Source: Candidatus Hydrogenedentota bacterium (GTDB taxonomy: Bacteria > Hydrogenedentota > Hydrogenedentia > Hydrogenedentales > SLHB01). From it: a stretch of 64,000 nt of DNA. The notes under the pieces were generated by a model. It saw only the letters and a list, made by a program, of their open reading frames with translations. It made no database searches and was not told the origin of the DNA. Shown in pieces: positions 1-64,000 of this stretch. The DNA lies in the NCBI GenBank assembly GCA_020849535.1, contig JADLGB010000142.1, forward strand, positions 66,688 to 130,687. The letters are read 5' to 3'. Position numbers and translations under genes: made by a program. The first letter of the stretch is position 1. The number at the start of each line of letters is the position of its first letter.

Positions 1-52
1 TAATGCGCCCTTCAAAACCCTCGTAACGTTTTTTCTGGGTTGAGCCAGTCAT
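1..52 (-). CDS. mrdA: Penicillin-binding protein 2 (N-terminus only, partial)
   Basis: Only the first 17 codons lie in the window; the gene runs off the left edge. The reading frame opens with ATG at 52 and gives MTGSTQKKRYEGFEGRI, a short basic cytoplasmic tail like those that precede the membrane anchor of PBP2 transpeptidases. The start overlaps the mreD stop by one base (TGATG), implying translational coupling. In many bacteria mrdA follows mreBCD and makes the transpeptidase of the elongation complex. The identity rests mainly on this gene order; the visible peptide is too short to prove it. Confidence 0.55.
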   Translation of the reverse strand, partial: MTGSTQKKRYEGFEGRI

Positions 53-567
53 CAGGTCACCCCTCCATGCAGGGCCAGATTTCGATGACGAAACGAGCGG
101 TCGAGCAGGAAGAACAGGACCGGCGTGAAGAGCGCCGTGTAGAACGACTCCGGTACCACGCGCGCAACGATGTTGTGCATGGCCGCCAGCCCCGGGTCTT
201 GCACGTATTGGATGAAGATGGCGAGCAGCCCGCAGAGGATGCTGGCGCTGAACACCATGACCGCTTTCACCGCGGGGTGTTCCGTCACGAGGCGCGTGGC
301 GATGCGGCCGGCCGCGTAGCCCACCAGGACCAGCGTGAGCACGTGATGGCCGAGGACGGCGCTGCGGGCCACGTCCTGGAACACGCCGCCGAGGGCGCCC
401 GTCCACATGGCGCGCTCTTCGCCTTCGGCGATGGCGAAGTAAATGACCATGAGCAGCGTGAGGTTGGGGGTTACTTCCATCACGCTGATGGCCTTGAGCC
501 AGGTGGTCTCCACCAGGGCGGCCGCCATGACGGCCAAAGCCCAATAGAGATTCTTACGTACCATCAT
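52..567 (-). CDS. mreD: Rod shape-determining membrane protein MreD
   Basis: This 171-residue, strongly hydrophobic protein has about five membrane segments, as expected for MreD (usually 160-180 residues). MreD is an inner-membrane partner of MreC and of the RodA/PBP2 machinery that inserts peptidoglycan along the cell cylinder. It lies 10 bases after mreC and overlaps the next gene by one base, so it is an internal cistron of the mreBCD-mrdA operon. Two consecutive ATG codons (567 and 564) could both start it. The family assignment comes from hydrophobicity, size and operon position rather than strong motifs. Confidence 0.9.
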   Translation of the reverse strand: MMVRKNLYWALAVMAAALVETTWLKAISVMEVTPNLTLLMVIYFAIAEGEERAMWTGALGGVFQDVARSAVLGHHVLTLVLVGYAAGRIATRLVTEHPAVKAVMVFSASILCGLLAIFIQYVQDPGLAAMHNIVARVVPESFYTALFTPVLFFLLDRSFRHRNLALHGGVT

Positions 568-577
568 GTCCGTATGC

Positions 578-1600
578 CTATGGAGCGAAACGCTCCTGAA
601 TCGATCGGTTGTCGGGCATGGAGAAAGGCGCGCCCTTCTTCACATTGGCGGCCTTGCGTTGGGCCTCGTCCGGCGGAGGCAGAGGCATCTCGACGCCCGC
701 AGGTTTCGTTTCGCCCGCACGGCCCGTGAGTTCCTCCAGGGTGGGTTGTGCCCGCCGCACGAGAAACAATTCGTCGACACTGTAGGGGTCGGCGTAGGGC
801 TCCATGTCTGCCGCTTGGAACAGGGAGCCGCCCTTGTGGATCTCGATAATCTTTCCGATTGGATACTCGCTCGGGAAGATGCCGCTCCCGCTCGTCAGCA
901 CTTCGTCGCCCTCGCGGACGACGTGCTTGGTGTCGATGTACTCCATGCGGCAGATCGGGCTGTAGTCGCTGCCACTGCCGTGCACGGTCGCGCGCACGCG
1001 GCGGTCGCGGCCGATCATCGCGCCGATTTTGCACAGGTCGCTGTGGAGCGTCGCCACGTAGGCCAGCGTCGGTTCCACCTTGTACACGATGCCGATGACA
1101 CCGTCCTTGGTCATCGCGCACATGGCCTCTTCCACGCCGTGGATGCTGCCGCGATTGATGACCAGCACGCCGCGCGTCGTGGAGATGATACCCGCGGACA
1201 CCGGGTCTTCCGACAAGGGCAACACGGAGGCGGGCGTCAACTCGAGACGGGGCTGACTGCGCTGGAACACGAGCATCTCGCGCAACCGCGCGTTTTCGGC
1301 CTCCAGCGCATCACGGTCCGCGATCTGGGGGACCATGCTGGTGATAGCGCCGCGCAGTTGCTCGGCTTCCACGCGCGATGCGTTGTAGGCCACGACGAAG
1401 GACACAGCGTATTCGACGCGCAATTGGACCGCGGACATGACCTGCCAGAACGGGTAGGCCACGATGGAAACACCTTTGCTGACGGTGCGGGAAATGACGT
1501 TGCCCTTGGTGCCCGACGCGAGAGACGCCAGGGAGAGCAGCACCAGCACTACGAGAATGATGGTAGGCCGGTTCTCACTTATGCGGCGGGAAAGCAACAC
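578..1600 (-). CDS. mreC: Rod shape-determining protein MreC
   Basis: MreC is a periplasmic scaffold that links the MreB cytoskeleton to cell-wall synthases. The 340-residue product has the expected order: a short cytoplasmic tail, one membrane segment at about residues 13-30, a coiled-coil stretch near 75-112 (with ALEAENARLREML), then the double beta-barrel MreC domain with the typical GSGIFPSEYPIGKI segment near 240-255. The last 60 residues are a charged, proline-rich tail that varies in this family. The start is GTG at 1600, three bases after the mreB stop, so the two are translated together. Confidence 0.95.
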   Translation of the reverse strand: MLLSRRISENRPTIILVVLVLLSLASLASGTKGNVISRTVSKGVSIVAYPFWQVMSAVQLRVEYAVSFVVAYNASRVEAEQLRGAITSMVPQIADRDALEAENARLREMLVFQRSQPRLELTPASVLPLSEDPVSAGIISTTRGVLVINRGSIHGVEEAMCAMTKDGVIGIVYKVEPTLAYVATLHSDLCKIGAMIGRDRRVRATVHGSGSDYSPICRMEYIDTKHVVREGDEVLTSGSGIFPSEYPIGKIIEIHKGGSLFQAADMEPYADPYSVDELFLVRRAQPTLEELTGRAGETKPAGVEMPLPPPDEAQRKAANVKKGAPFSMPDNRSIQERFAP

Positions 1601-1603
1601 GGT

Positions 1604-2695
<1,092 letters not shown>

Positions 2696-2733
2696 TCAAA
2701 AGTACTTAGACTGACTCACACTAAGCCTGGAGG

Positions 2734-2762
2734 ATTATAGCAGAAGCGATCCGGAAATCCAA
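2734..2762 (-). promoter_or_regulatory. Promoter of the mreBCD operon
   Basis: Reading the minus strand, TTGGAT (2757-2762) is followed by exactly 17 bases and then TATAAT (2734-2739), a near-consensus vegetative promoter. Transcription would begin near 2727 and leave a leader of about 95 nucleotides before the mreB GTG. Confidence 0.65.
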
Positions 2763-2831
2763 TAAGAATCCAATTCTCCGCAACCCATACCACATATTGG
2801 GGTTGCGAGGGAGCGCCAATCCTCTCAATAC

Positions 2832-3929
2832 CTACAAGAATTGCAGGAACTTGTGGTTGGCCTTTGGAAGCGCGTAACGCCCGAAATGTGCGCGCGATAC
2901 CCATTTGACCTCGACATGCTCTCTGGCAGAGGGTGTCTCGCCTTCCGGGATCGAGCAGGCGTACACATTCAAGGTGACCTTGAAGTGCGAGTAGGTGTGC
3001 GTCACGGCCGCAAGGCGAGCGCCTGGCGCGATCCTCACTCCGAACGATCCGCGCAAGATGCGTCGTAGCGCATGCCCATGTGTTTCACCCGCGTGAACCT
3101 CGCCCGAAGGAAACTCCCACAGGCCCCCCAGCAGCCCACTCGCGGGACGCTTCGCCAGCAGGAAACGGCCGCGTCGTGCGATAACGGCCACCACGTGCTC
3201 CTTTTGTGGGGTGGCGCGCTTCGGCGTCCGGATGGGTCTCGCCTCTTGAACCCCCAGCTCGCGCGCGTCGCAACAACGGCGTATCGGACACATCTCGCAT
3301 AACGGTTTCCGCGGCGTGCATACGCGGGCACCCAGTTCCATCATGGCTTGATTGAAGTCGCCGGGGGCCTTCGCAGGCACCAGCGACTCGGCCAACTCCC
3401 ACAGAATCGTGCGCGTGGATGGTGAGTCGGTTGAGTCTTCGATGTTGTATACGCGCGACAACACGCGGATGACATTGCCATCAAGGACGGCCACCTGTTC
3501 TCCGAGCGCAATACTGGCGATGGCTCCCGCGGTGTAGCGGCCCACACCGGGCAGGGTTTGCCATTCCTCCGCGGTGGCGGGGAAGTGCCCGCCTCGTTCG
3601 TGCGCGATGATTCGGGCCGCCCGATGGAGGTTGCGCGCGCGGCTGTAGTATCCCAGACCTTCCCACAGTTTCAGGACGTGGTCTTCTTTAGCTGCAGCAA
3701 GGGCATGCACATCGGGAAAAGCAGTAAGAAACCGGTCGAAATACGGCGTGCCCTGATCGACGCGGGTTTGTTGCAGCACGATCTCGGAGACCCACACCGC
3801 GTAGGGATCGCGCGTCCGCCGCCAGGGCAGGTCGCGTGCCTCCCTGCGGAACCACGCCAAAAGGGAACGATGTAGAGCCGTCCGTTTATTGCTTCTCTTT
3901 GAGAGTCCGGTGCCTGGTGGACGGGCCAT
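2832..3929 (-). CDS. mutY: A/G-specific adenine DNA glycosylase MutY
   Basis: MutY removes adenine mispaired with 8-oxoguanine or guanine, preventing G:C to T:A transversions. The product has a helix-hairpin-helix-GPD glycosylase domain with LPWRRTRDPY, the catalytic glutamate in SEIVLQQTRV, the hairpin LPGVGRYTAGA and the catalytic aspartate in PGDFNQAMMELG. An iron-sulfur loop follows with spacing C-x6-C-x2-C-x5-C, and then a C-terminal NUDIX-like lesion-recognition domain (LLGGLWEFPSGE). The frame stays open to 4016, but those extra residues are encoded by a palindromic intergenic repeat (3935-4023), so ATG 3929 (365 residues) is the likelier start; the ribosome site is weak. Confidence 0.93.
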   Translation of the reverse strand: MARPPGTGLSKRSNKRTALHRSLLAWFRREARDLPWRRTRDPYAVWVSEIVLQQTRVDQGTPYFDRFLTAFPDVHALAAAKEDHVLKLWEGLGYYSRARNLHRAARIIAHERGGHFPATAEEWQTLPGVGRYTAGAIASIALGEQVAVLDGNVIRVLSRVYNIEDSTDSPSTRTILWELAESLVPAKAPGDFNQAMMELGARVCTPRKPLCEMCPIRRCCDARELGVQEARPIRTPKRATPQKEHVVAVIARRGRFLLAKRPASGLLGGLWEFPSGEVHAGETHGHALRRILRGSFGVRIAPGARLAAVTHTYSHFKVTLNVYACSIPEGETPSAREHVEVKWVSRAHFGRYALPKANHKFLQFL

Positions 3930-3934
3930 CGGTG

Positions 3935-4023
3935 AGGTGGCATGGCCTTCCAGGCCATGGTGCTGAGACTTCACAGGCAACCAACCAGCACGAAGATTCA
4001 TGGCCTGGAAGGCCATGCCACCT
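3935..4023. repeat. Inverted repeat, GGCATGGCC palindrome family
   Basis: Two 25-base arms, 3935-3959 and 3999-4023, are exact inverted copies (AGGTGGCATGGCC... against ...GGCCATGCCACCT). Each arm also contains the palindrome CATGGCCT-AGGCCATG. The 39-base loop has no gene. The element sits between mutY and the upstream lipoprotein gene and artificially lengthens the mutY frame. A related arm (GAGGTGGCATGGGC) recurs near 53407. Confidence 0.8.
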
Positions 4024-4036
4024 CAACTGGGAACCT

Positions 4037-4987
4037 TCATTCATTGAGGTACTTCGCGACTTCATTCAGCACGTCCGCACGATCCACCCACGGCTTGTAG
4101 ACGGCGCGCATGGTGAGAGTGTAGGTTTCCCCAATCTTCCAATCGGGGATCACGAGTTGAAAATCCCACGCCGGATTGGTGTCGTCTTCGGCTTGCGTGT
4201 TGCCGCCGCCGCTCGGCGAATGGGCGAAGCGCAGGTACGGATTCGGCTTGAAGATGTAAATGAGCACCATGTCGCGCACGCGCCCATAGTAGAACGGTGC
4301 TGAAAACCGGTACGGCGAAAGTGAATTGAAGAGCGTGTCCGCCTCGGGCGGGTACTGCAGTTCCGCGGCATCGCCCTGCCAGCGGATCGTACTGTGGACG
4401 CCGTGTTTCTGCGTGCATACCTGTGCCCAGCGGGGCTTCTCGAGGGTAGAGTCGCCCTGAAGGAAGTAGATGCTCTTGTCATGCGGCGCGTTGATATAGG
4501 AGGCCCAGAACACGCCCATGAACCCGCCCTGGAATGCGTCTTTGCGCGGGATGCACCGATAGGACATGTCGATGTAGTGGGGCTCCTTCAACTCAAAGGT
4601 CGTCCAGCTTTCGACGCCGTATACAGGGGTCGCGGGCTGGTGAAGCTCGGCGGTCGTGTCATTGACCTTGCGGAACTCCATCGGCGCGTGGCGCGGTTCA
4701 AAGAAGACGGAGGCCTCGGGGCTGCGCGGGCGCGCGTCAAAATAGTGTTCGAGGTTGAGTCCGGCGTACAGGGGCACGTATGGCGTGATGCGTTCGTCCG
4801 GCGACGTGATGCGGAACACGCCGTTGTAGCCGGAGCGGTGTTCTCCGTCCGCGGCATTGTTGCCAATCACGCACTGCAATCCCGACACGCGGAACGTGGC
4901 GAAATCGGCCGAGGCCGGCAAGTCTTGAACTGTTGCACACCCCATCACGACCACTCCCATCGCGACAGCCGTTGCTAGTGCTCGCAT
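4037..4987 (-). CDS. Putative exported lipoprotein of unknown function
   Basis: The 316-residue product starts with a lipoprotein signal peptide; the lipobox ends at Cys17 (VVVMGC). The remainder is rich in aromatic residues and beta-strand-like segments, with FRITSPDERITPY near 60-75 and a phrase such as YINAPHDKSIYF, and reads like an all-beta exported domain. I do not recognise a named family; similar exported proteins in carbohydrate-degrading bacteria are often unnamed. The frame opens at 5002, but GGAGGAG lies seven bases before ATG 4987, so that is the better start. It follows the DUF1080 gene by 45 bases on the same strand and may be co-transcribed with it. Confidence 0.75.
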   Translation of the reverse strand: MRALATAVAMGVVVMGCATVQDLPASADFATFRVSGLQCVIGNNAADGEHRSGYNGVFRITSPDERITPYVPLYAGLNLEHYFDARPRSPEASVFFEPRHAPMEFRKVNDTTAELHQPATPVYGVESWTTFELKEPHYIDMSYRCIPRKDAFQGGFMGVFWASYINAPHDKSIYFLQGDSTLEKPRWAQVCTQKHGVHSTIRWQGDAAELQYPPEADTLFNSLSPYRFSAPFYYGRVRDMVLIYIFKPNPYLRFAHSPSGGGNTQAEDDTNPAWDFQLVIPDWKIGETYTLTMRAVYKPWVDRADVLNEVAKYLNE

Positions 4988-5032
4988 GACGAACTCCTCC
5001 ACAAACGTTGGTGCGGGGCAACTCCGCCGGCG

Positions 5033-6331
5033 TTACGGCAGAGGCTTGATCTTGATGTTGCGATACATGACGGAATCGTTATGCTCGGTCAACACGATAA
5101 AGCCTTCGGAGAGGCGTGGGCGAAGCTCTTCATTCTCGGCGAAGTTCACGTCTTGCACCGTCACGCCGTTCAACACGTATTTCACGTGAGGCCACTCGAT
5201 GACAACTTCCGATGCGTTCCACTCGCCCACCTTGTTGCTCGCATTGACCGAAGGAGCGAGCACGTCGTAGATGGATCCGGTGCTGTTCTTGTTCGGTTCT
5301 TCGCCGTAATCGCCGAGCATCTGGTACTCGAAGCCTATGCGCGAGGACCGGCCCACGCGCGGCGCGTGAATGTGAACGCCGTTGTTGCCGGGTTCGGGAA
5401 GACGCCATTCCCAGCGCAGGATGAAATTACCGTACCGGTCTATCGTGCGCACGCCCAGCGAACCCGCGGACACGCGTTCGAGGATACCGTCATGGACTTG
5501 CCAGGCATCCTTCTTGTCGCCGAGGACGGTCCATCCATTGAGGGTTTTGCCGTCAAACAGGGCGATCCAACCATCTGCCCGTTCTTCGGGCGTCAGACTC
5601 GAGTTGTCAGGTGTCCAGGGATAGTGCTCGGGGATCAACGCACTGGCGGCGTCCAGGATTTCGTAACTCTCTTCGCCTTCGGGCAGGATGAAGTGGGCTT
5701 GTTCGGCCAGTTCCACGGGCACCGCGCCAAGCAGCAACGCAGGGCGTTTCCGCTCGCCCGGAACCGGTTGTGTCACCACCTGCAGGTCGCCGTCTTCCGG
5801 CGATGCGACGGCGAGATTGACTGTGCGACGCTTGAATTCGCGGGCCAGGCGTTTCGCGTTGCTGCCCTCCAGAAGAAAGAGCACATCGCGATCGTTTTTC
5901 AAGAGACGGGCGCAGGTCTTCGCGGCCTCGAGCCGGCCCCGTTCGGAAGAGGGCGCATGCGGCCCGAATACCCGCACGACGGTGATCATGTTGCGCGCGG
6001 CGGCCAAGTCGCGCACTTGGCGCATGGCCGAAAGCGCGTCCGATGAAATGTTGCCGCCGGACTCGTTGAATCCGTGGAGGTCGAAGCAGGCGCTGTTGCC
6101 TCCGACCTTGGCGATGGCATTCAAGGCGTGTGCGACATCGACGGCGGTGGTGCCCGGCTTGCCCAGATCGGGCGCATAGATGGCCCGAACCGTGATCTCG
6201 TTGGGGCCCCGCTTCAGCTTTCCCCCATCGACGTCCAAGACATTCTTGGCGTCTTGAGCCCACACGGAAGCGGAAGCGCACAACGTCACGAGGGCGAAAC
6301 ACACAGCGAATCGGCGAGTTACGGGGTCCAC
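5033..6331 (-). CDS. Secreted DUF1080 (3-keto-disaccharide hydrolase family) protein with N-terminal glycosidase-like region
   Basis: The C-terminal half (about residues 250-432) is a DUF1080 concanavalin-like domain: GWIALFDGKTLNGWTV, FILRWEWRLPEPGNNGVHIH and the closing GFIVLTEHNDSVMYRNIKI are typical. Members cleave 3-keto-glycosides or bind glycans. The N-terminal half (about 30-240) looks like a fragment of a TIM-barrel glycosidase (ACFDLHGFNESGG, ISSDALSAMRQVRDLA, ITVVRVFGPH). A signal peptide ending ASVWAQ predicts export. The frame is open to 6355, but GGAGGAG lies nine bases before GTG 6331, so that start is preferred (432 residues). The catalytic capability of the N-terminal part is uncertain. 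Confidence 0.87.
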   Translation of the reverse strand: MDPVTRRFAVCFALVTLCASASVWAQDAKNVLDVDGGKLKRGPNEITVRAIYAPDLGKPGTTAVDVAHALNAIAKVGGNSACFDLHGFNESGGNISSDALSAMRQVRDLAAARNMITVVRVFGPHAPSSERGRLEAAKTCARLLKNDRDVLFLLEGSNAKRLAREFKRRTVNLAVASPEDGDLQVVTQPVPGERKRPALLLGAVPVELAEQAHFILPEGEESYEILDAASALIPEHYPWTPDNSSLTPEERADGWIALFDGKTLNGWTVLGDKKDAWQVHDGILERVSAGSLGVRTIDRYGNFILRWEWRLPEPGNNGVHIHAPRVGRSSRIGFEYQMLGDYGEEPNKNSTGSIYDVLAPSVNASNKVGEWNASEVVIEWPHVKYVLNGVTVQDVNFAENEELRPRLSEGFIVLTEHNDSVMYRNIKIKPLP

Positions 6332-6433
6332 GGCTGGTCTCCTCCCATGTTGCACCGCGAGCGGTTTGCACGCGACTCTAGCAAATTCAGGGGGTTACCC
6401 GCCACTGCACTTGCCGGAACCGGCGCACCGCTC

Positions 6434-7327
6434 CTACTTTTCCGGCGACTCGCTGCTGCGCCAGTAGGTTTCGTGGGGGATCCGGAGCGAGTCGAGGGGC
6501 ACATCCACGCCGGTCAGGGTCCATGGGGCGGGTGGATCGTAATCGTAGGGCACCTCGTCGCGCGATACGTACGGCGCGGCACGCCGCCGTGCGATGCAGT
6601 TCACCAACACACGCTGCTTCAGGGGGATGTACTCGGGCGTGTGGGGACCCAACTCCGCCTCGACGCGCGCGGGACGAAATTCGTAGTACAACACGCGCCG
6701 GGTCTTCGGCGTGTGATTCGCACGGGAGCCGTGCAAGAGCAAGACGTGGTGAAACGCCACATCGCCGGGATCCATCAGTAGGGGCGTCGCGCCGTCCGTG
6801 CTGAATACGGGCCGCGCGACGATCTGGTCCACGTCGCTTTGTTTCCACTGGTGACTGCCGGGCAGCACCCACAGGCAGGTGTCCTGGTCCGCGCGATCGA
6901 GGTAGAAAGCCACCGTGAAGATGGGCGCGTCACCCACGTGGAAGTGCGACGCGTCGCGGTGCCAGGGTACCTCCACGCCTTCCGCCGGCAACTTCGCAAC
7001 GAGCGAGTCCCAGGTGGGGATGAAGTCTTTGCCGATCAACCGCTCGACCGAACGCAGGATATACGGATGGCCCAGGAGAACCTTACACGCGTCGGACTTA
7101 TCGACCACGTATTCGATGCGTCGCAGGACGCGCTTGCCGGTCTTGTCGCCCGTGCCGTAGAGGAAGTCGGGATCGGCGTGGACCCCGAGCTTGCCGTATT
7201 CGGTCAGGTTATCCACCCCCTGGCGCAGGCGCGAGAACTCCTCGCTGTGCAGAAAGCCGCGGAGAATCAAATAGCCATTGGCGCGGAAGAACGCGGCCTG
7301 TGCGTCCGTAATTGCGAGATTCGGCAT
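6434..7327 (-). CDS. Phytanoyl-CoA dioxygenase (PhyH) family protein
   Basis: This is a non-haem Fe(II)/2-oxoglutarate dioxygenase. The double-stranded beta-helix shows the HxD iron pair (His123-Arg-Asp125 in PWHRDASHFH), the distal histidine region (LLLHGSRANHTPKTRR, His199) and a 2-oxoglutarate-binding arginine near 210. The substrate cannot be told from sequence. ATG 7327 is preferred over the GTG nine bases earlier because AGGAGG sits nine bases before ATG but directly abuts GTG. It follows the SolA-like oxidase gene by 18 bases on the same strand, suggesting a joint catabolic or tailoring role for a small amine or acid. Confidence 0.88.
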   Translation of the reverse strand: MPNLAITDAQAAFFRANGYLILRGFLHSEEFSRLRQGVDNLTEYGKLGVHADPDFLYGTGDKTGKRVLRRIEYVVDKSDACKVLLGHPYILRSVERLIGKDFIPTWDSLVAKLPAEGVEVPWHRDASHFHVGDAPIFTVAFYLDRADQDTCLWVLPGSHQWKQSDVDQIVARPVFSTDGATPLLMDPGDVAFHHVLLLHGSRANHTPKTRRVLYYEFRPARVEAELGPHTPEYIPLKQRVLVNCIARRRAAPYVSRDEVPYDYDPPAPWTLTGVDVPLDSLRIPHETYWRSSESPEK

Positions 7328-7345
7328 GGCAGTCACCCTCCTTGG

Positions 7346-8500
7346 TCAGGTCGAAGAGCGCAACGTGGGCGCGAAACGATCCAATCCCAGAAACTCGATG
7401 GGATGCATGGTCGTTCCGTCGATGGAGAGATCCGCGAGAATCTCTCCGATGACCGGCGCGAACTTGAACCCGTGCCCCGAAAAGCCGCCCGCGATGATGG
7501 TGTTCTCGTGACGCGGATGTTTCCCGAGCAGGAAATGATGGTCGGGCGTCATCGAATACATGCATACGCCGAAATGGGTGCGGCGGGGTTCCAAGGCGGG
7601 AAACACCTCGCCCAGGAATTGCAGCACCTTCGTTTCATCTTCGGGTTCGAGTCCGCGGTTCAGGTGATCCGGATCCTCCACAGGATCGCCGCCCGTATGC
7701 TCGGCGACCTTCACGCCCAATTGCGAGAACGCCGGAAAGCCGTAGAAGCCCCCATTGTCCGTATTGAAGTAGAAACATGGGAACGAGGGATCGCGGAACA
7801 CGCCCATGTTGGGCGAATCGTACCAGAGTTGAACCTTGCGCAGGATGCTGATCGGCACGCCCAATTCCGCGAACGCAGATGCCGCCCAAGGCCCCACGGT
7901 GAGGACAAGCTTGTCGGCCCCGATCGTGCGCTGGTGCGTCGTCACGGACACACCCACCCCGTTGGATTGCCACGCCATGGCATCCTCGTGAATGAGCAAA
8001 TCCGCGCCATTCACCTGGGCCAACGAGATGAACTGCTCCACCGATGCCTCCGCAAGGACGTAACCGCCCTCCGGATCGTGATACACCGTGTGCCCCTCGG
8101 GAAAACGAAACTGCGGATACTCCTTCGCAGCGGCATCCGAATCCATGCGCCGGTGCGGAAGATGATGGGTCCCGTAACAGGACTCGAGACCCCGGACCAT
8201 GGTGGACTCCGGCATTCCAGACAGGAGCAGTCCGCACTTGACGAACAACTCTTGCCCGGATTCCTCCTCCAGGGTCTCCCACAGCGCATAGGAACGCTCC
8301 AAGAGCGGGATGTAGTCGGGATGTTCGAAATACGCCTTGCGGACCATCCGGCAACTGCCGTGCGAACACCCGAATTCGTGCCCGATGCCGTGCCGTTCGA
8401 TGCCGCAGACCCGCGCCCCCCGCTTCGCAAGATGGTACAAGGCGGCGCTGCCCATGGCCCCCAAACCAAGGACGATCACGTCATATCTCGAGTCGGTCAT
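7346..8500 (-). CDS. FAD-dependent sarcosine/N-methyl-amino-acid oxidase (SolA/MSOX-like)
   Basis: The 384-residue enzyme begins with a Rossmann dinucleotide motif (DVIVLGLGAMGSAA) and continues with the monomeric sarcosine oxidase pattern: GIGHEFGCSHGSCRMVRKAY, a WYDSP-like substrate region, and a cysteine in GVCMYSMTPDHHF that matches the residue covalently binding FAD in this family. It would oxidise a secondary amine such as sarcosine or N-methyltryptophan, releasing hydrogen peroxide. The open frame extends to 8728, but AAGGAG is seven bases before ATG 8500. The PhyH gene follows after 18 bases. Confidence 0.9.
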   Translation of the reverse strand: MTDSRYDVIVLGLGAMGSAALYHLAKRGARVCGIERHGIGHEFGCSHGSCRMVRKAYFEHPDYIPLLERSYALWETLEEESGQELFVKCGLLLSGMPESTMVRGLESCYGTHHLPHRRMDSDAAAKEYPQFRFPEGHTVYHDPEGGYVLAEASVEQFISLAQVNGADLLIHEDAMAWQSNGVGVSVTTHQRTIGADKLVLTVGPWAASAFAELGVPISILRKVQLWYDSPNMGVFRDPSFPCFYFNTDNGGFYGFPAFSQLGVKVAEHTGGDPVEDPDHLNRGLEPEDETKVLQFLGEVFPALEPRRTHFGVCMYSMTPDHHFLLGKHPRHENTIIAGGFSGHGFKFAPVIGEILADLSIDGTTMHPIEFLGLDRFAPTLRSST

Positions 8501-8756
8501 GGCACGGCTCCTTCTTGATCGTCTCCCCGGCACCCTCCAGCATAGCAGATGAAGCGGCCGGAAAGAGAGCCACGCCCCACTCCGGGAAGGCCTTTCGGCA
8601 GACGTCGCGACGGTACGCACAGGACGAACAGCGCCCGGAGGCGGAACACGCTCGATACGATAAGGAACAGCATGAAAACGACTTGTGGGGGAAGAGCGAA
8701 TGGGTGAAAAGTGGAATCGATCCCCCATGTTATGCTACGCTTTCCTTTCGACAAAC

Positions 8757-8833
8757 GCCGGTGTAGCTCAGCTGGTTAGAGCAGTGGAATCATAATCCAC
8801 GTGTCCGCGGTTCGAATCCGTGCACCGGCACCA
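8757..8833 (+). tRNA. tRNA with CAT anticodon (Met elongator or Ile-lysidine type)
   Basis: A 77-nucleotide cloverleaf: acceptor stem GCCGGTG/CACCGGC, D-arm with AGCTCAGCTGGTTAGAGC, anticodon stem GTGGA/TCCAC around loop ATCATAA (anticodon CAT), T-loop TTCGAAT and a genome-encoded CCA at 8831-8833. The paired G1-C72 and absence of three G-C pairs at the base of the anticodon stem argue against the initiator. CAT can mean elongator methionine or, with lysidine, isoleucine for ATA; I cannot separate the two. Confidence 0.95.
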
Positions 8834-8845
8834 TCTAACCCATTC

Positions 8846-8888
8846 GCGGCCAGCCGCTTCGACCAGAAGCCCGCTGGCCGCTTTTGTG
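8846..8888 (+). terminator. Intrinsic terminator after the tRNA gene
   Basis: Nine-base arms GCGGCCAGC (8846-8854) and GCTGGCCGC (8873-8881) pair perfectly and are followed at once by TTTTGTGTT. This is a standard rho-independent terminator 13 bases after the tRNA CCA. Confidence 0.85.
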
Positions 8889-8997
8889 TTTCTGCCCGCC
8901 ATACCGATGACAAAAGCTCGGGCAGGATCTCCTTGCTCATTGTTCGGAGCCTTTTACAGAGCCAGACCGCGCTTCCAGCGCTCGCGCGGCGGCGACG

Positions 8998-10353
8998 TCA
9001 GGCCTGGGGTTTGACGCGCCAGGTGAGCGCGAGGAGGAGGACGGCAATCGCGGTGGAGGCGAGGATGGAGTAGAGGACGAGGTTCCAGGCGGTTTGTTTG
9101 CCGTAGAGGTCTTCGGAGTAGTGGAGCATGGCGCCGAAGCCTTTGGCCTGGGCCATGCGGCCGATGTAGCCGAACAGGCCGATGAAGCCGGCGGCGGTGC
9201 CGATGGCTTTCTTGGAGGAAACATCGAGAGCGATGATCGTGATGAGATTGATCACGGGGTAGATGAAGAAGCCGACGGCGAAGAGCATGACCATGTCGAG
9301 CCAAAGGTAGCCCGCGGGGATAAACAGGATCGCGGTGAACGCGGCGAGAATGGGCACCATTGACAAGGTCGCGACCATGCCCCGGCGGCCGCCGAGCCGG
9401 TCGGAGATCCAGCCGAGCAGGATGGTCGAGGGAATCCCGCCCATTTCGATGTAGAAGATGACGTTGCCGCCGCCGATGAGGGTCGCGCCTTTCATCTCGC
9501 GCACGTACATGGGGCCCCAGTCGAGCATGCTGTAGCGGGTGATGTATGCGAAGAAGTTCGCGAACGCGAGCAGCCAGATGAGTTTGTTTGTCAGAACGCG
9601 TTCTACGAGCAGTTCGCGGTACGTCAGTTCGCGCTCGAGCGTGCCGTGGATGCGTTCGTGTTCCGTGTAGTCGTTGCGATACTCCTCGATGGGGGGCAGT
9701 CCGACGGATTGCGGTGTGTCGCGCAGGCGCCAGAACAGGTACACAGCGCCGATCGCGGCGAGCACGCCCGGCACATAGAACGCGTATTGCCAGCCTCCGA
9801 AGTGGTGGGCGGCATGCGCCGCGATCACGCCCGCGACGGCGCCGCCGAGGTTGTGCGAGGTGTTCCAAGTGCTGAAGGTCAGACCGCGTTCTTTCTCGCT
9901 GAACCAATGTCCCATGCAACGTCCGCAGGGCGGCCAGCCCATGCCCTGCACGAAGCCGTTCAGGCTCCAGAGCAGCAGGTGGACGGTGTAGTCGGCGGTC
10001 GCACCGAACGCGAAGTTGCAGACCGCGGTCAGCAGAAGCCCAAAGGGCATGAACACGCGCGCATTGCTGCGGTCGGACCAGGCGCCCATCAGGAATTTGC
10101 CCACACCGTAGCTCAGTGCGGTGATAGCGAGGATGTTGCCGATCATGGACTTGTCGTAGTGCAGGCCGGCTTGCATGTCCTCGGACACGACAGAGAAGTT
10201 GTTCCGTACGAGGTAGAACATGGCGTATCCGAAGAAGGTGGCTTCGAGAATCTGCCAGCGGAATTTGGGATAGAGTCGCTTGACCTCGTCGTCCGGCAGG
10301 CGCGGCACGTGTGGCGCCGGTGCGAAGTAACGCAATAGGCCCCAGCGCTTCAT
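8998..10353 (-). CDS. Major facilitator transporter, organophosphate:phosphate antiporter (GlpT/UhpT-like)
   Basis: The protein of 451 residues has about 12 membrane segments in two six-helix halves. Features of the OPA group of the MFS are visible: the FFGYAMFYLVRNNFSV segment with the helix-1 arginine, YGVGKFLMGAWSDRSNARVFMP (the A-like loop between helices 2 and 3) and GMGWPPCGRCMGHWFSEKERG. These transporters exchange glycerol 3-phosphate or hexose phosphates for inorganic phosphate; the exact substrate is not deducible. The frame stays open to 10602, yet the family normally begins just before the LPDDEVKRLYPKFRW region, so ATG 10353 (GGGGAA upstream) is chosen. Confidence 0.9.
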   Translation of the reverse strand: MKRWGLLRYFAPAPHVPRLPDDEVKRLYPKFRWQILEATFFGYAMFYLVRNNFSVVSEDMQAGLHYDKSMIGNILAITALSYGVGKFLMGAWSDRSNARVFMPFGLLLTAVCNFAFGATADYTVHLLLWSLNGFVQGMGWPPCGRCMGHWFSEKERGLTFSTWNTSHNLGGAVAGVIAAHAAHHFGGWQYAFYVPGVLAAIGAVYLFWRLRDTPQSVGLPPIEEYRNDYTEHERIHGTLERELTYRELLVERVLTNKLIWLLAFANFFAYITRYSMLDWGPMYVREMKGATLIGGGNVIFYIEMGGIPSTILLGWISDRLGGRRGMVATLSMVPILAAFTAILFIPAGYLWLDMVMLFAVGFFIYPVINLITIIALDVSSKKAIGTAAGFIGLFGYIGRMAQAKGFGAMLHYSEDLYGKQTAWNLVLYSILASTAIAVLLLALTWRVKPQA

Positions 10354-10646
10354 GGGTTCCCCGTCTTGTGCAATGGTCCGTCTCCCCTCGGATCGAGAAC
10401 GGCCTTGGACGCGCTCGTGCAACGCCATGGCGGTCCCCAACGTGCTGCCAGAGGCATTGTACAGATTGGCGGCCATCCCGCCAAGTGAGCCCATCGCGCA
10501 GTCCGCGGGGCCGATCCATCCGGACCGAGCACTGTATCCGCCATTCGCCTCTGTGTTAAGATCCGCGCGGCTAGTATGTTGATTCCTTCGAGCAGTCTCC
10601 ATTCGGGGCGCGGCACAGGAATTCCACCAGAGAACTATAGGAAGAT

Positions 10647-11270
10647 ATGGTCACATTCATTGCGGATTGGATTACATCATTCATGTCGGCTCTGGGGTAT
10701 CCGGGCCTTGTCATCATGATGGCGCTTGAGAGCATGATCGCGCCCGTGCCCTCCGAGATAGTCATGCCGTTCGCGGGGTTTCTGGTCGTGGAAGGGCAGT
10801 TCACGTTTCTTGGCGCGGCGTTGGCGTCGTCGCTGGGTACGCTGTTGGGCTCCTTGATCAGTTATTGGATGGGAAAGTATGGCGGGTATCCTCTCATCTA
10901 CCGGTACGGGAAGTATTTCTTGCTGGAGCGCGAACATCTCGAATACACCGTGTCGTGGTTCGAGAAGCGGGGCGACATCGCGGTACTCATTTGCCGTTTC
11001 ATCCCGGTGGTCAGGCATCTAATCTCGATCCCGGCCGGCGTCGGTAAGATGAACATCGTGCGTTTCTGCTTCTTTACCCTTCTCGGCGGCACGATTTGGA
11101 ACGTCATTCTGCTTTTTGCCGGCGTGAAACTCGGTCAACATTGGGACATCATCTCCAAGTACTCGCATGAACTCGACTACGTCGTCGTGGCGGTTCTGTG
11201 CGTGGTGTTTGCGTGGTGGGTCCGGAAACAGTGGAAACGGCGGGCTACCATCGCCGCAAGCAAGCCTTAG
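10647..11270 (+). CDS. DedA family membrane protein
   Basis: DedA (SNARE-associated/VTT) proteins are multi-pass inner-membrane transporters or scramblases linked to lipid carrier recycling and envelope homeostasis. The 207-residue product shows the family pattern: MALESMIAPVPSEIVMPFAGFL near the N-terminus with the conserved Glu and Pro, the re-entrant region, and FIPVVRHLISIPAG with the conserved arginine. A GGA lies shortly before ATG 10647. The DUF502 gene follows after 45 bases on the same strand and may share its transcript. Confidence 0.93.
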   Translation: MVTFIADWITSFMSALGYPGLVIMMALESMIAPVPSEIVMPFAGFLVVEGQFTFLGAALASSLGTLLGSLISYWMGKYGGYPLIYRYGKYFLLEREHLEYTVSWFEKRGDIAVLICRFIPVVRHLISIPAGVGKMNIVRFCFFTLLGGTIWNVILLFAGVKLGQHWDIISKYSHELDYVVVAVLCVVFAWWVRKQWKRRATIAASKP

Positions 11271-11315
11271 CCTTTATACTGGCGCGACCGCGGCAACCTG
11301 AGTTGGTGTGATTTT

Positions 11316-12731
11316 ATGAAGAAGTCGAAATCCAGCCGCATGAGAACCATCTTCGTGCACCGGTTGCGGACGACCATCCGCGGCTACATGCTACGTGGCA
11401 TCCTGATCGTTGTCCCTCTCGGCGTGACGGCCTATGTCCTGGCGCTGTGCTACCAGCTTACCGCGGGACACCTTGTTCCGTTCCTTCGGTTGTATACCGG
11501 CGATTTGCCCAACTACACCGTCGTGCTGCTGTCGTTGGTCTTGTTTATCGTCATTCTCTACGTCATTGGGCTTACCGCGGGCTTTGTGGTGGGCAGGCGG
11601 TTCATCGCGTTCAGCGAGAGTTTCCTGCGGCGAATTCCACTGATCAAGACCATTTACGGCGCGTCCCGGCAAGCAGTGGATGTGCTGTCCAGGCAGGACG
11701 AGGGCCCCGCGTATCAGGCCGCCGTGTTGGTGCCGTTTCCCGCACCCGAGTTGCGGACCATCGCCTTTATCACCGGCCGCTTGACCATCGAAGGTGAAGG
11801 TGAGTACTTTCGGACCTTCATTCCCACCACGCCGAATCCGACGAGCGGTTATCTGGAGATTTTCCGGCAGGACATAGTTGAATATACCACCCTGTCGGTC
11901 GAAGACGCCGCCAAGGCCGTCATGTCCGCGGGGACCCTCACGCCCGAGGAATTCTCATTCGTCGATCCTCCTGAAATGGATACGGCGTTGCCGGAAGCGC
12001 GGCGGACGGGCCTGCCCGGCGCTGCCATGCAGCAAATCCGGCCAACCAAGCCGAAGCACTCCTGGCCGGTGCGCGCGCTGCTGAAGATCCGCCGCCGGCT
12101 GATTTCCGGTCTCCTTGTCCTTGTGCCGATCGGAATCACGATCTTCATCACCAACTTTGCGTATGGTCTCACTGCGGGCCGCATCGCACCTCTCGCGCGA
12201 TGGCTGGCGGGTCCCCAGCCCACCTACGTCACCGCGGTGGTCTCGGTGATCCTGCTGATCATCTTACTGTACCTCACGGGATACGTGACGACAGCGGTTG
12301 TCGGCGCGCGTCTGGTTCGTTTGATCGAAAGCCTGATTAGCCGCCTCCCCCTGATCACGACCGTATACGGGGCCACGAAACAAATAGTCGAAACGATCGT
12401 GAAGCCCGGCTCCGGGCCCAAGTTTGAGGCTCCCGTCTTCGTCGAGTTTCCTTATCCGGGTGTTCGCGCGCTCGGCTTTATCGTGGGCAAGATGCGCGAT
12501 GCGAGCGGCAAACTGTACGTGAAGGTTTTCGTGCCTACGACGCCAAACGTCACCGTCGGCCTCTTGCAGCTCTACGAAACATCGCAGGTATCGGCATGCA
12601 GCCTCAGTCTTGAGGAAGCGATCAAGATGGCCGTCTCCTGTGGCCTCATCGGTCCGGAGACCATTACGTTGCGCCCCGTGACCGAGCTGGAGGGGTATGC
12701 GGAAGAGCCTGAGCCCCGTATCACACGCTGA
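11316..12731 (+). CDS. Tandem DUF502 membrane protein
   Basis: DUF502 proteins are about 200-residue membrane proteins of unknown function. This 471-residue product carries two copies. Copy 1 (about 22-210) has RGILIVVPLGVTAYV, IPLIKTIYGASRQAV and TFIPTTPNPTSGYLEIF; copy 2 (about 260-460) has SGLLVLVPIGITIFI, LPLITTVYGATKQIV and VFVPTTPNVTVGLLQLY. The copies align throughout but differ in sequence, so the duplication is old. Each copy has two membrane segments followed by a soluble part. An approximately 45-residue linker joins them. It is probably co-transcribed with the dedA-type gene upstream. Confidence 0.9.
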   Translation: MKKSKSSRMRTIFVHRLRTTIRGYMLRGILIVVPLGVTAYVLALCYQLTAGHLVPFLRLYTGDLPNYTVVLLSLVLFIVILYVIGLTAGFVVGRRFIAFSESFLRRIPLIKTIYGASRQAVDVLSRQDEGPAYQAAVLVPFPAPELRTIAFITGRLTIEGEGEYFRTFIPTTPNPTSGYLEIFRQDIVEYTTLSVEDAAKAVMSAGTLTPEEFSFVDPPEMDTALPEARRTGLPGAAMQQIRPTKPKHSWPVRALLKIRRRLISGLLVLVPIGITIFITNFAYGLTAGRIAPLARWLAGPQPTYVTAVVSVILLIILLYLTGYVTTAVVGARLVRLIESLISRLPLITTVYGATKQIVETIVKPGSGPKFEAPVFVEFPYPGVRALGFIVGKMRDASGKLYVKVFVPTTPNVTVGLLQLYETSQVSACSLSLEEAIKMAVSCGLIGPETITLRPVTELEGYAEEPEPRITR

Positions 12732-12841
12732 CGGCTCAGCCATCGATCCTTTCAGGTCGGGGTTCCACTGGCGAGTCGCCCGGTTCCGTGCTAGGATGTC
12801 CGCCGTAAATCCCGGGCCACGGAATACGCAGGGGATACTTC

Positions 12842-14551
12842 ATGAAACATGCAGCATTACTCGCCTTTGTCCCGTTTGCATGCATCGTTGCTGCGGCGCG
12901 TATCGGCGCGCAGGAAACACCACAGGCGGGCGGGCCCGCCGTCAAGGGCGCGATGCTTTGTCCACCCGACGACACGACGCGTTTTTACCACGCGCGCGTG
13001 ACGCTGGCGCCGGCGGAATGTGCATATGCTATCACGGAGACGTTGGTGGGCGAACGTCTGGACGTCTTCGTCGCACGGGTGAACGGCGAACTGACGCAAG
13101 TCATGCCGGATGGCCGGGTGGACCGCCACGCGAACGGAAAGATCCCCGCGGGAGTTGAGGCGGATTTTCTCGTGCGTTGCCCCTGGGAATCCGGCAAGAG
13201 CTATCCGATTACCCTCCGCGGTGCGAAGCAGGAGGGCGACACCCCGTTCACGCTGCGCGCGGAGGCACAGGCCCCGGCATCGGCTTCAGGCTTTCCGTTT
13301 CCAGGCTGGGCCGAACACCGCGTGCTCGTCTTGCGCGATGACTTCGGCATCGAGCGGAAGAACTCGCCCTATGTCATCTTCGTCTCCGATGAGGCGAGCC
13401 GCGTCGCATCGTGGGCGAAGGAGTTGCGGGTCGCCGCGTACGATCTTGCCACAGGGGCCACGCGCGAGATTCCCAGCCAAGTGTTATACGAAAAGCGCCG
13501 CTTCGACACACCGGTGCAGGAGAAGGCGTACACCACGTGTGAAGTCGCGTTTCTCGTTGATGTGCCCGCAAAAGGCAAGTCCTACTACATCCTCGCCTAC
13601 GGAAATCCCCAAGCGGAAGCGCCCTCGTACGAATCGGACCTCATCGTGTCGCAGCGCGATGATGGCGCCACGTGGATCGAGAACGAGTTCTTCGAAGCCC
13701 AGCTCGATCCGCACAACCAGAGCTTGAATGGATTCCGATCGAAGTCCTTCGGCACCGGAGACAAACGAACCTTCGGACTGCCGGAACAACCCGGCTACAC
13801 GCTACACTACAACCCCGACGTGTGGGTGAAGAACCGCTCGTGGACGCATACGAAGGGCTGGAATCCGCCGCCGCATCGCGTCATGCAACAAGGACCCGTC
13901 GCCGTGGTGTGGCGCCGCTGGGGCCACTTGCCCGAGTCGGACGAAGTCGAGGTCAACGTCACCTACCACTTCTTCAGCAAGACGCCTTACGTGCTTGTCG
14001 AGTCCACAATCGATGTCCTTGAGGATGTTGTTGTCAACGCATTGCGCAACGAAGAAGTCGTCTACATGCCCTCCACGGAAGTCGACCACGCGGGCTACCG
14101 CCGCGCCAACGGAGAGGTCGTGTACCGTCCGGTCGAGCAGGGTAAAGGATTAACACCGGGCATCGTGGACATCATCGCGGCGGAAGCGCCCTACGTGTGC
14201 CTGACGCGCGAGGCGAACAAGATGGGTCTCGCGAGCATCCGCCTGAAGCAGTTGGCGGGGACCCGAGGCGCGTGGCCGCCGGTGCTCGCATCGACGGGTA
14301 CGATCATTGCGGACTACGGCTGGAACTTCCGGTATTGGAGCCGCTCGCTCGTGTATCCGTGGGGAGACTACGTGCCGGATCATCCGGTGGTGCTCAATAC
14401 GGACACGTACTACGGCGAGAAGAGCGCCTTCTGCGTGTTTCCTTTGGGTGACGGCGAGACGCCGGAAGCACGGCTGCAGTATGTGGACGCATTGTATCGC
14501 GAACTTTCGCAGCCCATCGCTATCGACCACCAAGGGGCGGGTCCTTGGTGA
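12842..14551 (+). CDS. Large secreted protein of unknown function, possibly glycan-related
   Basis: The 569-residue protein has a signal peptide (MKHAALLAFVPFACIVAAARIGAQ) and appears all-beta. Segments such as RVLVLRDDFGIERKNSPYV, a sugar-binding-like region with WIENEFFEAQLDPHNQSLNGF, and FFSKTPYVLVESTIDVLED resemble beta-sandwich domains of polysaccharide lyases and related secreted enzymes, but I cannot assign a family. The downstream gene begins 43 bases after its stop on the same strand and encodes another large exported protein, so the two probably act on the same substrate. The start has no strong ribosome site, though GGGGATACTTC lies just before ATG 12842. Confidence 0.8.
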   Translation: MKHAALLAFVPFACIVAAARIGAQETPQAGGPAVKGAMLCPPDDTTRFYHARVTLAPAECAYAITETLVGERLDVFVARVNGELTQVMPDGRVDRHANGKIPAGVEADFLVRCPWESGKSYPITLRGAKQEGDTPFTLRAEAQAPASASGFPFPGWAEHRVLVLRDDFGIERKNSPYVIFVSDEASRVASWAKELRVAAYDLATGATREIPSQVLYEKRRFDTPVQEKAYTTCEVAFLVDVPAKGKSYYILAYGNPQAEAPSYESDLIVSQRDDGATWIENEFFEAQLDPHNQSLNGFRSKSFGTGDKRTFGLPEQPGYTLHYNPDVWVKNRSWTHTKGWNPPPHRVMQQGPVAVVWRRWGHLPESDEVEVNVTYHFFSKTPYVLVESTIDVLEDVVVNALRNEEVVYMPSTEVDHAGYRRANGEVVYRPVEQGKGLTPGIVDIIAAEAPYVCLTREANKMGLASIRLKQLAGTRGAWPPVLASTGTIIADYGWNFRYWSRSLVYPWGDYVPDHPVVLNTDTYYGEKSAFCVFPLGDGETPEARLQYVDALYRELSQPIAIDHQGAGPW

Positions 14552-14594
14552 TCGTTCTTCAGGTGATATCCGTACTCCGTTGAAAGGCCTCGAC

Positions 14595-16637
14595 ATGTTA
14601 CTTGTATGGGTGTGCCTGACCTTGTCGGCCGCGGCCGCGGAGCCGTTCCAACTTCCTGACAATTTCGATCCCGCGATCTCCATGCTGCGCGACGGGGACC
14701 GTCACTCCTCCCGGGAAGCCGCGGAACTGGCGGAGAAGCTGCTGGCGAACGGTACGCCACAGGACATCGAGACGGCGGTGAAGGTGCTCGACGCCGTCAT
14801 CGCGTGTCAGGAGCAGCGCGAGGGCGCGCGGCACCAGGGCAACTTCCTGTGGAACCGCGAGGACGAAGCCATCCGTGACCTCAACGGGGTGGAGTTTGTG
14901 TTGCGGCATCTCATTCCCATGATGATTCGCCACGGCGACCGCCTTCCGGAGGATGTACGCGCGCGGGTGCTGCGCTGCATCCGCCTCGGTGTGGACGAAG
15001 TACTGCGAATGGATGTCGCGGTGACGTATACGAATATCGCCACGATGGACTGCCTGAATTCGTGCCTGGGGGGCGAGTTATTGAACGATCCCGCCGTGGC
15101 GCAGCGCGGATATGCCAAGCTGAAGGAACTCGCTGACTTTACGGCGGCGAATGGGACCGTCTACGAATTCTACAGTCCAGGCTACACGCAGGTGACTGTC
15201 GATGCCTTGCACCGGCTCTCCTCGTTGGCGCGCGACCGGGACACGGCCGTGCGCGCACGCGAGATGCTGGCGCGGCTCGCATTGACGACGGCGCTTCACA
15301 TCTCACCTTCAACGGGTCGCCTGACGGGTCCCTTCAGCCGCGCCTACTTTGATGAAGTGATGGGCGAATCCGAATCGGAATCGGAATACCTTCGCGCGTG
15401 GGCGGCGGAAGGTGTTGTGCCTGAGTGGAGCGCGCTGGTCCTCGACCGTGCGATGCCGCTTCCAACGCAGATCGAGGAAACCAGCGCACGGGGCTGGAAC
15501 ATGAGCGCCACGACCTACCTCACAAAAGACTTCTCGTTGGGCACCGCCTCGCGCGAGGTCAGCAATCAGACCAGTGGCCTCGTCGTTCGGTATCCTGTCG
15601 CCGGGTCGAAACAACCGGGCACGGTGTTCAGCCGCTACCTGGTGAACGACACCTGGTTTGAACCGAGCGACGCGCCTGAAGAGCGCAGCTCCTTTCTCAG
15701 CCTGAGGGATATGGGCAAGCACTACGCCGTGCAGGCGGGTGCGCGCGCATTGTACGTGTGTTCGCCCCGGCAGACGGCCTATGTGGATAGCTTCGCGCCA
15801 TGCACGCGAGACTATTGGCACAGCGCCAAGGCCGCGCTTATCTGGTCGCGGCGCGATACGGTAGACGCGATCTGGGCCGGTGAGCGTCTCTTGGACTCAC
15901 TGCCGGCCGAGGTGCGGCCCGGCGAAGTAGTGGTCGTGGAATCGGGACCCGTGTACGTCGGGATTCTGCCTCTGTCGCGCACGGACCTCGGATACGGCGC
16001 GCCGCTGCGGGTGGCGGAAGCGCAGGGCATGCTCGCCTTCGAGATGTACAATTATCTCGGCGGCCCCAAGGTGCATAATGATCTTGAGCGCATGAGCCGT
16101 TTTTACCGGGGACAGCCCCAAAACGCATTCTATGTGGAGGTCGCGGAGCGAACCGCGTATCCAGACGCGCAGGCCTTTGGCAGATCGATTGCCGCGGGCG
16201 CGGTGAAGGACGAGGCCGCGCCGGAGTTCACGGTATACAACGAAGACGCCGATCGTCCGTGGTTTATCGAGTACCAGCGTGATGGCCAAACGATCGGCTT
16301 CGAAGTGGACCTCATCGACTGGACGCTCACGCGGCGCTGGACCGAGAAGGGCGATCTCGGATTCCCCATGCTTGAGTCCGCCGTGGCGCGGCAGAACGAC
16401 ACGGGGCACGTGGAAGCGGACGGCGCTGTGCTTGAATGTCTGCCCGCGCCCGCGTGGCTGTATGCGGATCCGCAACGCGATCTCTACGTGGCCGGATATC
16501 ACGGCGAGCCGGGAACGCTGACGCTCACTCTTCCCAAGGGCCGCGTGACCATCGAGAACATGGGAACCGGCACCGTAGTGTATGAAGCAGGCAAGGTGAC
16601 CATCGATGCGCTTGGAAATCCGGTGCTCAAGCAATAG
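14595..16637 (+). CDS. Secreted alpha-toroid plus beta-sandwich protein, polysaccharide-lyase-like architecture
   Basis: The 680-residue product has a short signal peptide (MLLVWVCLTLSAAAAEP). Residues about 30-270 are alpha-helical with repeated LxxLA-type helices and phrases such as YTNIATMDCLNSCLGGELL and YEFYSPGYTQVTVDALHRLS; residues about 330-670 look beta-rich. This order is that of alpha/alpha-toroid polysaccharide lyases and heparinase-like enzymes, but no catalytic motif could be fixed. The frame opens earlier (14307) in overlap with the previous gene; AAAGG seven bases before ATG 14595 and the signal peptide decide the start. It is probably in one operon with the preceding secreted protein. 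Confidence 0.82.
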   Translation: MLLVWVCLTLSAAAAEPFQLPDNFDPAISMLRDGDRHSSREAAELAEKLLANGTPQDIETAVKVLDAVIACQEQREGARHQGNFLWNREDEAIRDLNGVEFVLRHLIPMMIRHGDRLPEDVRARVLRCIRLGVDEVLRMDVAVTYTNIATMDCLNSCLGGELLNDPAVAQRGYAKLKELADFTAANGTVYEFYSPGYTQVTVDALHRLSSLARDRDTAVRAREMLARLALTTALHISPSTGRLTGPFSRAYFDEVMGESESESEYLRAWAAEGVVPEWSALVLDRAMPLPTQIEETSARGWNMSATTYLTKDFSLGTASREVSNQTSGLVVRYPVAGSKQPGTVFSRYLVNDTWFEPSDAPEERSSFLSLRDMGKHYAVQAGARALYVCSPRQTAYVDSFAPCTRDYWHSAKAALIWSRRDTVDAIWAGERLLDSLPAEVRPGEVVVVESGPVYVGILPLSRTDLGYGAPLRVAEAQGMLAFEMYNYLGGPKVHNDLERMSRFYRGQPQNAFYVEVAERTAYPDAQAFGRSIAAGAVKDEAAPEFTVYNEDADRPWFIEYQRDGQTIGFEVDLIDWTLTRRWTEKGDLGFPMLESAVARQNDTGHVEADGAVLECLPAPAWLYADPQRDLYVAGYHGEPGTLTLTLPKGRVTIENMGTGTVVYEAGKVTIDALGNPVLKQ

Positions 16638-16725
16638 ACTAAGCCGCACCTGACAATTCCGGTGTCTGCTGCAATGTCCCGTTTCGGAGTGAAAGTTCGG
16701 TGAAACGACGAGAGGAGATCCCCTC

Positions 16726-18030
16726 ATGTTCTGGAGCGATTCCCGCGTGCGAACTCTGGCCCTCGCCGCGCTACTGCTGTGCGCGGCCGTGAGCGCGCCC
16801 GCCGATATGGCCGTTGAAGAAGGCAATGGCAAGCACTGGTTTAAGGGCGTCACACATTTTCATACGCTGTGGAGCGATGGCGACGCGGCGCCTGAAGTTG
16901 CCGTCCAGTGGTACCAATCGCACGGGTACGACTTCATCTGCGTCAGCGATCACAACATCCTGCAGACCGGAGAAAAGTGGTTTCCCATTGACAAGCCGGA
17001 AGACAAGCGGCTGCCCATGGAAAAGGTCGAGGCGTTGCGCAAAGAATTTGGGCAGGACTGGGTCGTCGTTGAGCAGCGCGATGGCAAGCCGATGATGCGT
17101 TTGAAGACCCTTACAGAGCTTCAAGAGCGGTTTCAGCAGCCGGACAAATTCCTCGTTATCCCCGGCGAGGAAGTGACCGCCGAGAAGGCCGTGCACATCA
17201 ATGCGGTCAACACGCGCGAAGTCATCGTGCCGATCAAGGCGGGGACCGTCTCTGAAACGCTTCAGAAGAACCTTGACGCTATCGAAGCGCACGGCCACGA
17301 GCACAATGTGCCGCTGCTCGTCCATATCAATCATCCCAACTGGAGTTCAACGATCACCGCGGAAGAGATCGTGTCCGTCGGGGGCGAACGGTTCTTCGAG
17401 GTCTACAACGGCCACGGCGGCGTGCGGAACTGGGGCGACCCGGCAAAACACATCACGTCCACTGATCGCCTTTGGGACATCATCCTGTCGCTTCGCTTGG
17501 GGAACGCAGCCGACACCACGAAGCCGATGTATGCCGTCGCCACGGACGACGCTCACAATTGGTTCTATCAAGGTCCCGGCGAGTCGATTCCCGGTCGCGG
17601 CTGGATCATGGTGTTGGCGGAATCCTTGACAGCGGAATCCTTAATTGAAGCCTGCAAGCGTGGCGACGTCTACCCGACGTCGGGCGTGCTGTTCGACAGC
17701 ATCCGCGTCGAGAACGGCACGTTCAGTGTCGCCATCAAGGCCGAAGAAGGCGTGACCTACACGACCCAGTTCATCGGCACGCGCAAAGGGACCGACCTGC
17801 ACGGCGAGCCGGTGAAGGATGAGAACGGCAACGAGATCCGCGCGACGCACGTGTACAGCGACCAGCTAGGAACCGTCCTGCACGAGACCAGCGACAACCC
17901 CGCCGTGTACACGATCAATGGGGATGAGATGTACGTGCGCGCAAAGGTGGTCTCGTCCAAGCTCAAGAAGAATCCATTCAGGGAAGGCGACTACGAAACC
18001 GCCTGGACCCAGCCAGTGGCGGTCAAATGA
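16726..18030 (+). CDS. Exported PHP-domain metallohydrolase
   Basis: The 434-residue protein has a signal peptide ending near APADM and then a PHP (polymerase and histidinol phosphatase) domain. Metal ligands are visible: His44 and His46 in THFHTLWSDG, Asp75-His76 in VSDHNI, a glutamate in PGEEVT, histidines in HINHPNW and DAHNW. Such exported PHP proteins are probably phosphoesterases; the substrate is unknown. The C-terminal 120 residues look like a beta domain. GAGGAG lies eight bases before ATG 16726. It lies 88 bases after the lyase-like gene on the same strand and may belong to that transcription unit. Confidence 0.87.
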   Translation: MFWSDSRVRTLALAALLLCAAVSAPADMAVEEGNGKHWFKGVTHFHTLWSDGDAAPEVAVQWYQSHGYDFICVSDHNILQTGEKWFPIDKPEDKRLPMEKVEALRKEFGQDWVVVEQRDGKPMMRLKTLTELQERFQQPDKFLVIPGEEVTAEKAVHINAVNTREVIVPIKAGTVSETLQKNLDAIEAHGHEHNVPLLVHINHPNWSSTITAEEIVSVGGERFFEVYNGHGGVRNWGDPAKHITSTDRLWDIILSLRLGNAADTTKPMYAVATDDAHNWFYQGPGESIPGRGWIMVLAESLTAESLIEACKRGDVYPTSGVLFDSIRVENGTFSVAIKAEEGVTYTTQFIGTRKGTDLHGEPVKDENGNEIRATHVYSDQLGTVLHETSDNPAVYTINGDEMYVRAKVVSSKLKKNPFREGDYETAWTQPVAVK

Positions 18031-18061
18031 GGTCGGCAGACGGACGGGAGGGTTTCGTCAA

Positions 18062-19282
18062 TCAAAACATGGTGTGCTCGAGTTCGTAGAAGGATGGTGC
18101 GCGGCCAGACGGAGTGATCCTGATGAAGATGCCATCCGACAGACCAGCGCCAAACGACTCAGTAGATCCGGCAACGACGTAGCCACCTTCAGGCAGTTCC
18201 AGAACGTTAAAAGGTGTGTCGTTCTCAGGCCCCCCGATCATCGTTGACCAGACGGGCGCTCCCGTTGGGTCGAGCTTCGCGATGTACATGTCGTTCTTGG
18301 TGCACGTCCTGTCTTCGGATGTGCCCACAACGATGTACCCACCATCCGCCGTTTCGTGCCCAGCATAAGCCCGGTCGTCGTACGCGCCGCCGAGGATGCG
18401 GCTCCATTCCGTGTCATCGTCCGCATCCAGCTTGAGGACATAGATGTCGTATTCGCCCACGTCGTAGTCGTAGGTCCGGCCAGTGACAAGGCATCCGCCG
18501 TTGGAGGTCTCGGTAACAGCCGACGCAGTCGCGCTTCCACCCGCGTCATACGTCTCGCCCCAAATCTCGACGCCGTCCGCATCCGTGCGCACCACGTAGA
18601 TATCCATATGGACCGCGTCGGCGCGGATGGAATTGCCCGCGAGGAAGTAGCCACCCGTTGCGCATTGATCCATGCCATACGCGCGCTCGTCCGTGGACCA
18701 GCCGTACGTCTTGCTCCACTGCGCGCGGCCTTTCCGATTCGTCTTCACGAGGTACATGTCTGTTTGCCCGGCGCCGAAGGATTCGGTGTAGCCCCCAAGC
18801 GCGAACCCACCGTCGAACGCCGATTCAATGTCGAATACCTTCTCGCCCTCCGGGCCGCCGTACGTTCTGCTCCAGTCCTTGTTGCCTGCAGCATCCGTCT
18901 TGACGAGGTACATGTCGGTATCCCCCGCCCCAAACGTGGTGGTGAATCCGGCGATCAGAAAGCCCCCGTCGGGTGTCTCGAGCACAGGCTCTCCGTCCTC
19001 TCTCAGGATTCCGCCAAACGTGTTACTCCAGACTTCATTGCCAAGGTTGTCTGTCTTGACGATGTAGAAGTCCCGGCCGCCTGCGCCCGCGGAGTCCGTC
19101 GTGCCTCCAAGCAGAAACCCGCCATCATGCGTCCGCGTGAGCCCCGGCAACTCATCCACGCCCACGGCTCCGTACGTTTTCACCCACGTAACATATTCCA
19201 CACCCGGACATCCCAGCGATAGCACCATCGCCGCGACTGCGGCCCCGAGAACAGCCGCTTTCCTGTCTCGCCCGTGCCACAT
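18062..19282 (-). CDS. Lipoprotein with seven beta-propeller-like repeats
   Basis: After a lipoprotein signal (lipobox Cys25, MVLSLGC) the 406-residue product consists of seven repeats of about 52 residues. Each has the pattern DGGF-hydrophobic-GG, then D-Y-hydrophobic-VKTD, G and W, ending YGG; examples are DMYLVKTDAAGNKDWSRTYGG and DIYVVRTDADG. Seven repeats suggest a closed seven-bladed propeller. Such proteins occur as surface or periplasmic proteins in many environmental bacteria, without known function. The frame opens at 19342, but GGAGGG seven bases before ATG 19282 sets the start. It lies convergent to the PHP gene and near the sialidase-like gene. Confidence 0.87.
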   Translation of the reverse strand: MWHGRDRKAAVLGAAVAAMVLSLGCPGVEYVTWVKTYGAVGVDELPGLTRTHDGGFLLGGTTDSAGAGGRDFYIVKTDNLGNEVWSNTFGGILREDGEPVLETPDGGFLIAGFTTTFGAGDTDMYLVKTDAAGNKDWSRTYGGPEGEKVFDIESAFDGGFALGGYTESFGAGQTDMYLVKTNRKGRAQWSKTYGWSTDERAYGMDQCATGGYFLAGNSIRADAVHMDIYVVRTDADGVEIWGETYDAGGSATASAVTETSNGGCLVTGRTYDYDVGEYDIYVLKLDADDDTEWSRILGGAYDDRAYAGHETADGGYIVVGTSEDRTCTKNDMYIAKLDPTGAPVWSTMIGGPENDTPFNVLELPEGGYVVAGSTESFGAGLSDGIFIRITPSGRAPSFYELEHTMF

Positions 19283-19427
19283 ACGCCGTCCCTCCGTCGA
19301 TTTGTCTCGAATGGGTGTAAGCCGCTCGACGTGAATAGGCACGGCTATCGTGACAGATAAGCAGAACGAAAACCAGCACGCGAATTGGCAGAACCTGTAC
19401 GCCGAATGCAGGCTACAATAGGCTTGG

Positions 19428-20603
19428 TTACTGGGCCGCCGGCTCTGCGCCTTCCAGAGCGAGTGACTTTAACGGAATGACCGTCATCACGCTGTGGCGC
19501 TTCTCCGAAGTGTAGATGACATACAGCGCTCCTTCGTGCTCCACCGCGCAGGGGTAGGACCACTCCGGGCCAGCCTGCAAGGCGTCTGCATAACCGTGGC
19601 GAATCTTCCACATCGCAGATAAGGCCTTTAGACCGGGGCGGCTCACGGCGATAGCCAATACCTGGCGTATGGAGCCGCGCGATTCCGGGTAGTTCCACAG
19701 TAGACAGCGCCGGCCGTCACTGAGCTGCAGCGCGAATGGCTTGCTGTCTTCCGCGGGCAGATTGTGTTGGAAAGGACCCTGCCACGTCTTGCCGAAATCG
19801 GCGCTGGTGAAAACCAGCCTCCCGCGAACGATGGCCGTGAGTTCCGGTCCGTCCAGCCAGACCGTGCTTTCGGGATAGTCTGTGTATGGCCGGGCAATCG
19901 TCTGCATCATCGGAACCACGCTCCATTCTCCATCAACGTCCCTGCCTGTCGAGATGGCGACCGCAGGAATCTCGGGAGTCGTGGCGGGCTTGGGTGTCAT
20001 GCGTCCGGCCATGACGAAGTTGCCATCCGCCATCAACAGCGGGGGACAATTCGGCAGGAACGGGCCGGCAATGTAGCCTCCCGAAATCCACCGATTGCGC
20101 AGTTCGTCGAGCGCAAAGACCTCGCAACGCGTGACAAGGTCGTGGCCGACCATGTTGGAGACATACGCGCGAAGCTTTCCTTCGTACGATAGAAACGTCA
20201 CCGGTACGTAGTAGGTCCCGGTTCCGCTGCGATCCGCGGCAATGACCTCGACCTGCGACCACGTCTTTCCCCCATCCTGCGAGCGCCGGGCGCGGATGCA
20301 CGACGAACCCTGAATCTCCCCCTTCGGGCAGTTGTACCATGCGGCAAAGAGGGTGTCCCCGTGCCAGACCACCGCGTTGTCGTGGAGAAACTGGTACTCC
20401 TCATCCGCACGGTGGACGACTACGTCGAAGGCGTTCGCGGGATATTGCAGGGTGTCTGGGATAGGTAGAGGCGCGTGCTCATCCCATAATGCGAAATCGC
20501 CAACGATCTTCGCCTGGGGCGCCGGTTCCCCGGCGGCATCAGATGTTCCGTAGAGGGCAATGATACAGACAAGGCCGGCGAATGTGAGATCTATCTTGAT
20601 CAC
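19428..20603 (-). CDS. Secreted sialidase/neuraminidase-like (BNR) protein
   Basis: The 391-residue product has a signal peptide ending around DAAGEP and a six-bladed-propeller sialidase-like body. Two Asp-box motifs (S-x-D-x-G-x-T-W) are clear: SQDGGKTW near 108 and SADFGKTW near 267. Family members either release sialic acids or other sugars from glycans, or only bind them; the full arginine triad could not be confirmed by eye. GTG 20603 is preceded by GGGAG with a six-base gap. It is upstream of the beta-propeller lipoprotein on the same strand with 145 bases between. Confidence 0.85.
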   Translation of the reverse strand: MIKIDLTFAGLVCIIALYGTSDAAGEPAPQAKIVGDFALWDEHAPLPIPDTLQYPANAFDVVVHRADEEYQFLHDNAVVWHGDTLFAAWYNCPKGEIQGSSCIRARRSQDGGKTWSQVEVIAADRSGTGTYYVPVTFLSYEGKLRAYVSNMVGHDLVTRCEVFALDELRNRWISGGYIAGPFLPNCPPLLMADGNFVMAGRMTPKPATTPEIPAVAISTGRDVDGEWSVVPMMQTIARPYTDYPESTVWLDGPELTAIVRGRLVFTSADFGKTWQGPFQHNLPAEDSKPFALQLSDGRRCLLWNYPESRGSIRQVLAIAVSRPGLKALSAMWKIRHGYADALQAGPEWSYPCAVEHEGALYVIYTSEKRHSVMTVIPLKSLALEGAEPAAQ

Positions 20604-20782
20604 TTCTCACTCCCTTTTGACACCCCGACTCGCGAAGGTATTGTTCTCCCTTCAGTGTACAGAATCCGGTGACCGGGCCGAACATACTTGCGCGGCATGG
20701 CGAAACCACCTTGGAAACGAGAACCCTGAGACAGCAAATTCGCCTGGAGTCGAACGTTACGTGTTTCGGCAACCCAGAATGG
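20604..20782. other. Intergenic stretch upstream of the sialidase-like gene
   Basis: No gene is visible here. The region holds the ribosome site of the minus-strand sialidase-like gene and then GC-rich sequence up to the 153-base inverted-repeat element. Together with that element, the dehydrogenase fragment and a promoter, it forms about 600 bases without an intact gene. Confidence 0.6.
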
Positions 20783-20935
20783 GACACAGGCGAGGGCGCC
20801 TATGCCACACGCGCTGGCCGTGCATGTGGATGCATGTTCCTTCTTCCTGCCGCCGGTTTGCCCAATGACTAGCGCAATTCGAGATGGCCAGTTCATTGGA
20901 GATAGACGTGTGGCATAGGCGCCCCCGCCTGTGTC
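20783..20935. repeat. 153-base inverted-repeat element, copy 1
   Basis: Imperfect terminal inverted repeats of 29 bases bound the element: the left arm begins GACACAGGCGAGGGCGCC and the right arm ends CGCCCCCGCCTGTGTC. The inner 95 bases have no gene. Copies with the same arms and exactly the same total length occur at 25105-25257 and 30929-31081, so this is a defined unit of MITE type. It carries several differences from the other copies in its arms. Confidence 0.85.
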
Positions 20936-20972
20936 TTTATTGGGCGCAGATTGCCCCCTCGCCATCGTGTAA

Positions 20973-21120
20973 CTATTCCACCCCCAACTCCGCGGCGAGG
21001 TCGAGGATCGTGAAGCGGCTGCGGATGTAGCGGGCGAACTTGAGGGCCTTGCGGTACTCCGCAACGGGCGCTTCCCTGTCTATTGGCGTGACCAGGCCGC
21101 CTGCAATGCAAACGCTTCTG
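20973..21120 (-). pseudogene. Duplicated 3' fragment of the glycerol-1-phosphate dehydrogenase gene
   Basis: The minus strand encodes the last roughly 48 residues of the dehydrogenase found intact at 21531-22829. The final 28 codons (from YRKALKFARYIRS to the stop) are almost identical to the intact gene, while upstream of that the match falls (AGGLVTPIDREAPVAEY against AGGPITPDEMDAPLDEY). The frame is closed by a stop not far upstream and there is no start, so it is a dead fragment. The small zinc-ribbon gene lies between fragment and intact gene. Confidence 0.85.
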
Positions 21121-21148
21121 ACTACGTATCCTGTTGCTCTGGTATAAT
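21118..21148 (+). promoter_or_regulatory. Possible promoter of the small zinc-ribbon gene
   Basis: A perfect -10 hexamer TATAAT lies at 21143-21148, with a weak -35 (CTGACT at 21118-21123, spacing 19). The start would be near 21155, about 45 bases before the ATG at 21201. The -35 is poor, so activity is uncertain. Confidence 0.4.
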
Positions 21149-21200
21149 TTCAAAGCGCGGATATGATCATCTTTGGACTTCTGGGTGGAGGAGCGTGAAC

Positions 21201-21491
21201 ATGGGCAAGTCGCGGTTGATTTCGCACGGCGTTCGTGTTGCCAGCGAAGACACCCCTGACCTGGGCGATCCAGACGTAATCCACGCTGAGTACTTCCGAA
21301 ATACCCTTAAATGCCATCACTGTGGCTATACGAACTACGCAAACTGGCATTCGGACAGCAGAACGGGAGAGGAGTTTATGAAGCCGCGGCGAAGGTGCGC
21401 CAAATGTGGCCGACTGCTCCACCCCCGGCGCGACGCAAATATCCTGACTGGGCAACGCCAGGGAAGTCCCAAGAACAGTGGCAGCAGATAG
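21201..21491 (+). CDS. Small zinc-ribbon-like protein
   Basis: A 96-residue basic protein with two CxxC knuckles (CHHC at about 39-42 and CAKC near 67-70), which together would bind one zinc ion in a zinc-ribbon or rubredoxin-like fold. I do not recognise the family. Its C-terminal third runs over the beginning of the region next to the dehydrogenase 3' end and is low complexity. GAGGAG seven bases before ATG 21201 favours this start over the GTG at 21195. It is transcribed toward the dehydrogenase gene. It could be real or a chance frame in a rearranged region. Confidence 0.5.
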   Translation: MGKSRLISHGVRVASEDTPDLGDPDVIHAEYFRNTLKCHHCGYTNYANWHSDSRTGEEFMKPRRRCAKCGRLLHPRRDANILTGQRQGSPKNSGSR

Positions 21492-21530
21492 TCGCGTCCA
21501 TCTTGCCCCTCGCTCTTCTCGGCTCCCCCG

Positions 21531-22829
21531 CTACTCCACCCCCAATTCCGCGGCGAGGTCGAGGATGGTGAAGCGGCTGCGGATGTAGCGGGCGAACTTG
21601 AGGGCCTTGTTGTACTCATCCAGTGGCGCGTCCATCTCATCAGGCGTGATGGGGCCGCCCGCGTTGCGGATGGTGTCCGCCACGAGCGTGGCAGGCAGCA
21701 GGTCGCGGCGCACGGCGTCTGCGATCTGGGGCAGGTGATCGCGGAAACGCATGATCTCGGCGCGCAGCAGGTCGCCCGGCAGCGATTTCTGGCGCCACTG
21801 GGCCAGCACTTCTCCGGCCACGGGGCCCCAGTCGGCTTCGATCCACGTTTGGACCTGCTCGTCCGTGGGCTGCACCGCAACGAGGGCGTCCGGGTCGATG
21901 GTCATGGGATTCAACGCGAGCACTTTCTCCCACAGGCGCAGGCAGTGAATGGTCGCCACGCCCACTTGCACACCGTGGAGGTCATTGGATGTGCCATACA
22001 ACGCTTGCTTCATGTCGATGTAGTGAGAAATGAGGTGTTCGCCGCCCGAGGCCGGGGCCGAAGAGCCCGCCACCAGCATGGACAAGCCGGAAAGCAGCAA
22101 CGCCTCCAACACGATGCCGGCGGCTTCTGGATCGCCTTGGCCCACGCGGCCCGCGGACTCAAGGACCTGATCAAGGATGCCCTCATAGAACCGTAGCGCG
22201 TTTTCATCGTAATACTCGCCGCGCAGGAAGTTCGCGGTGCGCCAGTCCGCGCCCGCGGAACACTTGGAGAGGAAATCCGCCACGCCCGCCGCGATCATGC
22301 GGTGCGGGGCCGCGGCAATCACAGCGGGGTCGGCAAACACGCCGAGGGCCGGCGTGCAAGGCGTCGTGCGTTTGAGCCCGTTCACTTTCACCGCAGTGAT
22401 GCCGGAGGTGTAGCCGTTCATGGACGCGGCGGTGGCAAAAGCCAGCACGGGCCGGTTGAGTTTTGTGCCCGCGTGCTTGGCAAGGTCGCAGATCGTGCCC
22501 GCGCCCACGGCCACGAGGAAATCGGAGGAAGCTCCCGCCTCCGCGACCTCATCCCCCAACTCCTCGGTTGCATCGACATGGCCGCCGCCAAGGACTTTCT
22601 CTGAGATGTTCTTGCCCCCTCGCGCGAGCGTTTCCAGCACCGGCGCGCCCGCGGCCTCGCGCGTGTTCTCATCGGACACAACGAGACAGGTGGCGCCGCA
22701 CTTCGCGCGGGCGAAATCCGCCAACGATTGCGCGGCATCAGGGCCAATGTGGCAGACTTCGATTGGCAGTCCTGGCGTTTCGGCATACGCACGCGCCAGC
22801 AAGGCGCCGCTGGGGATCTTCTCGGTCAT
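21531..22829 (-). CDS. egsA: sn-glycerol-1-phosphate dehydrogenase (AraM/EgsA-like)
   Basis: This 432-residue protein belongs to the iron/zinc alcohol dehydrogenase-like superfamily branch that reduces dihydroxyacetone phosphate to sn-glycerol 1-phosphate (archaeal EgsA, bacterial AraM). The nucleotide-binding part shows FLVAVGAGTICDLAKH; the metal ligands are the aspartate in GVADFLSK and histidines in SGGEHLISHYID and NDLHGVQVG. Length and motifs fit the bacterial AraM type. AGGAG lies six bases before ATG 22829. The enzyme would provide the archaeal-type glycerol phosphate stereoisomer; its bacterial use (lipid or wall polymer) is uncertain. Confidence 0.85.
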   Translation of the reverse strand: MTEKIPSGALLARAYAETPGLPIEVCHIGPDAAQSLADFARAKCGATCLVVSDENTREAAGAPVLETLARGGKNISEKVLGGGHVDATEELGDEVAEAGASSDFLVAVGAGTICDLAKHAGTKLNRPVLAFATAASMNGYTSGITAVKVNGLKRTTPCTPALGVFADPAVIAAAPHRMIAAGVADFLSKCSAGADWRTANFLRGEYYDENALRFYEGILDQVLESAGRVGQGDPEAAGIVLEALLLSGLSMLVAGSSAPASGGEHLISHYIDMKQALYGTSNDLHGVQVGVATIHCLRLWEKVLALNPMTIDPDALVAVQPTDEQVQTWIEADWGPVAGEVLAQWRQKSLPGDLLRAEIMRFRDHLPQIADAVRRDLLPATLVADTIRNAGGPITPDEMDAPLDEYNKALKFARYIRSRFTILDLAAELGVE

Positions 22830-23043
22830 CGTGTACTCCTATCGGAGGCGGCCGAAGAGCCGCCTCCACCCCACAGTAGCAAGTCGATGGGGCAGGCCGC
22901 CAGCGGACAATGAGCCTGCCACAGGGACGGCGCAACACCACCGTCATCCCTTGCGGATACAGCACGAACACGGTACTATACAAGGGGTGGTCATCTTGAG
23001 GAATCGTGGAGAACAGGTCGGTTTCTTTCCATACGGGGGAACT

Positions 23044-23541
23044 ATGCAGCAGAAATCAACAATCGTTATCACGCTTGTAGCTCTCGCGGCCCTCCTCGCG
23101 GCGCCTCTCGTCATTAGCCCCGTGCATAAGAATAAGCACGTAGTCCGCAGCCCGGTCTCTGAAGCCCCGCTGGAAGCAGAAACCGAGCGTGTTGCGCCTG
23201 AGGATCCTGGCGTACAGCAAATCGCCCAGGCTTCTGCAGAAAGGCGTTCCGGGGTGCCGGTGAGCGCCACGGGTACGGTAACGCGCATTCTCCCAGACGA
23301 TCTCAATCCACCCCGCCATCAGAAGTTCCTCGTGGGACTCTCGAACGGACAGACAGTGCTCATCAGCCACAATATCGATTTGGCACCAAGAATCAATGTG
23401 CTGCAACTGAACACCCCCATCGCCTTTAAGGGCGACTTTGAATGGAACGAGAAGGGCGGCGTTGTCCATTGGACCCATCACGATCCGGATGGATCGCATG
23501 AAGCCGGTTGGATCAATTACGGCGGTCAATACTATCAATAA
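23044..23541 (+). CDS. DUF3465 domain exported protein
   Basis: The 165-residue product has an N-terminal signal or anchor (TIVITLVALAALLAAPLVI) and, from about residue 80, the DUF3465 domain: GTVTRILPDD, LPPRHQKFLV-like RHQKF, ISHNIDLAPRI and VVHWTHHDPDGSHE near the end. The domain is an OB-like fold of unknown role seen in many proteobacterial and environmental exported proteins. The frame is open upstream to 22420 only because it overlaps the dehydrogenase gene; GGGGGA three bases before ATG 23044 defines the start. It is divergent from the dehydrogenase gene. Confidence 0.85.
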   Translation: MQQKSTIVITLVALAALLAAPLVISPVHKNKHVVRSPVSEAPLEAETERVAPEDPGVQQIAQASAERRSGVPVSATGTVTRILPDDLNPPRHQKFLVGLSNGQTVLISHNIDLAPRINVLQLNTPIAFKGDFEWNEKGGVVHWTHHDPDGSHEAGWINYGGQYYQ

Positions 23542-24033
23542 GCCACGCGCACGGAACGAAAGAGACTGGCTGTCACGCCGAGGCGTGACGAGCAAGGCAG
23601 TACCTGAATGCCGCCTTCCCGTTTCTCTGCGTTCCTCCGCGAACTCTGCGCCTCTGCGTTGAGGTGTATTCCAATTACGGGCGAGACGCGCGTTCCCCTT
23701 GCTGGTTTCCCGCTGTTGACCTCCTTCTTGAATCGGTGCAATCGGTGAAATCGGTGAATAGCTATCTTCGTTTGGTTGCGGCTACGCCGCGCTGAGCGAA
23801 TCTGTGCAACTTGTGGACACGCGTGTTTGGATTGCGGATTTGCCGCTGTCATTTTGCGATGTACAGGTTTCAAGTAGGACGGAATTTGTTCCCTCTCATT
23901 CAAGAAGGCGGGAATCATTCCCGCCCTACGGAGACGTTTCCCTCTTTGCGAACAGGTTTTCCTCTGTGGATTCCTCTTCGTTTGTTCGCGGCGAGCCGGT
24001 GCTGTGATACCATGGGCTGCAAATGAGGGTCGC
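23542..24033. other. Intergenic stretch with dispersed repeat fragments
   Basis: About 490 bases without a gene. It contains a string reading CGTTCCTCCGCGAACTCTGC and neighbours (about 23630-23663), a triplicated run AATCGGTGCAATCGGTGAAA (near 23733), and the GGCGGGAATCATTCCCGCC palindrome element. None has coding potential. Confidence 0.6.
23874..23929. repeat. Inverted repeat, GTAGGG-type, short copy
   Basis: Left arm 23874-23895 (GTAGGACGGAATTTGTTCCC) and right arm 23907-23929 (GGCGGGAATCATTCCCGCCC and TAC) are imperfect inverted copies, each also partly self-complementary. The same arms flank a longer loop at 38255-38411. Related elements are common in intergenic DNA of environmental bacteria. 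Confidence 0.75.
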
Positions 24034-25026
24034 ATGAAGACGCACGGTTTGAACGAAACGCACGATATTATCGTGGTGGGTGCGGGGCCTGCCGCGTTGG
24101 GGTTGCTGCACGCCGCGAAGCAAGCGGAGCTGAAGGCGATCGCCATCGACAAGGGGCCGGTATGCAGCGCCTTGTGTTCGCACCCCACCTACATGCGATG
24201 GTTCTCCACCGCTGATAAGTTGGAGCTTGCCGGGTTCCCGCTTGTGTGCACGGAGAAAAACCCCACGCGCCAAGAGTATCTCAAGTATTGTCGCGCGTTC
24301 GTGAAGTACTTCGACTTGAAGGTGGTCACGTACCGGGAAGTGATCTCGGTGCGTCCCGCCGGCGACATCTTCACGGTCATCGCGAAAGACATGTACGGCC
24401 GCGAGTTCCTTTGGGCGGCCTACAACGTGGTGATGGCCACTGGCTTCTACGACAGTCCGCGGCGCATGGGCATTCCCGGCGAAGACCTCCCCAAAGTCAC
24501 ACACCGCTTCACGGAGGCCCATTGGTACTCCGGGCAAGACGTGATGATCATCGGCGCGGGCAGTTCGGCCGCGGAGGTCGCGCTCGAACTCTGGCGCAAC
24601 GATGCCCGGGTCACGGTTGCCATGCGCGGTGACCGCTTCGAGACGAAGTACTGGATCGAGCCCGATATCGAAAACCGTATCCGCGAAGGATCGATCACAT
24701 GCTTTCGGAATGTCGAGGTCCGCGAGATTCGGCGCGATGATGTACTTTTGGAGTCGCGGGACGGTGGGTTCACGATTGTGCCCAACGACTTTGTCTTGGC
24801 GATGACCGGCTACGAGCCGGACACCTCGCTGTTGGAGGGGACCGGCGCCGAGGTCGATTCTTCGTGCGGCAAACCCGTGCTCACACCCGATTTCGAGACA
24901 AGCGTCCCCGGCCTGTATGTCGCGGGCACGCTCTGCGCGGGGCAGGAATCCAACGTGGTTTTTGTCGAAAACAGCCGCGAGCATGGACCCGCCATCGTCC
25001 GGCATATTGTGTCGAAGCGCCAGTGA
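24034..25026 (+). CDS. ypdA: YpdA-like FAD/NAD(P)-dependent disulfide reductase
   Basis: The 330-residue flavoprotein has an N-terminal FAD motif (DIIVVGAGPAALG) and a central NAD(P) motif (VMIIGAGSSAAEVAL). The flavin-disulfide active site of thioredoxin reductase is not present in the usual place; instead the pattern matches YpdA, the reductase of bacillithiol disulfide (KGPVCSALCSHPTYMRWFSTAD). Physiological thiol in this organism is unknown. The frame opens at 24004 with GTG, but ATG 24034 with GAGGG just upstream is the likelier start. A repeat-rich intergenic region follows. Confidence 0.82.
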   Translation: MKTHGLNETHDIIVVGAGPAALGLLHAAKQAELKAIAIDKGPVCSALCSHPTYMRWFSTADKLELAGFPLVCTEKNPTRQEYLKYCRAFVKYFDLKVVTYREVISVRPAGDIFTVIAKDMYGREFLWAAYNVVMATGFYDSPRRMGIPGEDLPKVTHRFTEAHWYSGQDVMIIGAGSSAAEVALELWRNDARVTVAMRGDRFETKYWIEPDIENRIREGSITCFRNVEVREIRRDDVLLESRDGGFTIVPNDFVLAMTGYEPDTSLLEGTGAEVDSSCGKPVLTPDFETSVPGLYVAGTLCAGQESNVVFVENSREHGPAIVRHIVSKRQ

Positions 25027-25056
25027 AGACGCGGTCAAAAGCTCGCGCTGAACTGT

Positions 25057-25096
25057 ACCGGATCGGACCGATCGGACGAATCGATCCGATTGGACC
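25057..25096. repeat. GATCGGAC-type palindromic cluster
   Basis: Overlapping palindromes built from the string GGATCGGACCGATCGGACGA. The same motif recurs at 26150-26225, 46265-46312 and 53636-53672, each time in an intergenic region, so it is a dispersed family. Confidence 0.7.
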
Positions 25097-25104
25097 CCAC
25101 TCAA

Positions 25105-25257
25105 GACACAGGCGAGGGCGCCTGTGCCACACGCGCTTGCCCCGCATTGCGGTGTTTGTCCTCTCTTCCTGTCCTTGTTTAGCCCAGCGGCTCCAACAAA
25201 CCCGACTGCACAAAGCCTGGGAGATAGACGTGTGGCACAGGCGCCCTCGCCTGTGTC
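25105..25257. repeat. 153-base inverted-repeat element, copy 2
   Basis: Arms 25105-25133 (GACACAGGCGAGGGCGCCTG...) and 25229-25257 are near-perfect inverted copies of 29 bases. The interior is 95 bases with no gene. The total span equals that of the copies at 20783 and 30929. Confidence 0.88.
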
Positions 25258-25387
25258 TTAAAAGGCTTGCCCCGCGTTGCGGTGTTCGTCCTCTCTTCCT
25301 GTCTTTGTTCAGCCCAGCGGCTCCAACAAATCCGGCTGCACAAAGCCTGGGAGATAGACGTGTGGCACAGGCGCCCTCGCCTGTGTC
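25258..25387. repeat. Tandem partial duplicate of the 153-base element
   Basis: This 130-base unit repeats the interior and right arm of the preceding element with a few base changes (for instance CGCGTTGCGG for CGCATTGCGG) but lacks the left arm. It is joined head to tail, which suggests slippage or unequal recombination after insertion. Confidence 0.85.
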
Positions 25388-25432
25388 TTGGAATTCCAGC
25401 GGTTCACGCCTAATGCGAGAGAGAAAGATCTT

Positions 25433-26152
25433 ATGAAATGCCACCTGATTGAAGGCGCGGAAGGCTGCGCCTATGCCGTGGAGAACCACTGTGTCGCCGT
25501 TGTGGTCGATGCGCTGCGCGCGAGCGCGATGGCCGCGTGCCTGCTGGATGCGGGTGCGCGGGAACTTATCGTCGTGCGCGAGGTGGACGAGGCCTATGCG
25601 GCGAAGCGTCTGTATCCTGAGGCGCTCCTCGCGGGCGAGCGCGGGGGGGTACCTCCGCTCGGCTTCGACCTTGGGAACAGCCCGCATCTTATCGGCGATG
25701 TCGCGGAACGTCGCGTCATTTTCACGACGACGACCGGCGCGGGCCGCCTGGTCGCATGCTGGGGCGCCCACGCCATCTACATGGGCACGACGGTCAACGC
25801 CTCCGCGGTGGCCCAGGTAGCTGCATCCCACGGACGCGACATCGTCCTGATACCCGCTGGACTCATGACGGACCCTCACTTCGACGCCCAGGAAGACTGG
25901 GTCGCCTCCGCGGCCATCGCGCACATCATGGGCTGGCCCATTGGAGAAGGCGCGGACCGCTTCGCCCATTGGAGCAGCAGAATTGAGGAGCAAGGCATAG
26001 AAGCCCTGTTCGAGTCCGCCCCACACGCCGAAAAGCTCCGACGTGTGAATCTCGAAGAGGACATCCTCTATTGCGCCGCGCTAGACCAGATCACAAGTGT
26101 GCCCAAGGTCGTGGAGAAGATTGACTTGGGCCTGGTGGTCCGCAAGGCATAG
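25433..26152 (+). CDS. Putative 2-phosphosulfolactate phosphatase (ComB family)
   Basis: ComB releases phosphate from 2-phosphosulfolactate on the way to sulfolactate and coenzyme M; in bacteria the family also has unknown substrates. The 239-residue protein shows the family motifs: VVVDALRASAMAACLL near the N-terminus (metal-binding aspartate), LLAGERGGVPPLGFDLGNSP, and FTTTTGAGRLV, with EDWVASAAIAHIM further on. Length matches the family (about 230-250). The frame opens upstream with a TTG in the repeat; ATG 25433 with GAGAGA upstream is preferred. No sulfolactate genes are seen nearby. Confidence 0.85.
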   Translation: MKCHLIEGAEGCAYAVENHCVAVVVDALRASAMAACLLDAGARELIVVREVDEAYAAKRLYPEALLAGERGGVPPLGFDLGNSPHLIGDVAERRVIFTTTTGAGRLVACWGAHAIYMGTTVNASAVAQVAASHGRDIVLIPAGLMTDPHFDAQEDWVASAAIAHIMGWPIGEGADRFAHWSSRIEEQGIEALFESAPHAEKLRRVNLEEDILYCAALDQITSVPKVVEKIDLGLVVRKA

Positions 26153-26225
26153 GTCGGACGGATCGGACGGACCGGGCCGATCAGACCGTGCCGTCAGATC
26201 AGTCCGATCCGTCCGATCCGTCCAA
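26150..26225. repeat. GATCGGAC-type palindromic cluster, second site
   Basis: A dense run of CGGATCGGACGGACC-like and CAGTCCGATCCGTCCGATCC-like words forms long imperfect inverted repeats (left half against right half) directly after the ComB-like stop codon. It may act as a transcription end signal, although there is no T-run. Confidence 0.7.
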
Positions 26226-26234
26226 TTCCCCATC

Positions 26235-26263
26235 TTTTCATTCGCGCTTCATTTTGGTACAAT
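26235..26263 (+). promoter_or_regulatory. Possible promoter of the sigma-54 activator gene
   Basis: TTTTCA (26235-26240) and TACAAT (26258-26263) are separated by 17 bases. The start would be near 26270, about 20 bases before the GTG start at 26292, with AAGGTG as ribosome site. Confidence 0.45.
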
Positions 26264-26291
26264 AGGTTTTGATAGCGAATAAGGTGTTTCA

Positions 26292-27659
26292 GTGCGAAGC
26301 GCAAATAATACTAATAGAACGCAAATCCTTGTCGCTCAGCCAGATGTGGCGTTTGCAGCTACTCTGACGCGCTACCTTGAGGGTGACGGCCACGGCGTGG
26401 ACCAGTGCCACGACGCCAAAGGCGTCCTCCGCCTGGCGGGCCGAAAAGCCTACGACGTCATCGTACTCGACCTGCGCCTGAGCGGACAGGGCGACGTGGA
26501 ACTGGTTTCCTACGTGCGCCGGAGCAGTCCGCGGACGCGCCTCATCCTGCTGTTCGAGATCACCAAGCTGGAGCGTGCCCTCGAAGGCATTCGTCGAGGC
26601 GCCTTCTTCTATCTGCCCGAGTCCTGCATGCCGTCCGACGTGGCGCTCGTGGTGAACAAGGCCTTGCGGGATCTGGACAGCGAGGAGACCATCGACCACT
26701 ACGAACAAGGCACCGTTGAAGACCTCGTGGGGTCGTCTCCGGCCATGCGACGCGTGCTCGAGATGATTGCGAAAGTGGCGCCGACGGACAGCACGGTGTT
26801 GCTCTTGGGCGAGAGCGGTACCGGCAAGGAATTGCTCGCGGGCGCGGTGCACCGGATGAGCCGGCGGCGCGACATGCCTTTCATCGCCATCAACTGCGCG
26901 GCATTGCCCGAGCAATTGCTGGAAAGCGAGATGTTCGGGCACGTCAAAGGCGCCTTCACCGGCGCCAGCTCGGACAAACGCGGGCTCTTCGAAGAAGCCG
27001 ATGGCGGCACCATCTTTCTGGACGAAGTGGGCGACATGGCCCTCATCACGCAAGCAAAACTCCTGCGCGTGCTGCAAAACGGCGACATCCGGCCGGTGGG
27101 CTCGACCCGCTCCAAGCGCGTGGACGTCCGGGTCATCGCAGCGACCAACCGCGACCTGGAGAAGGCCGTAGCGCAGAACGCCTTCCGCGAGGACCTCTAC
27201 TTCCGGCTCAACGTGATCCAAATCCGCGTGCCGCCGCTGCGCGACCGCCTGGAAGCCTTGCCCAGTTTGGTCCGCCATTTCGTCGCGCGGTTCAACGCGG
27301 AGTATGGCAAAAACATCACCGGACTGGACGAAGCCGCCCAGGTGCTCCTGCGCAACTACCCCTATCCCGGCAACGTGCGCGAACTCGAAAGCATTGTGGC
27401 GCATGCGGTGATCATGGCGGAGGGCCCGATCATCCGCGCGCCGGACCTGCCCGAACAGGTGCGGCTTGGCGCACGGGCGCCCCTGGCCTTGCCGAACTAC
27501 GCGGCGGACGCCATCCCCACGCTCACCGACATGGAAGCCCAGCTTATCCGCAACGCCCTGGAGCGCCTGGAAGGCAACCAGACCGAAGTGGCCAAGAAGC
27601 TGGGTGTGTCGAGATCCACGTTGTGGCGCAAGATGAAGGAATACGGAATCGCGAAATGA
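26292..27659 (+). CDS. Sigma-54-dependent transcriptional activator with degenerate receiver domain
   Basis: The 455-residue NtrC-type regulator has three parts: receiver (1-130), AAA+ sigma-54 activation domain (about 148-375; Walker A GESGTGKE, GAFTGA loop, Walker B FLDEVGDM) and a Fis-type helix-turn-helix (NQTEVAKKLGVSRSTLWRKM). The receiver keeps the phosphorylatable aspartate (Asp60 in VIVLDLRLSG) but the usual acidic pair is changed (ILVAQPD instead of ILVVDDD) and the conserved lysine is missing (YLPESC instead of the K-P motif). So it may be controlled by something other than phosphorylation. There is no histidine kinase beside it. Confidence 0.92.
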   Translation: MRSANNTNRTQILVAQPDVAFAATLTRYLEGDGHGVDQCHDAKGVLRLAGRKAYDVIVLDLRLSGQGDVELVSYVRRSSPRTRLILLFEITKLERALEGIRRGAFFYLPESCMPSDVALVVNKALRDLDSEETIDHYEQGTVEDLVGSSPAMRRVLEMIAKVAPTDSTVLLLGESGTGKELLAGAVHRMSRRRDMPFIAINCAALPEQLLESEMFGHVKGAFTGASSDKRGLFEEADGGTIFLDEVGDMALITQAKLLRVLQNGDIRPVGSTRSKRVDVRVIAATNRDLEKAVAQNAFREDLYFRLNVIQIRVPPLRDRLEALPSLVRHFVARFNAEYGKNITGLDEAAQVLLRNYPYPGNVRELESIVAHAVIMAEGPIIRAPDLPEQVRLGARAPLALPNYAADAIPTLTDMEAQLIRNALERLEGNQTEVAKKLGVSRSTLWRKMKEYGIAK

Positions 27660-27717
27660 GTAGCCAGCGCCTACCGCGGAACTCGCATTTGGCGGGCGGC
27701 TGGGTTACCTTGGTGAA

Positions 27718-29253
27718 ATGCTGATGGAGCCACGCCCCCCAATCTTGCGCGAGAGCCTGCCACGCCTGCTGGCGTATCTATTCGCGGCATTCGCGCTGCT
27801 GCACGTGGTGTACCATCTCCTCGGAGTCCGCATGGACATGACGCCGCTCGGGGTGTTCATGCAATACGCCGACCCGGAGCTGCTCCGCACCCGCCTGATC
27901 GAAACCTGCTGGTATCTGCACATCCAGCCGCCCCTCTTCAATCTCTTTCTCGGCTGCGTGTTGAAGGCCTTTCCAGGTTCGGAGACGGTCGCGTTCGAGG
28001 TGATCTTCCTGGCCTTGGGATTTGGCGCGTACGCGGGACTCGTCCTGCTCCAGATGCGCCTGGGCGTATCCCGAGTGGTAGCCGTGGGACTCGCCACCGT
28101 GTTCATGGCGAGCCCCTCCTTCATCCTCTACGAACACCTGCTCGCGTACACCCTGCCGTGCGCATTCCTGCTGATCGTGTCTGCGCTGTTACTCGATACG
28201 TTTCTCCGAGGACGGCACCGCTGGGCGGGGTGGTCCTTCTTCATCTGCGTGGCCGTGCTCTGCGGCACGCGGGCCACGTATCACCTCGCGTTCTACGTGG
28301 CGGTGGCAGCCGGCGTGTTGTGGGTGATGAAACCCGCGTGGCGTACGGTCCTCTGGATGGCGGTCGTCCCGGGACTCTTCGTCGCGGGGATCTACGTGAA
28401 GAACCTGGCACTTTTTGGCGAGTTCAGCGCGTGCTCGTTCGCGGGCAAGAATGCTTGGATCAAGACCATCGGCAACCTGCGCTGGGAAGACAAAGAAGCG
28501 CTCGTGCGCGAAGGTTTCCTCTCGCCTGTCTCGCTGGTCAACCGCTACGAAGCGGTGCCCTCTTACCCTGCGGAGTTTCAGCAGGCGGAGGGCTACGAAG
28601 GCATCCCAGTGCTGCGCGAGATGACCAAATCCAGCGGCGAGATTAACTACAACCACCTCGCACAGATCGCGATCGCGCGTGCCTACCGGCGCGACGCGGT
28701 ATACGGGTTGTTTCACTATCCCAAAGTCTTTGTGGCCACGAATGCCCAGGCATGGTTGAACTACATGACACCACCCAGCGAGAAAGCCGCCGATTCCTCC
28801 AACTATCCCTTGCTCAAGCCGCTCGCGGAAGTCTACGACCGTTTTGTTTTCGGTGAAGTCAACATCCCTCTCGAGGAAAGCACGCCGCTTCTCGAGCATC
28901 ATCTCTGGGGCACGAGTCAATACCTTGGACTTCTGGTGGCGCTTCCCCTCCTCCTGGGCTACGGATTCTGGTGTGCCTGCGGACGCGGCCGCGCCAAGCA
29001 CCTCATGACGCGCGAGCAGCGGCTTGCAGTCCTCTATCTTTGTTTCGTCATACTTTATGTGGCGTTGGCCGGGAACACCATGGAACTCAACGAGACCAGC
29101 CGATTCCGTTTTGAAACAGACCCGTTCTACGTTGTCCTGGCAGGTCTGCTCATCCAGCACGGCGCGGCGCGCCTCGCCCGGACACCGCTGTGGCTGCTGC
29201 CCGCCCGCGTCGAACTCCGGCGCGCCGCCACGCACGGCGCCGAACCGGTGTAG
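27718..29253 (+). CDS. Multi-pass membrane protein, GT-C-like
   Basis: The 511-residue protein has about nine or ten membrane helices and an extracytoplasmic region near 230-360. The first outer loop contains ETCWYLHIQPPLFNLFLG, resembling the loop region of GT-C glycosyltransferases and O-antigen-type membrane enzymes, but a clear DxD or DE motif could not be fixed. It is probably an envelope glycosyltransferase, with less certainty than the ArnT-like protein at 59163. Its neighbours downstream are two Kdo/heptose-kinase-like genes on the same strand, which supports a role in lipopolysaccharide or glycolipid assembly. Confidence 0.7.
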   Translation: MLMEPRPPILRESLPRLLAYLFAAFALLHVVYHLLGVRMDMTPLGVFMQYADPELLRTRLIETCWYLHIQPPLFNLFLGCVLKAFPGSETVAFEVIFLALGFGAYAGLVLLQMRLGVSRVVAVGLATVFMASPSFILYEHLLAYTLPCAFLLIVSALLLDTFLRGRHRWAGWSFFICVAVLCGTRATYHLAFYVAVAAGVLWVMKPAWRTVLWMAVVPGLFVAGIYVKNLALFGEFSACSFAGKNAWIKTIGNLRWEDKEALVREGFLSPVSLVNRYEAVPSYPAEFQQAEGYEGIPVLREMTKSSGEINYNHLAQIAIARAYRRDAVYGLFHYPKVFVATNAQAWLNYMTPPSEKAADSSNYPLLKPLAEVYDRFVFGEVNIPLEESTPLLEHHLWGTSQYLGLLVALPLLLGYGFWCACGRGRAKHLMTREQRLAVLYLCFVILYVALAGNTMELNETSRFRFETDPFYVVLAGLLIQHGAARLARTPLWLLPARVELRRAATHGAEPV

Positions 29254-29355
29254 GCCAAATGCCGGTTGCCGGCACGTGTTTGAACGGTATGCATCCGTCG
29301 CGCATGATGGGCGCGTTGTAGAGGCACAAGACCTGGAATACGGGGATCCCATCGC

Positions 29356-30111
29356 TTGACAACCGAGGTGCGACGAAACAGGAAACACGCGATCTTGCAC
29401 CACGCCGATCCTGCCATTGAAGCCGCCCTCCTCGACGGTATCGGATGCGTCGCCGTGACGGGGCAGGGACGCGGCGAGGTTTTCCGCTTTCCGCTGGAAG
29501 AGGGATGGGGCATCCTGCGTCCGTATCGCCGGGGCGGGGCGATCCGCATGTTGCTGAAAGACGCCTACCTGCTCGACAACCGCCCCTTGCGCGAATGGGC
29601 GATTCATGTGTATCTCTTCGATCGGGGATTCGCCGTGGCGGAGCCCCTGGGCGTGGTGTCGGAAAAGCGCGGCATCACATACCGGGGAGCAATCGCCACG
29701 CGGGAAGTGGACGCGCGCGACCTGGGGGAATTTGCCCTAACCGGCGCGCCAGATACAACGCCGGTGTTGGAACGCGTGGGCGCTCACATCCGCACCCTGC
29801 ACGAACTCGGTGTGTACCATGCGGACCTCCAAATCAGGAACATCCTTGTGACGCGGGATAGCGAAGCGATTGTGTTTATCGATTGGGACAATGCGCGGCG
29901 TACGCGCTCGCTGTCCATCATTCAGCGCGCCCGCAACCTCTTGCGCTTGCGACGCTCGTGCGAAAAGAACGGACTTGACGCTTCGTGCTTCGACGCGATC
30001 CGCAAAGGCTACGGCACAGTGTGTGTCCCGTGGTGGCTTGATGCGTTGTATCGCTGCAAAGGCGCCCTGTCAGATGCGGCAAGGCACAGGAAACGCCGCC
30101 ATGCCGGATGA
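29356..30111 (+). CDS. Kdo kinase-like (KdkA/WaaP family) protein
   Basis: The 251-residue protein is a small eukaryotic-kinase-fold enzyme of the type that phosphorylates Kdo or heptose in the LPS inner core. Motifs in order: RPYRRGG (55-61, typical of KdkA), an ATP-binding N-lobe, the catalytic loop HADLQIRNIL (His155, Asp157, Asn162) and the metal-binding IDWDNA (Asp176). The start is uncertain: the frame opens at TTG 29356, and GTG 29368 is an alternative. It overlaps the next kinase-like gene by 11 bases, so the two are coupled. Confidence 0.82.
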   Translation: MTTEVRRNRKHAILHHADPAIEAALLDGIGCVAVTGQGRGEVFRFPLEEGWGILRPYRRGGAIRMLLKDAYLLDNRPLREWAIHVYLFDRGFAVAEPLGVVSEKRGITYRGAIATREVDARDLGEFALTGAPDTTPVLERVGAHIRTLHELGVYHADLQIRNILVTRDSEAIVFIDWDNARRTRSLSIIQRARNLLRLRRSCEKNGLDASCFDAIRKGYGTVCVPWWLDALYRCKGALSDAARHRKRRHAG

Positions 30112-30898
30112 TGCGCTGGGTCCGGAAATCGTTGAAGCGCGCAACGGTGCCCTGCGCGTGACGAGGCGTGCGGAAATTCCCCTGGATCGCGTACTCGAAG
30201 TCTTGCGCGCGCCAGGCGAACTCCTGAAGGCTTCGCGCAAATCGGAAACCCTCCGTGTGAACGATTGGGTCGTGAAACGCAGCCGGAAGGAAGGTGGCCT
30301 CGGTGTACTCAAGCATACCGCGCGGCGCACCCGATACCGGCAAGGATGGGAAGCGGCCCTGCATCTCGAACGGCACGGCGTGCCCATTCCCCTGGCCCGC
30401 GCGTACGTCGAGCGATCCCGGTTCGGCATCGTCTTCGGCAACGTGATGATGATGGATTATCTCGATGGCTGCGTCGACGTCGAGGCCTTCGCCGATGGGT
30501 TGCTGCGCGCAGGGGCCAGCGACGCGGAGATTCAAGGCTACCTGGAACGCCTTGCCGAGACCGTCAATGTGCTGTGTTCAAGCGGGGCGTATCACAGCGA
30601 CCTCGCCGGGAAGAATATCCTGACGCCGGACGGGGAGCGGTTCTACTTCATCGATCTGGATGGAATCGTTTTGAACCGGCCGTATGCGGAAGAACGCCGC
30701 TTGCAGAACCACATTCAGTTGTACGACTCATTCATCGACCGTCTGGGCGACGCCTATCTTGAACCCTTCATCCGCCAGATGCTGCCCCGGCCCGGTAGGC
30801 TCCAATCGTGGATGGCCCAAGTGAAGTCAGGTCAGGCCGTGCGACGCGCACGCACAGAGGCCATTTGGGCGAAGCAGGGCGGCCGCCGGCAGGGGTGA
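30101..30898 (+). CDS. Second LPS-kinase-like (WaaP/InaA-type) protein
   Basis: The 265-residue product is a divergent relative of the preceding gene: the catalytic loop is HSDLAGKNIL (His165, Asp167, Asn172) and the metal motif IDLDG (Asp185). It has an N-lobe lysine candidate in NDWVVKRSR but no RPYRRGG. This suggests a kinase of the lipopolysaccharide kinase (Kdo/WaaP) superfamily with a different substrate. ATG 30101 with AGGAAA seven bases upstream lies inside the previous gene, so translation is coupled. The open frame continues upstream to 29870 but overlaps the previous kinase and has no ribosome site. Confidence 0.8.
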   Translation: MPDDALGPEIVEARNGALRVTRRAEIPLDRVLEVLRAPGELLKASRKSETLRVNDWVVKRSRKEGGLGVLKHTARRTRYRQGWEAALHLERHGVPIPLARAYVERSRFGIVFGNVMMMDYLDGCVDVEAFADGLLRAGASDAEIQGYLERLAETVNVLCSSGAYHSDLAGKNILTPDGERFYFIDLDGIVLNRPYAEERRLQNHIQLYDSFIDRLGDAYLEPFIRQMLPRPGRLQSWMAQVKSGQAVRRARTEAIWAKQGGRRQG

Positions 30899-30928
30899 CT
30901 CCGTTGCAGCTCTCTCGTACCCGATCAA

Positions 30929-31081
30929 GACACAGGCGAGGGCGCCTGTGCCACACGTCTTTTTCCAAACCATAGCTCGTTTGGAACTCTTCGAGCCTTC
31001 GAGCAGACCAAGGGCTGAAGAAAGGGAAGAACAAATTGAGGCGTGGCAAGCGCGTGTGGGACAGGCGCCCTCGCCTGTCGT
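30929..31081. repeat. 153-base inverted-repeat element, copy 3
   Basis: Arms 30929-30957 and 31053-31081 are inverted copies of the 29-base end (right arm with one or two changes). The interior matches copy 2 only when read on the opposite strand, so this copy is inserted in the reverse orientation. Length is again exactly 153 bases. Confidence 0.85.
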
Positions 31082-31131
31082 CCAATCGGGTGTTGCGGAG
31101 TCGCCGCACTTCGGCGCCACCTACGCGACCG

Positions 31132-32499
31132 CTATTCCGGGTCGATTGCGTAGCCTTGCTCGCGGTAGCCGCGCAACTTGTAGGTCAGCGCGCGGCGGCT
31201 GATGCCTAAAGCCTTCGCGGTTTCGGTGCGGTTGAACCCGTGCTCGCGCAACGCCTGGAGGATGGCGCCGCGCTCGATATCCTCCATGCGCGTGACGCCA
31301 CTTGCCTCCGCGGGGGCGGCGGGCTGCCCTGACTGGGCCTGCTGCACCCGCTTAGGCAGGTGCTCGGGCAGAATGAGGTCGCCCTTGGCAAGCAGGATCG
31401 CGCGCTCCATGGCGTTGCGCAGTTCACGTACGTTGCCGGGCCATTCGTACTCCTCCAGGCACGCCATCGCCCCGGGCGAAAAACGTGGCTTTCCTTTCGT
31501 GAACAGCGAAGCGAAATGGTGGGCGAGAGGCTGCACATCCGAGCGCCGCGCGCGCAGAGGCGGCACATAGATTTCGATGACGTTAAGCCGGTAGAACAAG
31601 TCTTCGCGGAATCGTCCTGCTTCCACTTCAGCCTCGAGATCGCGGTTAGTGGCGGCCAAAACGCGCGCGTCGGTCCGCCGTTGCAGGTTGGACCCCACGC
31701 GGCTGAAGGAACCGTCCTGCGTGACGCGCAGCAGTTTCGCTTGAAGTCCCGGCGCGATTTCAGCGATCTCGTCGAGCAGGATCGTGCCGCCGTGCGCTTC
31801 CTCGAAGCGTCCGACACGCATCGAGGTTGCGCCCGTAAACGAGCCCTTCTCGTGGCCGAACAGTTCGCTCTCGAGCAACGTCTCGGGAATGGCCGCGCAA
31901 TTCACTTTCACGATGGGACCGCTTGCGCGCGGACTCCATCCGTGGATGGCGTCGGCGATGACCTCTTTTCCCACGCCACTTTCTCCTGTAATGAGGACGC
32001 GGGTATCGGAATGGGCCACCAGAGATGCTTCGCGCAGGGCATCGCGCATGCCTTGGCTTTCCGCAACCACGCCGGGAGGCGGCGTGAACTCGCCGCCTGC
32101 CGCGAGTGCGGGCGCCGCGGAAATGCCGATGCCCCGGTTGACGCACTGCAGCAGCTCGTCCAGGTCGATAGGCTTTTCGAGATAGTCTATCGCGCCGCTT
32201 TGAATCGCGCCGACCGCGTCGCGCACATCGGCGTACGCCGTGACCAGGAGGATGGGAAGTGCCGGTAGCCGCCTTCTCACGTGTTGCATCAGGGTCAATC
32301 CCGAGATGCCCGGCATGCGCACGTCCGAGACGAGCAGGGCCGGCTGCAAGGTGTCGAGTTTTGAAAGGGCATCCTCGCCGGACACCGCGACGGTCACATC
32401 GAAGCCTTGGGCGGCGAGAAAGGTCTGCAAGAGACTCCGCTGCCCCGGATCGTCGTCCACCACGAGAATCGGATATCGGTGCGCGTCGTCCTTGCTCAT
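31132..32499 (-). CDS. NtrC-type sigma-54 response regulator
   Basis: The 455-residue regulator has an intact receiver (acidic Asp15-Asp17 in ILVVDDDPGQ, phospho-acceptor Asp59 in LLVSDVRMPG, lysine in LEKPIDL), a sigma-54 AAA+ domain (GESGVGKE, GSFTGATS, LLDEIAEI) and a C-terminal Fis-type helix-turn-helix (NRTETAKALGISRRALTYKL). It acts by hydrolysing ATP to open sigma-54 promoters. ATG 32499 overlaps the stop of the histidine kinase gene (ATGA), so kinase and regulator are made together and form a cognate pair. Confidence 0.96.
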   Translation of the reverse strand: MSKDDAHRYPILVVDDDPGQRSLLQTFLAAQGFDVTVAVSGEDALSKLDTLQPALLVSDVRMPGISGLTLMQHVRRRLPALPILLVTAYADVRDAVGAIQSGAIDYLEKPIDLDELLQCVNRGIGISAAPALAAGGEFTPPPGVVAESQGMRDALREASLVAHSDTRVLITGESGVGKEVIADAIHGWSPRASGPIVKVNCAAIPETLLESELFGHEKGSFTGATSMRVGRFEEAHGGTILLDEIAEIAPGLQAKLLRVTQDGSFSRVGSNLQRRTDARVLAATNRDLEAEVEAGRFREDLFYRLNVIEIYVPPLRARRSDVQPLAHHFASLFTKGKPRFSPGAMACLEEYEWPGNVRELRNAMERAILLAKGDLILPEHLPKRVQQAQSGQPAAPAEASGVTRMEDIERGAILQALREHGFNRTETAKALGISRRALTYKLRGYREQGYAIDPE

Positions 32500-34169
32500 A
32501 CGGTTGCCCCCGTTTCATGCGCCAGCGCGATGCCGCCGACGCGAAAGACCGCGCCCGCGTTCGCCTCCCGGACATACTCGATATCCCATTGGTGCGCCAA
32601 AACGATTTGCCGCACGATGGCCAAGCCCAAACCGGTGCCGTTCTTCGAGGTGGTGAAGTAGGGGCGAAACACATCGCTCTCGATTCCGGGCGGGACTCCG
32701 GGGCCGTTATCGCGCACTTCAAACGCGGCCTGGGCGGGGTCGGTCTTGATGATGCGCACCTCGATGGTACCCGCCGCGGGCGCGGCCTCCACGGCATTGA
32801 TCAACAAGTTAAAGAGCACCTGGCGCAGCATTTCCCGATCGGCTTCGAGGATGAGCCGGGGACCCGTTACCCGGAACTCGACCGCCTTGTCCTCGCGGTC
32901 ACTGGCCAGAATGTCAAAGACGCGGTTGACAAGATCGAGGAAATCCACGGCGTCCTTTTTGGGCGCAATCGGTCGCGAGTAATCCAGGAACTGGTTGATG
33001 CGCCCCGTGACGCGATCGACTTCCTCCGTGATCTTGAGTGCCGTAACCTTGGCAGTTGCCGAGGGATCGTTTCCCCGCCCAATCATCTGCGCCATTCCGC
33101 GAATGAGGTTTAGCGGGTTCTTGGTTTCGTGCACGAGGCCCGCCGCCGCCATGTTCAACTCGCGCAGGTGGGTCGTCAGCTCTTCTTCGCGGACGAGGCG
33201 TACCCGCAGATTCGCCGAGCGGTCCACAGCCCGCCATGCGACGCCGAGCGCCAGGCAGGCCAGCAGCGAGGCGAGCACAAACGACCCACGGACCGTGCGG
33301 TCGCGTTTCATTTCCGCCTTTACCGATGCGGTCGACATGGTGACCAGAAACCAGTGCACCCCGCGTTCCCGCACAATCCGCTGGAAACTCTCTTCGTCCA
33401 ACCAGGGCGGACGCTTCGGCGGATGATCGGGGGAGCTCCGGTCGCGCGCGAGGAACAGGGCATCTAGAAATGTCTCTTGCGTGAGGGGACGTCCCGCGAG
33501 GGTTCTGCGAATGGTCTCACGCCGATCCGCATCCAACTCGCTCATGAAGGGAAGGGCCAGGATCTGGTTGACCTGCTCCTCCGTCAGGGGCCGATCGTTC
33601 ATCATGGGGTCGAGCACGCTTCGCGTGCTTTCGTTGAAGAAGTTATCCCAGAGGAAATCGGGAACTCCCGGAGGCGGAGCGTCGGATGGGCCGGGTTCGG
33701 GCCAGTTCCCGTCACGCGCCTTCCCGTCTTGCATCGAAACAATGACGGGCTGGCCTTCGGGTCCGGGTCCTTCGGCGCCAGGTCCCAACGCGACGAGATT
33801 GACAAACGTCGCTGTATCTTCCTCCCAATGCTCGCGCGTGGCCAGAAGCGGAGCGGCCTCCCTTGGTGCCGGTTCACCCGCAGAAGCGGTCACCTCTCCG
33901 GCGGCGTTCAGCAGGACCACGGACTTGGTTTCCGTGGTTTTGGCCAGCTCATCCAGCGCCGCTTTGATGTGCTCTTCCGGGATCAGCCCGAAGCGGCCCT
34001 GCGCGCGCAGCACCACCCCCAACGCGATGCTGAAATCGTTGGCGCGATTCACGAGCGCCGTCCGCGCCGTCCGGTACACGCGGTCGTGTTCGAGCAATTG
34101 CCACACCACGACCAGCAGCCAGGTGGCTGTCAGAACTGCGTATCCTATGGTGTGCCGCTTGTTCATCAT
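32496..34169 (-). CDS. Sensor histidine kinase (NtrB/ZraS-type), partner of the NtrC-type regulator
   Basis: The 557-residue membrane sensor has a first membrane segment at about 8-25, a large periplasmic part (about 30-270, with a proline/glycine-rich stretch near 120-160) and a second segment (SFVLASLLACLALGVAW). The kinase core contains the H box with the phospho-accepting histidine in AGLVHETKNPLN, the N box FNLLINAVEAAP, and the ATP-lid motifs DNGPGVPPG and GTGLGLAIV. ATG 34169 or 34166 is the likely start; the frame is open further to 34226. It overlaps the regulator gene by four bases. The periplasmic signal is unknown. Confidence 0.93.
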   Translation of the reverse strand: MMNKRHTIGYAVLTATWLLVVVWQLLEHDRVYRTARTALVNRANDFSIALGVVLRAQGRFGLIPEEHIKAALDELAKTTETKSVVLLNAAGEVTASAGEPAPREAAPLLATREHWEEDTATFVNLVALGPGAEGPGPEGQPVIVSMQDGKARDGNWPEPGPSDAPPPGVPDFLWDNFFNESTRSVLDPMMNDRPLTEEQVNQILALPFMSELDADRRETIRRTLAGRPLTQETFLDALFLARDRSSPDHPPKRPPWLDEESFQRIVRERGVHWFLVTMSTASVKAEMKRDRTVRGSFVLASLLACLALGVAWRAVDRSANLRVRLVREEELTTHLRELNMAAAGLVHETKNPLNLIRGMAQMIGRGNDPSATAKVTALKITEEVDRVTGRINQFLDYSRPIAPKKDAVDFLDLVNRVFDILASDREDKAVEFRVTGPRLILEADREMLRQVLFNLLINAVEAAPAAGTIEVRIIKTDPAQAAFEVRDNGPGVPPGIESDVFRPYFTTSKNGTGLGLAIVRQIVLAHQWDIEYVREANAGAVFRVGGIALAHETGATV

Positions 34170-34302
34170 TTCGCCCGTTGCCTGGCGCGCCTGTTTCGGG
34201 ACGGCCGGGAACGCCCCTCCCCTCACCCCGCCTCAATCTATCACGAATGCGGCATCAGACGCCCCGGATTTCATCCCGTGTCAACTCCCGCCGTTTGGGG
34301 TC

Positions 34303-34341
34303 GCCGGGGAAGGTCCTTTGCTCGGAAGGACCTTCCCCGGC
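34303..34341. repeat. Perfect 16-base hairpin between kinase and EF-hand genes
   Basis: Arms GCCGGGGAAGGTCCTT (34303-34318) and AAGGACCTTCCCCGGC (34326-34341) pair perfectly around a 7-base loop (TGCTCGG). There is no T-run on either side, so a simple intrinsic terminator is not indicated. It may be a dispersed palindrome or an RNA-stabilising or attenuating structure. Confidence 0.75.
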
Positions 34342-34376
34342 TCGTGAGGGGGCCGAGGTGACAGGGTAGGAAGGAC

Positions 34377-34766
34377 TCAGCCCTCTACGGATGGGATGGA
34401 CTTGGTATCCAAGCTGTGCGGAGCCGCATGTCTGGCAGATGGAAACTCCTCCGGCGTCAACACGCCATCGCCGGTGATGTCGCGGTCCATGAACTCCTGC
34501 AACGTCAACTTGGGTTCAACTGTCTGTGCCTCTTCAAGACTCACCTCGCCGTCGGCGTTCGTGTCCCGCGTGTCGAATTGTCCGGGAGCTGGCTTCGGGG
34601 ATGCGGACGCGTCTTCCGTCGGGATTACCTGCCGGTCTCCGCCGCCATCCATTCGGACGCGTATCGTGTGCGAGGGGGTATTGTCATTCCGCAGTCCGAG
34701 AATCCCGGTCACAAACAAACACGCCGCCCCACTCAGCATCACCGCGCTCAAGATTCCTCTGTACAT
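34377..34766 (-). CDS. Small membrane-anchored EF-hand protein
   Basis: The 129-residue protein has an N-terminal membrane segment (MLSGAACLFVTGILGL) followed by an acidic exported part with two EF-hand loops: residues 68-79 (DTNADGEVSLEE, ligands Asp68, Asn70, Asp72, Glu79) and 96-107 (DITGDGVLTPEE, Asp96, Thr98, Asp100, Glu107). It should bind calcium outside the cytoplasm. The frame is open to 34994, but GGAGGG seven bases before ATG 34766 sets the start. It lies upstream of the sensor kinase on the same strand, 207 bases apart with a hairpin between. Confidence 0.85.
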   Translation of the reverse strand: MYRGILSAVMLSGAACLFVTGILGLRNDNTPSHTIRVRMDGGGDRQVIPTEDASASPKPAPGQFDTRDTNADGEVSLEEAQTVEPKLTLQEFMDRDITGDGVLTPEEFPSARHAAPHSLDTKSIPSVEG

Positions 34767-35203
34767 GTTACCGCCCTCCCGTCGGGTGCGCGCGCCCGGC
34801 ATTTCGGGCTGCGCCAACGGTGCCAACTGGAGGTTGTGCAATCGGTATGCCCGGTACGTGCGCCGCCACGTCGCCAAGTCCCAAGACACGGAATAGAAAG
34901 GCTTTACAAGGAGGGTATTCGATGAAGCCCGCGGAAGTCGCGATGAACATGCGGACATAGTCAGGTTCTTCGAGCAAAGCATGCGCAAAAGCAAACCAGT
35001 GTCCGCGCAAGTTTTGCTCAGGCCACAGTCCCGGCTTCCTCACTGTGGACACGCCTTGCATCGGGGATTGGTGAACGATCCGGGCTAAATAGCGCGAAAC
35101 CAGGAGCGCTGGCATCCGTGTCGGCTCTTCAATTTGCCAGCCCAATGCACTGCACCTCTTGCACGGAACTGGCGTGGCCCTTGGGGCTCGCCTCACTCTT
35201 CGC
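34767..35203. other. Intergenic stretch with a strong ribosome site before a 12-codon frame
   Basis: About 440 bases without an established gene. On the plus strand AAGGAGGG is followed by ATG at 34922 and a frame of only 12 codons (MKPAEVAMNMRT, ending TAG). A 168-codon minus-strand frame (34768-35274) has no start or signal features and is considered chance. Nothing else is visible. Confidence 0.5.
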
Positions 35204-35833
35204 CTATTCGGCTTGAGCCGTGGGCGGTGGCTCGGTCTGCAAGCGGTCGATCTCGTTTCGCAGCGCTTCTTCAAGCTGCACTTGCTGTGCGCCGTAGATG
35301 TTCTCTTCCCGCAGGAGTTCCAGCGCCGCCCTGCACTTGATAAGCGCGGTCTTCACGTCGCTCGCTTCGATGGCCTTCTGCGCCGCCGCATAGACGCGCT
35401 CGAATTTCAGGCGGGTGTTTTTGCCGAAGGCCTGCGCGCGCCTCGACGCGACCTCCGCTTCACTGGGGCGGAGCGTGGGCGAAACAAAGGCCGGCGGAAC
35501 CTCACCGCGCGCCCGCGACTGCATCGCCTTGATGGCGTACTCGGTGCGGGCCTTGGCCTCGGCGGCGCGTTCTTTCGAGATGCGCTTGGGATCGAACGCC
35601 GCAAGGTAGCGCCCTGTGCCCGGCGCGAACAAGCCATCGTGAATCGCCTGTTCGAGTGTGGGCAGCCCTTTGACTTGGCCATTCACGCTCAAGACTGCGC
35701 CCGTCCAATGCGCGGTGTCGGTACGGTCTTCGCGTGGCCCAACGACAATCACCAACTCGGTGCGCGACGCGGCCAAACGCGCCAGCAGAGGCTCATGACG
35801 CCGCATCTCCGCGGCTCGATCCAGATTTCCCAA
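35204..35833 (-). CDS. Protein of unknown function with helical C-terminal half
   Basis: The 209-residue product is not recognised. The first 60 residues look like an alpha/beta unit (LVIVVGPREDR), the middle 70-110 is charged and repetitive in alanine and arginine (ERAAEAKARTEYAIKAMQ), and the rest is predicted helical with a tetratricopeptide-like rhythm (AAQKAIEASDVKTALIKCRAAL). It starts with TTG 35833, preceded by GAGG eight bases upstream, which makes that start plausible. It is followed by 90 bases and then thiE on the same strand, so it may or may not be part of the thiamine unit. Confidence 0.65.
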   Translation of the reverse strand: MGNLDRAAEMRRHEPLLARLAASRTELVIVVGPREDRTDTAHWTGAVLSVNGQVKGLPTLEQAIHDGLFAPGTGRYLAAFDPKRISKERAAEAKARTEYAIKAMQSRARGEVPPAFVSPTLRPSEAEVASRRAQAFGKNTRLKFERVYAAAQKAIEASDVKTALIKCRAALELLREENIYGAQQVQLEEALRNEIDRLQTEPPPTAQAE

Positions 35834-35923
35834 CGCGCAATCCTCAAACGAGCAAGCAGTTCACCAATGGCTCCACCCCGATGGTACCACAAGTCCACTT
35901 GCGTGGGAGAAACACCGCGCGTC

Positions 35924-36577
35924 TCAGGCGTGGAAAGAGAGGATCCGCTCCCGCAGCTCGCTTGCAGCCGCGCGCACGTCGTCCGCTTCGGTGACGGCAG
36001 TGACGACCGCCACGCGCTTCGCGCCTCGTTTCAAGACCTCGTCGATGTTATGAAGCTTGATGCCGCCCATGGTGGTCCATGGGATCGTGAGGTGGGGTGC
36101 GATTGCGTCGATCATCGCGGGGCCCACTACCCCCGTGGGGACGGCTTTTGTCTGCGTGGCGAAGATCGGTCCGATGTTCACATACGAAGCGCCAAGCGCC
36201 TGCGCTTCGAGCGCCTCTTCCAGGTTGTGTGTGGAAGCCCCAATGATCAGTTCCGGCACGATGCGGCGGGCCACGTCCACGGGCGCGTCGGTCTGGCCAA
36301 GGTGAACGCCATCCGCATCCGTGGCGATAGCCACCTCCAGGCGGTCGTTGATGATCAGTAAGGCGTCATATTTCCGGGTGCGCTCGCGGAACTGAGTAGC
36401 CCGCAAGAATAGCTCAAGCTCGTCGAGGTCCTTTTCGCGGAACTGGATCAGACGTACGCCCGCGTCCAGGACGGCATCCAGGACGTCCAGCGCCGATCTA
36501 CCCCCGCAGAACGCTTCGGTGATAACCACATACAGGTCTGGACGGTCAAAGCGTGCAAGCCGTTCGCTCAGATTCAC
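35924..36577 (-). CDS. thiE: Thiamine-phosphate synthase ThiE
   Basis: ThiE joins the pyrimidine diphosphate and thiazole phosphate halves of thiamine. The 217-residue TIM-barrel protein shows the family motifs: LIQFREKDLDE near 45, LIINDRLEVAIATDADGVHLGQTD (pyrophosphate/metal region), IIGASTHNLEEALEA and YVNIGPIFATQTK, then TMGGIKLHNI. The GTG start at 36577 overlaps the last base of the thiS stop codon (TAGTG), so it is translationally coupled to thiS. It ends the thiH-thiS-thiE unit. Confidence 0.95.
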   Translation of the reverse strand: MNLSERLARFDRPDLYVVITEAFCGGRSALDVLDAVLDAGVRLIQFREKDLDELELFLRATQFRERTRKYDALLIINDRLEVAIATDADGVHLGQTDAPVDVARRIVPELIIGASTHNLEEALEAQALGASYVNIGPIFATQTKAVPTGVVGPAMIDAIAPHLTIPWTTMGGIKLHNIDEVLKRGAKRVAVVTAVTEADDVRAAASELRERILSFHA

Positions 36578-36777
36578 TATCCCCCTCCGACAAAACGAAT
36601 CAGTTCCAGAACGTCCCCTTCCGCCAGAACCGTGCCGGGATACGCGGAGCGCTCCAAGATGTCTGCGTTCCGCTCGACAACGGTGACGGAGGCATCCATC
36701 CCAAGACCGTCGAGCAGCATCGCGACCGTGGTGCCGGGCGCCAGGGTCTTAGTTTCCCCATTGACCTTCACGACCAT
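36577..36777 (-). CDS. thiS: Sulfur carrier protein ThiS
   Basis: ThiS is the ubiquitin-fold carrier whose C-terminal glycine carries sulfur for thiazole formation. The 66-residue protein ends in the required glycine pair (VGGG; the mature Gly-Gly terminus) and has the ThiS beginning MVVKVNGETKTLAPGTTVAMLL. It lies two bases after thiH and is coupled to thiE. The thiazole synthase ThiG, its usual partner, is not in this window. Confidence 0.93.
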   Translation of the reverse strand: MVVKVNGETKTLAPGTTVAMLLDGLGMDASVTVVERNADILERSAYPGTVLAEGDVLELIRFVGGG

Positions 36778-36779
36778 GC

Positions 36780-37934
36780 TTAATCCTCTTCCGCACGAGG
36801 CACGGAGTCGAAAGCGTAGTCAAAGTCCTTCCAGACCGGTTCGTATCCTGCATTGCGGATGACCTTGGCAACTTCGCTTGGACTGCGCGGATCCTCGATC
36901 TCGAACTGCTCGAGCGTTTCTTCACCATACGTGACGTAGCCACCGGGACGTGTGGAGGAACCCGCGCTCATCATAGTCACGCCGAGCGGGATGAGGCGGT
37001 CGCGGAATTCCGGGCACTCGCGCGTGGACAGGTTGAACCCGGCCTCCGGCAGCGTCAGGCGCGTCGCGAGAATGAGTTGCACCAGCTCTTTGTCGGTCAC
37101 TAAGGCGGGAATATGAAACCGCTCGGGCACATGCCGCAAGCGCGGAAACGATATGGAGATCGAGCTTTGCCAACAGACTCGCTGCAGGTACCGCGCGTGC
37201 AATGCGGTCCAGAATCCATCAACCCGCCAGTCAAAGAGTCCCAGCAGGGCCCCCACGCTCAAGCGCCTCACGCCGGCCTTCCCCGCGCGCTCGCTGGCGT
37301 TCAATCGGTACAGGTAGTCCTTCTTCTGCCCCAGCAGGTGAACGCGGTCGTAGGTCTCCTGGTCGTAAGTCTCCATGTAGATGGTTACGCCGTCCAGGCC
37401 GCGCCGGCAGAACTTCTCGTAGTGCTCCTGGTCCAGGCTGTAAACCTCGACCGCGACGGACGGAAAGTACTCGCGTGCGACGGATACGGCATCTGCAATT
37501 TGCTCCGGATTGACGGCGCTGGGGGCCTCGCCGGTGAGCAAGAGGACACTTTGGTATCCCAGGGCTGCGAGCGCCTCGCATTCGCTGCGTAACTCCGATT
37601 CCGACAGCGTCCGCCGCTTCTCCCGGTTGCCGGAGCGCACCGCATAGCCGCAGTACGTACAGTCGGCGCCGCAGATGTTGGAGATGTAGATGGGCGCATA
37701 CATGCCAATCGTGCGTCCGAAGTGCCATCGGGTGAGCCTTTGGGCCTCGCGAGCCAGGTCTTCAAGTCGCTCACGCGCGTGCGGAGACAGCAAGGCGCAG
37801 AGGTCGAGCGGCGTGCGATCCTCGCGTGAAAGCGCGCGCTCCACGTCGCCTGGCCCTGCCTGTGCGATTGCCGCTCGCACCCGGTCTGCGGGCCACTCGG
37901 CCAATTCTCGATCCAATGTGAACTCCGCCGCCAT
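36780..37934 (-). CDS. thiH: 2-iminoacetate synthase ThiH
   Basis: ThiH is a radical S-adenosylmethionine enzyme that splits tyrosine into dehydroglycine (2-iminoacetate) and p-cresol for the thiazole ring of thiamine. The 384-residue protein carries the radical SAM cluster motif C-x3-C-x2-C at Cys88, Cys92 and Cys95 (ICGADCTYCGY), followed by LTGEAPS, and the C-terminal region FNLSTRECPEFRDRL. Length and motifs match the ThiH family rather than ThiC or BioB. It heads the thiHSE unit; ThiH indicates an oxygen-sensitive route to thiazole. No thiamine riboswitch was recognised upstream. Confidence 0.95.
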   Translation of the reverse strand: MAAEFTLDRELAEWPADRVRAAIAQAGPGDVERALSREDRTPLDLCALLSPHARERLEDLAREAQRLTRWHFGRTIGMYAPIYISNICGADCTYCGYAVRSGNREKRRTLSESELRSECEALAALGYQSVLLLTGEAPSAVNPEQIADAVSVAREYFPSVAVEVYSLDQEHYEKFCRRGLDGVTIYMETYDQETYDRVHLLGQKKDYLYRLNASERAGKAGVRRLSVGALLGLFDWRVDGFWTALHARYLQRVCWQSSISISFPRLRHVPERFHIPALVTDKELVQLILATRLTLPEAGFNLSTRECPEFRDRLIPLGVTMMSAGSSTRPGGYVTYGEETLEQFEIEDPRSPSEVAKVIRNAGYEPVWKDFDYAFDSVPRAEED

Positions 37935-39057
37935 TCAGTCCTCTCAATGTCTCGTAACAACAAGCAGGTTAATAGTTACGGCGCGATTCCGAACCGTTCA
38001 CAACCCCGGCTCCCTGTCCAGGGAACTGCACCTTGCTATCAGGAACCGCACCAGCAGCGCCACGTATTTCGTGTCGCGGCCAGCCCCAGAATACATGCAG
38101 CCCCCATTATGCATCCTGCGGGCCGGTGGATGCACGGAACCCCAGGCAATGGCGTCAACACCGGCAGGCGAAGCATCGAACACCGCGTGCGTTTTCGCCA
38201 GGTCCTTGACCCGGTGGCACTGCCTTCGCGCCAACACCAGAAAGGGGGCGTATAGTAGGGCGGGATTTGTTCCCGCCTTCTTGCCTACCCAACACTGAAT
38301 CGGAGGAAAGCGAATCCGGAACCTGCGTAAGGGACAGGGCTTGGCCAATTGGAGTTCCGGAAAGCACTGATGCGCGCCCAGTGAAGAAGGTGGGAACCAA
38401 TCCCGCCCTACTCGGTGTGCGCGCGGATGTGGAGCACTCTGTGTGCTCGCACCACTCGATCACCGGGTCTGCTGGACGGGTTTCGCGGGGGTAGATTGGC
38501 CTGCTTATCCTTCTGCCGCTAAACTATTTACAGAATCGCCGACCGTACGGAGGGCAGGCCCGGCCCGATCAAACATGTATCTGGGTTACATGATTTGTGG
38601 AATCCATAAGTCTTTTTTAATAAATGACTTGCGAATTGTGTAATCCCGCGCAATCGCCCTGCAATTGGACAAGCTTTGGAAATATCTCAGGGCACAGGAG
38701 TTAGGAAAACTCGAAAAAAGGGGAGACAAACGGCCATCCATATGCTATGCTACCGATTGAATGTAGAGAGGCTGCGTTCAGGTTGAAGCCGTCGGGGCAG
38801 GCGGCAATCGTGAGATGCCCACTTCGGCGCAGTTGGAAAGGACATTGATTCATGGTGTCGCCATTCACGCCATTGGATCTGGTGCAATGTCTCTTGCCAA
38901 GGACCATGGGTCGCTGCGTTCGGATCGATTCAAAGGGCATTGCGGTGATTCGTGCCTGCCGTCTTTCAGCGCCTCCTACGCGTTTCCTCCTTTCGGAGAC
39001 GGATTAGAGCAACTGTGCACGCCTGCCCCGACGCGCTTCGACCACTCGATGAAGTCA
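37935..39057. other. Gene-poor intergenic region
   Basis: About 1.1 kb with no supportable gene. It holds the GTAGGG-type inverted-repeat element at 38255-38411 and, around 38600-38800, a patch noticeably richer in A and T than the surroundings. Several open frames are present but none has a ribosome site, a family pattern or normal codon use. Confidence 0.6.
38255..38411. repeat. Inverted repeat, GTAGGG-type, long copy
   Basis: Arms of 28 bases (38255-38282, starting GTAGGGCGGGATTTGTTCCC; 38384-38411) are inverted copies with a few changes; the span is 157 bases. The arms match the short copy at 23874-23929. The interior has no gene. Confidence 0.78.
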
Positions 39058-39096
39058 GAAAAGAGCAGCGGCGCCCCGTGTAACACGAGGCGCCGC
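39058..39096 (-). terminator. Intrinsic terminator of the aminotransferase gene
   Basis: GC-rich arms GCGGCGCC (39068-39075) and GGCGCCGC (39089-39096) pair, with further CGTG/CACG pairing inside, just after the minus-strand stop. A short A-run on the plus strand (39058-39062) supplies a run of U in the RNA. Confidence 0.7.
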
Positions 39097-39104
39097 CTGC
39101 ATTT

Positions 39105-40304
39105 TCAGTTGCTCAGAACTTCCGCGATCGCCTTGCAGAGCGGATTCATGTTCTCTTCCGTCATCCCCGCCACGTTGATCCGGCCGGAACTGACGATGTA
39201 AATGGCGTACACATCCCGCAGTCTCGCGACCTGCTCCTTCGTCAAGCCCGAGAACGAGAACATACCCTTCTGCTTCGTAAGGAAGGAGAAGTCCTGGAGG
39301 ACACCCTTCGCGCGAAGCGTGTCAACAAAGAGCTGGCGCATGCCCGCAATCCGATCGCGCATGGCTTCCACTTCACCCTCCCACAGCGCGCGCAGTTCAG
39401 CGTCGTTCAGCACGGTCGTGACGATGCTGGAACCGTGCGCGGGCGGATTGGAGTAGTTCGTGCGGATGACGCGTTTGAGGTGGCTCAGGGCCTTTTCCGC
39501 GGCCACTTCGGATTCCCCGACCACGGTCAGCGCACCCACGCGCTCGTTATACAACCCAAAATTCTTCGAGAAGGACGAGCAAATGAACAGCTCCCGTCCC
39601 TGGCCGAGGAAAGCGGACAGCCCCTCCGCGTCTTCGCGTAGACCATCGGCGAGGCCCTGGTAGGCGAAATCAAAGAGCGGAATCCAACCTTGCTTGGCGG
39701 ACACATCCGCGATGGCCTTCCACTGGTCCGGCGTGGGGTCCATGCCCGTGGGATTGTGGCAACAACCGTGGAGCAGCACATAGTCGCCCGCGGGGACCTT
39801 CTTCAGGGCGTCAAGCATGGGTTCAAAGTCCAGTGTCTTGTGGACAGCATCGTAGTAGGGGTAGGTGCCCAACTCGAGGCCCGACGCCTGGAAAATGCTC
39901 GGGTGGTTCGGCCAGGTGGGTTCGCTCATCCATACGCGTTTCCCCCCCAGCACTTCCTTGATGAAGTCGCCGGCGACCCGCAGGGCCCCGGTGCCGCCGG
40001 GTGTGTGCGCCGTTGCCGCTCGCTTCGACGCGAGGACTTCGTGCCCCGCCCCGAAAATCAGCTCCTGCACCGCCGCGCAGTACTCGACCGTGCCGCTGTT
40101 CGGGCTGACGTAGTTCTTCGTCTTCTCCGTGGCGAGGATACGCTCTTCCGCGCGCTTGACTGATTCGAGCACTGGCGTGGCGCCCTTGGCGTCGCGGTAG
40201 ACGCCGATGCTGAGGTTGATCTTCCCGGGATTGGGGTCTTTCTTGAACGCTTCCGTGATTCCGAGAATCGGATCCGGCGGCGCCATTTCCAGTGCGTTAA
40301 ACAT
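39105..40304 (-). CDS. Aspartate/aromatic amino acid aminotransferase
   Basis: This 399-residue pyridoxal-phosphate enzyme is of the class I AspC/TyrB type: LNLSIGVYRD-like start (INLSIGVYRDAKGATPVL), YVSPNSGT, the substrate region EPTWPNHPSIF, the LLHGCCHNPTGMDPT segment, the Schiff-base lysine in SSFSKNFGLYNERVG and a C-terminal FSGLT-type segment with the substrate arginine in SSGRINVAG. It transfers amino groups between aspartate or aromatic amino acids and 2-oxoglutarate. The frame is open to 40427, but AAAGGA five bases before ATG 40304 sets the start. It is divergent from the Gfo/Idh gene. Confidence 0.95.
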   Translation of the reverse strand: MFNALEMAPPDPILGITEAFKKDPNPGKINLSIGVYRDAKGATPVLESVKRAEERILATEKTKNYVSPNSGTVEYCAAVQELIFGAGHEVLASKRAATAHTPGGTGALRVAGDFIKEVLGGKRVWMSEPTWPNHPSIFQASGLELGTYPYYDAVHKTLDFEPMLDALKKVPAGDYVLLHGCCHNPTGMDPTPDQWKAIADVSAKQGWIPLFDFAYQGLADGLREDAEGLSAFLGQGRELFICSSFSKNFGLYNERVGALTVVGESEVAAEKALSHLKRVIRTNYSNPPAHGSSIVTTVLNDAELRALWEGEVEAMRDRIAGMRQLFVDTLRAKGVLQDFSFLTKQKGMFSFSGLTKEQVARLRDVYAIYIVSSGRINVAGMTEENMNPLCKAIAEVLSN

Positions 40305-40401
40305 CGTCGTCCTTTCTGTGCCTTGTGTTTGGATGAATGCCCGCCGGCAGCATGCCGCCCGTATCAAGACCTCGCCCATGCGCATGCCGCCCGGCGGCGC
40401 C

Positions 40402-40454
40402 ATTATATCGGCACCCACCGAACGCATGCACCTTTCTTCCGAATGGGCTATAGT
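40402..40454. promoter_or_regulatory. Possible divergent -10 boxes between aminotransferase and oxidoreductase genes
   Basis: On the minus strand TATAAT is at 40402-40407, leading toward the aminotransferase; on the plus strand TATAGT is at 40449-40454, leading toward the oxidoreductase. The -35 hexamers are poor for both, so activity is only suggested. Confidence 0.4.
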
Positions 40455-40501
40455 AACGAAACGGGAAGAGGCGCAGGTCCGGATACAAGAAAGGAACAGG
40501 C

Positions 40502-41524
40502 ATGCCGCTGAAAGTCGCCTTCGTGGGGTTTCGTCACAGCCACGTCATGGGGATGTACAATCTGCTCAAGAATCACCAGGACGCCATCATCGTCGCCGCG
40601 TGCGAGGAAGACGCGGAAACCCGCAAGGCGATCAAGGAGCAAGGCGTCAACATCACGCACGAGTCCTACGGGGATATGCTGTCCTCAGTGGAGTGCGATG
40701 CCGTGGCCGTGGGTGACTACTTCGCCATTCGCGGACAGCGCGCCATCGCCGCGCTGGAGGCGGGTAAACACATCGTCGGCGACAAACCGCTGTGCACGAA
40801 ACTCGACGAGTTGGACCGCATCGAGTCGCTGGCCTATTCCAAGCACCTCAAGGTAGGGTGCATGCTCGACCTGCCGAACCTGGGGCCCTACATCACCCTG
40901 CGCGACGTCATCCGGCGCGGCGCCATCGGCGAGGTCCACACGATCACCTTCATGGGAATCCACCCGCTCAACTACGGCAAACGGCCCGCATGGTACTTCG
41001 AACCCGGCAAACACGGCGGCACTCTCAACGACATTGCCATCCACGGCATCGACATCATCCCGTGGCTGACCGGCCGCACGGTCGTGGAGATCACCGCGGC
41101 CCGCGGCTGGAACGCCAAGCTGAAGCAGCATCCCGAGTTTCAGGACGGCGCAACGCTCATGCTCAAATTGGACAACCAGGGTTGCGTCATGGGCGACATT
41201 TCCTACCTGAGCGCGGACACGGTGGGATTCAAGATACCGCCGTACTGGCGCTTCACAATCACGGGCTCGGGCGGCGTGGCCGAAACCGCGGTCAACGACA
41301 CGCATGTCCACATCTACCGCCATGATTCCACCACGCCCATTGAGGAGCCTGTCGCATCGCCCAACTCCGGCGGGTACTTCGCGGACTTCGTACGCGACGT
41401 CACGGAGAATCCCGACATGGAGAACTTGCACACGGCCCGCGTGCTGCACACGTCGCGCCTCGCGTTGCTCACCCAAGCTGCGGCAGACACCGGCAAATTT
41501 CCTACGCCAGCGCCGGGGGCATAG
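40502..41524 (+). CDS. Gfo/Idh/MocA family oxidoreductase
   Basis: The 340-residue NAD(P)-dependent oxidoreductase has an N-terminal Rossmann part and a C-terminal sugar-binding domain, as in this family of inositol, glucose and 3-keto-sugar dehydrogenases. Visible elements are MPLKVAFVGFRHSHVMGMY, the AGKHIVGDKPLCT motif with the catalytic lysine and GGTLNDIAIHGIDIIPWLTG. The substrate is not deducible; many relatives in sugar-degrading bacteria handle 3-keto-glycosides, which DUF1080 proteins can cleave. The start is ATG 40502 with GGAAC a few bases upstream. It is followed by a repeat element rather than a gene. Confidence 0.92.
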   Translation: MPLKVAFVGFRHSHVMGMYNLLKNHQDAIIVAACEEDAETRKAIKEQGVNITHESYGDMLSSVECDAVAVGDYFAIRGQRAIAALEAGKHIVGDKPLCTKLDELDRIESLAYSKHLKVGCMLDLPNLGPYITLRDVIRRGAIGEVHTITFMGIHPLNYGKRPAWYFEPGKHGGTLNDIAIHGIDIIPWLTGRTVVEITAARGWNAKLKQHPEFQDGATLMLKLDNQGCVMGDISYLSADTVGFKIPPYWRFTITGSGGVAETAVNDTHVHIYRHDSTTPIEEPVASPNSGGYFADFVRDVTENPDMENLHTARVLHTSRLALLTQAAADTGKFPTPAPGA

Positions 41525-41568
41525 GAAAAGCAACGGTCGAGGAAGCGGACTCATGACGCTGGGGCTTT

Positions 41569-41738
41569 ACATCCCCCTCGGCCCTGCGGGCCTGCCCCCT
41601 TCAAAGGGGGACCTTTCAGAGGCCCTTCGGGCCGCGCGTTCTTCGTCAAATGGTCTACGTGCCGCCCTCAAGAATTTTGCAATTATACAGATATAGTATC
41701 GCAGAATTCCCCCTTTGAAGGGGGATCGAGGGGGATGT
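41569..41738. repeat. Inverted repeat, ATCCCCCTCG-type
   Basis: The element is bounded by ACATCCCCCTCG (41569-41580) and its inverse CGAGGGGGATGT (41727-41738), with inner copies of CCCCTTCAAAGGGGG and CCCCTTTGAAGGGGG. The 170-base unit lies between the convergent Gfo/Idh and TPR genes, where it could work as a bidirectional transcription end. Motifs like this are found as dispersed intergenic repeats in other genomes. Confidence 0.75.
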
Positions 41739-41761
41739 TCTTCTCTTCGGCCGCAGTGTTC

Positions 41762-42373
41762 TTACACTGCCTGCGGCACGGCGGCGGGCGGCGCATCAGG
41801 CGACGGCGCAGGTAGCCGCAACGCGTTCCGGAATACGTCGATTTGCCGACGCAGCCCTTCCACATCCCCGCTGGACGGGTCGACTCTCTTGGCCGCCTGG
41901 TATTGCTCTTCGCATTTCTCCAGCAGCATGGCCATCGCGGCGCGCGGATCGACGTGCCGCATCCAGACGGGCGGGCTTTCCACAAGCGTGATCATGAGGT
42001 TGAGATAGATCTTCGCCTGATTGATGTGGCAGATAAGCTCGAAGTAGGTCGCGCTGGAGAAACGGGGAATGGGGTTGACCTTTCCCTGGCGCTCGAAGAG
42101 GGCCAGCGCGGTCTGCAGCTCTCCCTGGGCGATCCCCAGCCAAGCATTTGCCTCGGAACTGAGGTAGCAGGTGCCGAGGTAGAAGTGCGCTCCCGCGTGG
42201 CCCGGATTGTCGAGCAGGAACTCCTTGAACACGGCAATGGCATCATCGTAGCGCTGGTCCAGGTACAGGGTCTCTCCCTTGGCGAAGAGATCCTCTTCAG
42301 GCTCCTGCCTGCACGACAGATTCATCCCCGCCGCGAACACCAGCGCCACTGCCATCCACGACCATTCACGCAT
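41762..42373 (-). CDS. TPR lipoprotein in the HtrA operon
   Basis: The 203-residue protein begins with a lipoprotein signal (lipobox Cys21, GMNLSC) and contains tetratricopeptide-like helical repeats: LFAKGETLYLDQRYDDAIAV at about 29-48, a second unit PGHAGAHFYLGTCYLS, and AKIYLNLMITL later. TPR domains act as docking surfaces. It starts 14 bases after the inactive HtrA paralogue, so the order HtrA, inactive HtrA, TPR lipoprotein forms one unit on the minus strand. Its role may be assembly or recognition at the envelope, but this is only inference. Confidence 0.82.
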   Translation of the reverse strand: MREWSWMAVALVFAAGMNLSCRQEPEEDLFAKGETLYLDQRYDDAIAVFKEFLLDNPGHAGAHFYLGTCYLSSEANAWLGIAQGELQTALALFERQGKVNPIPRFSSATYFELICHINQAKIYLNLMITLVESPPVWMRHVDPRAAMAMLLEKCEEQYQAAKRVDPSSGDVEGLRRQIDVFRNALRLPAPSPDAPPAAVPQAV

Positions 42374-42387
42374 GTTGCGTCCGCCTG

Positions 42388-43788
42388 TTACGGTGCCGCC
42401 GTGCCGTTCTCCCAGCGCGGCTGGATCCGGAAGAAACCGGAGCGCGCGCCCACGCGGCAGAATACGGCTACCTCGCCCGGCTTCTCCTGTGCGGTCTTCT
42501 CCGCCGCCGCTTTGAAGTCATCCAGGCTGGCGATGGGCTGGCCGCCGAAGTTGAGGATGATCACGCCCGGGCCAAGCTCGGCCAAGTCCGCCCAACTTCC
42601 GGACTTCACACTGCGCACGATCACGCCCTGCACGTCCGCGGGCAGATTGAGCAGGATCCGCACGTCCGTCGTGAGTTCGCGCACCGTGAGGCCGAAGACC
42701 GTGTCTTCAAACTCGCCGGCGTCGCGTGCCGACTTCGGGCGCTCCGTAAGGGTCACGTTGAGGTCCAGGGACTCGCCCTCGCGCAGCACGCGCAGGGGCA
42801 CCGTGGCGCCCGCGCCGGCTTCACGCACGAGTTTCGTGAATGCGAGGACTTCACGGTCAAGTTTCGCCTTTACGGGAACGTCGTTGAAACGCGTAACGAT
42901 GTCTCCCATTTTCAATCCCGCCACGTCGGCGGGGGAGCCGGGAATGATCGTTCCCACGACTACGCCGCCATCCTGCGGGAGTCCCCAGTATTCGGCGAGG
43001 TCGTCGGTCAACGGTTGCGTGAAGACCCCGAGGAACGCGCCATCGGTATCCGTGGCGGTTTCGGTCGTCGTGGGTGGCGTTTCGATGTATTTGGCAAACA
43101 GCTCGGTTTGGTAGACAAGGGGGTGTCCGCTGCGGACGTAGAGGTCGCCACCCTCGGACGACGACAGGTCGAACCCAACCACGCCGACGGCTTCTCCGCG
43201 CGCATTGACCGCGGGTCCTCCGACGTATCCAAAGAGCAGCCGCTCGTCAAGGCAATACGTGGTGCGCGGCTTCTCGAGGATTGAGCCTACACGCCGCACG
43301 ATCACGGATCGATTGAAATCCAGGGTGTCGCCGAGCAGTCCAAGGATCAGGAGTGGCTCACCCAGAGCCAGGTCCTGCTGTGCGAATTTGAGAAAAGGAA
43401 ACGTCACACCGGGCGCGTTCTCGATCTGCACGAAACAGATATTCACATCTTCCGGTTTCTTGAGCAGTTTCGCATCGTATTCCTTTTCCGCATCGCCTTC
43501 GCCCACAGATACCTTGATACTGAAGGGTTCTGAGTCTTCGACCTGCATATGGCCGTGGGCCATCACCAGGCCCGCGGGCGAAACCAGCAGGCCCAGGGCG
43601 CGGGTGTTGCGGCGGGACTTACGTCCGTTCGACGGATTGGTGACTTCGGAGGAGTAGTTCACGACGCAAACAGCGGGCGACACCTTGTCAAAGGCCGATT
43701 TGGCCAACGATGCAGGCAAATCTTGGGCGTCCGCGCAGGCGCCGGCAACACACCACGCCAGGAACACTGCCAGGGACTTACTCCTCAT
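42388..43788 (-). CDS. HtrA-like protein lacking the catalytic serine (pseudoprotease)
   Basis: The 466-residue protein has a signal peptide and the HtrA order trypsin-like domain (about 30-215) then PDZ-like domains (from about 240 and from 360). Histidine (His80, VMAHGH) and aspartate (Asp114, EDVNICFV) align with the catalytic pair, but the usual GNSGGP is FGYVGGPAVN, with valine 189 at the serine position. The fold and PDZ domains (GAFLGVFTQPL, GLKMGDIVTRFNDVPV) remain. So it most likely binds rather than cuts. It overlaps the upstream active HtrA gene by 11 bases. Confidence 0.88.
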   Translation of the reverse strand: MRSKSLAVFLAWCVAGACADAQDLPASLAKSAFDKVSPAVCVVNYSSEVTNPSNGRKSRRNTRALGLLVSPAGLVMAHGHMQVEDSEPFSIKVSVGEGDAEKEYDAKLLKKPEDVNICFVQIENAPGVTFPFLKFAQQDLALGEPLLILGLLGDTLDFNRSVIVRRVGSILEKPRTTYCLDERLLFGYVGGPAVNARGEAVGVVGFDLSSSEGGDLYVRSGHPLVYQTELFAKYIETPPTTTETATDTDGAFLGVFTQPLTDDLAEYWGLPQDGGVVVGTIIPGSPADVAGLKMGDIVTRFNDVPVKAKLDREVLAFTKLVREAGAGATVPLRVLREGESLDLNVTLTERPKSARDAGEFEDTVFGLTVRELTTDVRILLNLPADVQGVIVRSVKSGSWADLAELGPGVIILNFGGQPIASLDDFKAAAEKTAQEKPGEVAVFCRVGARSGFFRIQPRWENGTAAP

Positions 43789-45154
43789 CCTGAACGCCTC
43801 CGTCCTGTTGCGGAAGCTCGGTTTGCGCTTCCGTCGATTCTTCTTGTTTGACCAACACGAACCGGGTCAGGGCGCCGCGCTTGACCTGAAGCAGAATCAG
43901 GCGCTGCTTCGATTCGACCCGCTGCGCGTACATCTCGCGAAAGGCCTTCAAATTCTCCACGACCGCGCCGTCAAACATGAGCACCACATCGCTTTCGACC
44001 AAACCCGAATTCGCGGCCACGCTGCCCACCTGGGTGCCGGAAATGTAGACCCCCTGGTTGGAGGCCAACTGCGCCCTGCGGATGATCGTCGGGGTCAGGT
44101 CCGTCGCCGTGAATCCCCATTCCGGGAACTCGACTTCCTCCCCTGTCAGATCGTCACGCTCCACAGTTGTAAGCGGAATCTCGATCTGCTCGTTGCCGCG
44201 TGCGATCTGCAGCTTCACCTGAGAACCCACGGGCAGGTCAGCCATGAGCCTCCGGACATCCGGCAAGTCCTCGACATACCGTGCATCCGTTGGTTTGCCA
44301 TTTACGGAGAGCAGAATGTCTCCGGGGCGCACCCCGGCGTCCGTCGCCGGGGACAGCGGATCCACGTCTGCGATAACGACGCCCTTCTGGTTTGGGTCGT
44401 CGGTCTTGCTGGTGGTTTCCTGCACGGTCAATCCCAGCCAACTGCGCTGGACGCGGCCTTTTTCGCGAAGCTGATCGATGACATGGATCGCGGTGGCCGC
44501 TGGGATCGCGAAACCCACATTGTCCGCCCCACCGAGACGGCGCGCATTCACGCCGACCACATCGCCTTTCAGGTTTACGAGCGGGCCGCCGCTATTGCCA
44601 GGGTTGATCGCCGCGTCGGTCTGAATCCACGTGTTGTACGGGGAAACCATCTCTTCACGGTCGCCCAGATAGCGGTCGGTCACGCTCACAATGCCCATGG
44701 AAACGGAACGCGCGAGCCCATGAGGGCTTCCCAGGGCCAGCACCACCTGACCGGCTTCCACCTTGCCTGGCGGTGCAAAATGTATGGATGGAAGGTCTTT
44801 GCTATCCGTAACGAGCTTGAGCAGGGCCAGATCGGTGTATCGGTCGGTTCCGATGACCTCGGCGTCCACCTCTTCCTTGTTGGACAAGACACAGCGGACG
44901 AGCGTGCTTTCCCCGGCCACATGCTCGTTCGTCACCACATATCCGTCGGGCGAGATGATGAATCCGCTGCCCACCACGGAGATTTCCTCACGCTTGCCTC
45001 CGGAGAACACTTCCTTCACCGGGCGGATGTGGACCAGGGCGGGGCTGACTTTGTCTTTGGCGCGCGTGACGGCTCGCTGCATGCCGGAGCCGGTCGTCAC
45101 GCAGCCTGTGGCCAACAGTACGCAGGCCACCGATAAGGCAAACATTCTCTTCAA
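43778..45154 (-). CDS. HtrA/DegP-type serine protease lipoprotein
   Basis: The 458-residue protein is a periplasmic quality-control protease anchored as a lipoprotein (lipobox Cys18, LLATGC). The trypsin-like domain contains the complete triad: His78 (TNEHVAG), Asp108 (YTDLALLK), Ser188 (GNSGGPL); two PDZ domains follow (about 230-330 and 350-440; GVRPGDILLSVNGK). It would degrade or refold misfolded envelope proteins. The gene is 99 bases downstream of the PAC2 gene and overlaps the start of the inactive HtrA paralogue by 11 bases. Confidence 0.95.
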   Translation of the reverse strand: MKRMFALSVACVLLATGCVTTGSGMQRAVTRAKDKVSPALVHIRPVKEVFSGGKREEISVVGSGFIISPDGYVVTNEHVAGESTLVRCVLSNKEEVDAEVIGTDRYTDLALLKLVTDSKDLPSIHFAPPGKVEAGQVVLALGSPHGLARSVSMGIVSVTDRYLGDREEMVSPYNTWIQTDAAINPGNSGGPLVNLKGDVVGVNARRLGGADNVGFAIPAATAIHVIDQLREKGRVQRSWLGLTVQETTSKTDDPNQKGVVIADVDPLSPATDAGVRPGDILLSVNGKPTDARYVEDLPDVRRLMADLPVGSQVKLQIARGNEQIEIPLTTVERDDLTGEEVEFPEWGFTATDLTPTIIRRAQLASNQGVYISGTQVGSVAANSGLVESDVVLMFDGAVVENLKAFREMYAQRVESKQRLILLQVKRGALTRFVLVKQEESTEAQTELPQQDGGVQDEE

Positions 45155-45253
45155 GTCGCGTCTCCTCGTATTACCGCGAGCGGCGTGAAGGCCGCATTAT
45201 ACCGGAGTGCCGGTAGGCTGGCACTCTATATTCCGCGGAAGGGACAAATCCTG

Positions 45254-46141
45254 TCATTCCGGTGCGTGCCAGTCGGTTCGGAATCCTTGTTTCTCGAACC
45301 AGGCCCGCAGATCGTCCTCCCGCGTGTCGCTGCTCGTCTCGTCATACAATGCTTCGATCTTGCGGATTTGTTCCGCCAATTCGGGCCGCGCCTGCACGGT
45401 CTCGTTGAGTTGGCGCTCAAACCGGGCACTCTCCCGATCCAGTTCGGACATATCGAGCGTCAGGCCGAGCATTTCCGACAATTTCCGGGCGGCGCTCCGG
45501 ATGCATTTGGTGTTTCGCCCGTCAACGTACGAGGGAATTCCGGCTACCAAGCTGAGCAAACCGATCCCGCGTTCCCGCGCCTTGCACGTCAGGTAGGTAA
45601 CGAAACTGCCGGGCCCTTCGTAGTCACTCGGCTGAATGCCGTGCTCGTCAAGCAAGGTGCGCAGTTCCGGACCGGAAATCGAACCAAAGAAGCGTGGTTC
45701 TCGAGTGTGGGGAACCAGGCCCGCAACACTCCCCACAAAGTGGATCAGGCTCACGCCCGCGCGTTCGGCCACCGAAAGGATACACTCCGCGAAGGTTTCC
45801 CAGGCCATGTTGGGCTCTTTGCCCGTGAACAGAATGATCCCGGCCTCTTGGGCGAAAAAGAACGCGTTCTCGGGTTCATCGAGTTCCTCGATGAGGCCGT
45901 CCTCGATCCGCACATGAGGTCTGAACAGGGAGGACACTTCCATGGACCCGGGGATGTTGTAGACGAAGAAGGGCGCCGGGTCTATCTCTGCGAACCGCGT
46001 CGCGTCGAGGGTGTCGATCAAGTAATCAAGCACGCCTGTCGAGACATCGCCCCCGTCCATCCAACCCGAGAAACCCAGAACCATCCGCGCCCCGGCCAAA
46101 CGTGGGGGCTGTTCAATTACGTGTAAATACTGTATTTCCAT
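45254..46141 (-). CDS. PAC2 family protein (proteasome assembly chaperone-like)
   Basis: The 295-residue product is a PAC2/DUF75 protein: LVFSGWMD-type start (VLGFSGWMDGGDVSTG), AEIDPAPFFVYN, the middle segment LFTGKEPNMAWETFAECIL, and later HTREPRFFGS. Eukaryotic PAC2 helps assemble proteasomes; archaeal and bacterial relatives have unclear roles, some linked to proteasome or Pup systems. No proteasome gene is seen here. It has a separate but nearby position upstream of the HtrA unit and a 241-base intergenic region upstream containing a GATCGGAC-type repeat. Confidence 0.9.
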   Translation of the reverse strand: MEIQYLHVIEQPPRLAGARMVLGFSGWMDGGDVSTGVLDYLIDTLDATRFAEIDPAPFFVYNIPGSMEVSSLFRPHVRIEDGLIEELDEPENAFFFAQEAGIILFTGKEPNMAWETFAECILSVAERAGVSLIHFVGSVAGLVPHTREPRFFGSISGPELRTLLDEHGIQPSDYEGPGSFVTYLTCKARERGIGLLSLVAGIPSYVDGRNTKCIRSAARKLSEMLGLTLDMSELDRESARFERQLNETVQARPELAEQIRKIEALYDETSSDTREDDLRAWFEKQGFRTDWHAPE

Positions 46142-46264
46142 TAACTTCCGATACTCTTGACGCTATTCCCGGATCTCGGGGACCAGACAAACTTGCCACT
46201 TCACTCTATCGCGGAGCCCACACGAATGCAACGTGCCAAGCACAGGGATCGCACCGCCCAAGAT

Positions 46265-46312
46265 GGCCCGCCAATCAGACCTATCGGACTAATCGGTCCG
46301 ATCCGTCCGTAC
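46265..46312. repeat. GATCGGAC-type palindromic cluster, third site
   Basis: Words such as CTATCGGACTAATCGGTCCG and GGTCCGATCCGTCCG form imperfect palindromes between the divergent PAC2 and peptidase genes, similar to the sites at 25057, 26150 and 53636. Confidence 0.65.
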
Positions 46313-46383
46313 CGCGCGTGCTGCGCCGCCCTCCTCCGCTCTGTTACGATTGCGCGCACATCGCCGTCAAGGGAGTAACAATC

Positions 46384-47223
46384 ATGATCGCGATCATCAT
46401 CCATGGCGGGGCGGGAAAATGGCCCGAAGACAAGTATGCGCACGCGAAGGCGGGGTGCGAAGCCGCACGCGACGCCGCGTACCGCCTGCTGCGGGACGGC
46501 GCCAGCGCGCTGGATGCCGTCGAGGAAGCGTTGCGCTTGCTGGAAGATGACCCGCTGTTCAACGCGGGCACGGGTTCGCATCCCAACGCGGCGGGCGAGA
46601 TCGAGATGGATGCCATCCTCGTGGACGGAGCGGCGCGAAGGTTCGGCGCGGTCGCCGCGATCCAGAAGGTGCAACATCCCATTTCGGTGGCGCGGCGCGT
46701 GATGGAAGCGACGCCGCACTGCCTTCTGGCGGGCAGCGGCGCAACGCGTTTCGCGCGTGAGCAGGGTTTCCCGGAGTACGCGGAGGAGCTGCTGCGCGCT
46801 GGCGAAACTGCGTCCCCTGCGCAAGACACCGTGGGAGCGGTCGCCCTTGATACCCAAGGCCGCATTGCGGCAGGCACATCGACGGGCGGCACGGCCAACA
46901 AGCTACCTGGGCGTGTCGGCGATTCGCCAATCTTCGGATGCGGGGCATACGCGAACGGCCTGGCGGGCGCTTCCGCGACGGGCGTGGGAGAAGATCTCAT
47001 GCGGGTCATGATGGCGCGAAGCGTGGTGGATGCCGCATGCGTCGACCCGGATCCTTGCCGCGCGGCGCGTTGCGGTGTGCGGCTGCTCGATGAGATTCAC
47101 GGGGCAGGAGGCGTGATTTGCCTGCGCCGCGAAGGCTCCGTGGGGTTCGCCTGCAACACTCCCGCGATGGCCGTCGCCTTCATCGACGGACAGGGAACCC
47201 GCGCGAGTTTCGTGAAGCTCTAA
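46384..47223 (+). CDS. Isoaspartyl peptidase / L-asparaginase (Ntn-hydrolase, type 2)
   Basis: The 279-residue enzyme is an N-terminal nucleophile hydrolase made as a precursor that cuts itself before the catalytic threonine. The N-terminal part has IIHGGAGKWPED and FNAGTGSHPNAAGEIEMDAI, and the threonine nucleophile is Thr149 in AQDTVGAVALD, followed by GTSTGGTANKLPGRVGDSP. Such enzymes remove isoaspartyl dipeptides and asparagine. ATG 46384 with GGGAG eight bases upstream is the start. The stop codons of this gene and of the convergent DUF11 gene overlap by four bases. Confidence 0.95.
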   Translation: MIAIIIHGGAGKWPEDKYAHAKAGCEAARDAAYRLLRDGASALDAVEEALRLLEDDPLFNAGTGSHPNAAGEIEMDAILVDGAARRFGAVAAIQKVQHPISVARRVMEATPHCLLAGSGATRFAREQGFPEYAEELLRAGETASPAQDTVGAVALDTQGRIAAGTSTGGTANKLPGRVGDSPIFGCGAYANGLAGASATGVGEDLMRVMMARSVVDAACVDPDPCRAARCGVRLLDEIHGAGGVICLRREGSVGFACNTPAMAVAFIDGQGTRASFVKL

Positions 47224-48191
47224 CGCCCCACCGCCTTCCAAGTGAAAAGCGGCACCCGGAACACCGGCAACGCGGCGCCATTCACGGCGGTGGGTTCACT
47301 ATCGCTCTCGTTGCCGGGATTGCTGTCGGGGGTTGTGGACGTCGCAGTCGCCGTGGCGGTGATGGTGCCTGACGAGTTGAGCAACGTGCTGACCACAACC
47401 TGGAATAGCGGCGCTTCCTGATAGGCCACGGCGCCCTTGGAGAAGACCACGTTGCCGGTTGCACCCGGCGACGGAGCACTGATCGACCAGCCGCTTCCCG
47501 ACGTCACGGATGCCGACAGGAAAGTTGTGCTCGGGGGAGTAGGCAGGGTCACGGACACGCTCTGCGCGCCGCTTGGTCCGAAATTGGACAGTGAAAACGC
47601 GTAGATGATGTTGGCCCCGGCATTCACGGGATCGGGCCCGCCCGAGAGACTGACCGCAAGGTCCGCATCCTGCGAAATGGTTGTCGTTGCCGTGCCGGTA
47701 TTGTTGGCAAGATTCGAGTCTGCAGTGGTGGTCGTGGCAGTCACCGTGCCGTTGAGGGTCGCGCCCGCGAGCAACGTTGACACCACACTCACTCGAATCA
47801 GGAACGATGCGGTTTCCCCGGCGCCGACAGTCGCCTTGGTGAACTGCGTGCCAAAGACGCCCGCATTTTGTACGATCGCGGACGACCAGCCAGTGCCCGA
47901 GAGGATGTTGGTGAACACTTGAACGCTGTTCGTCGGCGCATACATCGTCACGGCGACATTGCTCGCCGCAGTGCCGCTGGTGTTCGTCAGTGATATCGTG
48001 AAATCCAGTAGATCGCCCGCGTTGACGGGGTCGGAGGAATCGCTGAGCGTGACGGCGATGTCCGTCTGCTGTGCCTGCGCGCAGATCGTGCCCGACAGAA
48101 GGCAAAGGAAAAGCGCGGCGACCGGCCATCCTTGCGCTCGAGTCCACGGCGTAAAATGGCGTGGACTGGAATTCTTGAAGCCATACTGCAT
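47220..48191 (-). CDS. Secreted DUF11-repeat protein A
   Basis: The 323-residue product has a signal peptide (PVAALFLCLLSGTICAQAQQ) and two DUF11 domains, one at about 42-150 and one at about 170-290. They have the pattern DIAVTLSDSSDPVNAGDLLDF and DLAVSLSGGPDPVNAGANIIY with YxFSLxNxG repeats. DUF11 domains are Ig-like and found in exported and surface proteins. A C-terminal short tail (VPLFTWKAVGR) follows. GGGAGG six bases before ATG 48191 sets the start; the frame is open to 48344. It is a paralogue of the upstream gene and lies just downstream of it on the same strand. Confidence 0.86.
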   Translation of the reverse strand: MQYGFKNSSPRHFTPWTRAQGWPVAALFLCLLSGTICAQAQQTDIAVTLSDSSDPVNAGDLLDFTISLTNTSGTAASNVAVTMYAPTNSVQVFTNILSGTGWSSAIVQNAGVFGTQFTKATVGAGETASFLIRVSVVSTLLAGATLNGTVTATTTTADSNLANNTGTATTTISQDADLAVSLSGGPDPVNAGANIIYAFSLSNFGPSGAQSVSVTLPTPPSTTFLSASVTSGSGWSISAPSPGATGNVVFSKGAVAYQEAPLFQVVVSTLLNSSGTITATATATSTTPDSNPGNESDSEPTAVNGAALPVFRVPLFTWKAVGR

Positions 48192-48348
48192 ACACGACCT
48201 CCCGATTTCCGGTACGGACCCGCGGAGTTGAGAACCCTTCTTGGCGCTTCGCGCCCGTGTGGGCCGCAAGCTCTTACCCCCCATCCATCCTAACGGCTCG
48301 TGGCGATTTGCGCAAGCACCCGCAACGTCTTGCCCGTGTTCCACACCA

Positions 48349-49557
48349 TCACGGCGCGATCAGCGTGAATGCCCCGTCGCTGGTATCTTGAATAGTGGAA
48401 CCGCTGATACACCGAATCTTCACACGGTATCCGGTGCCGGGACTGTAACGGTCCGCACGGATATTCCATCGGAACGATCCATCGTTCGGGGTCGAACGCC
48501 TGATGTTGCGCACCTTCTGGCCGTCTTTCCAGAGTTCCACCCGCACGCTCTGGCAGCACGTACCCACTGGCGTCCACCGAATGCGCTGCTTGGTTCCTAC
48601 GGCCCACGACTGTCCGCCGTTGGGACGCGTTACCGTGAGTGAACAGGGAACCCCATCGACCCCGGTCAGCACCGTGTCGCTCTCGTCTCCGGGATTGTTC
48701 TCCGGTGTCGAGGATGCGACCGTGGCGGTCGCACTGATCGAGCTGGGAGCGTCCGCATTGATATTCACCACCACTTGAAAAACCGAGGCGTCCTGGAACG
48801 GCACCACCGCTCTAGAGAACACCACGTTGCCAGTGCCGCCCACCGGCGGCGCGACACCGTTCCAGAGAGTGCCAAGCGTCTGGGCTGCGGACACAAAGGT
48901 GGTGCCGGTGGGCACCGGGAAGGTCACGGCCACATCGTCGGCTCTGCTGGGTCCGAAATTGGAAAGAGAGAACGCATAGACGATGTTGCTTCCCGGATTG
49001 AGCGGGCCAGCCGCACCGCTCAGGTCGACTGCCAAATCCGCCGACTGCGATATCCCGGTCGTTTCCGTATCGGTGTTGTTGGCAGAGTTGGAATCGCCCG
49101 AGATGCTGGTGACGGTAGCAGTGCCCGAAATCTGTGCGCCCTCGGCGAGAGCGGCGGACGTCCTCACCCTCACCAGGAAGGAGGCCGTTTCACCGGAGGA
49201 AACGGCAGCTTTGGTGAATCGCGCGCCGAATACACCGCCGTTCACGACCGTGGATTTGAGCCATCCCGATCCGGCAGACACTTCGGAAAAGACAAACGCC
49301 GTGTCTTGAGGCGCGTACATGGTGACCGCGACGTTTGCGGCATTCCCTCCGGTATTCGTGAACCCGATCGCGTACTCGATGAGTTCGCCCGCGTTCACGG
49401 GGTCAGGCATATCGCCAAGGACAACTGCCATGTCCGACGCATTCGCCAGCGGTGCGTGCAAGTAGAAGAGCGCTGCAAAGGCGAGCGCAAGGGCCCGGTC
49501 CCCGCGTATACGAGTAAGACGGCACATCCAAGACACGAAAACGCTGCTGCAGTACAT
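48349..49557 (-). CDS. Secreted DUF11-repeat protein B with C-terminal Ig-like domain
   Basis: The 402-residue protein carries a signal peptide and two DUF11 domains with the same phrases as its neighbour (DPVNAGELIEYAIGFTNTGG, FSLSNFGPSRADDVAVTFP). In addition the C-terminal 95 residues form a separate Ig-like unit (LTVTRPNGGQSWAVGTKQRIRW, then VELWKDGQKVRNI) typical of the Kre9/KNH-like domains that appear in cell-surface proteins. GGAGG eight bases before ATG 49557 sets the start. The pair arose by tandem duplication; only this copy has the extra domain. Confidence 0.86.
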   Translation of the reverse strand: MYCSSVFVSWMCRLTRIRGDRALALAFAALFYLHAPLANASDMAVVLGDMPDPVNAGELIEYAIGFTNTGGNAANVAVTMYAPQDTAFVFSEVSAGSGWLKSTVVNGGVFGARFTKAAVSSGETASFLVRVRTSAALAEGAQISGTATVTSISGDSNSANNTDTETTGISQSADLAVDLSGAAGPLNPGSNIVYAFSLSNFGPSRADDVAVTFPVPTGTTFVSAAQTLGTLWNGVAPPVGGTGNVVFSRAVVPFQDASVFQVVVNINADAPSSISATATVASSTPENNPGDESDTVLTGVDGVPCSLTVTRPNGGQSWAVGTKQRIRWTPVGTCCQSVRVELWKDGQKVRNIRRSTPNDGSFRWNIRADRYSPGTGYRVKIRCISGSTIQDTSDGAFTLIAP

Positions 49558-49753
49558 GAAGCCAACCTCCAACGACTCAGACCACACCTACATACGATGT
49601 TGAGAACATCCTGTCAAATCGCAGCAAGATGCCTATAAGATGAAAGATGTAGAACCCTTTGCATATTGTGTCACGCACTGTCCGATTGGACGCACATGTG
49701 CCCTCGCGCGTGTCCTCAATGAGCTTGGAAGATCTGCGGCTCTTAGAGAGCGA

Positions 49754-50509
49754 CTACCCCGCAATCGACGCCACCAGATGGTCCCGGTTCATCTTGGCGA
49801 TGTTCTTCACGCTGATGCCCTTCGGGCAGGCGGCTTCGCATTCGTAATGGTTCGAGCAGTTGCCGAAGCCTTCCTTGTCCATCTGGGCGACCATGTTGAG
49901 CACGCGGCGGGTCTTTTCGGGCTGGCCCTGAGGCAGCACGTTCAAGTGCGTGACCTTGGCGGACACGAACAGCATCGCGGATGCGTTGGGGCAGGCGGCC
50001 ACGCAGGCGCCGCAACCGATGCATTGGGCCGCGTCCATCGCCCAGTCGGCCTTGTCTTTGGGTACGGGCGTGGCATGCGCCTCGGGGGCTTGTCCCGTGC
50101 GCACCGTGATGAAGCCGCCCGCGGCAATGATGCGGTCAAACGCGGACCGGTCCACGACGAGGTCCTTGATAAGCGGAAAGCCCTTCGCACGCCACGGTTC
50201 AATCGTGACCGTGTCACCGTTCCGGAACTTGCGCATGTGCAACTGGCAGAGCGTGGTTTCCCGCTCAGGTCCATGCGCCTGGCCGTTAACCACCGCGCCG
50301 CAACTGCCGCAGATGCCTTCGCGGCAATCGTGGTCGAAGGCGATGGGTTCCTTCCCCTCGCGCTCGAGGCTCGCATTGACGACGTCAAGCATCTCCAGGA
50401 ACGACGCGTCGGTATCGATATCCCGCGCCTGGTAGGTCTCGAAATGGCCCGGCGTTTGGGCGTTCTTCTGCCGCCAGACTTTCAGGGTCAGATTGATCTT
50501 CGTAGACAT
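49754..50509 (-). CDS. sdhB: Succinate dehydrogenase iron-sulfur subunit
   Basis: SdhB transfers electrons from the flavoprotein to the membrane subunit. The 251-residue protein has the N-terminal plant-ferredoxin-like [2Fe-2S] part (Cys62, Cys67, Cys70 in [11 protein letters not shown], Cys88) and a C-terminal bacterial-ferredoxin part with [12 protein letters not shown] and CEAACPKGI for the [4Fe-4S] and [3Fe-4S] centres. It lies 133 bases after sdhA and ends the sdhCAB unit. Function: oxidation of succinate to fumarate, or the reverse, in the citric acid cycle and respiration. Confidence 0.97.
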
Positions 50510-50642
50510 CTGCTAATGCTCCAATTCACGTGTGCCTGCTCTCATTCCTGAGGCATTGTGCTGGTTCGCACTTTCAGCGTTTCAATTCTGCGGACAACCC
50601 CATTATTTGGTCGCGGCTGTGTCGCGCTGCCGTTTGCGCGTC

Positions 50643-52565
50643 CTACTTGTAGCTCCGTGTTGCGAGGTGCACTTCTTCAAACACCAAAGGCTCCTTGTGC
50701 AACTCCGGCGCCGCATCGACGCCCTTGAACTCCCAGGCGCCGACATAGGCGAAATGCTCATCATCGCGTTTCGCCTCGCCGTCTTCGGTCTGGTGTTCCA
50801 CGCGGAAGTGACCGCCGCAGGATTCTTCGCGGTGCAACGCGTCGGTTACCAGGAGTTCCGCGAACTCCAAAAAGTCGGCCACACGGCCCGCCTTCTCGAG
50901 GCTCTGATTGAAATCCTCGCCCGCCCCCGTGACGGTCACATTCTGCCAGAACTCCTCACGGATGGCTGGGATTTCTTGCAGCGCTTCCTTCAACCCCTTC
51001 TCATCGCGCGCCATGCCGCATTTGTCCCAGCACAACAAGCCGAGCTGGCGGTGGAACTCGTCCACGGTCCGCTTACCTTTGATGCTCAGCAGCTTGTCGA
51101 TTCGCGCCCTGGCCTCTTCCTCGGCTTTCTTGAACTCGGCGTGGTTGGTATCGACCGGCTCGAGTTTCGTGCTTCCGAGGTAATGGCTCAACGTGTAAGG
51201 AATCACGAAGTATCCGTCGGCAAGCCCCTGCATGAGAGCGCTCGCGCCCAGACGGTTCGCGCCATGATCCGAGAAGTTCGCTTCGCCCAGGACGTGCAGA
51301 CCCGGCAGGTTGCTCATGAGGTTGTAGTCCACCCACAAGCCCCCCATCGCATAGTGTGAAGCGGGGAAGATCATCATCGGGACCTTATACGGGTCATCGT
51401 CCACGATGCGTTCGTACATCTGGAACAGGTTGCCGTAGCGCGCCTCGATGACATCCTTTCCCAGCCGCTCGATCGCGTCCCGGAAATCGAGATAGACCGC
51501 CTGACGGGTCGGGCCCACGCCGCGGCCCGCGTCGCATTGCTCCTTGGCGCTGCGCGACGAAATGTCCCGGGGCGCCAAGTTGCCGAAGGACGGATACTTC
51601 CGTTCGAGATAGTAGTCGCGGTCCGCTTCCGGAATCTCGTGCGGCGGCCGCTTGTCCTCGGGATTCTTCGGCACCCAGATGCGTCCGTCGTTGCGCAGAC
51701 TTTCACTCATCAGGGTGAGTTTGGATTGGTAGTCGCCGTGCACGGGAATGCAAGTCGGGTGGATCTGCGTGTAACACGCGTTGGCGAAATACGCACCCTT
51801 CTTGTGGGTGCGCCACGCCGCCGTCACATTGCACGCCTTCGCGTTTGTCGACAGGTAGAACACGTTGCCGTAACCGCCCGTGCACAGGAGCACTGCGTCG
51901 CCCGCGTGAGACTCCAGCTTGCCGGTCAATAGATTGCGCACGACGATGCCGCGCGCGCGGCCGTCGACCACCACCAAGTCGAGCATCTCGCGCCGCGGGA
52001 AGAGCGTCACCCCGCCCGCGGTGACTTCCTTCATGAGCGCGCTGTACGCGCCCAGGAGCAACTGCTGGCCCGTCTGCCCGCGCGCGTAGAAGGTGCGGCT
52101 GACTTGCGCGCCGCCGAAGGAGCGGTTGTCGAGCAGGCCTCCGTATTCGCGCGCGAAGGGCACGCCCTGCGCCACGCATTGGTCGATGATGTTGACGCTG
52201 ACCTCGGCCAGCCGGTGCACGTTGGCCTCGCGCGACCGGAAGTCTCCCCCCTTGATCGTGTCGTAGAAAAGCCGATACACGCTGTCGCCGTCGTTCTGGT
52301 AATTCTTCGCGGCGTTGATGCCCCCCTGCGCGGCGATGCTGTGGGCGCGTCGCGGGCTATCCTGAATGCAGAAGGTCTTGACCTTGTAGCCCAGCTCCGA
52401 CAATGTCGCGGAGGCGGACGCGCCCGCGAGTCCGGTACCGACGACGATCACCGTATACTTGCGCTTGTTCGCCGGGTTCACCAGCTTCATGTCGAACTTG
52501 TGCCGGGTCCATTTTTCGGCCATGGGCCCGCTGGGGGTTTTCGAATCGAGGCCATTGGAAGTCAT
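50643..52565 (-). CDS. sdhA: Succinate dehydrogenase / fumarate reductase flavoprotein subunit
   Basis: SdhA binds FAD covalently and oxidises succinate. The 640-residue protein has the dinucleotide motif [15 protein letters not shown], the FAD-linked histidine in [17 protein letters not shown], and the catalytic region with [21 protein letters not shown] and [11 protein letters not shown], then [18 protein letters not shown]. Its length and motifs fit the long SdhA used with single-polypeptide cytochrome b (type B) enzymes. The frame is open to 52688; GGAG seven bases before ATG 52565 sets the start. sdhC lies just upstream. Confidence 0.96.
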
Positions 52566-52599
52566 CGTGCTACTCCGAATCCTTATCGCGGTGGACCGC

Positions 52600-53304
52600 T
52601 TAGACGTCTGGTCCAAACGTGTAATGACGAAGGATGACGAAAATGGGCACCAAGCTGAAACCCAGCGCGACCAGTGCGCCGAGCACATTGCTCGCCAAGC
52701 GAATCTTTTCCGTGTAGCGGTCGTGGAAGAAGCCGATGGTCTGGAACAGGCTTTGGATGCCGTGGCTCAGATGCAACCCCACGCAACAAACCGCCAGGAT
52801 GTAGAAGAGCGACCGCGGCACGGATAGAAATGAGTTCCAGACGAGACCGTACAGCCCGTAGCTGGCCTCGCCCTCGCTGCCCGTGAGCACCGTATCAGGC
52901 CCCGTCTTGTCGGGGAACGTGAAATCGGTGAGGTGGAACAAGATGAAGAAGAATACCAATAAACCGGTGTAGATCATGGTCTTCTTTGCCCAGTTCGTTT
53001 CGCCGTGGTTGGCCTGAAGGGCGTAACGATCCACGCGGGCGGCCCGGTTCTCGAGCGTCACGAGGATGGTGAAGTACACGTGCAGCACCAGGGACGCGAC
53101 GAGGATCAGACGCGCGATCCATAGCAATTCCGGCACCGCGTGCAGCATGTCCGAGTATCCGTTGATCGCCTCAGGACCGAACAGAATGAGTGAGTTCCCC
53201 GCCACATGGCCGATGATGAAGCCCACGCCGATAAGGCCCGTCAGCGCGACAATCTGTTTCTTGACGACCGAAGTACCCAGCAACGTGCCGAATTTTGCGC
53301 TCAT
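52600..53304 (-). CDS. sdhC: Succinate dehydrogenase cytochrome b subunit
   Basis: The 234-residue protein has five membrane helices and histidines in the places expected for two haem groups: IGHVAGN, LVLHVYF, LFHLTDF and [10 protein letters not shown]. This is the type B cytochrome b found with a single membrane subunit in Bacillus, Bacteroidetes and others. It anchors SdhAB and passes electrons to menaquinone or ubiquinone. It is the first gene of sdhCAB; ATG 53304 is the start, with 34 bases to sdhA. Confidence 0.94.
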
Positions 53305-53472
53305 GCCACAGTCTACTCTCTGTTACCGCTTTGTTGGCCGACAATTCCAGGACGCAGGGCCCGAGTATAGCACTCGGGGACCCTGAGCCCAAATGCGCTG
53401 AAGGCGAGGTGGCATGGGCATCCTTGCCCATGGTCTTCTCCGGCCCCCGTACGCGTTGGAGCATCGGGACCG

Positions 53473-53545
53473 CCGGCATCCTTGCAGGCTCTTCGAATTC
53501 CGGCAGAAAACTGAGCTGCGTCAAGAGCCGGCAGGGATGCCGGCG
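53473..53545. repeat. Inverted repeat with GCCGGCATCC arms
   Basis: Arms 53473-53494 (GCCGGCATCCTTGCAGGCTC) and 53524-53545 (inverse, GAGCCGGCAGGGATGCCGGC) pair with few mismatches around a 29-base loop. The element is intergenic and has no gene. Confidence 0.75.
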
Positions 53546-53635
53546 CTCCTGGAAGAGTGCTATAGGCTGTGTCGCGGCCTTCAGGCAACATAGACGGCTT
53601 CGCGTGAAGAGAGGATCGAATGGCGCCAGGTAGAA

Positions 53636-53672
53636 TCGGACCGATCGGGCCAATCAGACTGATCCGCCCGAG
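53636..53672. repeat. GATCGGAC-type palindromic cluster, fourth site
   Basis: Contains ATCGGACCGATCGGGCC and AATCAGACTGATCCG, imperfect palindromes related to those at 25057, 26150 and 46265. Confidence 0.65.
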
Positions 53673-53760
53673 GGCGCGGCCCAGACCTTCTTTCAATTCC
53701 CCCCGGTTTCGTGGCACAATTTGCCGGTATTGTCCAAGTTCCGCAGTTTTCGGGTCTGTC

Positions 53761-53880
53761 TTGTATTCCATGCAGGCCCGGAGATAGCGGTTATTCGCCT
53801 GCGCGCCAGCATGCACGTGAGTCCGTGCGCATAATTCGTCCTCCTGACAGGGGGATCTGACAGGCCCAGGCCGAATACAA
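53761..53880 (+). promoter_or_regulatory. Possible structured leader of thrS
   Basis: TTGTATTC (53761-53768) and GAATACAA (53873-53880) form a perfect 8-base closing stem around two hairpins: GCACG/CGTGC (53813-53828) and CCTCC/GGGGG (about 53840-53855). The ribosome site AGGAG (53888-53892) begins eight bases after the closing stem. Threonyl-tRNA synthetase leaders in some bacteria fold to control translation; no T-box motif was recognised. The idea comes from the sequence only. Confidence 0.45.
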
Positions 53881-53897
53881 CAGCTTCAGGAGCCTTC

Positions 53898-55817
53898 ATG
53901 AGCACCATCAGCGTCAGTCTACCGGACGGGTCGAAACGGGAACTCGCGGCGGGAAGCACCGCCCTGGACCTGGCGGAGGGCATCGGCCCGCGCCTGGCCA
54001 AGGCGGCCACGGGCGCGCGCATCAACGGCGAGGTCAAGAGCCTGCCCACGCCACTCAACGATGGCGACCAGGTCGAGATCCTGACGTTCGACTCGCAAGA
54101 TGGCCGGAACGTGTTCCGCCACAGCGCGGCACACCTGATGGCGTCGGCGATCATGCGGCTGCGTCCCAACACGAAACTGGCCATCGGGCCCGCCATCGAA
54201 GATGGCTTCTATTACGATATCGACACGGACCCGCCCATCTCGGAGGAAGACTTCCCGGCGATCGAAGCCGAAATGTCCAAGATCGTGAAGGAGGACACCC
54301 CCTTCGAGCGCAAGGACGTGTCGAAGGGCGACGCCCTGTCCCGTTTCAAAGCGTCAGACGATGTGTATAAGGTCGAGCTGATCGAAGACCTCGAAGACGG
54401 CACGATCACCTACTACGAGCACGGCGATTTCACCGATCTGTGCCGCGGCCCGCACCTGCCCTCGACCGGCCGTATCAAGGCCTTCAAACTGTTGAGCGTC
54501 GCCGGCGCGTATTGGCGTGGCGACGAGCGGCGCCCCATGCTCCAACGGATCTACGGGACCGCCTTTCCGAGCAAGAAGGAGTTGGACGAGTACCTGACTT
54601 TCCGCGCGGAGGCGGAGAAGCGCGATCACCGCAAACTCGGCAAGCAACTCGACCTCTTCAGCTTCCATTCGGTGGGACCGGGCTTTCCGTTTTTTCATCC
54701 CAAGGGCATGATCGTGCTGAACGCCCTGATGGAGTTTTGGCGGGAGGAGCACCGCAAGCGCGGCTACGACGAAATCCGCACGCCGATTATCCTCGACCGC
54801 GTGTTGTGGGAACAGTCTGGGCATTGGGACCATTACAAAGAGAACATGTACTTCACCCAGATCGACGAGCGTGATTTCGCGGTGAAGCCCATGAACTGCC
54901 CCGGCGGCATGCTCGTGTACAAATCGGATCTGCGAAGCTACCGCGACCTGCCGATGCGCATGGCGGAAGTGGGCACGGTGCACCGGCACGAAAAATCGGG
55001 TGTGCTCCACGGCCTGTCGCGCGTGCGCATGTTCACCCAGGACGACGCACATCTCTTCATCACTCCGGAACAAATCCAGGATGAGGTGATCGGCATCATC
55101 GACTTCGTGGATCACGTATACAAAGCCTTCGGCTTCGACTACCACGTCGAACTGAGCACCCGTCCGGAGAACTCCATCGGGTCCCATGAGATGTGGGAGA
55201 CCGCGACCGCGGGCTTGACCAATGCCCTTGATGTCAAAGGCATGCCGTACAAGGTCAATGAAGGCGACGGTGCGTTCTACGGCCCGAAGATCGACTTCCA
55301 CATCAAGGATTGCCTTAAGCGCTCGTGGCAGTGCGCGACCATCCAGCTCGACTTCGCGATGCCCGAGAAGTTCGACCTCGAATACACCGGCGCCGACGGC
55401 AACCGCCATCGCCCAGTGGTCATTCACCGCGTCATCTACGGCTCCATCGAGCGGTTCTTTGGCATTCTGATCGAGCACTTCGCGGGCGCGTTTCCGCTGT
55501 GGCTGGCGCCGGTGCAGGCGGTGGTTGTGCCGGTGGCGTCCGCCTTTGACACCTACGCGAAGTGGGTACGCGACCGGCTCTTTGAGGCGGGATTGCGGGC
55601 TGAAGTCGATGACAGCACGGAGACCATGAAGTACAAGATCCGCGGCGCGCAGACGCGCCAGGTGCCGTACATGCTGGTCGTGGGCGAGCGTGAACAGAGC
55701 AGCAAGACCGTGGCCATACGTCATCGCCGCAAGGAAGATGCGGGCGCGGCCACGGTGGACGACCTCATCGCGCGCCTGAAGCAGGAGGTAGCAAGCCGGG
55801 CCCTCGATCCCCTGTAA
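53898..55817 (+). CDS. thrS: Threonyl-tRNA synthetase
   Basis: The enzyme charges tRNA-Thr. The 639-residue protein has the standard order: TGS domain (about 1-62; VSLPDGSKRELAAGSTALDLA), editing domain (HSAAHLMASAI at about 74-84, with the later DLCRGPHLPSTG segment), class II catalytic core (motif 1 around FFHPKGMIVLNALMEFW, the zinc cysteine in MNCPGGML, motif 2 HEKSGVLHGLSRVR, motif 3 near the VVIHRVIYGSIERF segment) and C-terminal anticodon-binding domain. ATG 53898 has AGGAG five bases upstream. It converges with the GH36-like gene, one base between stops. Confidence 0.98.
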   Translation: MSTISVSLPDGSKRELAAGSTALDLAEGIGPRLAKAATGARINGEVKSLPTPLNDGDQVEILTFDSQDGRNVFRHSAAHLMASAIMRLRPNTKLAIGPAIEDGFYYDIDTDPPISEEDFPAIEAEMSKIVKEDTPFERKDVSKGDALSRFKASDDVYKVELIEDLEDGTITYYEHGDFTDLCRGPHLPSTGRIKAFKLLSVAGAYWRGDERRPMLQRIYGTAFPSKKELDEYLTFRAEAEKRDHRKLGKQLDLFSFHSVGPGFPFFHPKGMIVLNALMEFWREEHRKRGYDEIRTPIILDRVLWEQSGHWDHYKENMYFTQIDERDFAVKPMNCPGGMLVYKSDLRSYRDLPMRMAEVGTVHRHEKSGVLHGLSRVRMFTQDDAHLFITPEQIQDEVIGIIDFVDHVYKAFGFDYHVELSTRPENSIGSHEMWETATAGLTNALDVKGMPYKVNEGDGAFYGPKIDFHIKDCLKRSWQCATIQLDFAMPEKFDLEYTGADGNRHRPVVIHRVIYGSIERFFGILIEHFAGAFPLWLAPVQAVVVPVASAFDTYAKWVRDRLFEAGLRAEVDDSTETMKYKIRGAQTRQVPYMLVVGEREQSSKTVAIRHRRKEDAGAATVDDLIARLKQEVASRALDPL

Positions 55818-55818
55818 G

Positions 55819-57834
55819 TCAGGGCACTTCGAGTGGCGGATACCAGACGATCCGGCTGTCCTGATCCTCGTCGAAGGCAACGCTCAGAGCCGGAGTATCC
55901 CCCTCTGGCTCGACGAGCACGACATCCGCGTCTTCATCGCTCTCTGACCTCGGCGCAGGCACCCAGGTTGTCCGCAGATGCGGAACCGGCACTCGCGCGG
56001 TGAATTCGCCGTTGGCGTCCCAGCGCAGAACTAATGCGGCGGCTTGCGAACCGTCAGCATCAAAGAAGGTGACCCCCGCGAAGTCCTGCCCATCGTGCGG
56101 GTAGATGACCTCGTAAAGGTAGTCTGCCTTCATCTCGCTGAACTCCCGGTAATTCGCGATCTCTTCCTTGATGATCTTCTTCCGGCTGTGCCCGATGTCG
56201 GCGAGATCCGCGACGAGTCCCCAGGTACCGGCCATGGCGCTGCGGCAGTAGTACCGCATCAACTCTGAGTCCGCGTGTTTCATCTGGCCTGGATTGTTGG
56301 TCCACCGGTTGACGGACCACGGCGGCATGAACTCGATCGCGCCGAGCGCCTCTTTGAAATTCGAGCGTGCATGCTCGAGGCCGTTGCGCCCGCCGTCGCG
56401 AATCCACTGGTTCTGCGTGATGAGCACCGTGAACTCGTTGATCATGCGGCCGCCGCTCTGACAATTCTCGATATACAAATCGGGGTTGGCCTTACGCACC
56501 GCCCAGACCGCGTCCTGAAACGCGAGCACGTTGCGCATGACGCCCGCGCGCGTCTCGGGCGCGAAGAACACCTGGTCGTACTTCCACCACGTGATGCCGA
56601 AGTGTGCGCGCAGGCGCTCGACATGATCGGTCAGAAACGCAGGGAAGTCGCTGCCCGCGAGATCGAGCAGGTGGCCGTCGATAAACTTCTCATAGAATCC
56701 CGGGTGATCCACCGCGGGCGAATCGCCATCCGACACGAACTGCGGGCAGGTCCAGATGCCTGTGGGGATGCCTTCCGCCGCGACATCCGCCAAGATATCT
56801 TCCAGTTCACCCGGCTTGAACTTCTTGGGATCCGCGCGCCACTTGCCCATGCCTTCGTACCAGCCGGCGTCGACCAGGAAGAAATCGAAGCCGTATTGCG
56901 AGGCCATGCGGGCCTGACGCCGCAGAAATCTCCCGGTCAGATCGAAGCGCGTCGTGTACCAGTGGTTGTAGGTGAAGAAGTAGTCCGGCGCGGGCCCGCC
57001 ATAGTACTCGTGCGCGAATTGGGCGCGTTGCAGCATCCACTCGCGGCGGCATTCGGCCTCCGTCGCGCCGCGCGTGGGCGTGATGCAGAGGACCGGCCCA
57101 TCGATGGTTTCGCCGGGCTGAAGCACAAGCTGGGTTTCGCTTTCTGGAAGGCGCGCGGAAAACCCGAACACGTTTCCATCGCCGCGCAGCGTGGCCTCCC
57201 ACCCGCCACACCATTCGAGCGCGAAGTACACGCGGCCGCCAGCGTGGGCGACGCACCAGTACGGATTGACCCCGTCGCTGTCCCGCGTGTCGGAGCTGTG
57301 CAGGTGGCTGCCCAGCGTGACCGATAGCTCCCCCCCCAAGGCCTGTTCGACCGGCTCAAAACTTAGCGCCTTCCACCATTTGAGCTGGTTTGCGCCAGGG
57401 AACTGCCATTGCGCGCCCCAGATCGGGAACCACGGAACCGCGAGCGGCGTATCGCCGCCGTGGTGAAGACGCGTGTGCAGGCGAAGCGTGGAGCTGTCGC
57501 GTGGCAGCTCGATGACCCACGACATCACAAGGTCCGAGACAAGCGCCCTGCTGATGGTAACGCGCTGCCCCCAAGGCAATCTCTCGGCGCGCGTTTCGAC
57601 TCCCTCCGGGAGCGAACCGAAATCGAGGCACGCCCAGGAGTCAGAGGACGCATCGCCAGCACCGTGAAACGCCGCCGCGTCGTCGTCCACCCAGCGGCAC
57701 GCGGCAATATACGGGGTGAGCTGTTCGTTCAGCGCCAGTTCCACATGGATACGTTCGTTGCGTAGTTCGGCAACAGGTGTGGGGTGCACCGCGGATAAGA
57801 TAGACAGCAAAGGCCAGAGGGCATGCGTAAGCAC
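55819..57834 (-). CDS. GH36-like alpha-galactosidase family protein
   Basis: The 671-residue protein resembles glycoside hydrolase family 36 (clan GH-D): an N-terminal beta-supersandwich (about 20-250), a TIM barrel (about 280-590) and a C-terminal beta domain. The barrel shows FDFFLVDAGWYEGMG, GIWTCPQF, the nucleophile candidate Asp420 in WWKYDQVFF and the ENCQSGGRM segment of GH36, with Asp480 (QWIRDGG) a possible acid/base. The substrate could be alpha-galactosides or other alpha-linked sugars. A short N-terminal hydrophobic stretch (HALWPLLSILSA) suggests export. It is divergent from the membrane-protein gene at 57998. Confidence 0.87.
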   Translation of the reverse strand: MLTHALWPLLSILSAVHPTPVAELRNERIHVELALNEQLTPYIAACRWVDDDAAAFHGAGDASSDSWACLDFGSLPEGVETRAERLPWGQRVTISRALVSDLVMSWVIELPRDSSTLRLHTRLHHGGDTPLAVPWFPIWGAQWQFPGANQLKWWKALSFEPVEQALGGELSVTLGSHLHSSDTRDSDGVNPYWCVAHAGGRVYFALEWCGGWEATLRGDGNVFGFSARLPESETQLVLQPGETIDGPVLCITPTRGATEAECRREWMLQRAQFAHEYYGGPAPDYFFTYNHWYTTRFDLTGRFLRRQARMASQYGFDFFLVDAGWYEGMGKWRADPKKFKPGELEDILADVAAEGIPTGIWTCPQFVSDGDSPAVDHPGFYEKFIDGHLLDLAGSDFPAFLTDHVERLRAHFGITWWKYDQVFFAPETRAGVMRNVLAFQDAVWAVRKANPDLYIENCQSGGRMINEFTVLITQNQWIRDGGRNGLEHARSNFKEALGAIEFMPPWSVNRWTNNPGQMKHADSELMRYYCRSAMAGTWGLVADLADIGHSRKKIIKEEIANYREFSEMKADYLYEVIYPHDGQDFAGVTFFDADGSQAAALVLRWDANGEFTARVPVPHLRTTWVPAPRSESDEDADVVLVEPEGDTPALSVAFDEDQDSRIVWYPPLEVP

Positions 57835-57997
57835 GGATGGTCTCCCTTGGTCTAGGTACTCAAACCCGGTTCCAATTCGAGTATGGGTCTCACGGAACGC
57901 GGATTCAAGGCCGTGGAGGAGAGCCAGCGCGTGTAACCTCGTACGCCATGCCGGTGTCTCCGTTTCAGGACAAGCGTCCAGTGGGGAGGATCAGAAT

Positions 57998-59080
57998 TTG
58001 GATTCGGAGCAACGAATATCTTCGCCGCCTTTGCGCCTCAAATTGGAATTCTGGTTGCTGCTGGGGATGCTGTCCACCGCGTTTGCGGAAGTCGTGTCCG
58101 GCTCCAGTCCTTTTCCATTCTTCACACCTTGGGGCGTGATAGTCGTCGCCCCGCTGTACACGCTCCACATCCTTGTGCTTGCCGGAATCTTGAACCGTTT
58201 CCGGCTGTGGTCTTGGCAGGGTCTCTGTTTTGCGGGGGCGCTCTTCGGACTTTACGAGGCTTACATCACCAAAGTGCTCTGGGAGCCTACGTGGTGTCCC
58301 GAATTGATAGCGAAAGTCTGGGACGTCTCCTGGCCCCACACAATCTTGCTTGTCCTCTGGTGGCATCCCCTGATGGCGTTCATCCTGCCGCTCGCTATTG
58401 CGGAAACTCTGCTCACGAAATCGCGCCGCATCGTTCATTGCCTGCCGCGGGGACTGCGCGCACTCGCCATGCGGCATCAGGTGTCGTTTCTCGCCGTGTT
58501 GCTCGCCGTTGCCTGTGGCCTGGCCACCACGGCGCCCGCGCCATCCGTGCCGTTAGTTATGCTCTCCACCGCCGCCAACAGCACATTGCTCGTGGGCCTG
58601 ATCCTGCTCTGGCGCCACAAAACGAGAGGTTGCGAATACACCCTATCGCAGTTGCTTCCCGGAGACCGGGGCCTGATCGTATCGACGGCGCTGCTCTTCT
58701 TTCTCTACGCCGTGACCGGAGCGGCGTTGAGGCCTGAGGCGTTTCCATCCGCAAAAGGCCATCTTGCGATCGCGGCCTTGTACGTGCTCTTCATTCTGGC
58801 CCTGATCCGGAGCCGCCACTTCACGTGCGGATTGGAACACACCGATGTTATTCCAGCCCCGCCGGGCACCATCACGCGGGCAATCCTGACATTTGCAGCC
58901 GTCTACATCGGCGTCGCGATCGGGGTGAAAGGAGTGTTAGGTCCTGCGTCGATCCTGTTTGCCTTGATCCACTGGGCGGGCGCGTTGCTGGGCCTCGGCG
59001 TGTATGTGTATGCCTTCCATTCGCTCCGCCGCACCCAGTCCCACCTGACGCGAAACGATGTGGAGGCGCACGCAGGTTAG
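57998..59080 (+). CDS. Multi-pass membrane protein of unknown function
   Basis: The 360-residue product has about ten hydrophobic segments and no recognised family. A region GVIVVAPLYTLHILVLAG follows a short outer loop, and the C-terminal region (ILTFAAVYIGVAIGVKGVLG) is also membrane-embedded. The frame is open to 57716, but a GGGGAGG ribosome site with an eight-base gap precedes TTG 57998, which makes this the likeliest start despite the rare codon. It is divergent from the GH36-like gene and convergent with the ArnT-like gene. Confidence 0.72.
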   Translation: MDSEQRISSPPLRLKLEFWLLLGMLSTAFAEVVSGSSPFPFFTPWGVIVVAPLYTLHILVLAGILNRFRLWSWQGLCFAGALFGLYEAYITKVLWEPTWCPELIAKVWDVSWPHTILLVLWWHPLMAFILPLAIAETLLTKSRRIVHCLPRGLRALAMRHQVSFLAVLLAVACGLATTAPAPSVPLVMLSTAANSTLLVGLILLWRHKTRGCEYTLSQLLPGDRGLIVSTALLFFLYAVTGAALRPEAFPSAKGHLAIAALYVLFILALIRSRHFTCGLEHTDVIPAPPGTITRAILTFAAVYIGVAIGVKGVLGPASILFALIHWAGALLGLGVYVYAFHSLRRTQSHLTRNDVEAHAG

Positions 59081-59162
59081 TCCGTGCTGAGGACCCGTTG
59101 GGCCGCACGGAGCCACGCCATGTGGGTGTACCGTTCAGGCGCGATTGCCTTGGGGACGAGGA

Positions 59163-61127
59163 TCAAACGCCCGGCATCACCCCTGCCTCGCGCAGCAGGT
59201 CCGCGCCCGCGGTATTCGCGATGATCAAGACCTGGCGGCTTCCCACAGCTTCGTGGTCCACCACGATCAGCGAGCGCAGCGCGGGCCCGAAAGGCAGGAG
59301 CCAGCGCCAATCCTGGGTCTGCACGAAGAGGAAGGCCGGCTCGGAACCCGCGAATTCTGCAGCAAACGCCTGGACCGATTCCGCGATGGCAGTCTTGAAA
59401 GGTTCGGCCAGTTTCGACTTGGCCGAGGCAAATGCAAACGCGGCATCCGACGCGGCGGTAAGCTGTGCGAGTTCCTCTTCCGTGACGGCAGTCATGTCGG
59501 CGATGGGGACGTCCTGTGCGCTCTTGCGCAGGACGTTGCCCATGGCGCGCTGCTCCGCGGCGACCTCCAGGGGATCGCGGTCTTCCGGAACCGGCAGGGG
59601 CCATTCATCTACCAGGTAGGGAATGTGTGGGTGCTTGGCGTAGAAGATGTACCCTTCGCGTGAGAAGGCCACGGAATACAGGCGGAAATCTTCGCCCCGT
59701 TCCGAGAGGGCCCTGATAGGCATGCAGAAATCGCTCGCGCCTTTGAACGTGTTGACGAATGGAAACACGCTCAGGGCCATGGCCGTGGCCAGTCCCGCGA
59801 AGTGCCCGGCCATCGCGTAGTGCAGCGTGCGGCCTTCGTCGCGGCGCGCGCGCAGGATCGCATGCACGCCGAACGCCAAAGCGCACATGCACAGTGGCAG
59901 CACGGCGAAGGCCGCGCCGCGGATTTCTTCAGGTGTGCCGGTCGTCCATTCCGCCGTGGCCAGGTGTGGGGTCAGCGGACCGGCAGTCCCGGTGAAGGCC
60001 GCATAAGCCAGCGGAAAGACAGGCAGCCCCAGCGAGAGCAAGAGTGCGGCCCACACGTAGCCCGTGCGCCTGCGCCACGCGGTGCGGCCGCCGTCCATCA
60101 ATTCCAGCACAGTGGTCCCGAAGAGGATGGCGAGTGCCGGAAAGATGGGGAGCAGGTAGAGGGCGCGTTTTCCACTGCTCAAAGAAAAGAAGATGATGGC
60201 GGGAAGCGTCCAACACAGCAGGAGCCTCATCGCCACGCCTTCGCGCCTGCGCTGCCAGATGGCGTAGACGGTCCACGGCAGGAAGAGCGTCCAGGGGAAG
60301 ACGTTGATAGGAAGGTTCTCGAGGTAGTACCAGAATGGCTGCTTCTTGCTCACACCGAGAATGAAACGGCCGACGGTCTGCCGATAGAGATTCTCGGCGA
60401 TGAGGGTGATGGATGTCGCCTCCGCGGATTCAGGTCGCGTCTCCTGCGTGTGGGCCATGGAGTAGGCGGGGATCAGCCACAACCCGATGAGAACGGCGAT
60501 GGCGGCGATGCCCAGCACGAGGTGCAGGGAGCGGCGCTCCGCACGGCGGCCCCAGTAGAACGTGAAGGCCAGCAGGAGCGGAAACACGATGCCGGGCGGT
60601 CCCTTAGCAAAGACAGCCGCGGCGATAGCGCCATAGAAGACGAGCAACCACTTCACCTCGCGCGACTCGTGATGCCTCCAGAACGCATAGAGCGTCAAGG
60701 TCGTCCACGCGGTCAGGAAGGAGTCGATCTGCGCGGTGCGCGCTTCCCACCAGAACAGGGCCATAGTCATGAGGATGACCGCGGATGCCAGAGCCACGCG
60801 GCGGCCGTAAAGGCGGTCCGCGAGCAGGAAGGTCAGCAGCACGGTAGCGATCCCGCCGAGGACTGCGGGCAGCCGCGCGGTAAGTTCATTGACGTCGCCG
60901 AAAGGAAGCGAAAGCGCGGCGATGGTCCAGAACATGAACGGCGGCTTTTCGTAGTAGGGCTCGCCGTTCACGTGCATGACGAGCCAGTCGCCGGTCTGCA
61001 GGATCTCCCGCGCGACCTGGGCGAACCGAGGTTCGTCGGGCGACCAGAGGTCGTAGCCCCAGATGTTGACGCCGAACAGGACGGCGGCACATCCCGCCAC
61101 GAAGAGCAGAGGCGCGTGCCGGATCAT
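59163..61127 (-). CDS. ArnT-like glycosyltransferase (GT-C, PMT family)
   Basis: The 654-residue protein is a GT-C enzyme with about 12 membrane helices. The first outer loop has the catalytic acidic pair Asp31-Glu32 in WSPDEPRFAQVAREIL, then MHVNGEPYYEKPPFMFW with the second conserved loop, as in ArnT and related transferases that move a sugar from a polyprenyl-phosphate donor to lipid A. The C-terminal 200 residues form a soluble part. It is the last gene of the unit, three bases after the LAB_N gene, so it is co-translated with it and with the DPM1-like donor synthase. Confidence 0.93.
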   Translation of the reverse strand: MIRHAPLLFVAGCAAVLFGVNIWGYDLWSPDEPRFAQVAREILQTGDWLVMHVNGEPYYEKPPFMFWTIAALSLPFGDVNELTARLPAVLGGIATVLLTFLLADRLYGRRVALASAVILMTMALFWWEARTAQIDSFLTAWTTLTLYAFWRHHESREVKWLLVFYGAIAAAVFAKGPPGIVFPLLLAFTFYWGRRAERRSLHLVLGIAAIAVLIGLWLIPAYSMAHTQETRPESAEATSITLIAENLYRQTVGRFILGVSKKQPFWYYLENLPINVFPWTLFLPWTVYAIWQRRREGVAMRLLLCWTLPAIIFFSLSSGKRALYLLPIFPALAILFGTTVLELMDGGRTAWRRRTGYVWAALLLSLGLPVFPLAYAAFTGTAGPLTPHLATAEWTTGTPEEIRGAAFAVLPLCMCALAFGVHAILRARRDEGRTLHYAMAGHFAGLATAMALSVFPFVNTFKGASDFCMPIRALSERGEDFRLYSVAFSREGYIFYAKHPHIPYLVDEWPLPVPEDRDPLEVAAEQRAMGNVLRKSAQDVPIADMTAVTEEELAQLTAASDAAFAFASAKSKLAEPFKTAIAESVQAFAAEFAGSEPAFLFVQTQDWRWLLPFGPALRSLIVVDHEAVGSRQVLIIANTAGADLLREAGVMPGV

Positions 61128-61130
61128 TTG

Positions 61131-61829
61131 TCAGGCCATCTTCGCCGCATTGTCGGGTGTCTCCGGATTGGCGTGGATGAACCAGATATTGCGGGTATAC
61201 ACCAAGATGTTGGCGATCATGCCGAGCGCGAAGATCCACTCCTGGCGCTGCCAGAAACAGGCCAGTTGCAGCAGGCTGGCCACGATGCTGATGTGCCAGA
61301 AGATGCGCGGAACCACACTGCGGCGTTTCAGCTCCGTGGCGATCCATTGAATGATGAAGCGGCTTGCAAACAGCGCCTGGCCGGCCACCCCGAGGGCCAG
61401 CCAGAACCACACCTGATTGGCTTCCGTCTGGGTGATCGTCTGGGTGTGGTGGTACTCCGAAAGCCAGATGTGGATGACCAGCACGACGGCGATGGTGGAA
61501 ATCGCCGCCACGGCCGCGTGAATCGCCGCGTTACCTGCCTTCGTCAGGCGGCCATTCTCGCGCCAGATATGCACGAGATTGCGCGAATAGATGACGATAT
61601 TCAGGCTCTGCCCGAGCGCGCCCACTGGCGACTGCTCGTGCACGGCGTATACAAGAAGCATGAGCGAGCCCACGCTGCTCATGTACCAGAAGGCCACCGG
61701 CATGACCGAGCGCTTCTCGCGCTCGGAAGCCCACCACTGCACGTAAAACCGGCCGTAAAAAATGACGCCGCCCGTTGCCCCGAGGATTAACCACAGGACA
61801 TGGACCGGGCCGGACAGAACTTCGCTCAC
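61131..61829 (-). CDS. Tandem LAB_N (lipid A biosynthesis N-terminal-like) membrane protein
   Basis: LAB_N is an approximately 75-residue membrane domain seen beside lipid A sugar-transfer genes. This 232-residue protein contains two copies: copy 1 at about 17-88 (FYGRFYVQWWASEREKRSV, FWYMSSVGSLMLLVYA, LNIVIYSRNLVHI) and copy 2 at 147-219 (FASRFIIQWIATELKRRSV, FWHISIVASLLQLACFW, ANILVYTRNIWFI). A loop with two more hydrophobic segments joins them. The GTG start at 61829 lies one base after the GT2 stop; ArnT follows after three bases. This domain may help flip or present polyprenyl-linked sugar. Confidence 0.9.
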   Translation of the reverse strand: MSEVLSGPVHVLWLILGATGGVIFYGRFYVQWWASEREKRSVMPVAFWYMSSVGSLMLLVYAVHEQSPVGALGQSLNIVIYSRNLVHIWRENGRLTKAGNAAIHAAVAAISTIAVVLVIHIWLSEYHHTQTITQTEANQVWFWLALGVAGQALFASRFIIQWIATELKRRSVVPRIFWHISIVASLLQLACFWQRQEWIFALGMIANILVYTRNIWFIHANPETPDNAAKMA

Positions 61830-61830
61830 G

Positions 61831-62547
61831 TTACTCCTCTCCTTCCACGCGGAAGGTCACATAGCGTCTTCTCAGCCAGCCGACGCCGATCAGGTCGTAG
61901 ATGCCGCGCCAGAGGCGATTGTGAATGCCATACTTCGATACGCCGTGGATGCGCGGACGATGCGTCACCGGGCACTCGGCAATCGTCAGTCCGCCGTTGC
62001 GCACCATGACGGCAAAGTAGCGGTGCACGCCGTTGAACGGGACGATGTGCTCGACGCAGCTCTTCCGGAAGCCTTTGCTGCCGCAGCCCGCGTCGCGGAT
62101 GCCGTCGTCGAGGACCATCCGCCGCACGCCGTTTGCTATCTTGCTCGAAATCTTTCGCACCCAGGTGTCCTGCCGGTTCGCGCGATACCCACACACGCAA
62201 TCGTAATCCTTCAGCAGTGCCAGCATCGTGGGAAAATCGCAGGGGTCATTCTGCAAGTCTCCATCCAGCGTGAGGATGTACTCGCCTTGGGCACGGCGCA
62301 TGCCCGCGACCAACGCCGCCGACTGGCCCCGGTTCTGCACGAGGTGGATGGGCCGCACGTGCGGGTTTTTCGCACGAAGCTCCTCGATCCGGGCACGGGT
62401 GCCGTCCTTGCTCCCATCGTTCACGAAGAGATACTCGTAGTCGTATTCCGGCAGGCCCGCGAACACCTTGTCAATCGCCTCCGAGAGAGGAAGCACGTTG
62501 TCTTCCTCATTGAAGAACGGAACCACCACCGAGACGAGCGTTTTCAT
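61831..62547 (-). CDS. Glycosyltransferase family 2 (DPM1/ArnC-like, polyprenyl-phosphate sugar transferase)
   Basis: The 238-residue GT2 enzyme has the GT-A fold: TLVSVVVPFFNEEDNV at the start, LFVNDGSKDGT near 40-50, and the metal-binding DxD at Asp95-Asp97 (LTLDGDLQNDP). Its short length without C-terminal membrane segments is like Dpm1. It probably attaches a sugar to polyprenyl phosphate for the ArnT-like transferase. GGGGGGAAGG directly before ATG 62547 sets the start; the frame is open to 62628. It heads the GT2-LAB_N-ArnT unit. Confidence 0.93.
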   Translation of the reverse strand: MKTLVSVVVPFFNEEDNVLPLSEAIDKVFAGLPEYDYEYLFVNDGSKDGTRARIEELRAKNPHVRPIHLVQNRGQSAALVAGMRRAQGEYILTLDGDLQNDPCDFPTMLALLKDYDCVCGYRANRQDTWVRKISSKIANGVRRMVLDDGIRDAGCGSKGFRKSCVEHIVPFNGVHRYFAVMVRNGGLTIAECPVTHRPRIHGVSKYGIHNRLWRGIYDLIGVGWLRRRYVTFRVEGEE

Positions 62548-62669
62548 CCTTCCCCCCTCGTTTGTCCAAAGCGAATAGTATACACAAGGACGGGATCCCG
62601 TTTCAGCCGCGCCCAAACGTGTGGGCACCCAGAGTTTTCTGCGCAGCGCGGGATAGGTACAATGGGTCT

Positions 62670-62858
62670 ATGGACAGCTCGGAATACCGCAAAACTCTTC
62701 GCGACATGACGCCGGCGCAGAAGCTTGATGCGATGCAGCGCATATACAACACGGCTCGCGATCTGAAGGCGGCCGGCCTACGGATGCAGCATCCCGACTG
62801 GACCGAAGACCAGATCGAAGCCGCGCTGCGCGAAGCATTCCTGTATGCTCGAACCTAA
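62670..62858 (+). CDS. Small helical protein coupled to a nucleotidyltransferase
   Basis: The 62-residue product is predicted helical and charged (RDMTPAQKLDAMQRIYNTAR, then QHPDWTEDQIEAALREAF, ending YART). I recall similar short proteins ahead of AbiEii/DUF6036-type nucleotidyltransferase genes, which would suggest a two-gene toxin-antitoxin-like cassette; this is from memory and not confirmed. ATG 62670 has only weak ribosome-site support. It overlaps the next gene by 14 bases, so both are translated together. Confidence 0.75.
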   Translation: MDSSEYRKTLRDMTPAQKLDAMQRIYNTARDLKAAGLRMQHPDWTEDQIEAALREAFLYART

Positions 62859-63411
62859 TCTCGTTTTGCTCTTCACGCGGCGGCTGGAGCGCGCAAAGAT
62901 TTCTTACATGGTAACCGGCAGCGCGGCAGCCATGATATTCGGCGAGCCGCGGTTGACAAACGACGTAGACATCGTGGTTCTTCTCGATCGCGAGAGCGCG
63001 GCCAACATGGTTGAAGCGTTTCCGATTGCGGAGTTCTACTGTCCACCGCAGGAAGTGATTTCCCTCGAGGCCTCGCGCCAACAACGGGGGCATTTCAATG
63101 TGATCCACCACGAGACGGGTTTCAAAGCCGACCTATACCTAAGTGGCCGCGATTCCCTCCATGTCTGGGGACTGGCAAATTCCATACGCGTCCACATCGG
63201 TGACGACACGGTTACCATCGCGCCACCGGAGTACGTCATCGTTCGCAAACTCGAGTACTTCCGCGAAGTTGGCTCCGAAAAGCATCTGCGCGATATCCGC
63301 GCTATGCTACAGAACTCGCGGGAGGCAATTCGCCATAGCGACCTTGAGCAATTCATCGCGGAGCGAGGATTAGGCGATGTTTGGCAAAAGGCCCGTGAAA
63401 TTCAAAACTAG
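62845..63411 (+). CDS. Nucleotidyltransferase-fold protein (AbiEii/DUF6036-like)
   Basis: The 188-residue protein has the nucleotidyltransferase signature GS-x(10-14)-DxD: VTGSAAAMIFGEPRLTNDVDIVV (Gly25, Ser26; Asp40 and Asp42), and a third acidic residue near Asp96 in FKADLYL. The C-terminal part (REVGSEKHLRDIRAML) has the helical pattern of AbiEii/DUF6036 proteins. They act as nucleotidyltransferase toxins or related enzymes. It overlaps the small upstream protein by 14 bases, the arrangement expected for a coupled cassette. Confidence 0.85.
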   Translation: MLEPNLVLLFTRRLERAKISYMVTGSAAAMIFGEPRLTNDVDIVVLLDRESAANMVEAFPIAEFYCPPQEVISLEASRQQRGHFNVIHHETGFKADLYLSGRDSLHVWGLANSIRVHIGDDTVTIAPPEYVIVRKLEYFREVGSEKHLRDIRAMLQNSREAIRHSDLEQFIAERGLGDVWQKAREIQN

Positions 63412-63432
63412 ATTCGGCTTCGGAAGCTAGTA

Positions 63433-63456
63433 AACAAATGGGGACATCCATTTGTT
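63433..63456. repeat. Short hairpin after the nucleotidyltransferase gene
   Basis: AACAAATGG (63433-63441) and CCATTTGTT (63448-63456) pair perfectly around the 6-base loop GGACAT, 22 bases after the stop. There is no T-run. It could be a weak terminator or an operator-like palindrome. The 225 bases from here to the next gene hold nothing else. Confidence 0.5.
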
Positions 63457-63681
63457 GTCTGCAATGTTGAGTTCAGAACGGGAACCTCCGCGACGTGACT
63501 CGCCGCCGGCCACGAGTGCGACCGGGAGATTGCGATCCCGTTTCGACTGGCGATTTGATGCGACCGCTTCTCGGATAGCAGCGCTCCAATTTCTGGGACG
63601 GGGCTCGGTTGGAATTGTTGCTACCCGAACCGTATCAAAGTGATGGTGTCAAATGAACGAGACTGCAGGAAAGGACTTCAT

Positions 63682-64000
63682 ATGTACGCACAGGCAAGAC
63701 CACGAGCCGCGCTTGGAATCGTCGTGTCCTTCTTTGCTGCCACCCTTGTCAATTCCGAGCCTCCCCCGTTGCAGCCGCCACCAGGATGGGAGCTCGAGGT
63801 TGCGCCCGGCTTCTCACCGAGTGTGGAGTCCGTGATTGTCCAAGGGACTCCCGATTACCGGCGGGGCGGTGAACTCTGGGCGGAGTGGGGAGATGAAGCG
63901 CTTCAAGTACTTCTCAGGTTGCTACGGGATGAACGGTGGAAGGATTACCGTGGCAACATAGAAATACTGATGCAGTTTGGTCCCCAGAGTGTGCAAGATC
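63682..64000 (+). CDS. Exported protein, N-terminal part only (partial)
   Basis: The frame opens at ATG 63682, with AGGA six bases upstream, and stays open to the end of the window (106 codons). The first 28 residues form a signal peptide (RAALGIVVSFFAATLVNS). The next part is proline-rich (EPPPLQPPPGWELEVAPG) and then looks soluble and helical (EALQVLLRLLRDERW), possibly HEAT-like. The gene is incomplete and I do not recognise it. Confidence 0.65.
   Translation, partial: MYAQARPRAALGIVVSFFAATLVNSEPPPLQPPPGWELEVAPGFSPSVESVIVQGTPDYRRGGELWAEWGDEALQVLLRLLRDERWKDYRGNIEILMQFGPQSVQD

Follow-up and report, generated by a model that had tools for sequence, protein, structure and literature searches.

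How did a second copy of the 3' end of a glycerol-1-phosphate-dehydrogenase-like gene come to lie downstream of the intact gene, with a small open reading frame (ORF) between the two? The question is raised by a locus within a stretch of DNA of 64,000 nucleotides (hereafter, the window). The gene is on the minus strand, so that "downstream" means toward lower coordinates. Three features define the problem:

21531-22829, minus strand: glycerol-1-phosphate-dehydrogenase-like gene, intact, 432 aa (Pfam Fe-ADH_2, 6e-28; NCBIfam NF002022, 1e-57)
21531-21667, minus strand: the gene's own tail, the first copy of the repeat (direct-repeat search, codon alignment)
20973-21109, minus strand: second, untranslated copy of the tail, 83% identical, with the last 84 nt (20973-21056) 94% identical (repeat search, codon alignment, no usable start codon)

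The dehydrogenase gene

Judging by its sequence, the gene product appears to be a relative of the glycerol-1-phosphate dehydrogenase family, with a score of 195.6 bits against NF002022 (E = 1e-57) that falls below the 413-bit cut-off of this family model. Strong matches to the gene (E of 1e-96 or better) were detected in 36 of the 59 other genomes searched (37 of 60 when its own genome is counted), and a dehydrogenase match of any kind at E <= 0.001 in 47 of the 60, again including its own. The four closest matches come from the same genus or family and are 69-75% identical. The only genome of the same genus that has the gene, G002, matches residues 1-206 only, the gene being cut by a contig end before the tail.

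Two copies of the gene tail

The preliminary description had claimed that the 3' end of the dehydrogenase gene recurs about 550 bases downstream, and this is borne out: the tail forms a direct repeat of 137 nt with 83% identity at a spacing of 558, which is recovered by BLASTN with E = 2e-34 over 132 nt and ranks second-best among the direct repeats of the window. Comparison of the last 49 codons, copy against copy, reveals differences at 30 of 147 bases and in 20 codons, of which 6 are silent and 14 non-silent. As had also been described, and as the DNA alignment of the tails confirms, near-identity is confined to the last 28 codons (stop included), where 5 of 84 bases differ, compared to 25 of 63 upstream; the difference in rate is significant (Fisher p = 6e-7), with the p-value being optimistic because the boundary was picked by eye in the preliminary description. 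The last 25 sense codons contain three changes, every one of them silent. Beyond the repeat, the flanks show no homology above that of shuffled sequences: of 500 shuffles, 69 score at least as high as the best local alignment of the 100-nt 3' flanks, and 138 as high as that of the 100-nt 5' flanks. The frame of the fragment is interrupted by a stop ahead of the homology, and the first ATG, GTG or TTG thereafter comes four codons before the fragment's own stop; with no usable start codon in frame, the fragment is not a gene. Apart from short weak matches, the own genome contains no further copies of the tail beyond these two and none of the intervening DNA.

An assembly error that fused tails from different strains or loci is another conceivable explanation, and the genome is indeed a draft of 336 contigs from one strain. 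Because the copies differ at one-fifth of their bases and the flanks lack homology, we regard such an error as the least probable of the explanations considered here.

The open reading frame between the copies

The gap between the repeats amounts to 421 bp and includes the following features:

21201-21491 (frame from 21195/21201), plus strand: small orphan ORF of 96 aa that converges with the dehydrogenase gene; zinc-ribbon-like, its two CxxC pairs being separated by 24 residues
21187-21193, plus strand: GGAGGAG, which may serve the small ORF as a ribosome-binding site (read in the sequence)
21140-21148, plus strand: TGGTATAAT, an extended -10-like box preceding the small ORF (pattern count)

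The zinc-ribbon-like frame that had been reported between the copies is thus present, and the GGAGGAG ends seven bases 5' of its ATG. The promoter-like TATAAT, also reported previously, is found at 21143-21148, inside TGGTATAAT. TATAAT on its own occurs in the window at chance level (5 seen, 3.4 expected), and a two-hexamer promoter scan reports no sigma-70 site before the small ORF, whereas TGNTATAAT is above chance (2 seen vs 0.19 expected). No Rfam families were detected near the site, and the whole window contains one tRNA.

Profile searches with the product of the small ORF yielded weak matches, among them the HVO_0649 family (NF041911) and PHROG 6504; all Pfam and NCBIfam matches are below cut-off, and the best match in PHROGs, which gives no cut-offs, has an E-value of 0.001. 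Among the genomes of the phylum, the ORF was found only in its own (1 of 60 and 1 of 68 in two largely overlapping sets), and no homologues were found in phages and plasmids; for the proposed check of whether the zinc-ribbon gene always accompanies such fragments, this locus is thus the single case. One viral and one GTDB contig match were set aside, being confined to the surroundings of the Cys motifs (36 and 13 residues, respectively); the scans of viral and GTDB contigs need exact short peptide patterns, so that distant relatives can be missed. Of 1193 ORFs with a length of 70-130 aa, three contain two CxxC pairs; apart from the one discussed here, they look spurious by eye. The single-sequence structure model has a mean pLDDT of 52.6 and a pTM of 0.27, a low confidence that makes it too poor to show a fold. 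The codon usage of the ORF departs from that of the resident genes, with 40 of 1072 gene pieces scoring no higher, and its GC content is 57%, compared to a gene mean of 61% (127 of 1072 gene pieces are as low). Its coding score is matched or exceeded by 31 of the 113 small ORFs in intergenic DNA and by 200 of the 549 shadow ones, which makes the coding test ambiguous. The unusual codon usage also fits a chance frame. Any functional tie between the small ORF and the dehydrogenase would be conjectural.

An orphan ORF with atypical codon usage and GC content is what could be expected if a piece of foreign DNA, carrying a related gene tail together with this ORF, had recombined at the conserved end of the gene and left the displaced tail behind, the replacement of the preliminary description. 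We nevertheless consider such an import unlikely: no donor was found in the own genome, the genomes of the phylum, phages, plasmids, or viral and GTDB contigs, and the fragment itself does not resemble a distant ortholog (see below).

The site in other genomes

No second tail was found in any of the 36 other gene-bearing genomes among the 59 searched. In line with this, all 29 loci of relatives that were compared, as the preliminary description had proposed, show a single tail at E <= 0.001 and no such fragment; in 27 of them, the available sequence continues downstream of the gene for 1.29 kb or more. Two strong matches in the genome G019 were rejected as a second tail, both being parts of one gene. 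A whole second dehydrogenase gene was likewise not seen in the 36 gene-bearing genomes, with the qualification that in the sole one from the same genus the gene is cut by the contig end. Nor was any trace seen of the front part that a duplicated gene would have had. An intact second dehydrogenase at the position of the fragment, the case that had been singled out as pointing to simple gene decay, was accordingly not seen, but G001, the one relative found to be syntenic there, is without assembled sequence across the site. In this genome of the same genus, one contig matches positions 10532-20496 of the window at 85% identity and then ends, and another matches positions 23749-24707 at 89%, followed by different DNA; the assembled match thus skips positions 20497-23748, which contain the dehydrogenase gene, its second tail and the small ORF. 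There is no dehydrogenase match in G001 (81% completeness). The DNA upstream of the gene in G002 has no match to the window, and the neighbors of the dehydrogenase gene vary between genomes. The variable neighborhood and the different DNA of G001 beyond 23749 are points in favor of an import.

In nine relatives (loci L012, L013, L014, L016, L018, L022, L024, L026 and L030), a similar-looking hypothetical protein with an HHRGYL-like motif, recognized by eye, is encoded directly downstream of the dehydrogenase gene; it is absent in the window, and the protein of L012 has no Pfam match at E <= 0.001.

Another possible origin is an integrative element that targeted the 3' end of the gene, bringing its own copy of the tail, and was mostly deleted later, with the small ORF left over. 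The gene tail is indeed duplicated on both sides of inserted DNA, in the same geometry as that of prophage e14 in the icd gene of Escherichia coli (intact gene end, inserted DNA, displaced tail fragment), and the exclusively silent changes in the last 25 sense codons agree with this scenario. However, merely 421 bp separate the repeats, and they contain no integrase or mobility gene, the 96-aa ORF matching no integrase family in Pfam, NCBIfam or PHROGs. Furthermore, none of the five downstream proteins of relatives that were scanned (from 5 of the 27 loci; two of the five lack any Pfam match) is an integrase, and none of the relatives examined showed a tail duplication. That the DNA between the copies encodes no integrase, and that the pattern was not seen in these relatives, counts against classifying the locus as a scar of an integrative element, which we therefore consider improbable, more so than an import.

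The fragment compared with the tails of relatives

The fragment and the gene were compared in stretches relative to the RFT motif with 16 of the 29 loci of relatives. In the stretch from -102 to -72 before the motif, the relatives are 50-80% identical to the gene and 27-50% to the fragment, the gene being the closer in 16 of 16; from -72 to -36, the same holds for 14 of the 16, the remaining two being a tie and a reversal. This proximity of the gene to the relatives upstream is as expected if the fragment drifted without constraint. From -36 to 0, the fragment is 94% identical to the gene compared to 47-72% for the relatives, and therefore ordinary conservation is no explanation for the step in identity there. 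In the 36 nt past the motif, the fragment-gene identity is again 94% and that between the relatives and the gene 69-86%, so that the step is weaker there. Taken together, these identities imply that the near-identical end is young or was homogenized lately, and that the upstream part drifted. Two features of the tails argue against an import. The upstream end of the fragment is farther than the gene from each of the 16 relatives. The run KFARYIRSRF, which is common to both tails, is complete in none of the tails of the 29 relatives, so that neither tail looks like a distant ortholog.

Other repeats in the genome

Local direct repeats were surveyed in 426,637 bases (the window and 19 fetched stretches), about 5% of the genome, and 15 pairs were found, 4 of which were aligned. 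Under a mechanical rule, 10 of the 15 pairs include the stop of a stop-to-stop frame at least 150 codons long. If, more strictly, only the longest non-overlapping ORFs with a minimum of 100 aa are considered, an ORF stop is included in 4 of the 15: the dehydrogenase tail and three pairs over frames of 123-163 aa, two in the repeat-rich stretch L052 and one in L055. Only in the dehydrogenase pair does a copy lie wholly inside the end of a longer ORF. A further pair, in L054, has a 121-nt copy, 71% identical, within a frame of 540 aa. The surveyed 5% thus does not show tail duplication to be common in this genome, although it may be so in the other 95%.

Three further features were noticed. An element of about 155 bp with inverted ends of 29 nt, which we take to be REPIN-like, occurs in the window at 20783-20937, 25105-25259, 25236-25389 and 30925-31078; its end pattern has 50 exact matches in the own genome, compared to 0 for the reversed control, and one copy of the element ends about 35 bp beyond the tail fragment. 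A second dispersed repeat, at about 23567-23817, has dozens of copies in G001, the synteny with which stops inside this repeat, at 23749. Elsewhere in the own genome (L058 9972-12658, contig C33), an ORF of 466 aa with the look of a phage or plasmid primase, as judged by eye, is flanked by two direct-repeat pairs, 84% and 95% identical.

Origin of the fragment

The existence of two copies, the mosaic distribution of their differences and the absence of such a fragment in relatives support a duplication or recombination that left a fragment behind. Here the preliminary description is supported as far as the fragment is concerned; the arrival of new DNA, its other component, is plausible, with no donor or second copy found. 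We hold, with moderate confidence, that the fragment is a non-functional, lineage-specific scar of a partial duplication, decayed in its upstream part and recently homogenized or recombined over the last 84 nt. One trait of a partial tandem duplication is present, namely, an incomplete second copy in direct orientation beside its parent. In the order of events that we infer, the end of the dehydrogenase gene would have been duplicated downstream, most simply as a tandem duplication; the front part of the duplicate would then have been lost or overwritten, and the upstream 50-60 nt of the leftover would have drifted freely. The last 84 nt would later have become nearly identical, either through gene conversion, a suggestion that derives from one sequence pair, or through a more recent crossover at this point. 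Between the copies now lies the small zinc-ribbon-like frame, whose origin is conjectural. Among the points against such a duplication scar are the following: (i) no intermediate with a whole second gene or a remnant of the front part was seen; (ii) the step in identity is weaker in the 36 nt past the RFT motif; and (iii) the all-silent changes in the last 25 sense codons could as well reflect selection on the tail to reconstitute the protein, as in an integrative element.

There is, in addition, a very improbable functional reading, in which the small gene between the near-identical 84-nt ends is a minimal exchangeable cassette, gained or lost by recombination between these ends, with the dehydrogenase always remaining intact and the gene end serving as a silent docking site. 

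Unless the small ORF proves to be gained and lost among sister strains, the arrangement is an ordinary one, with the look of a scar left by earlier DNA rearrangement and not of a working device. If sister strains without the small ORF kept one tail, this would illustrate how passenger DNA can be accommodated harmlessly at a gene end. The locus serves mostly as a worked example, as a tail fragment of this kind can pass for a pseudogene or for an attachment site.

Comparison with known systems

The product of the small ORF shares with small zinc-ribbon proteins (NF041911, PHROG 6504) the two CxxC pairs at zinc-ribbon-like spacing, but its NCBIfam and Pfam scores are far below the curated cut-offs and no homologue was found. 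The fragment as a whole resembles partial duplications of 3' gene ends with decay and conversion, in that an incomplete, untranslatable copy with mosaic identity lies beside its parent; unlike in those cases, a tandem stage with the whole gene was not seen in the relatives searched, and conversion is only what we infer here. A parallel in layout is the icd/icdC pair with prophage e14 in E. coli K-12, where, according to PMC11148124, there is likewise an intact gene end, DNA in between, and a displaced tail copy of about 50 codons. The two loci differ in what lies between the copies, a prophage in E. coli and 421 bp without an integrase here, and in the divergence of the copies: the duplicated segment of icd is 165 bp long with 12 exchanges (PMC11148124), compared to 30 differences in 147 bases for the dehydrogenase tail.
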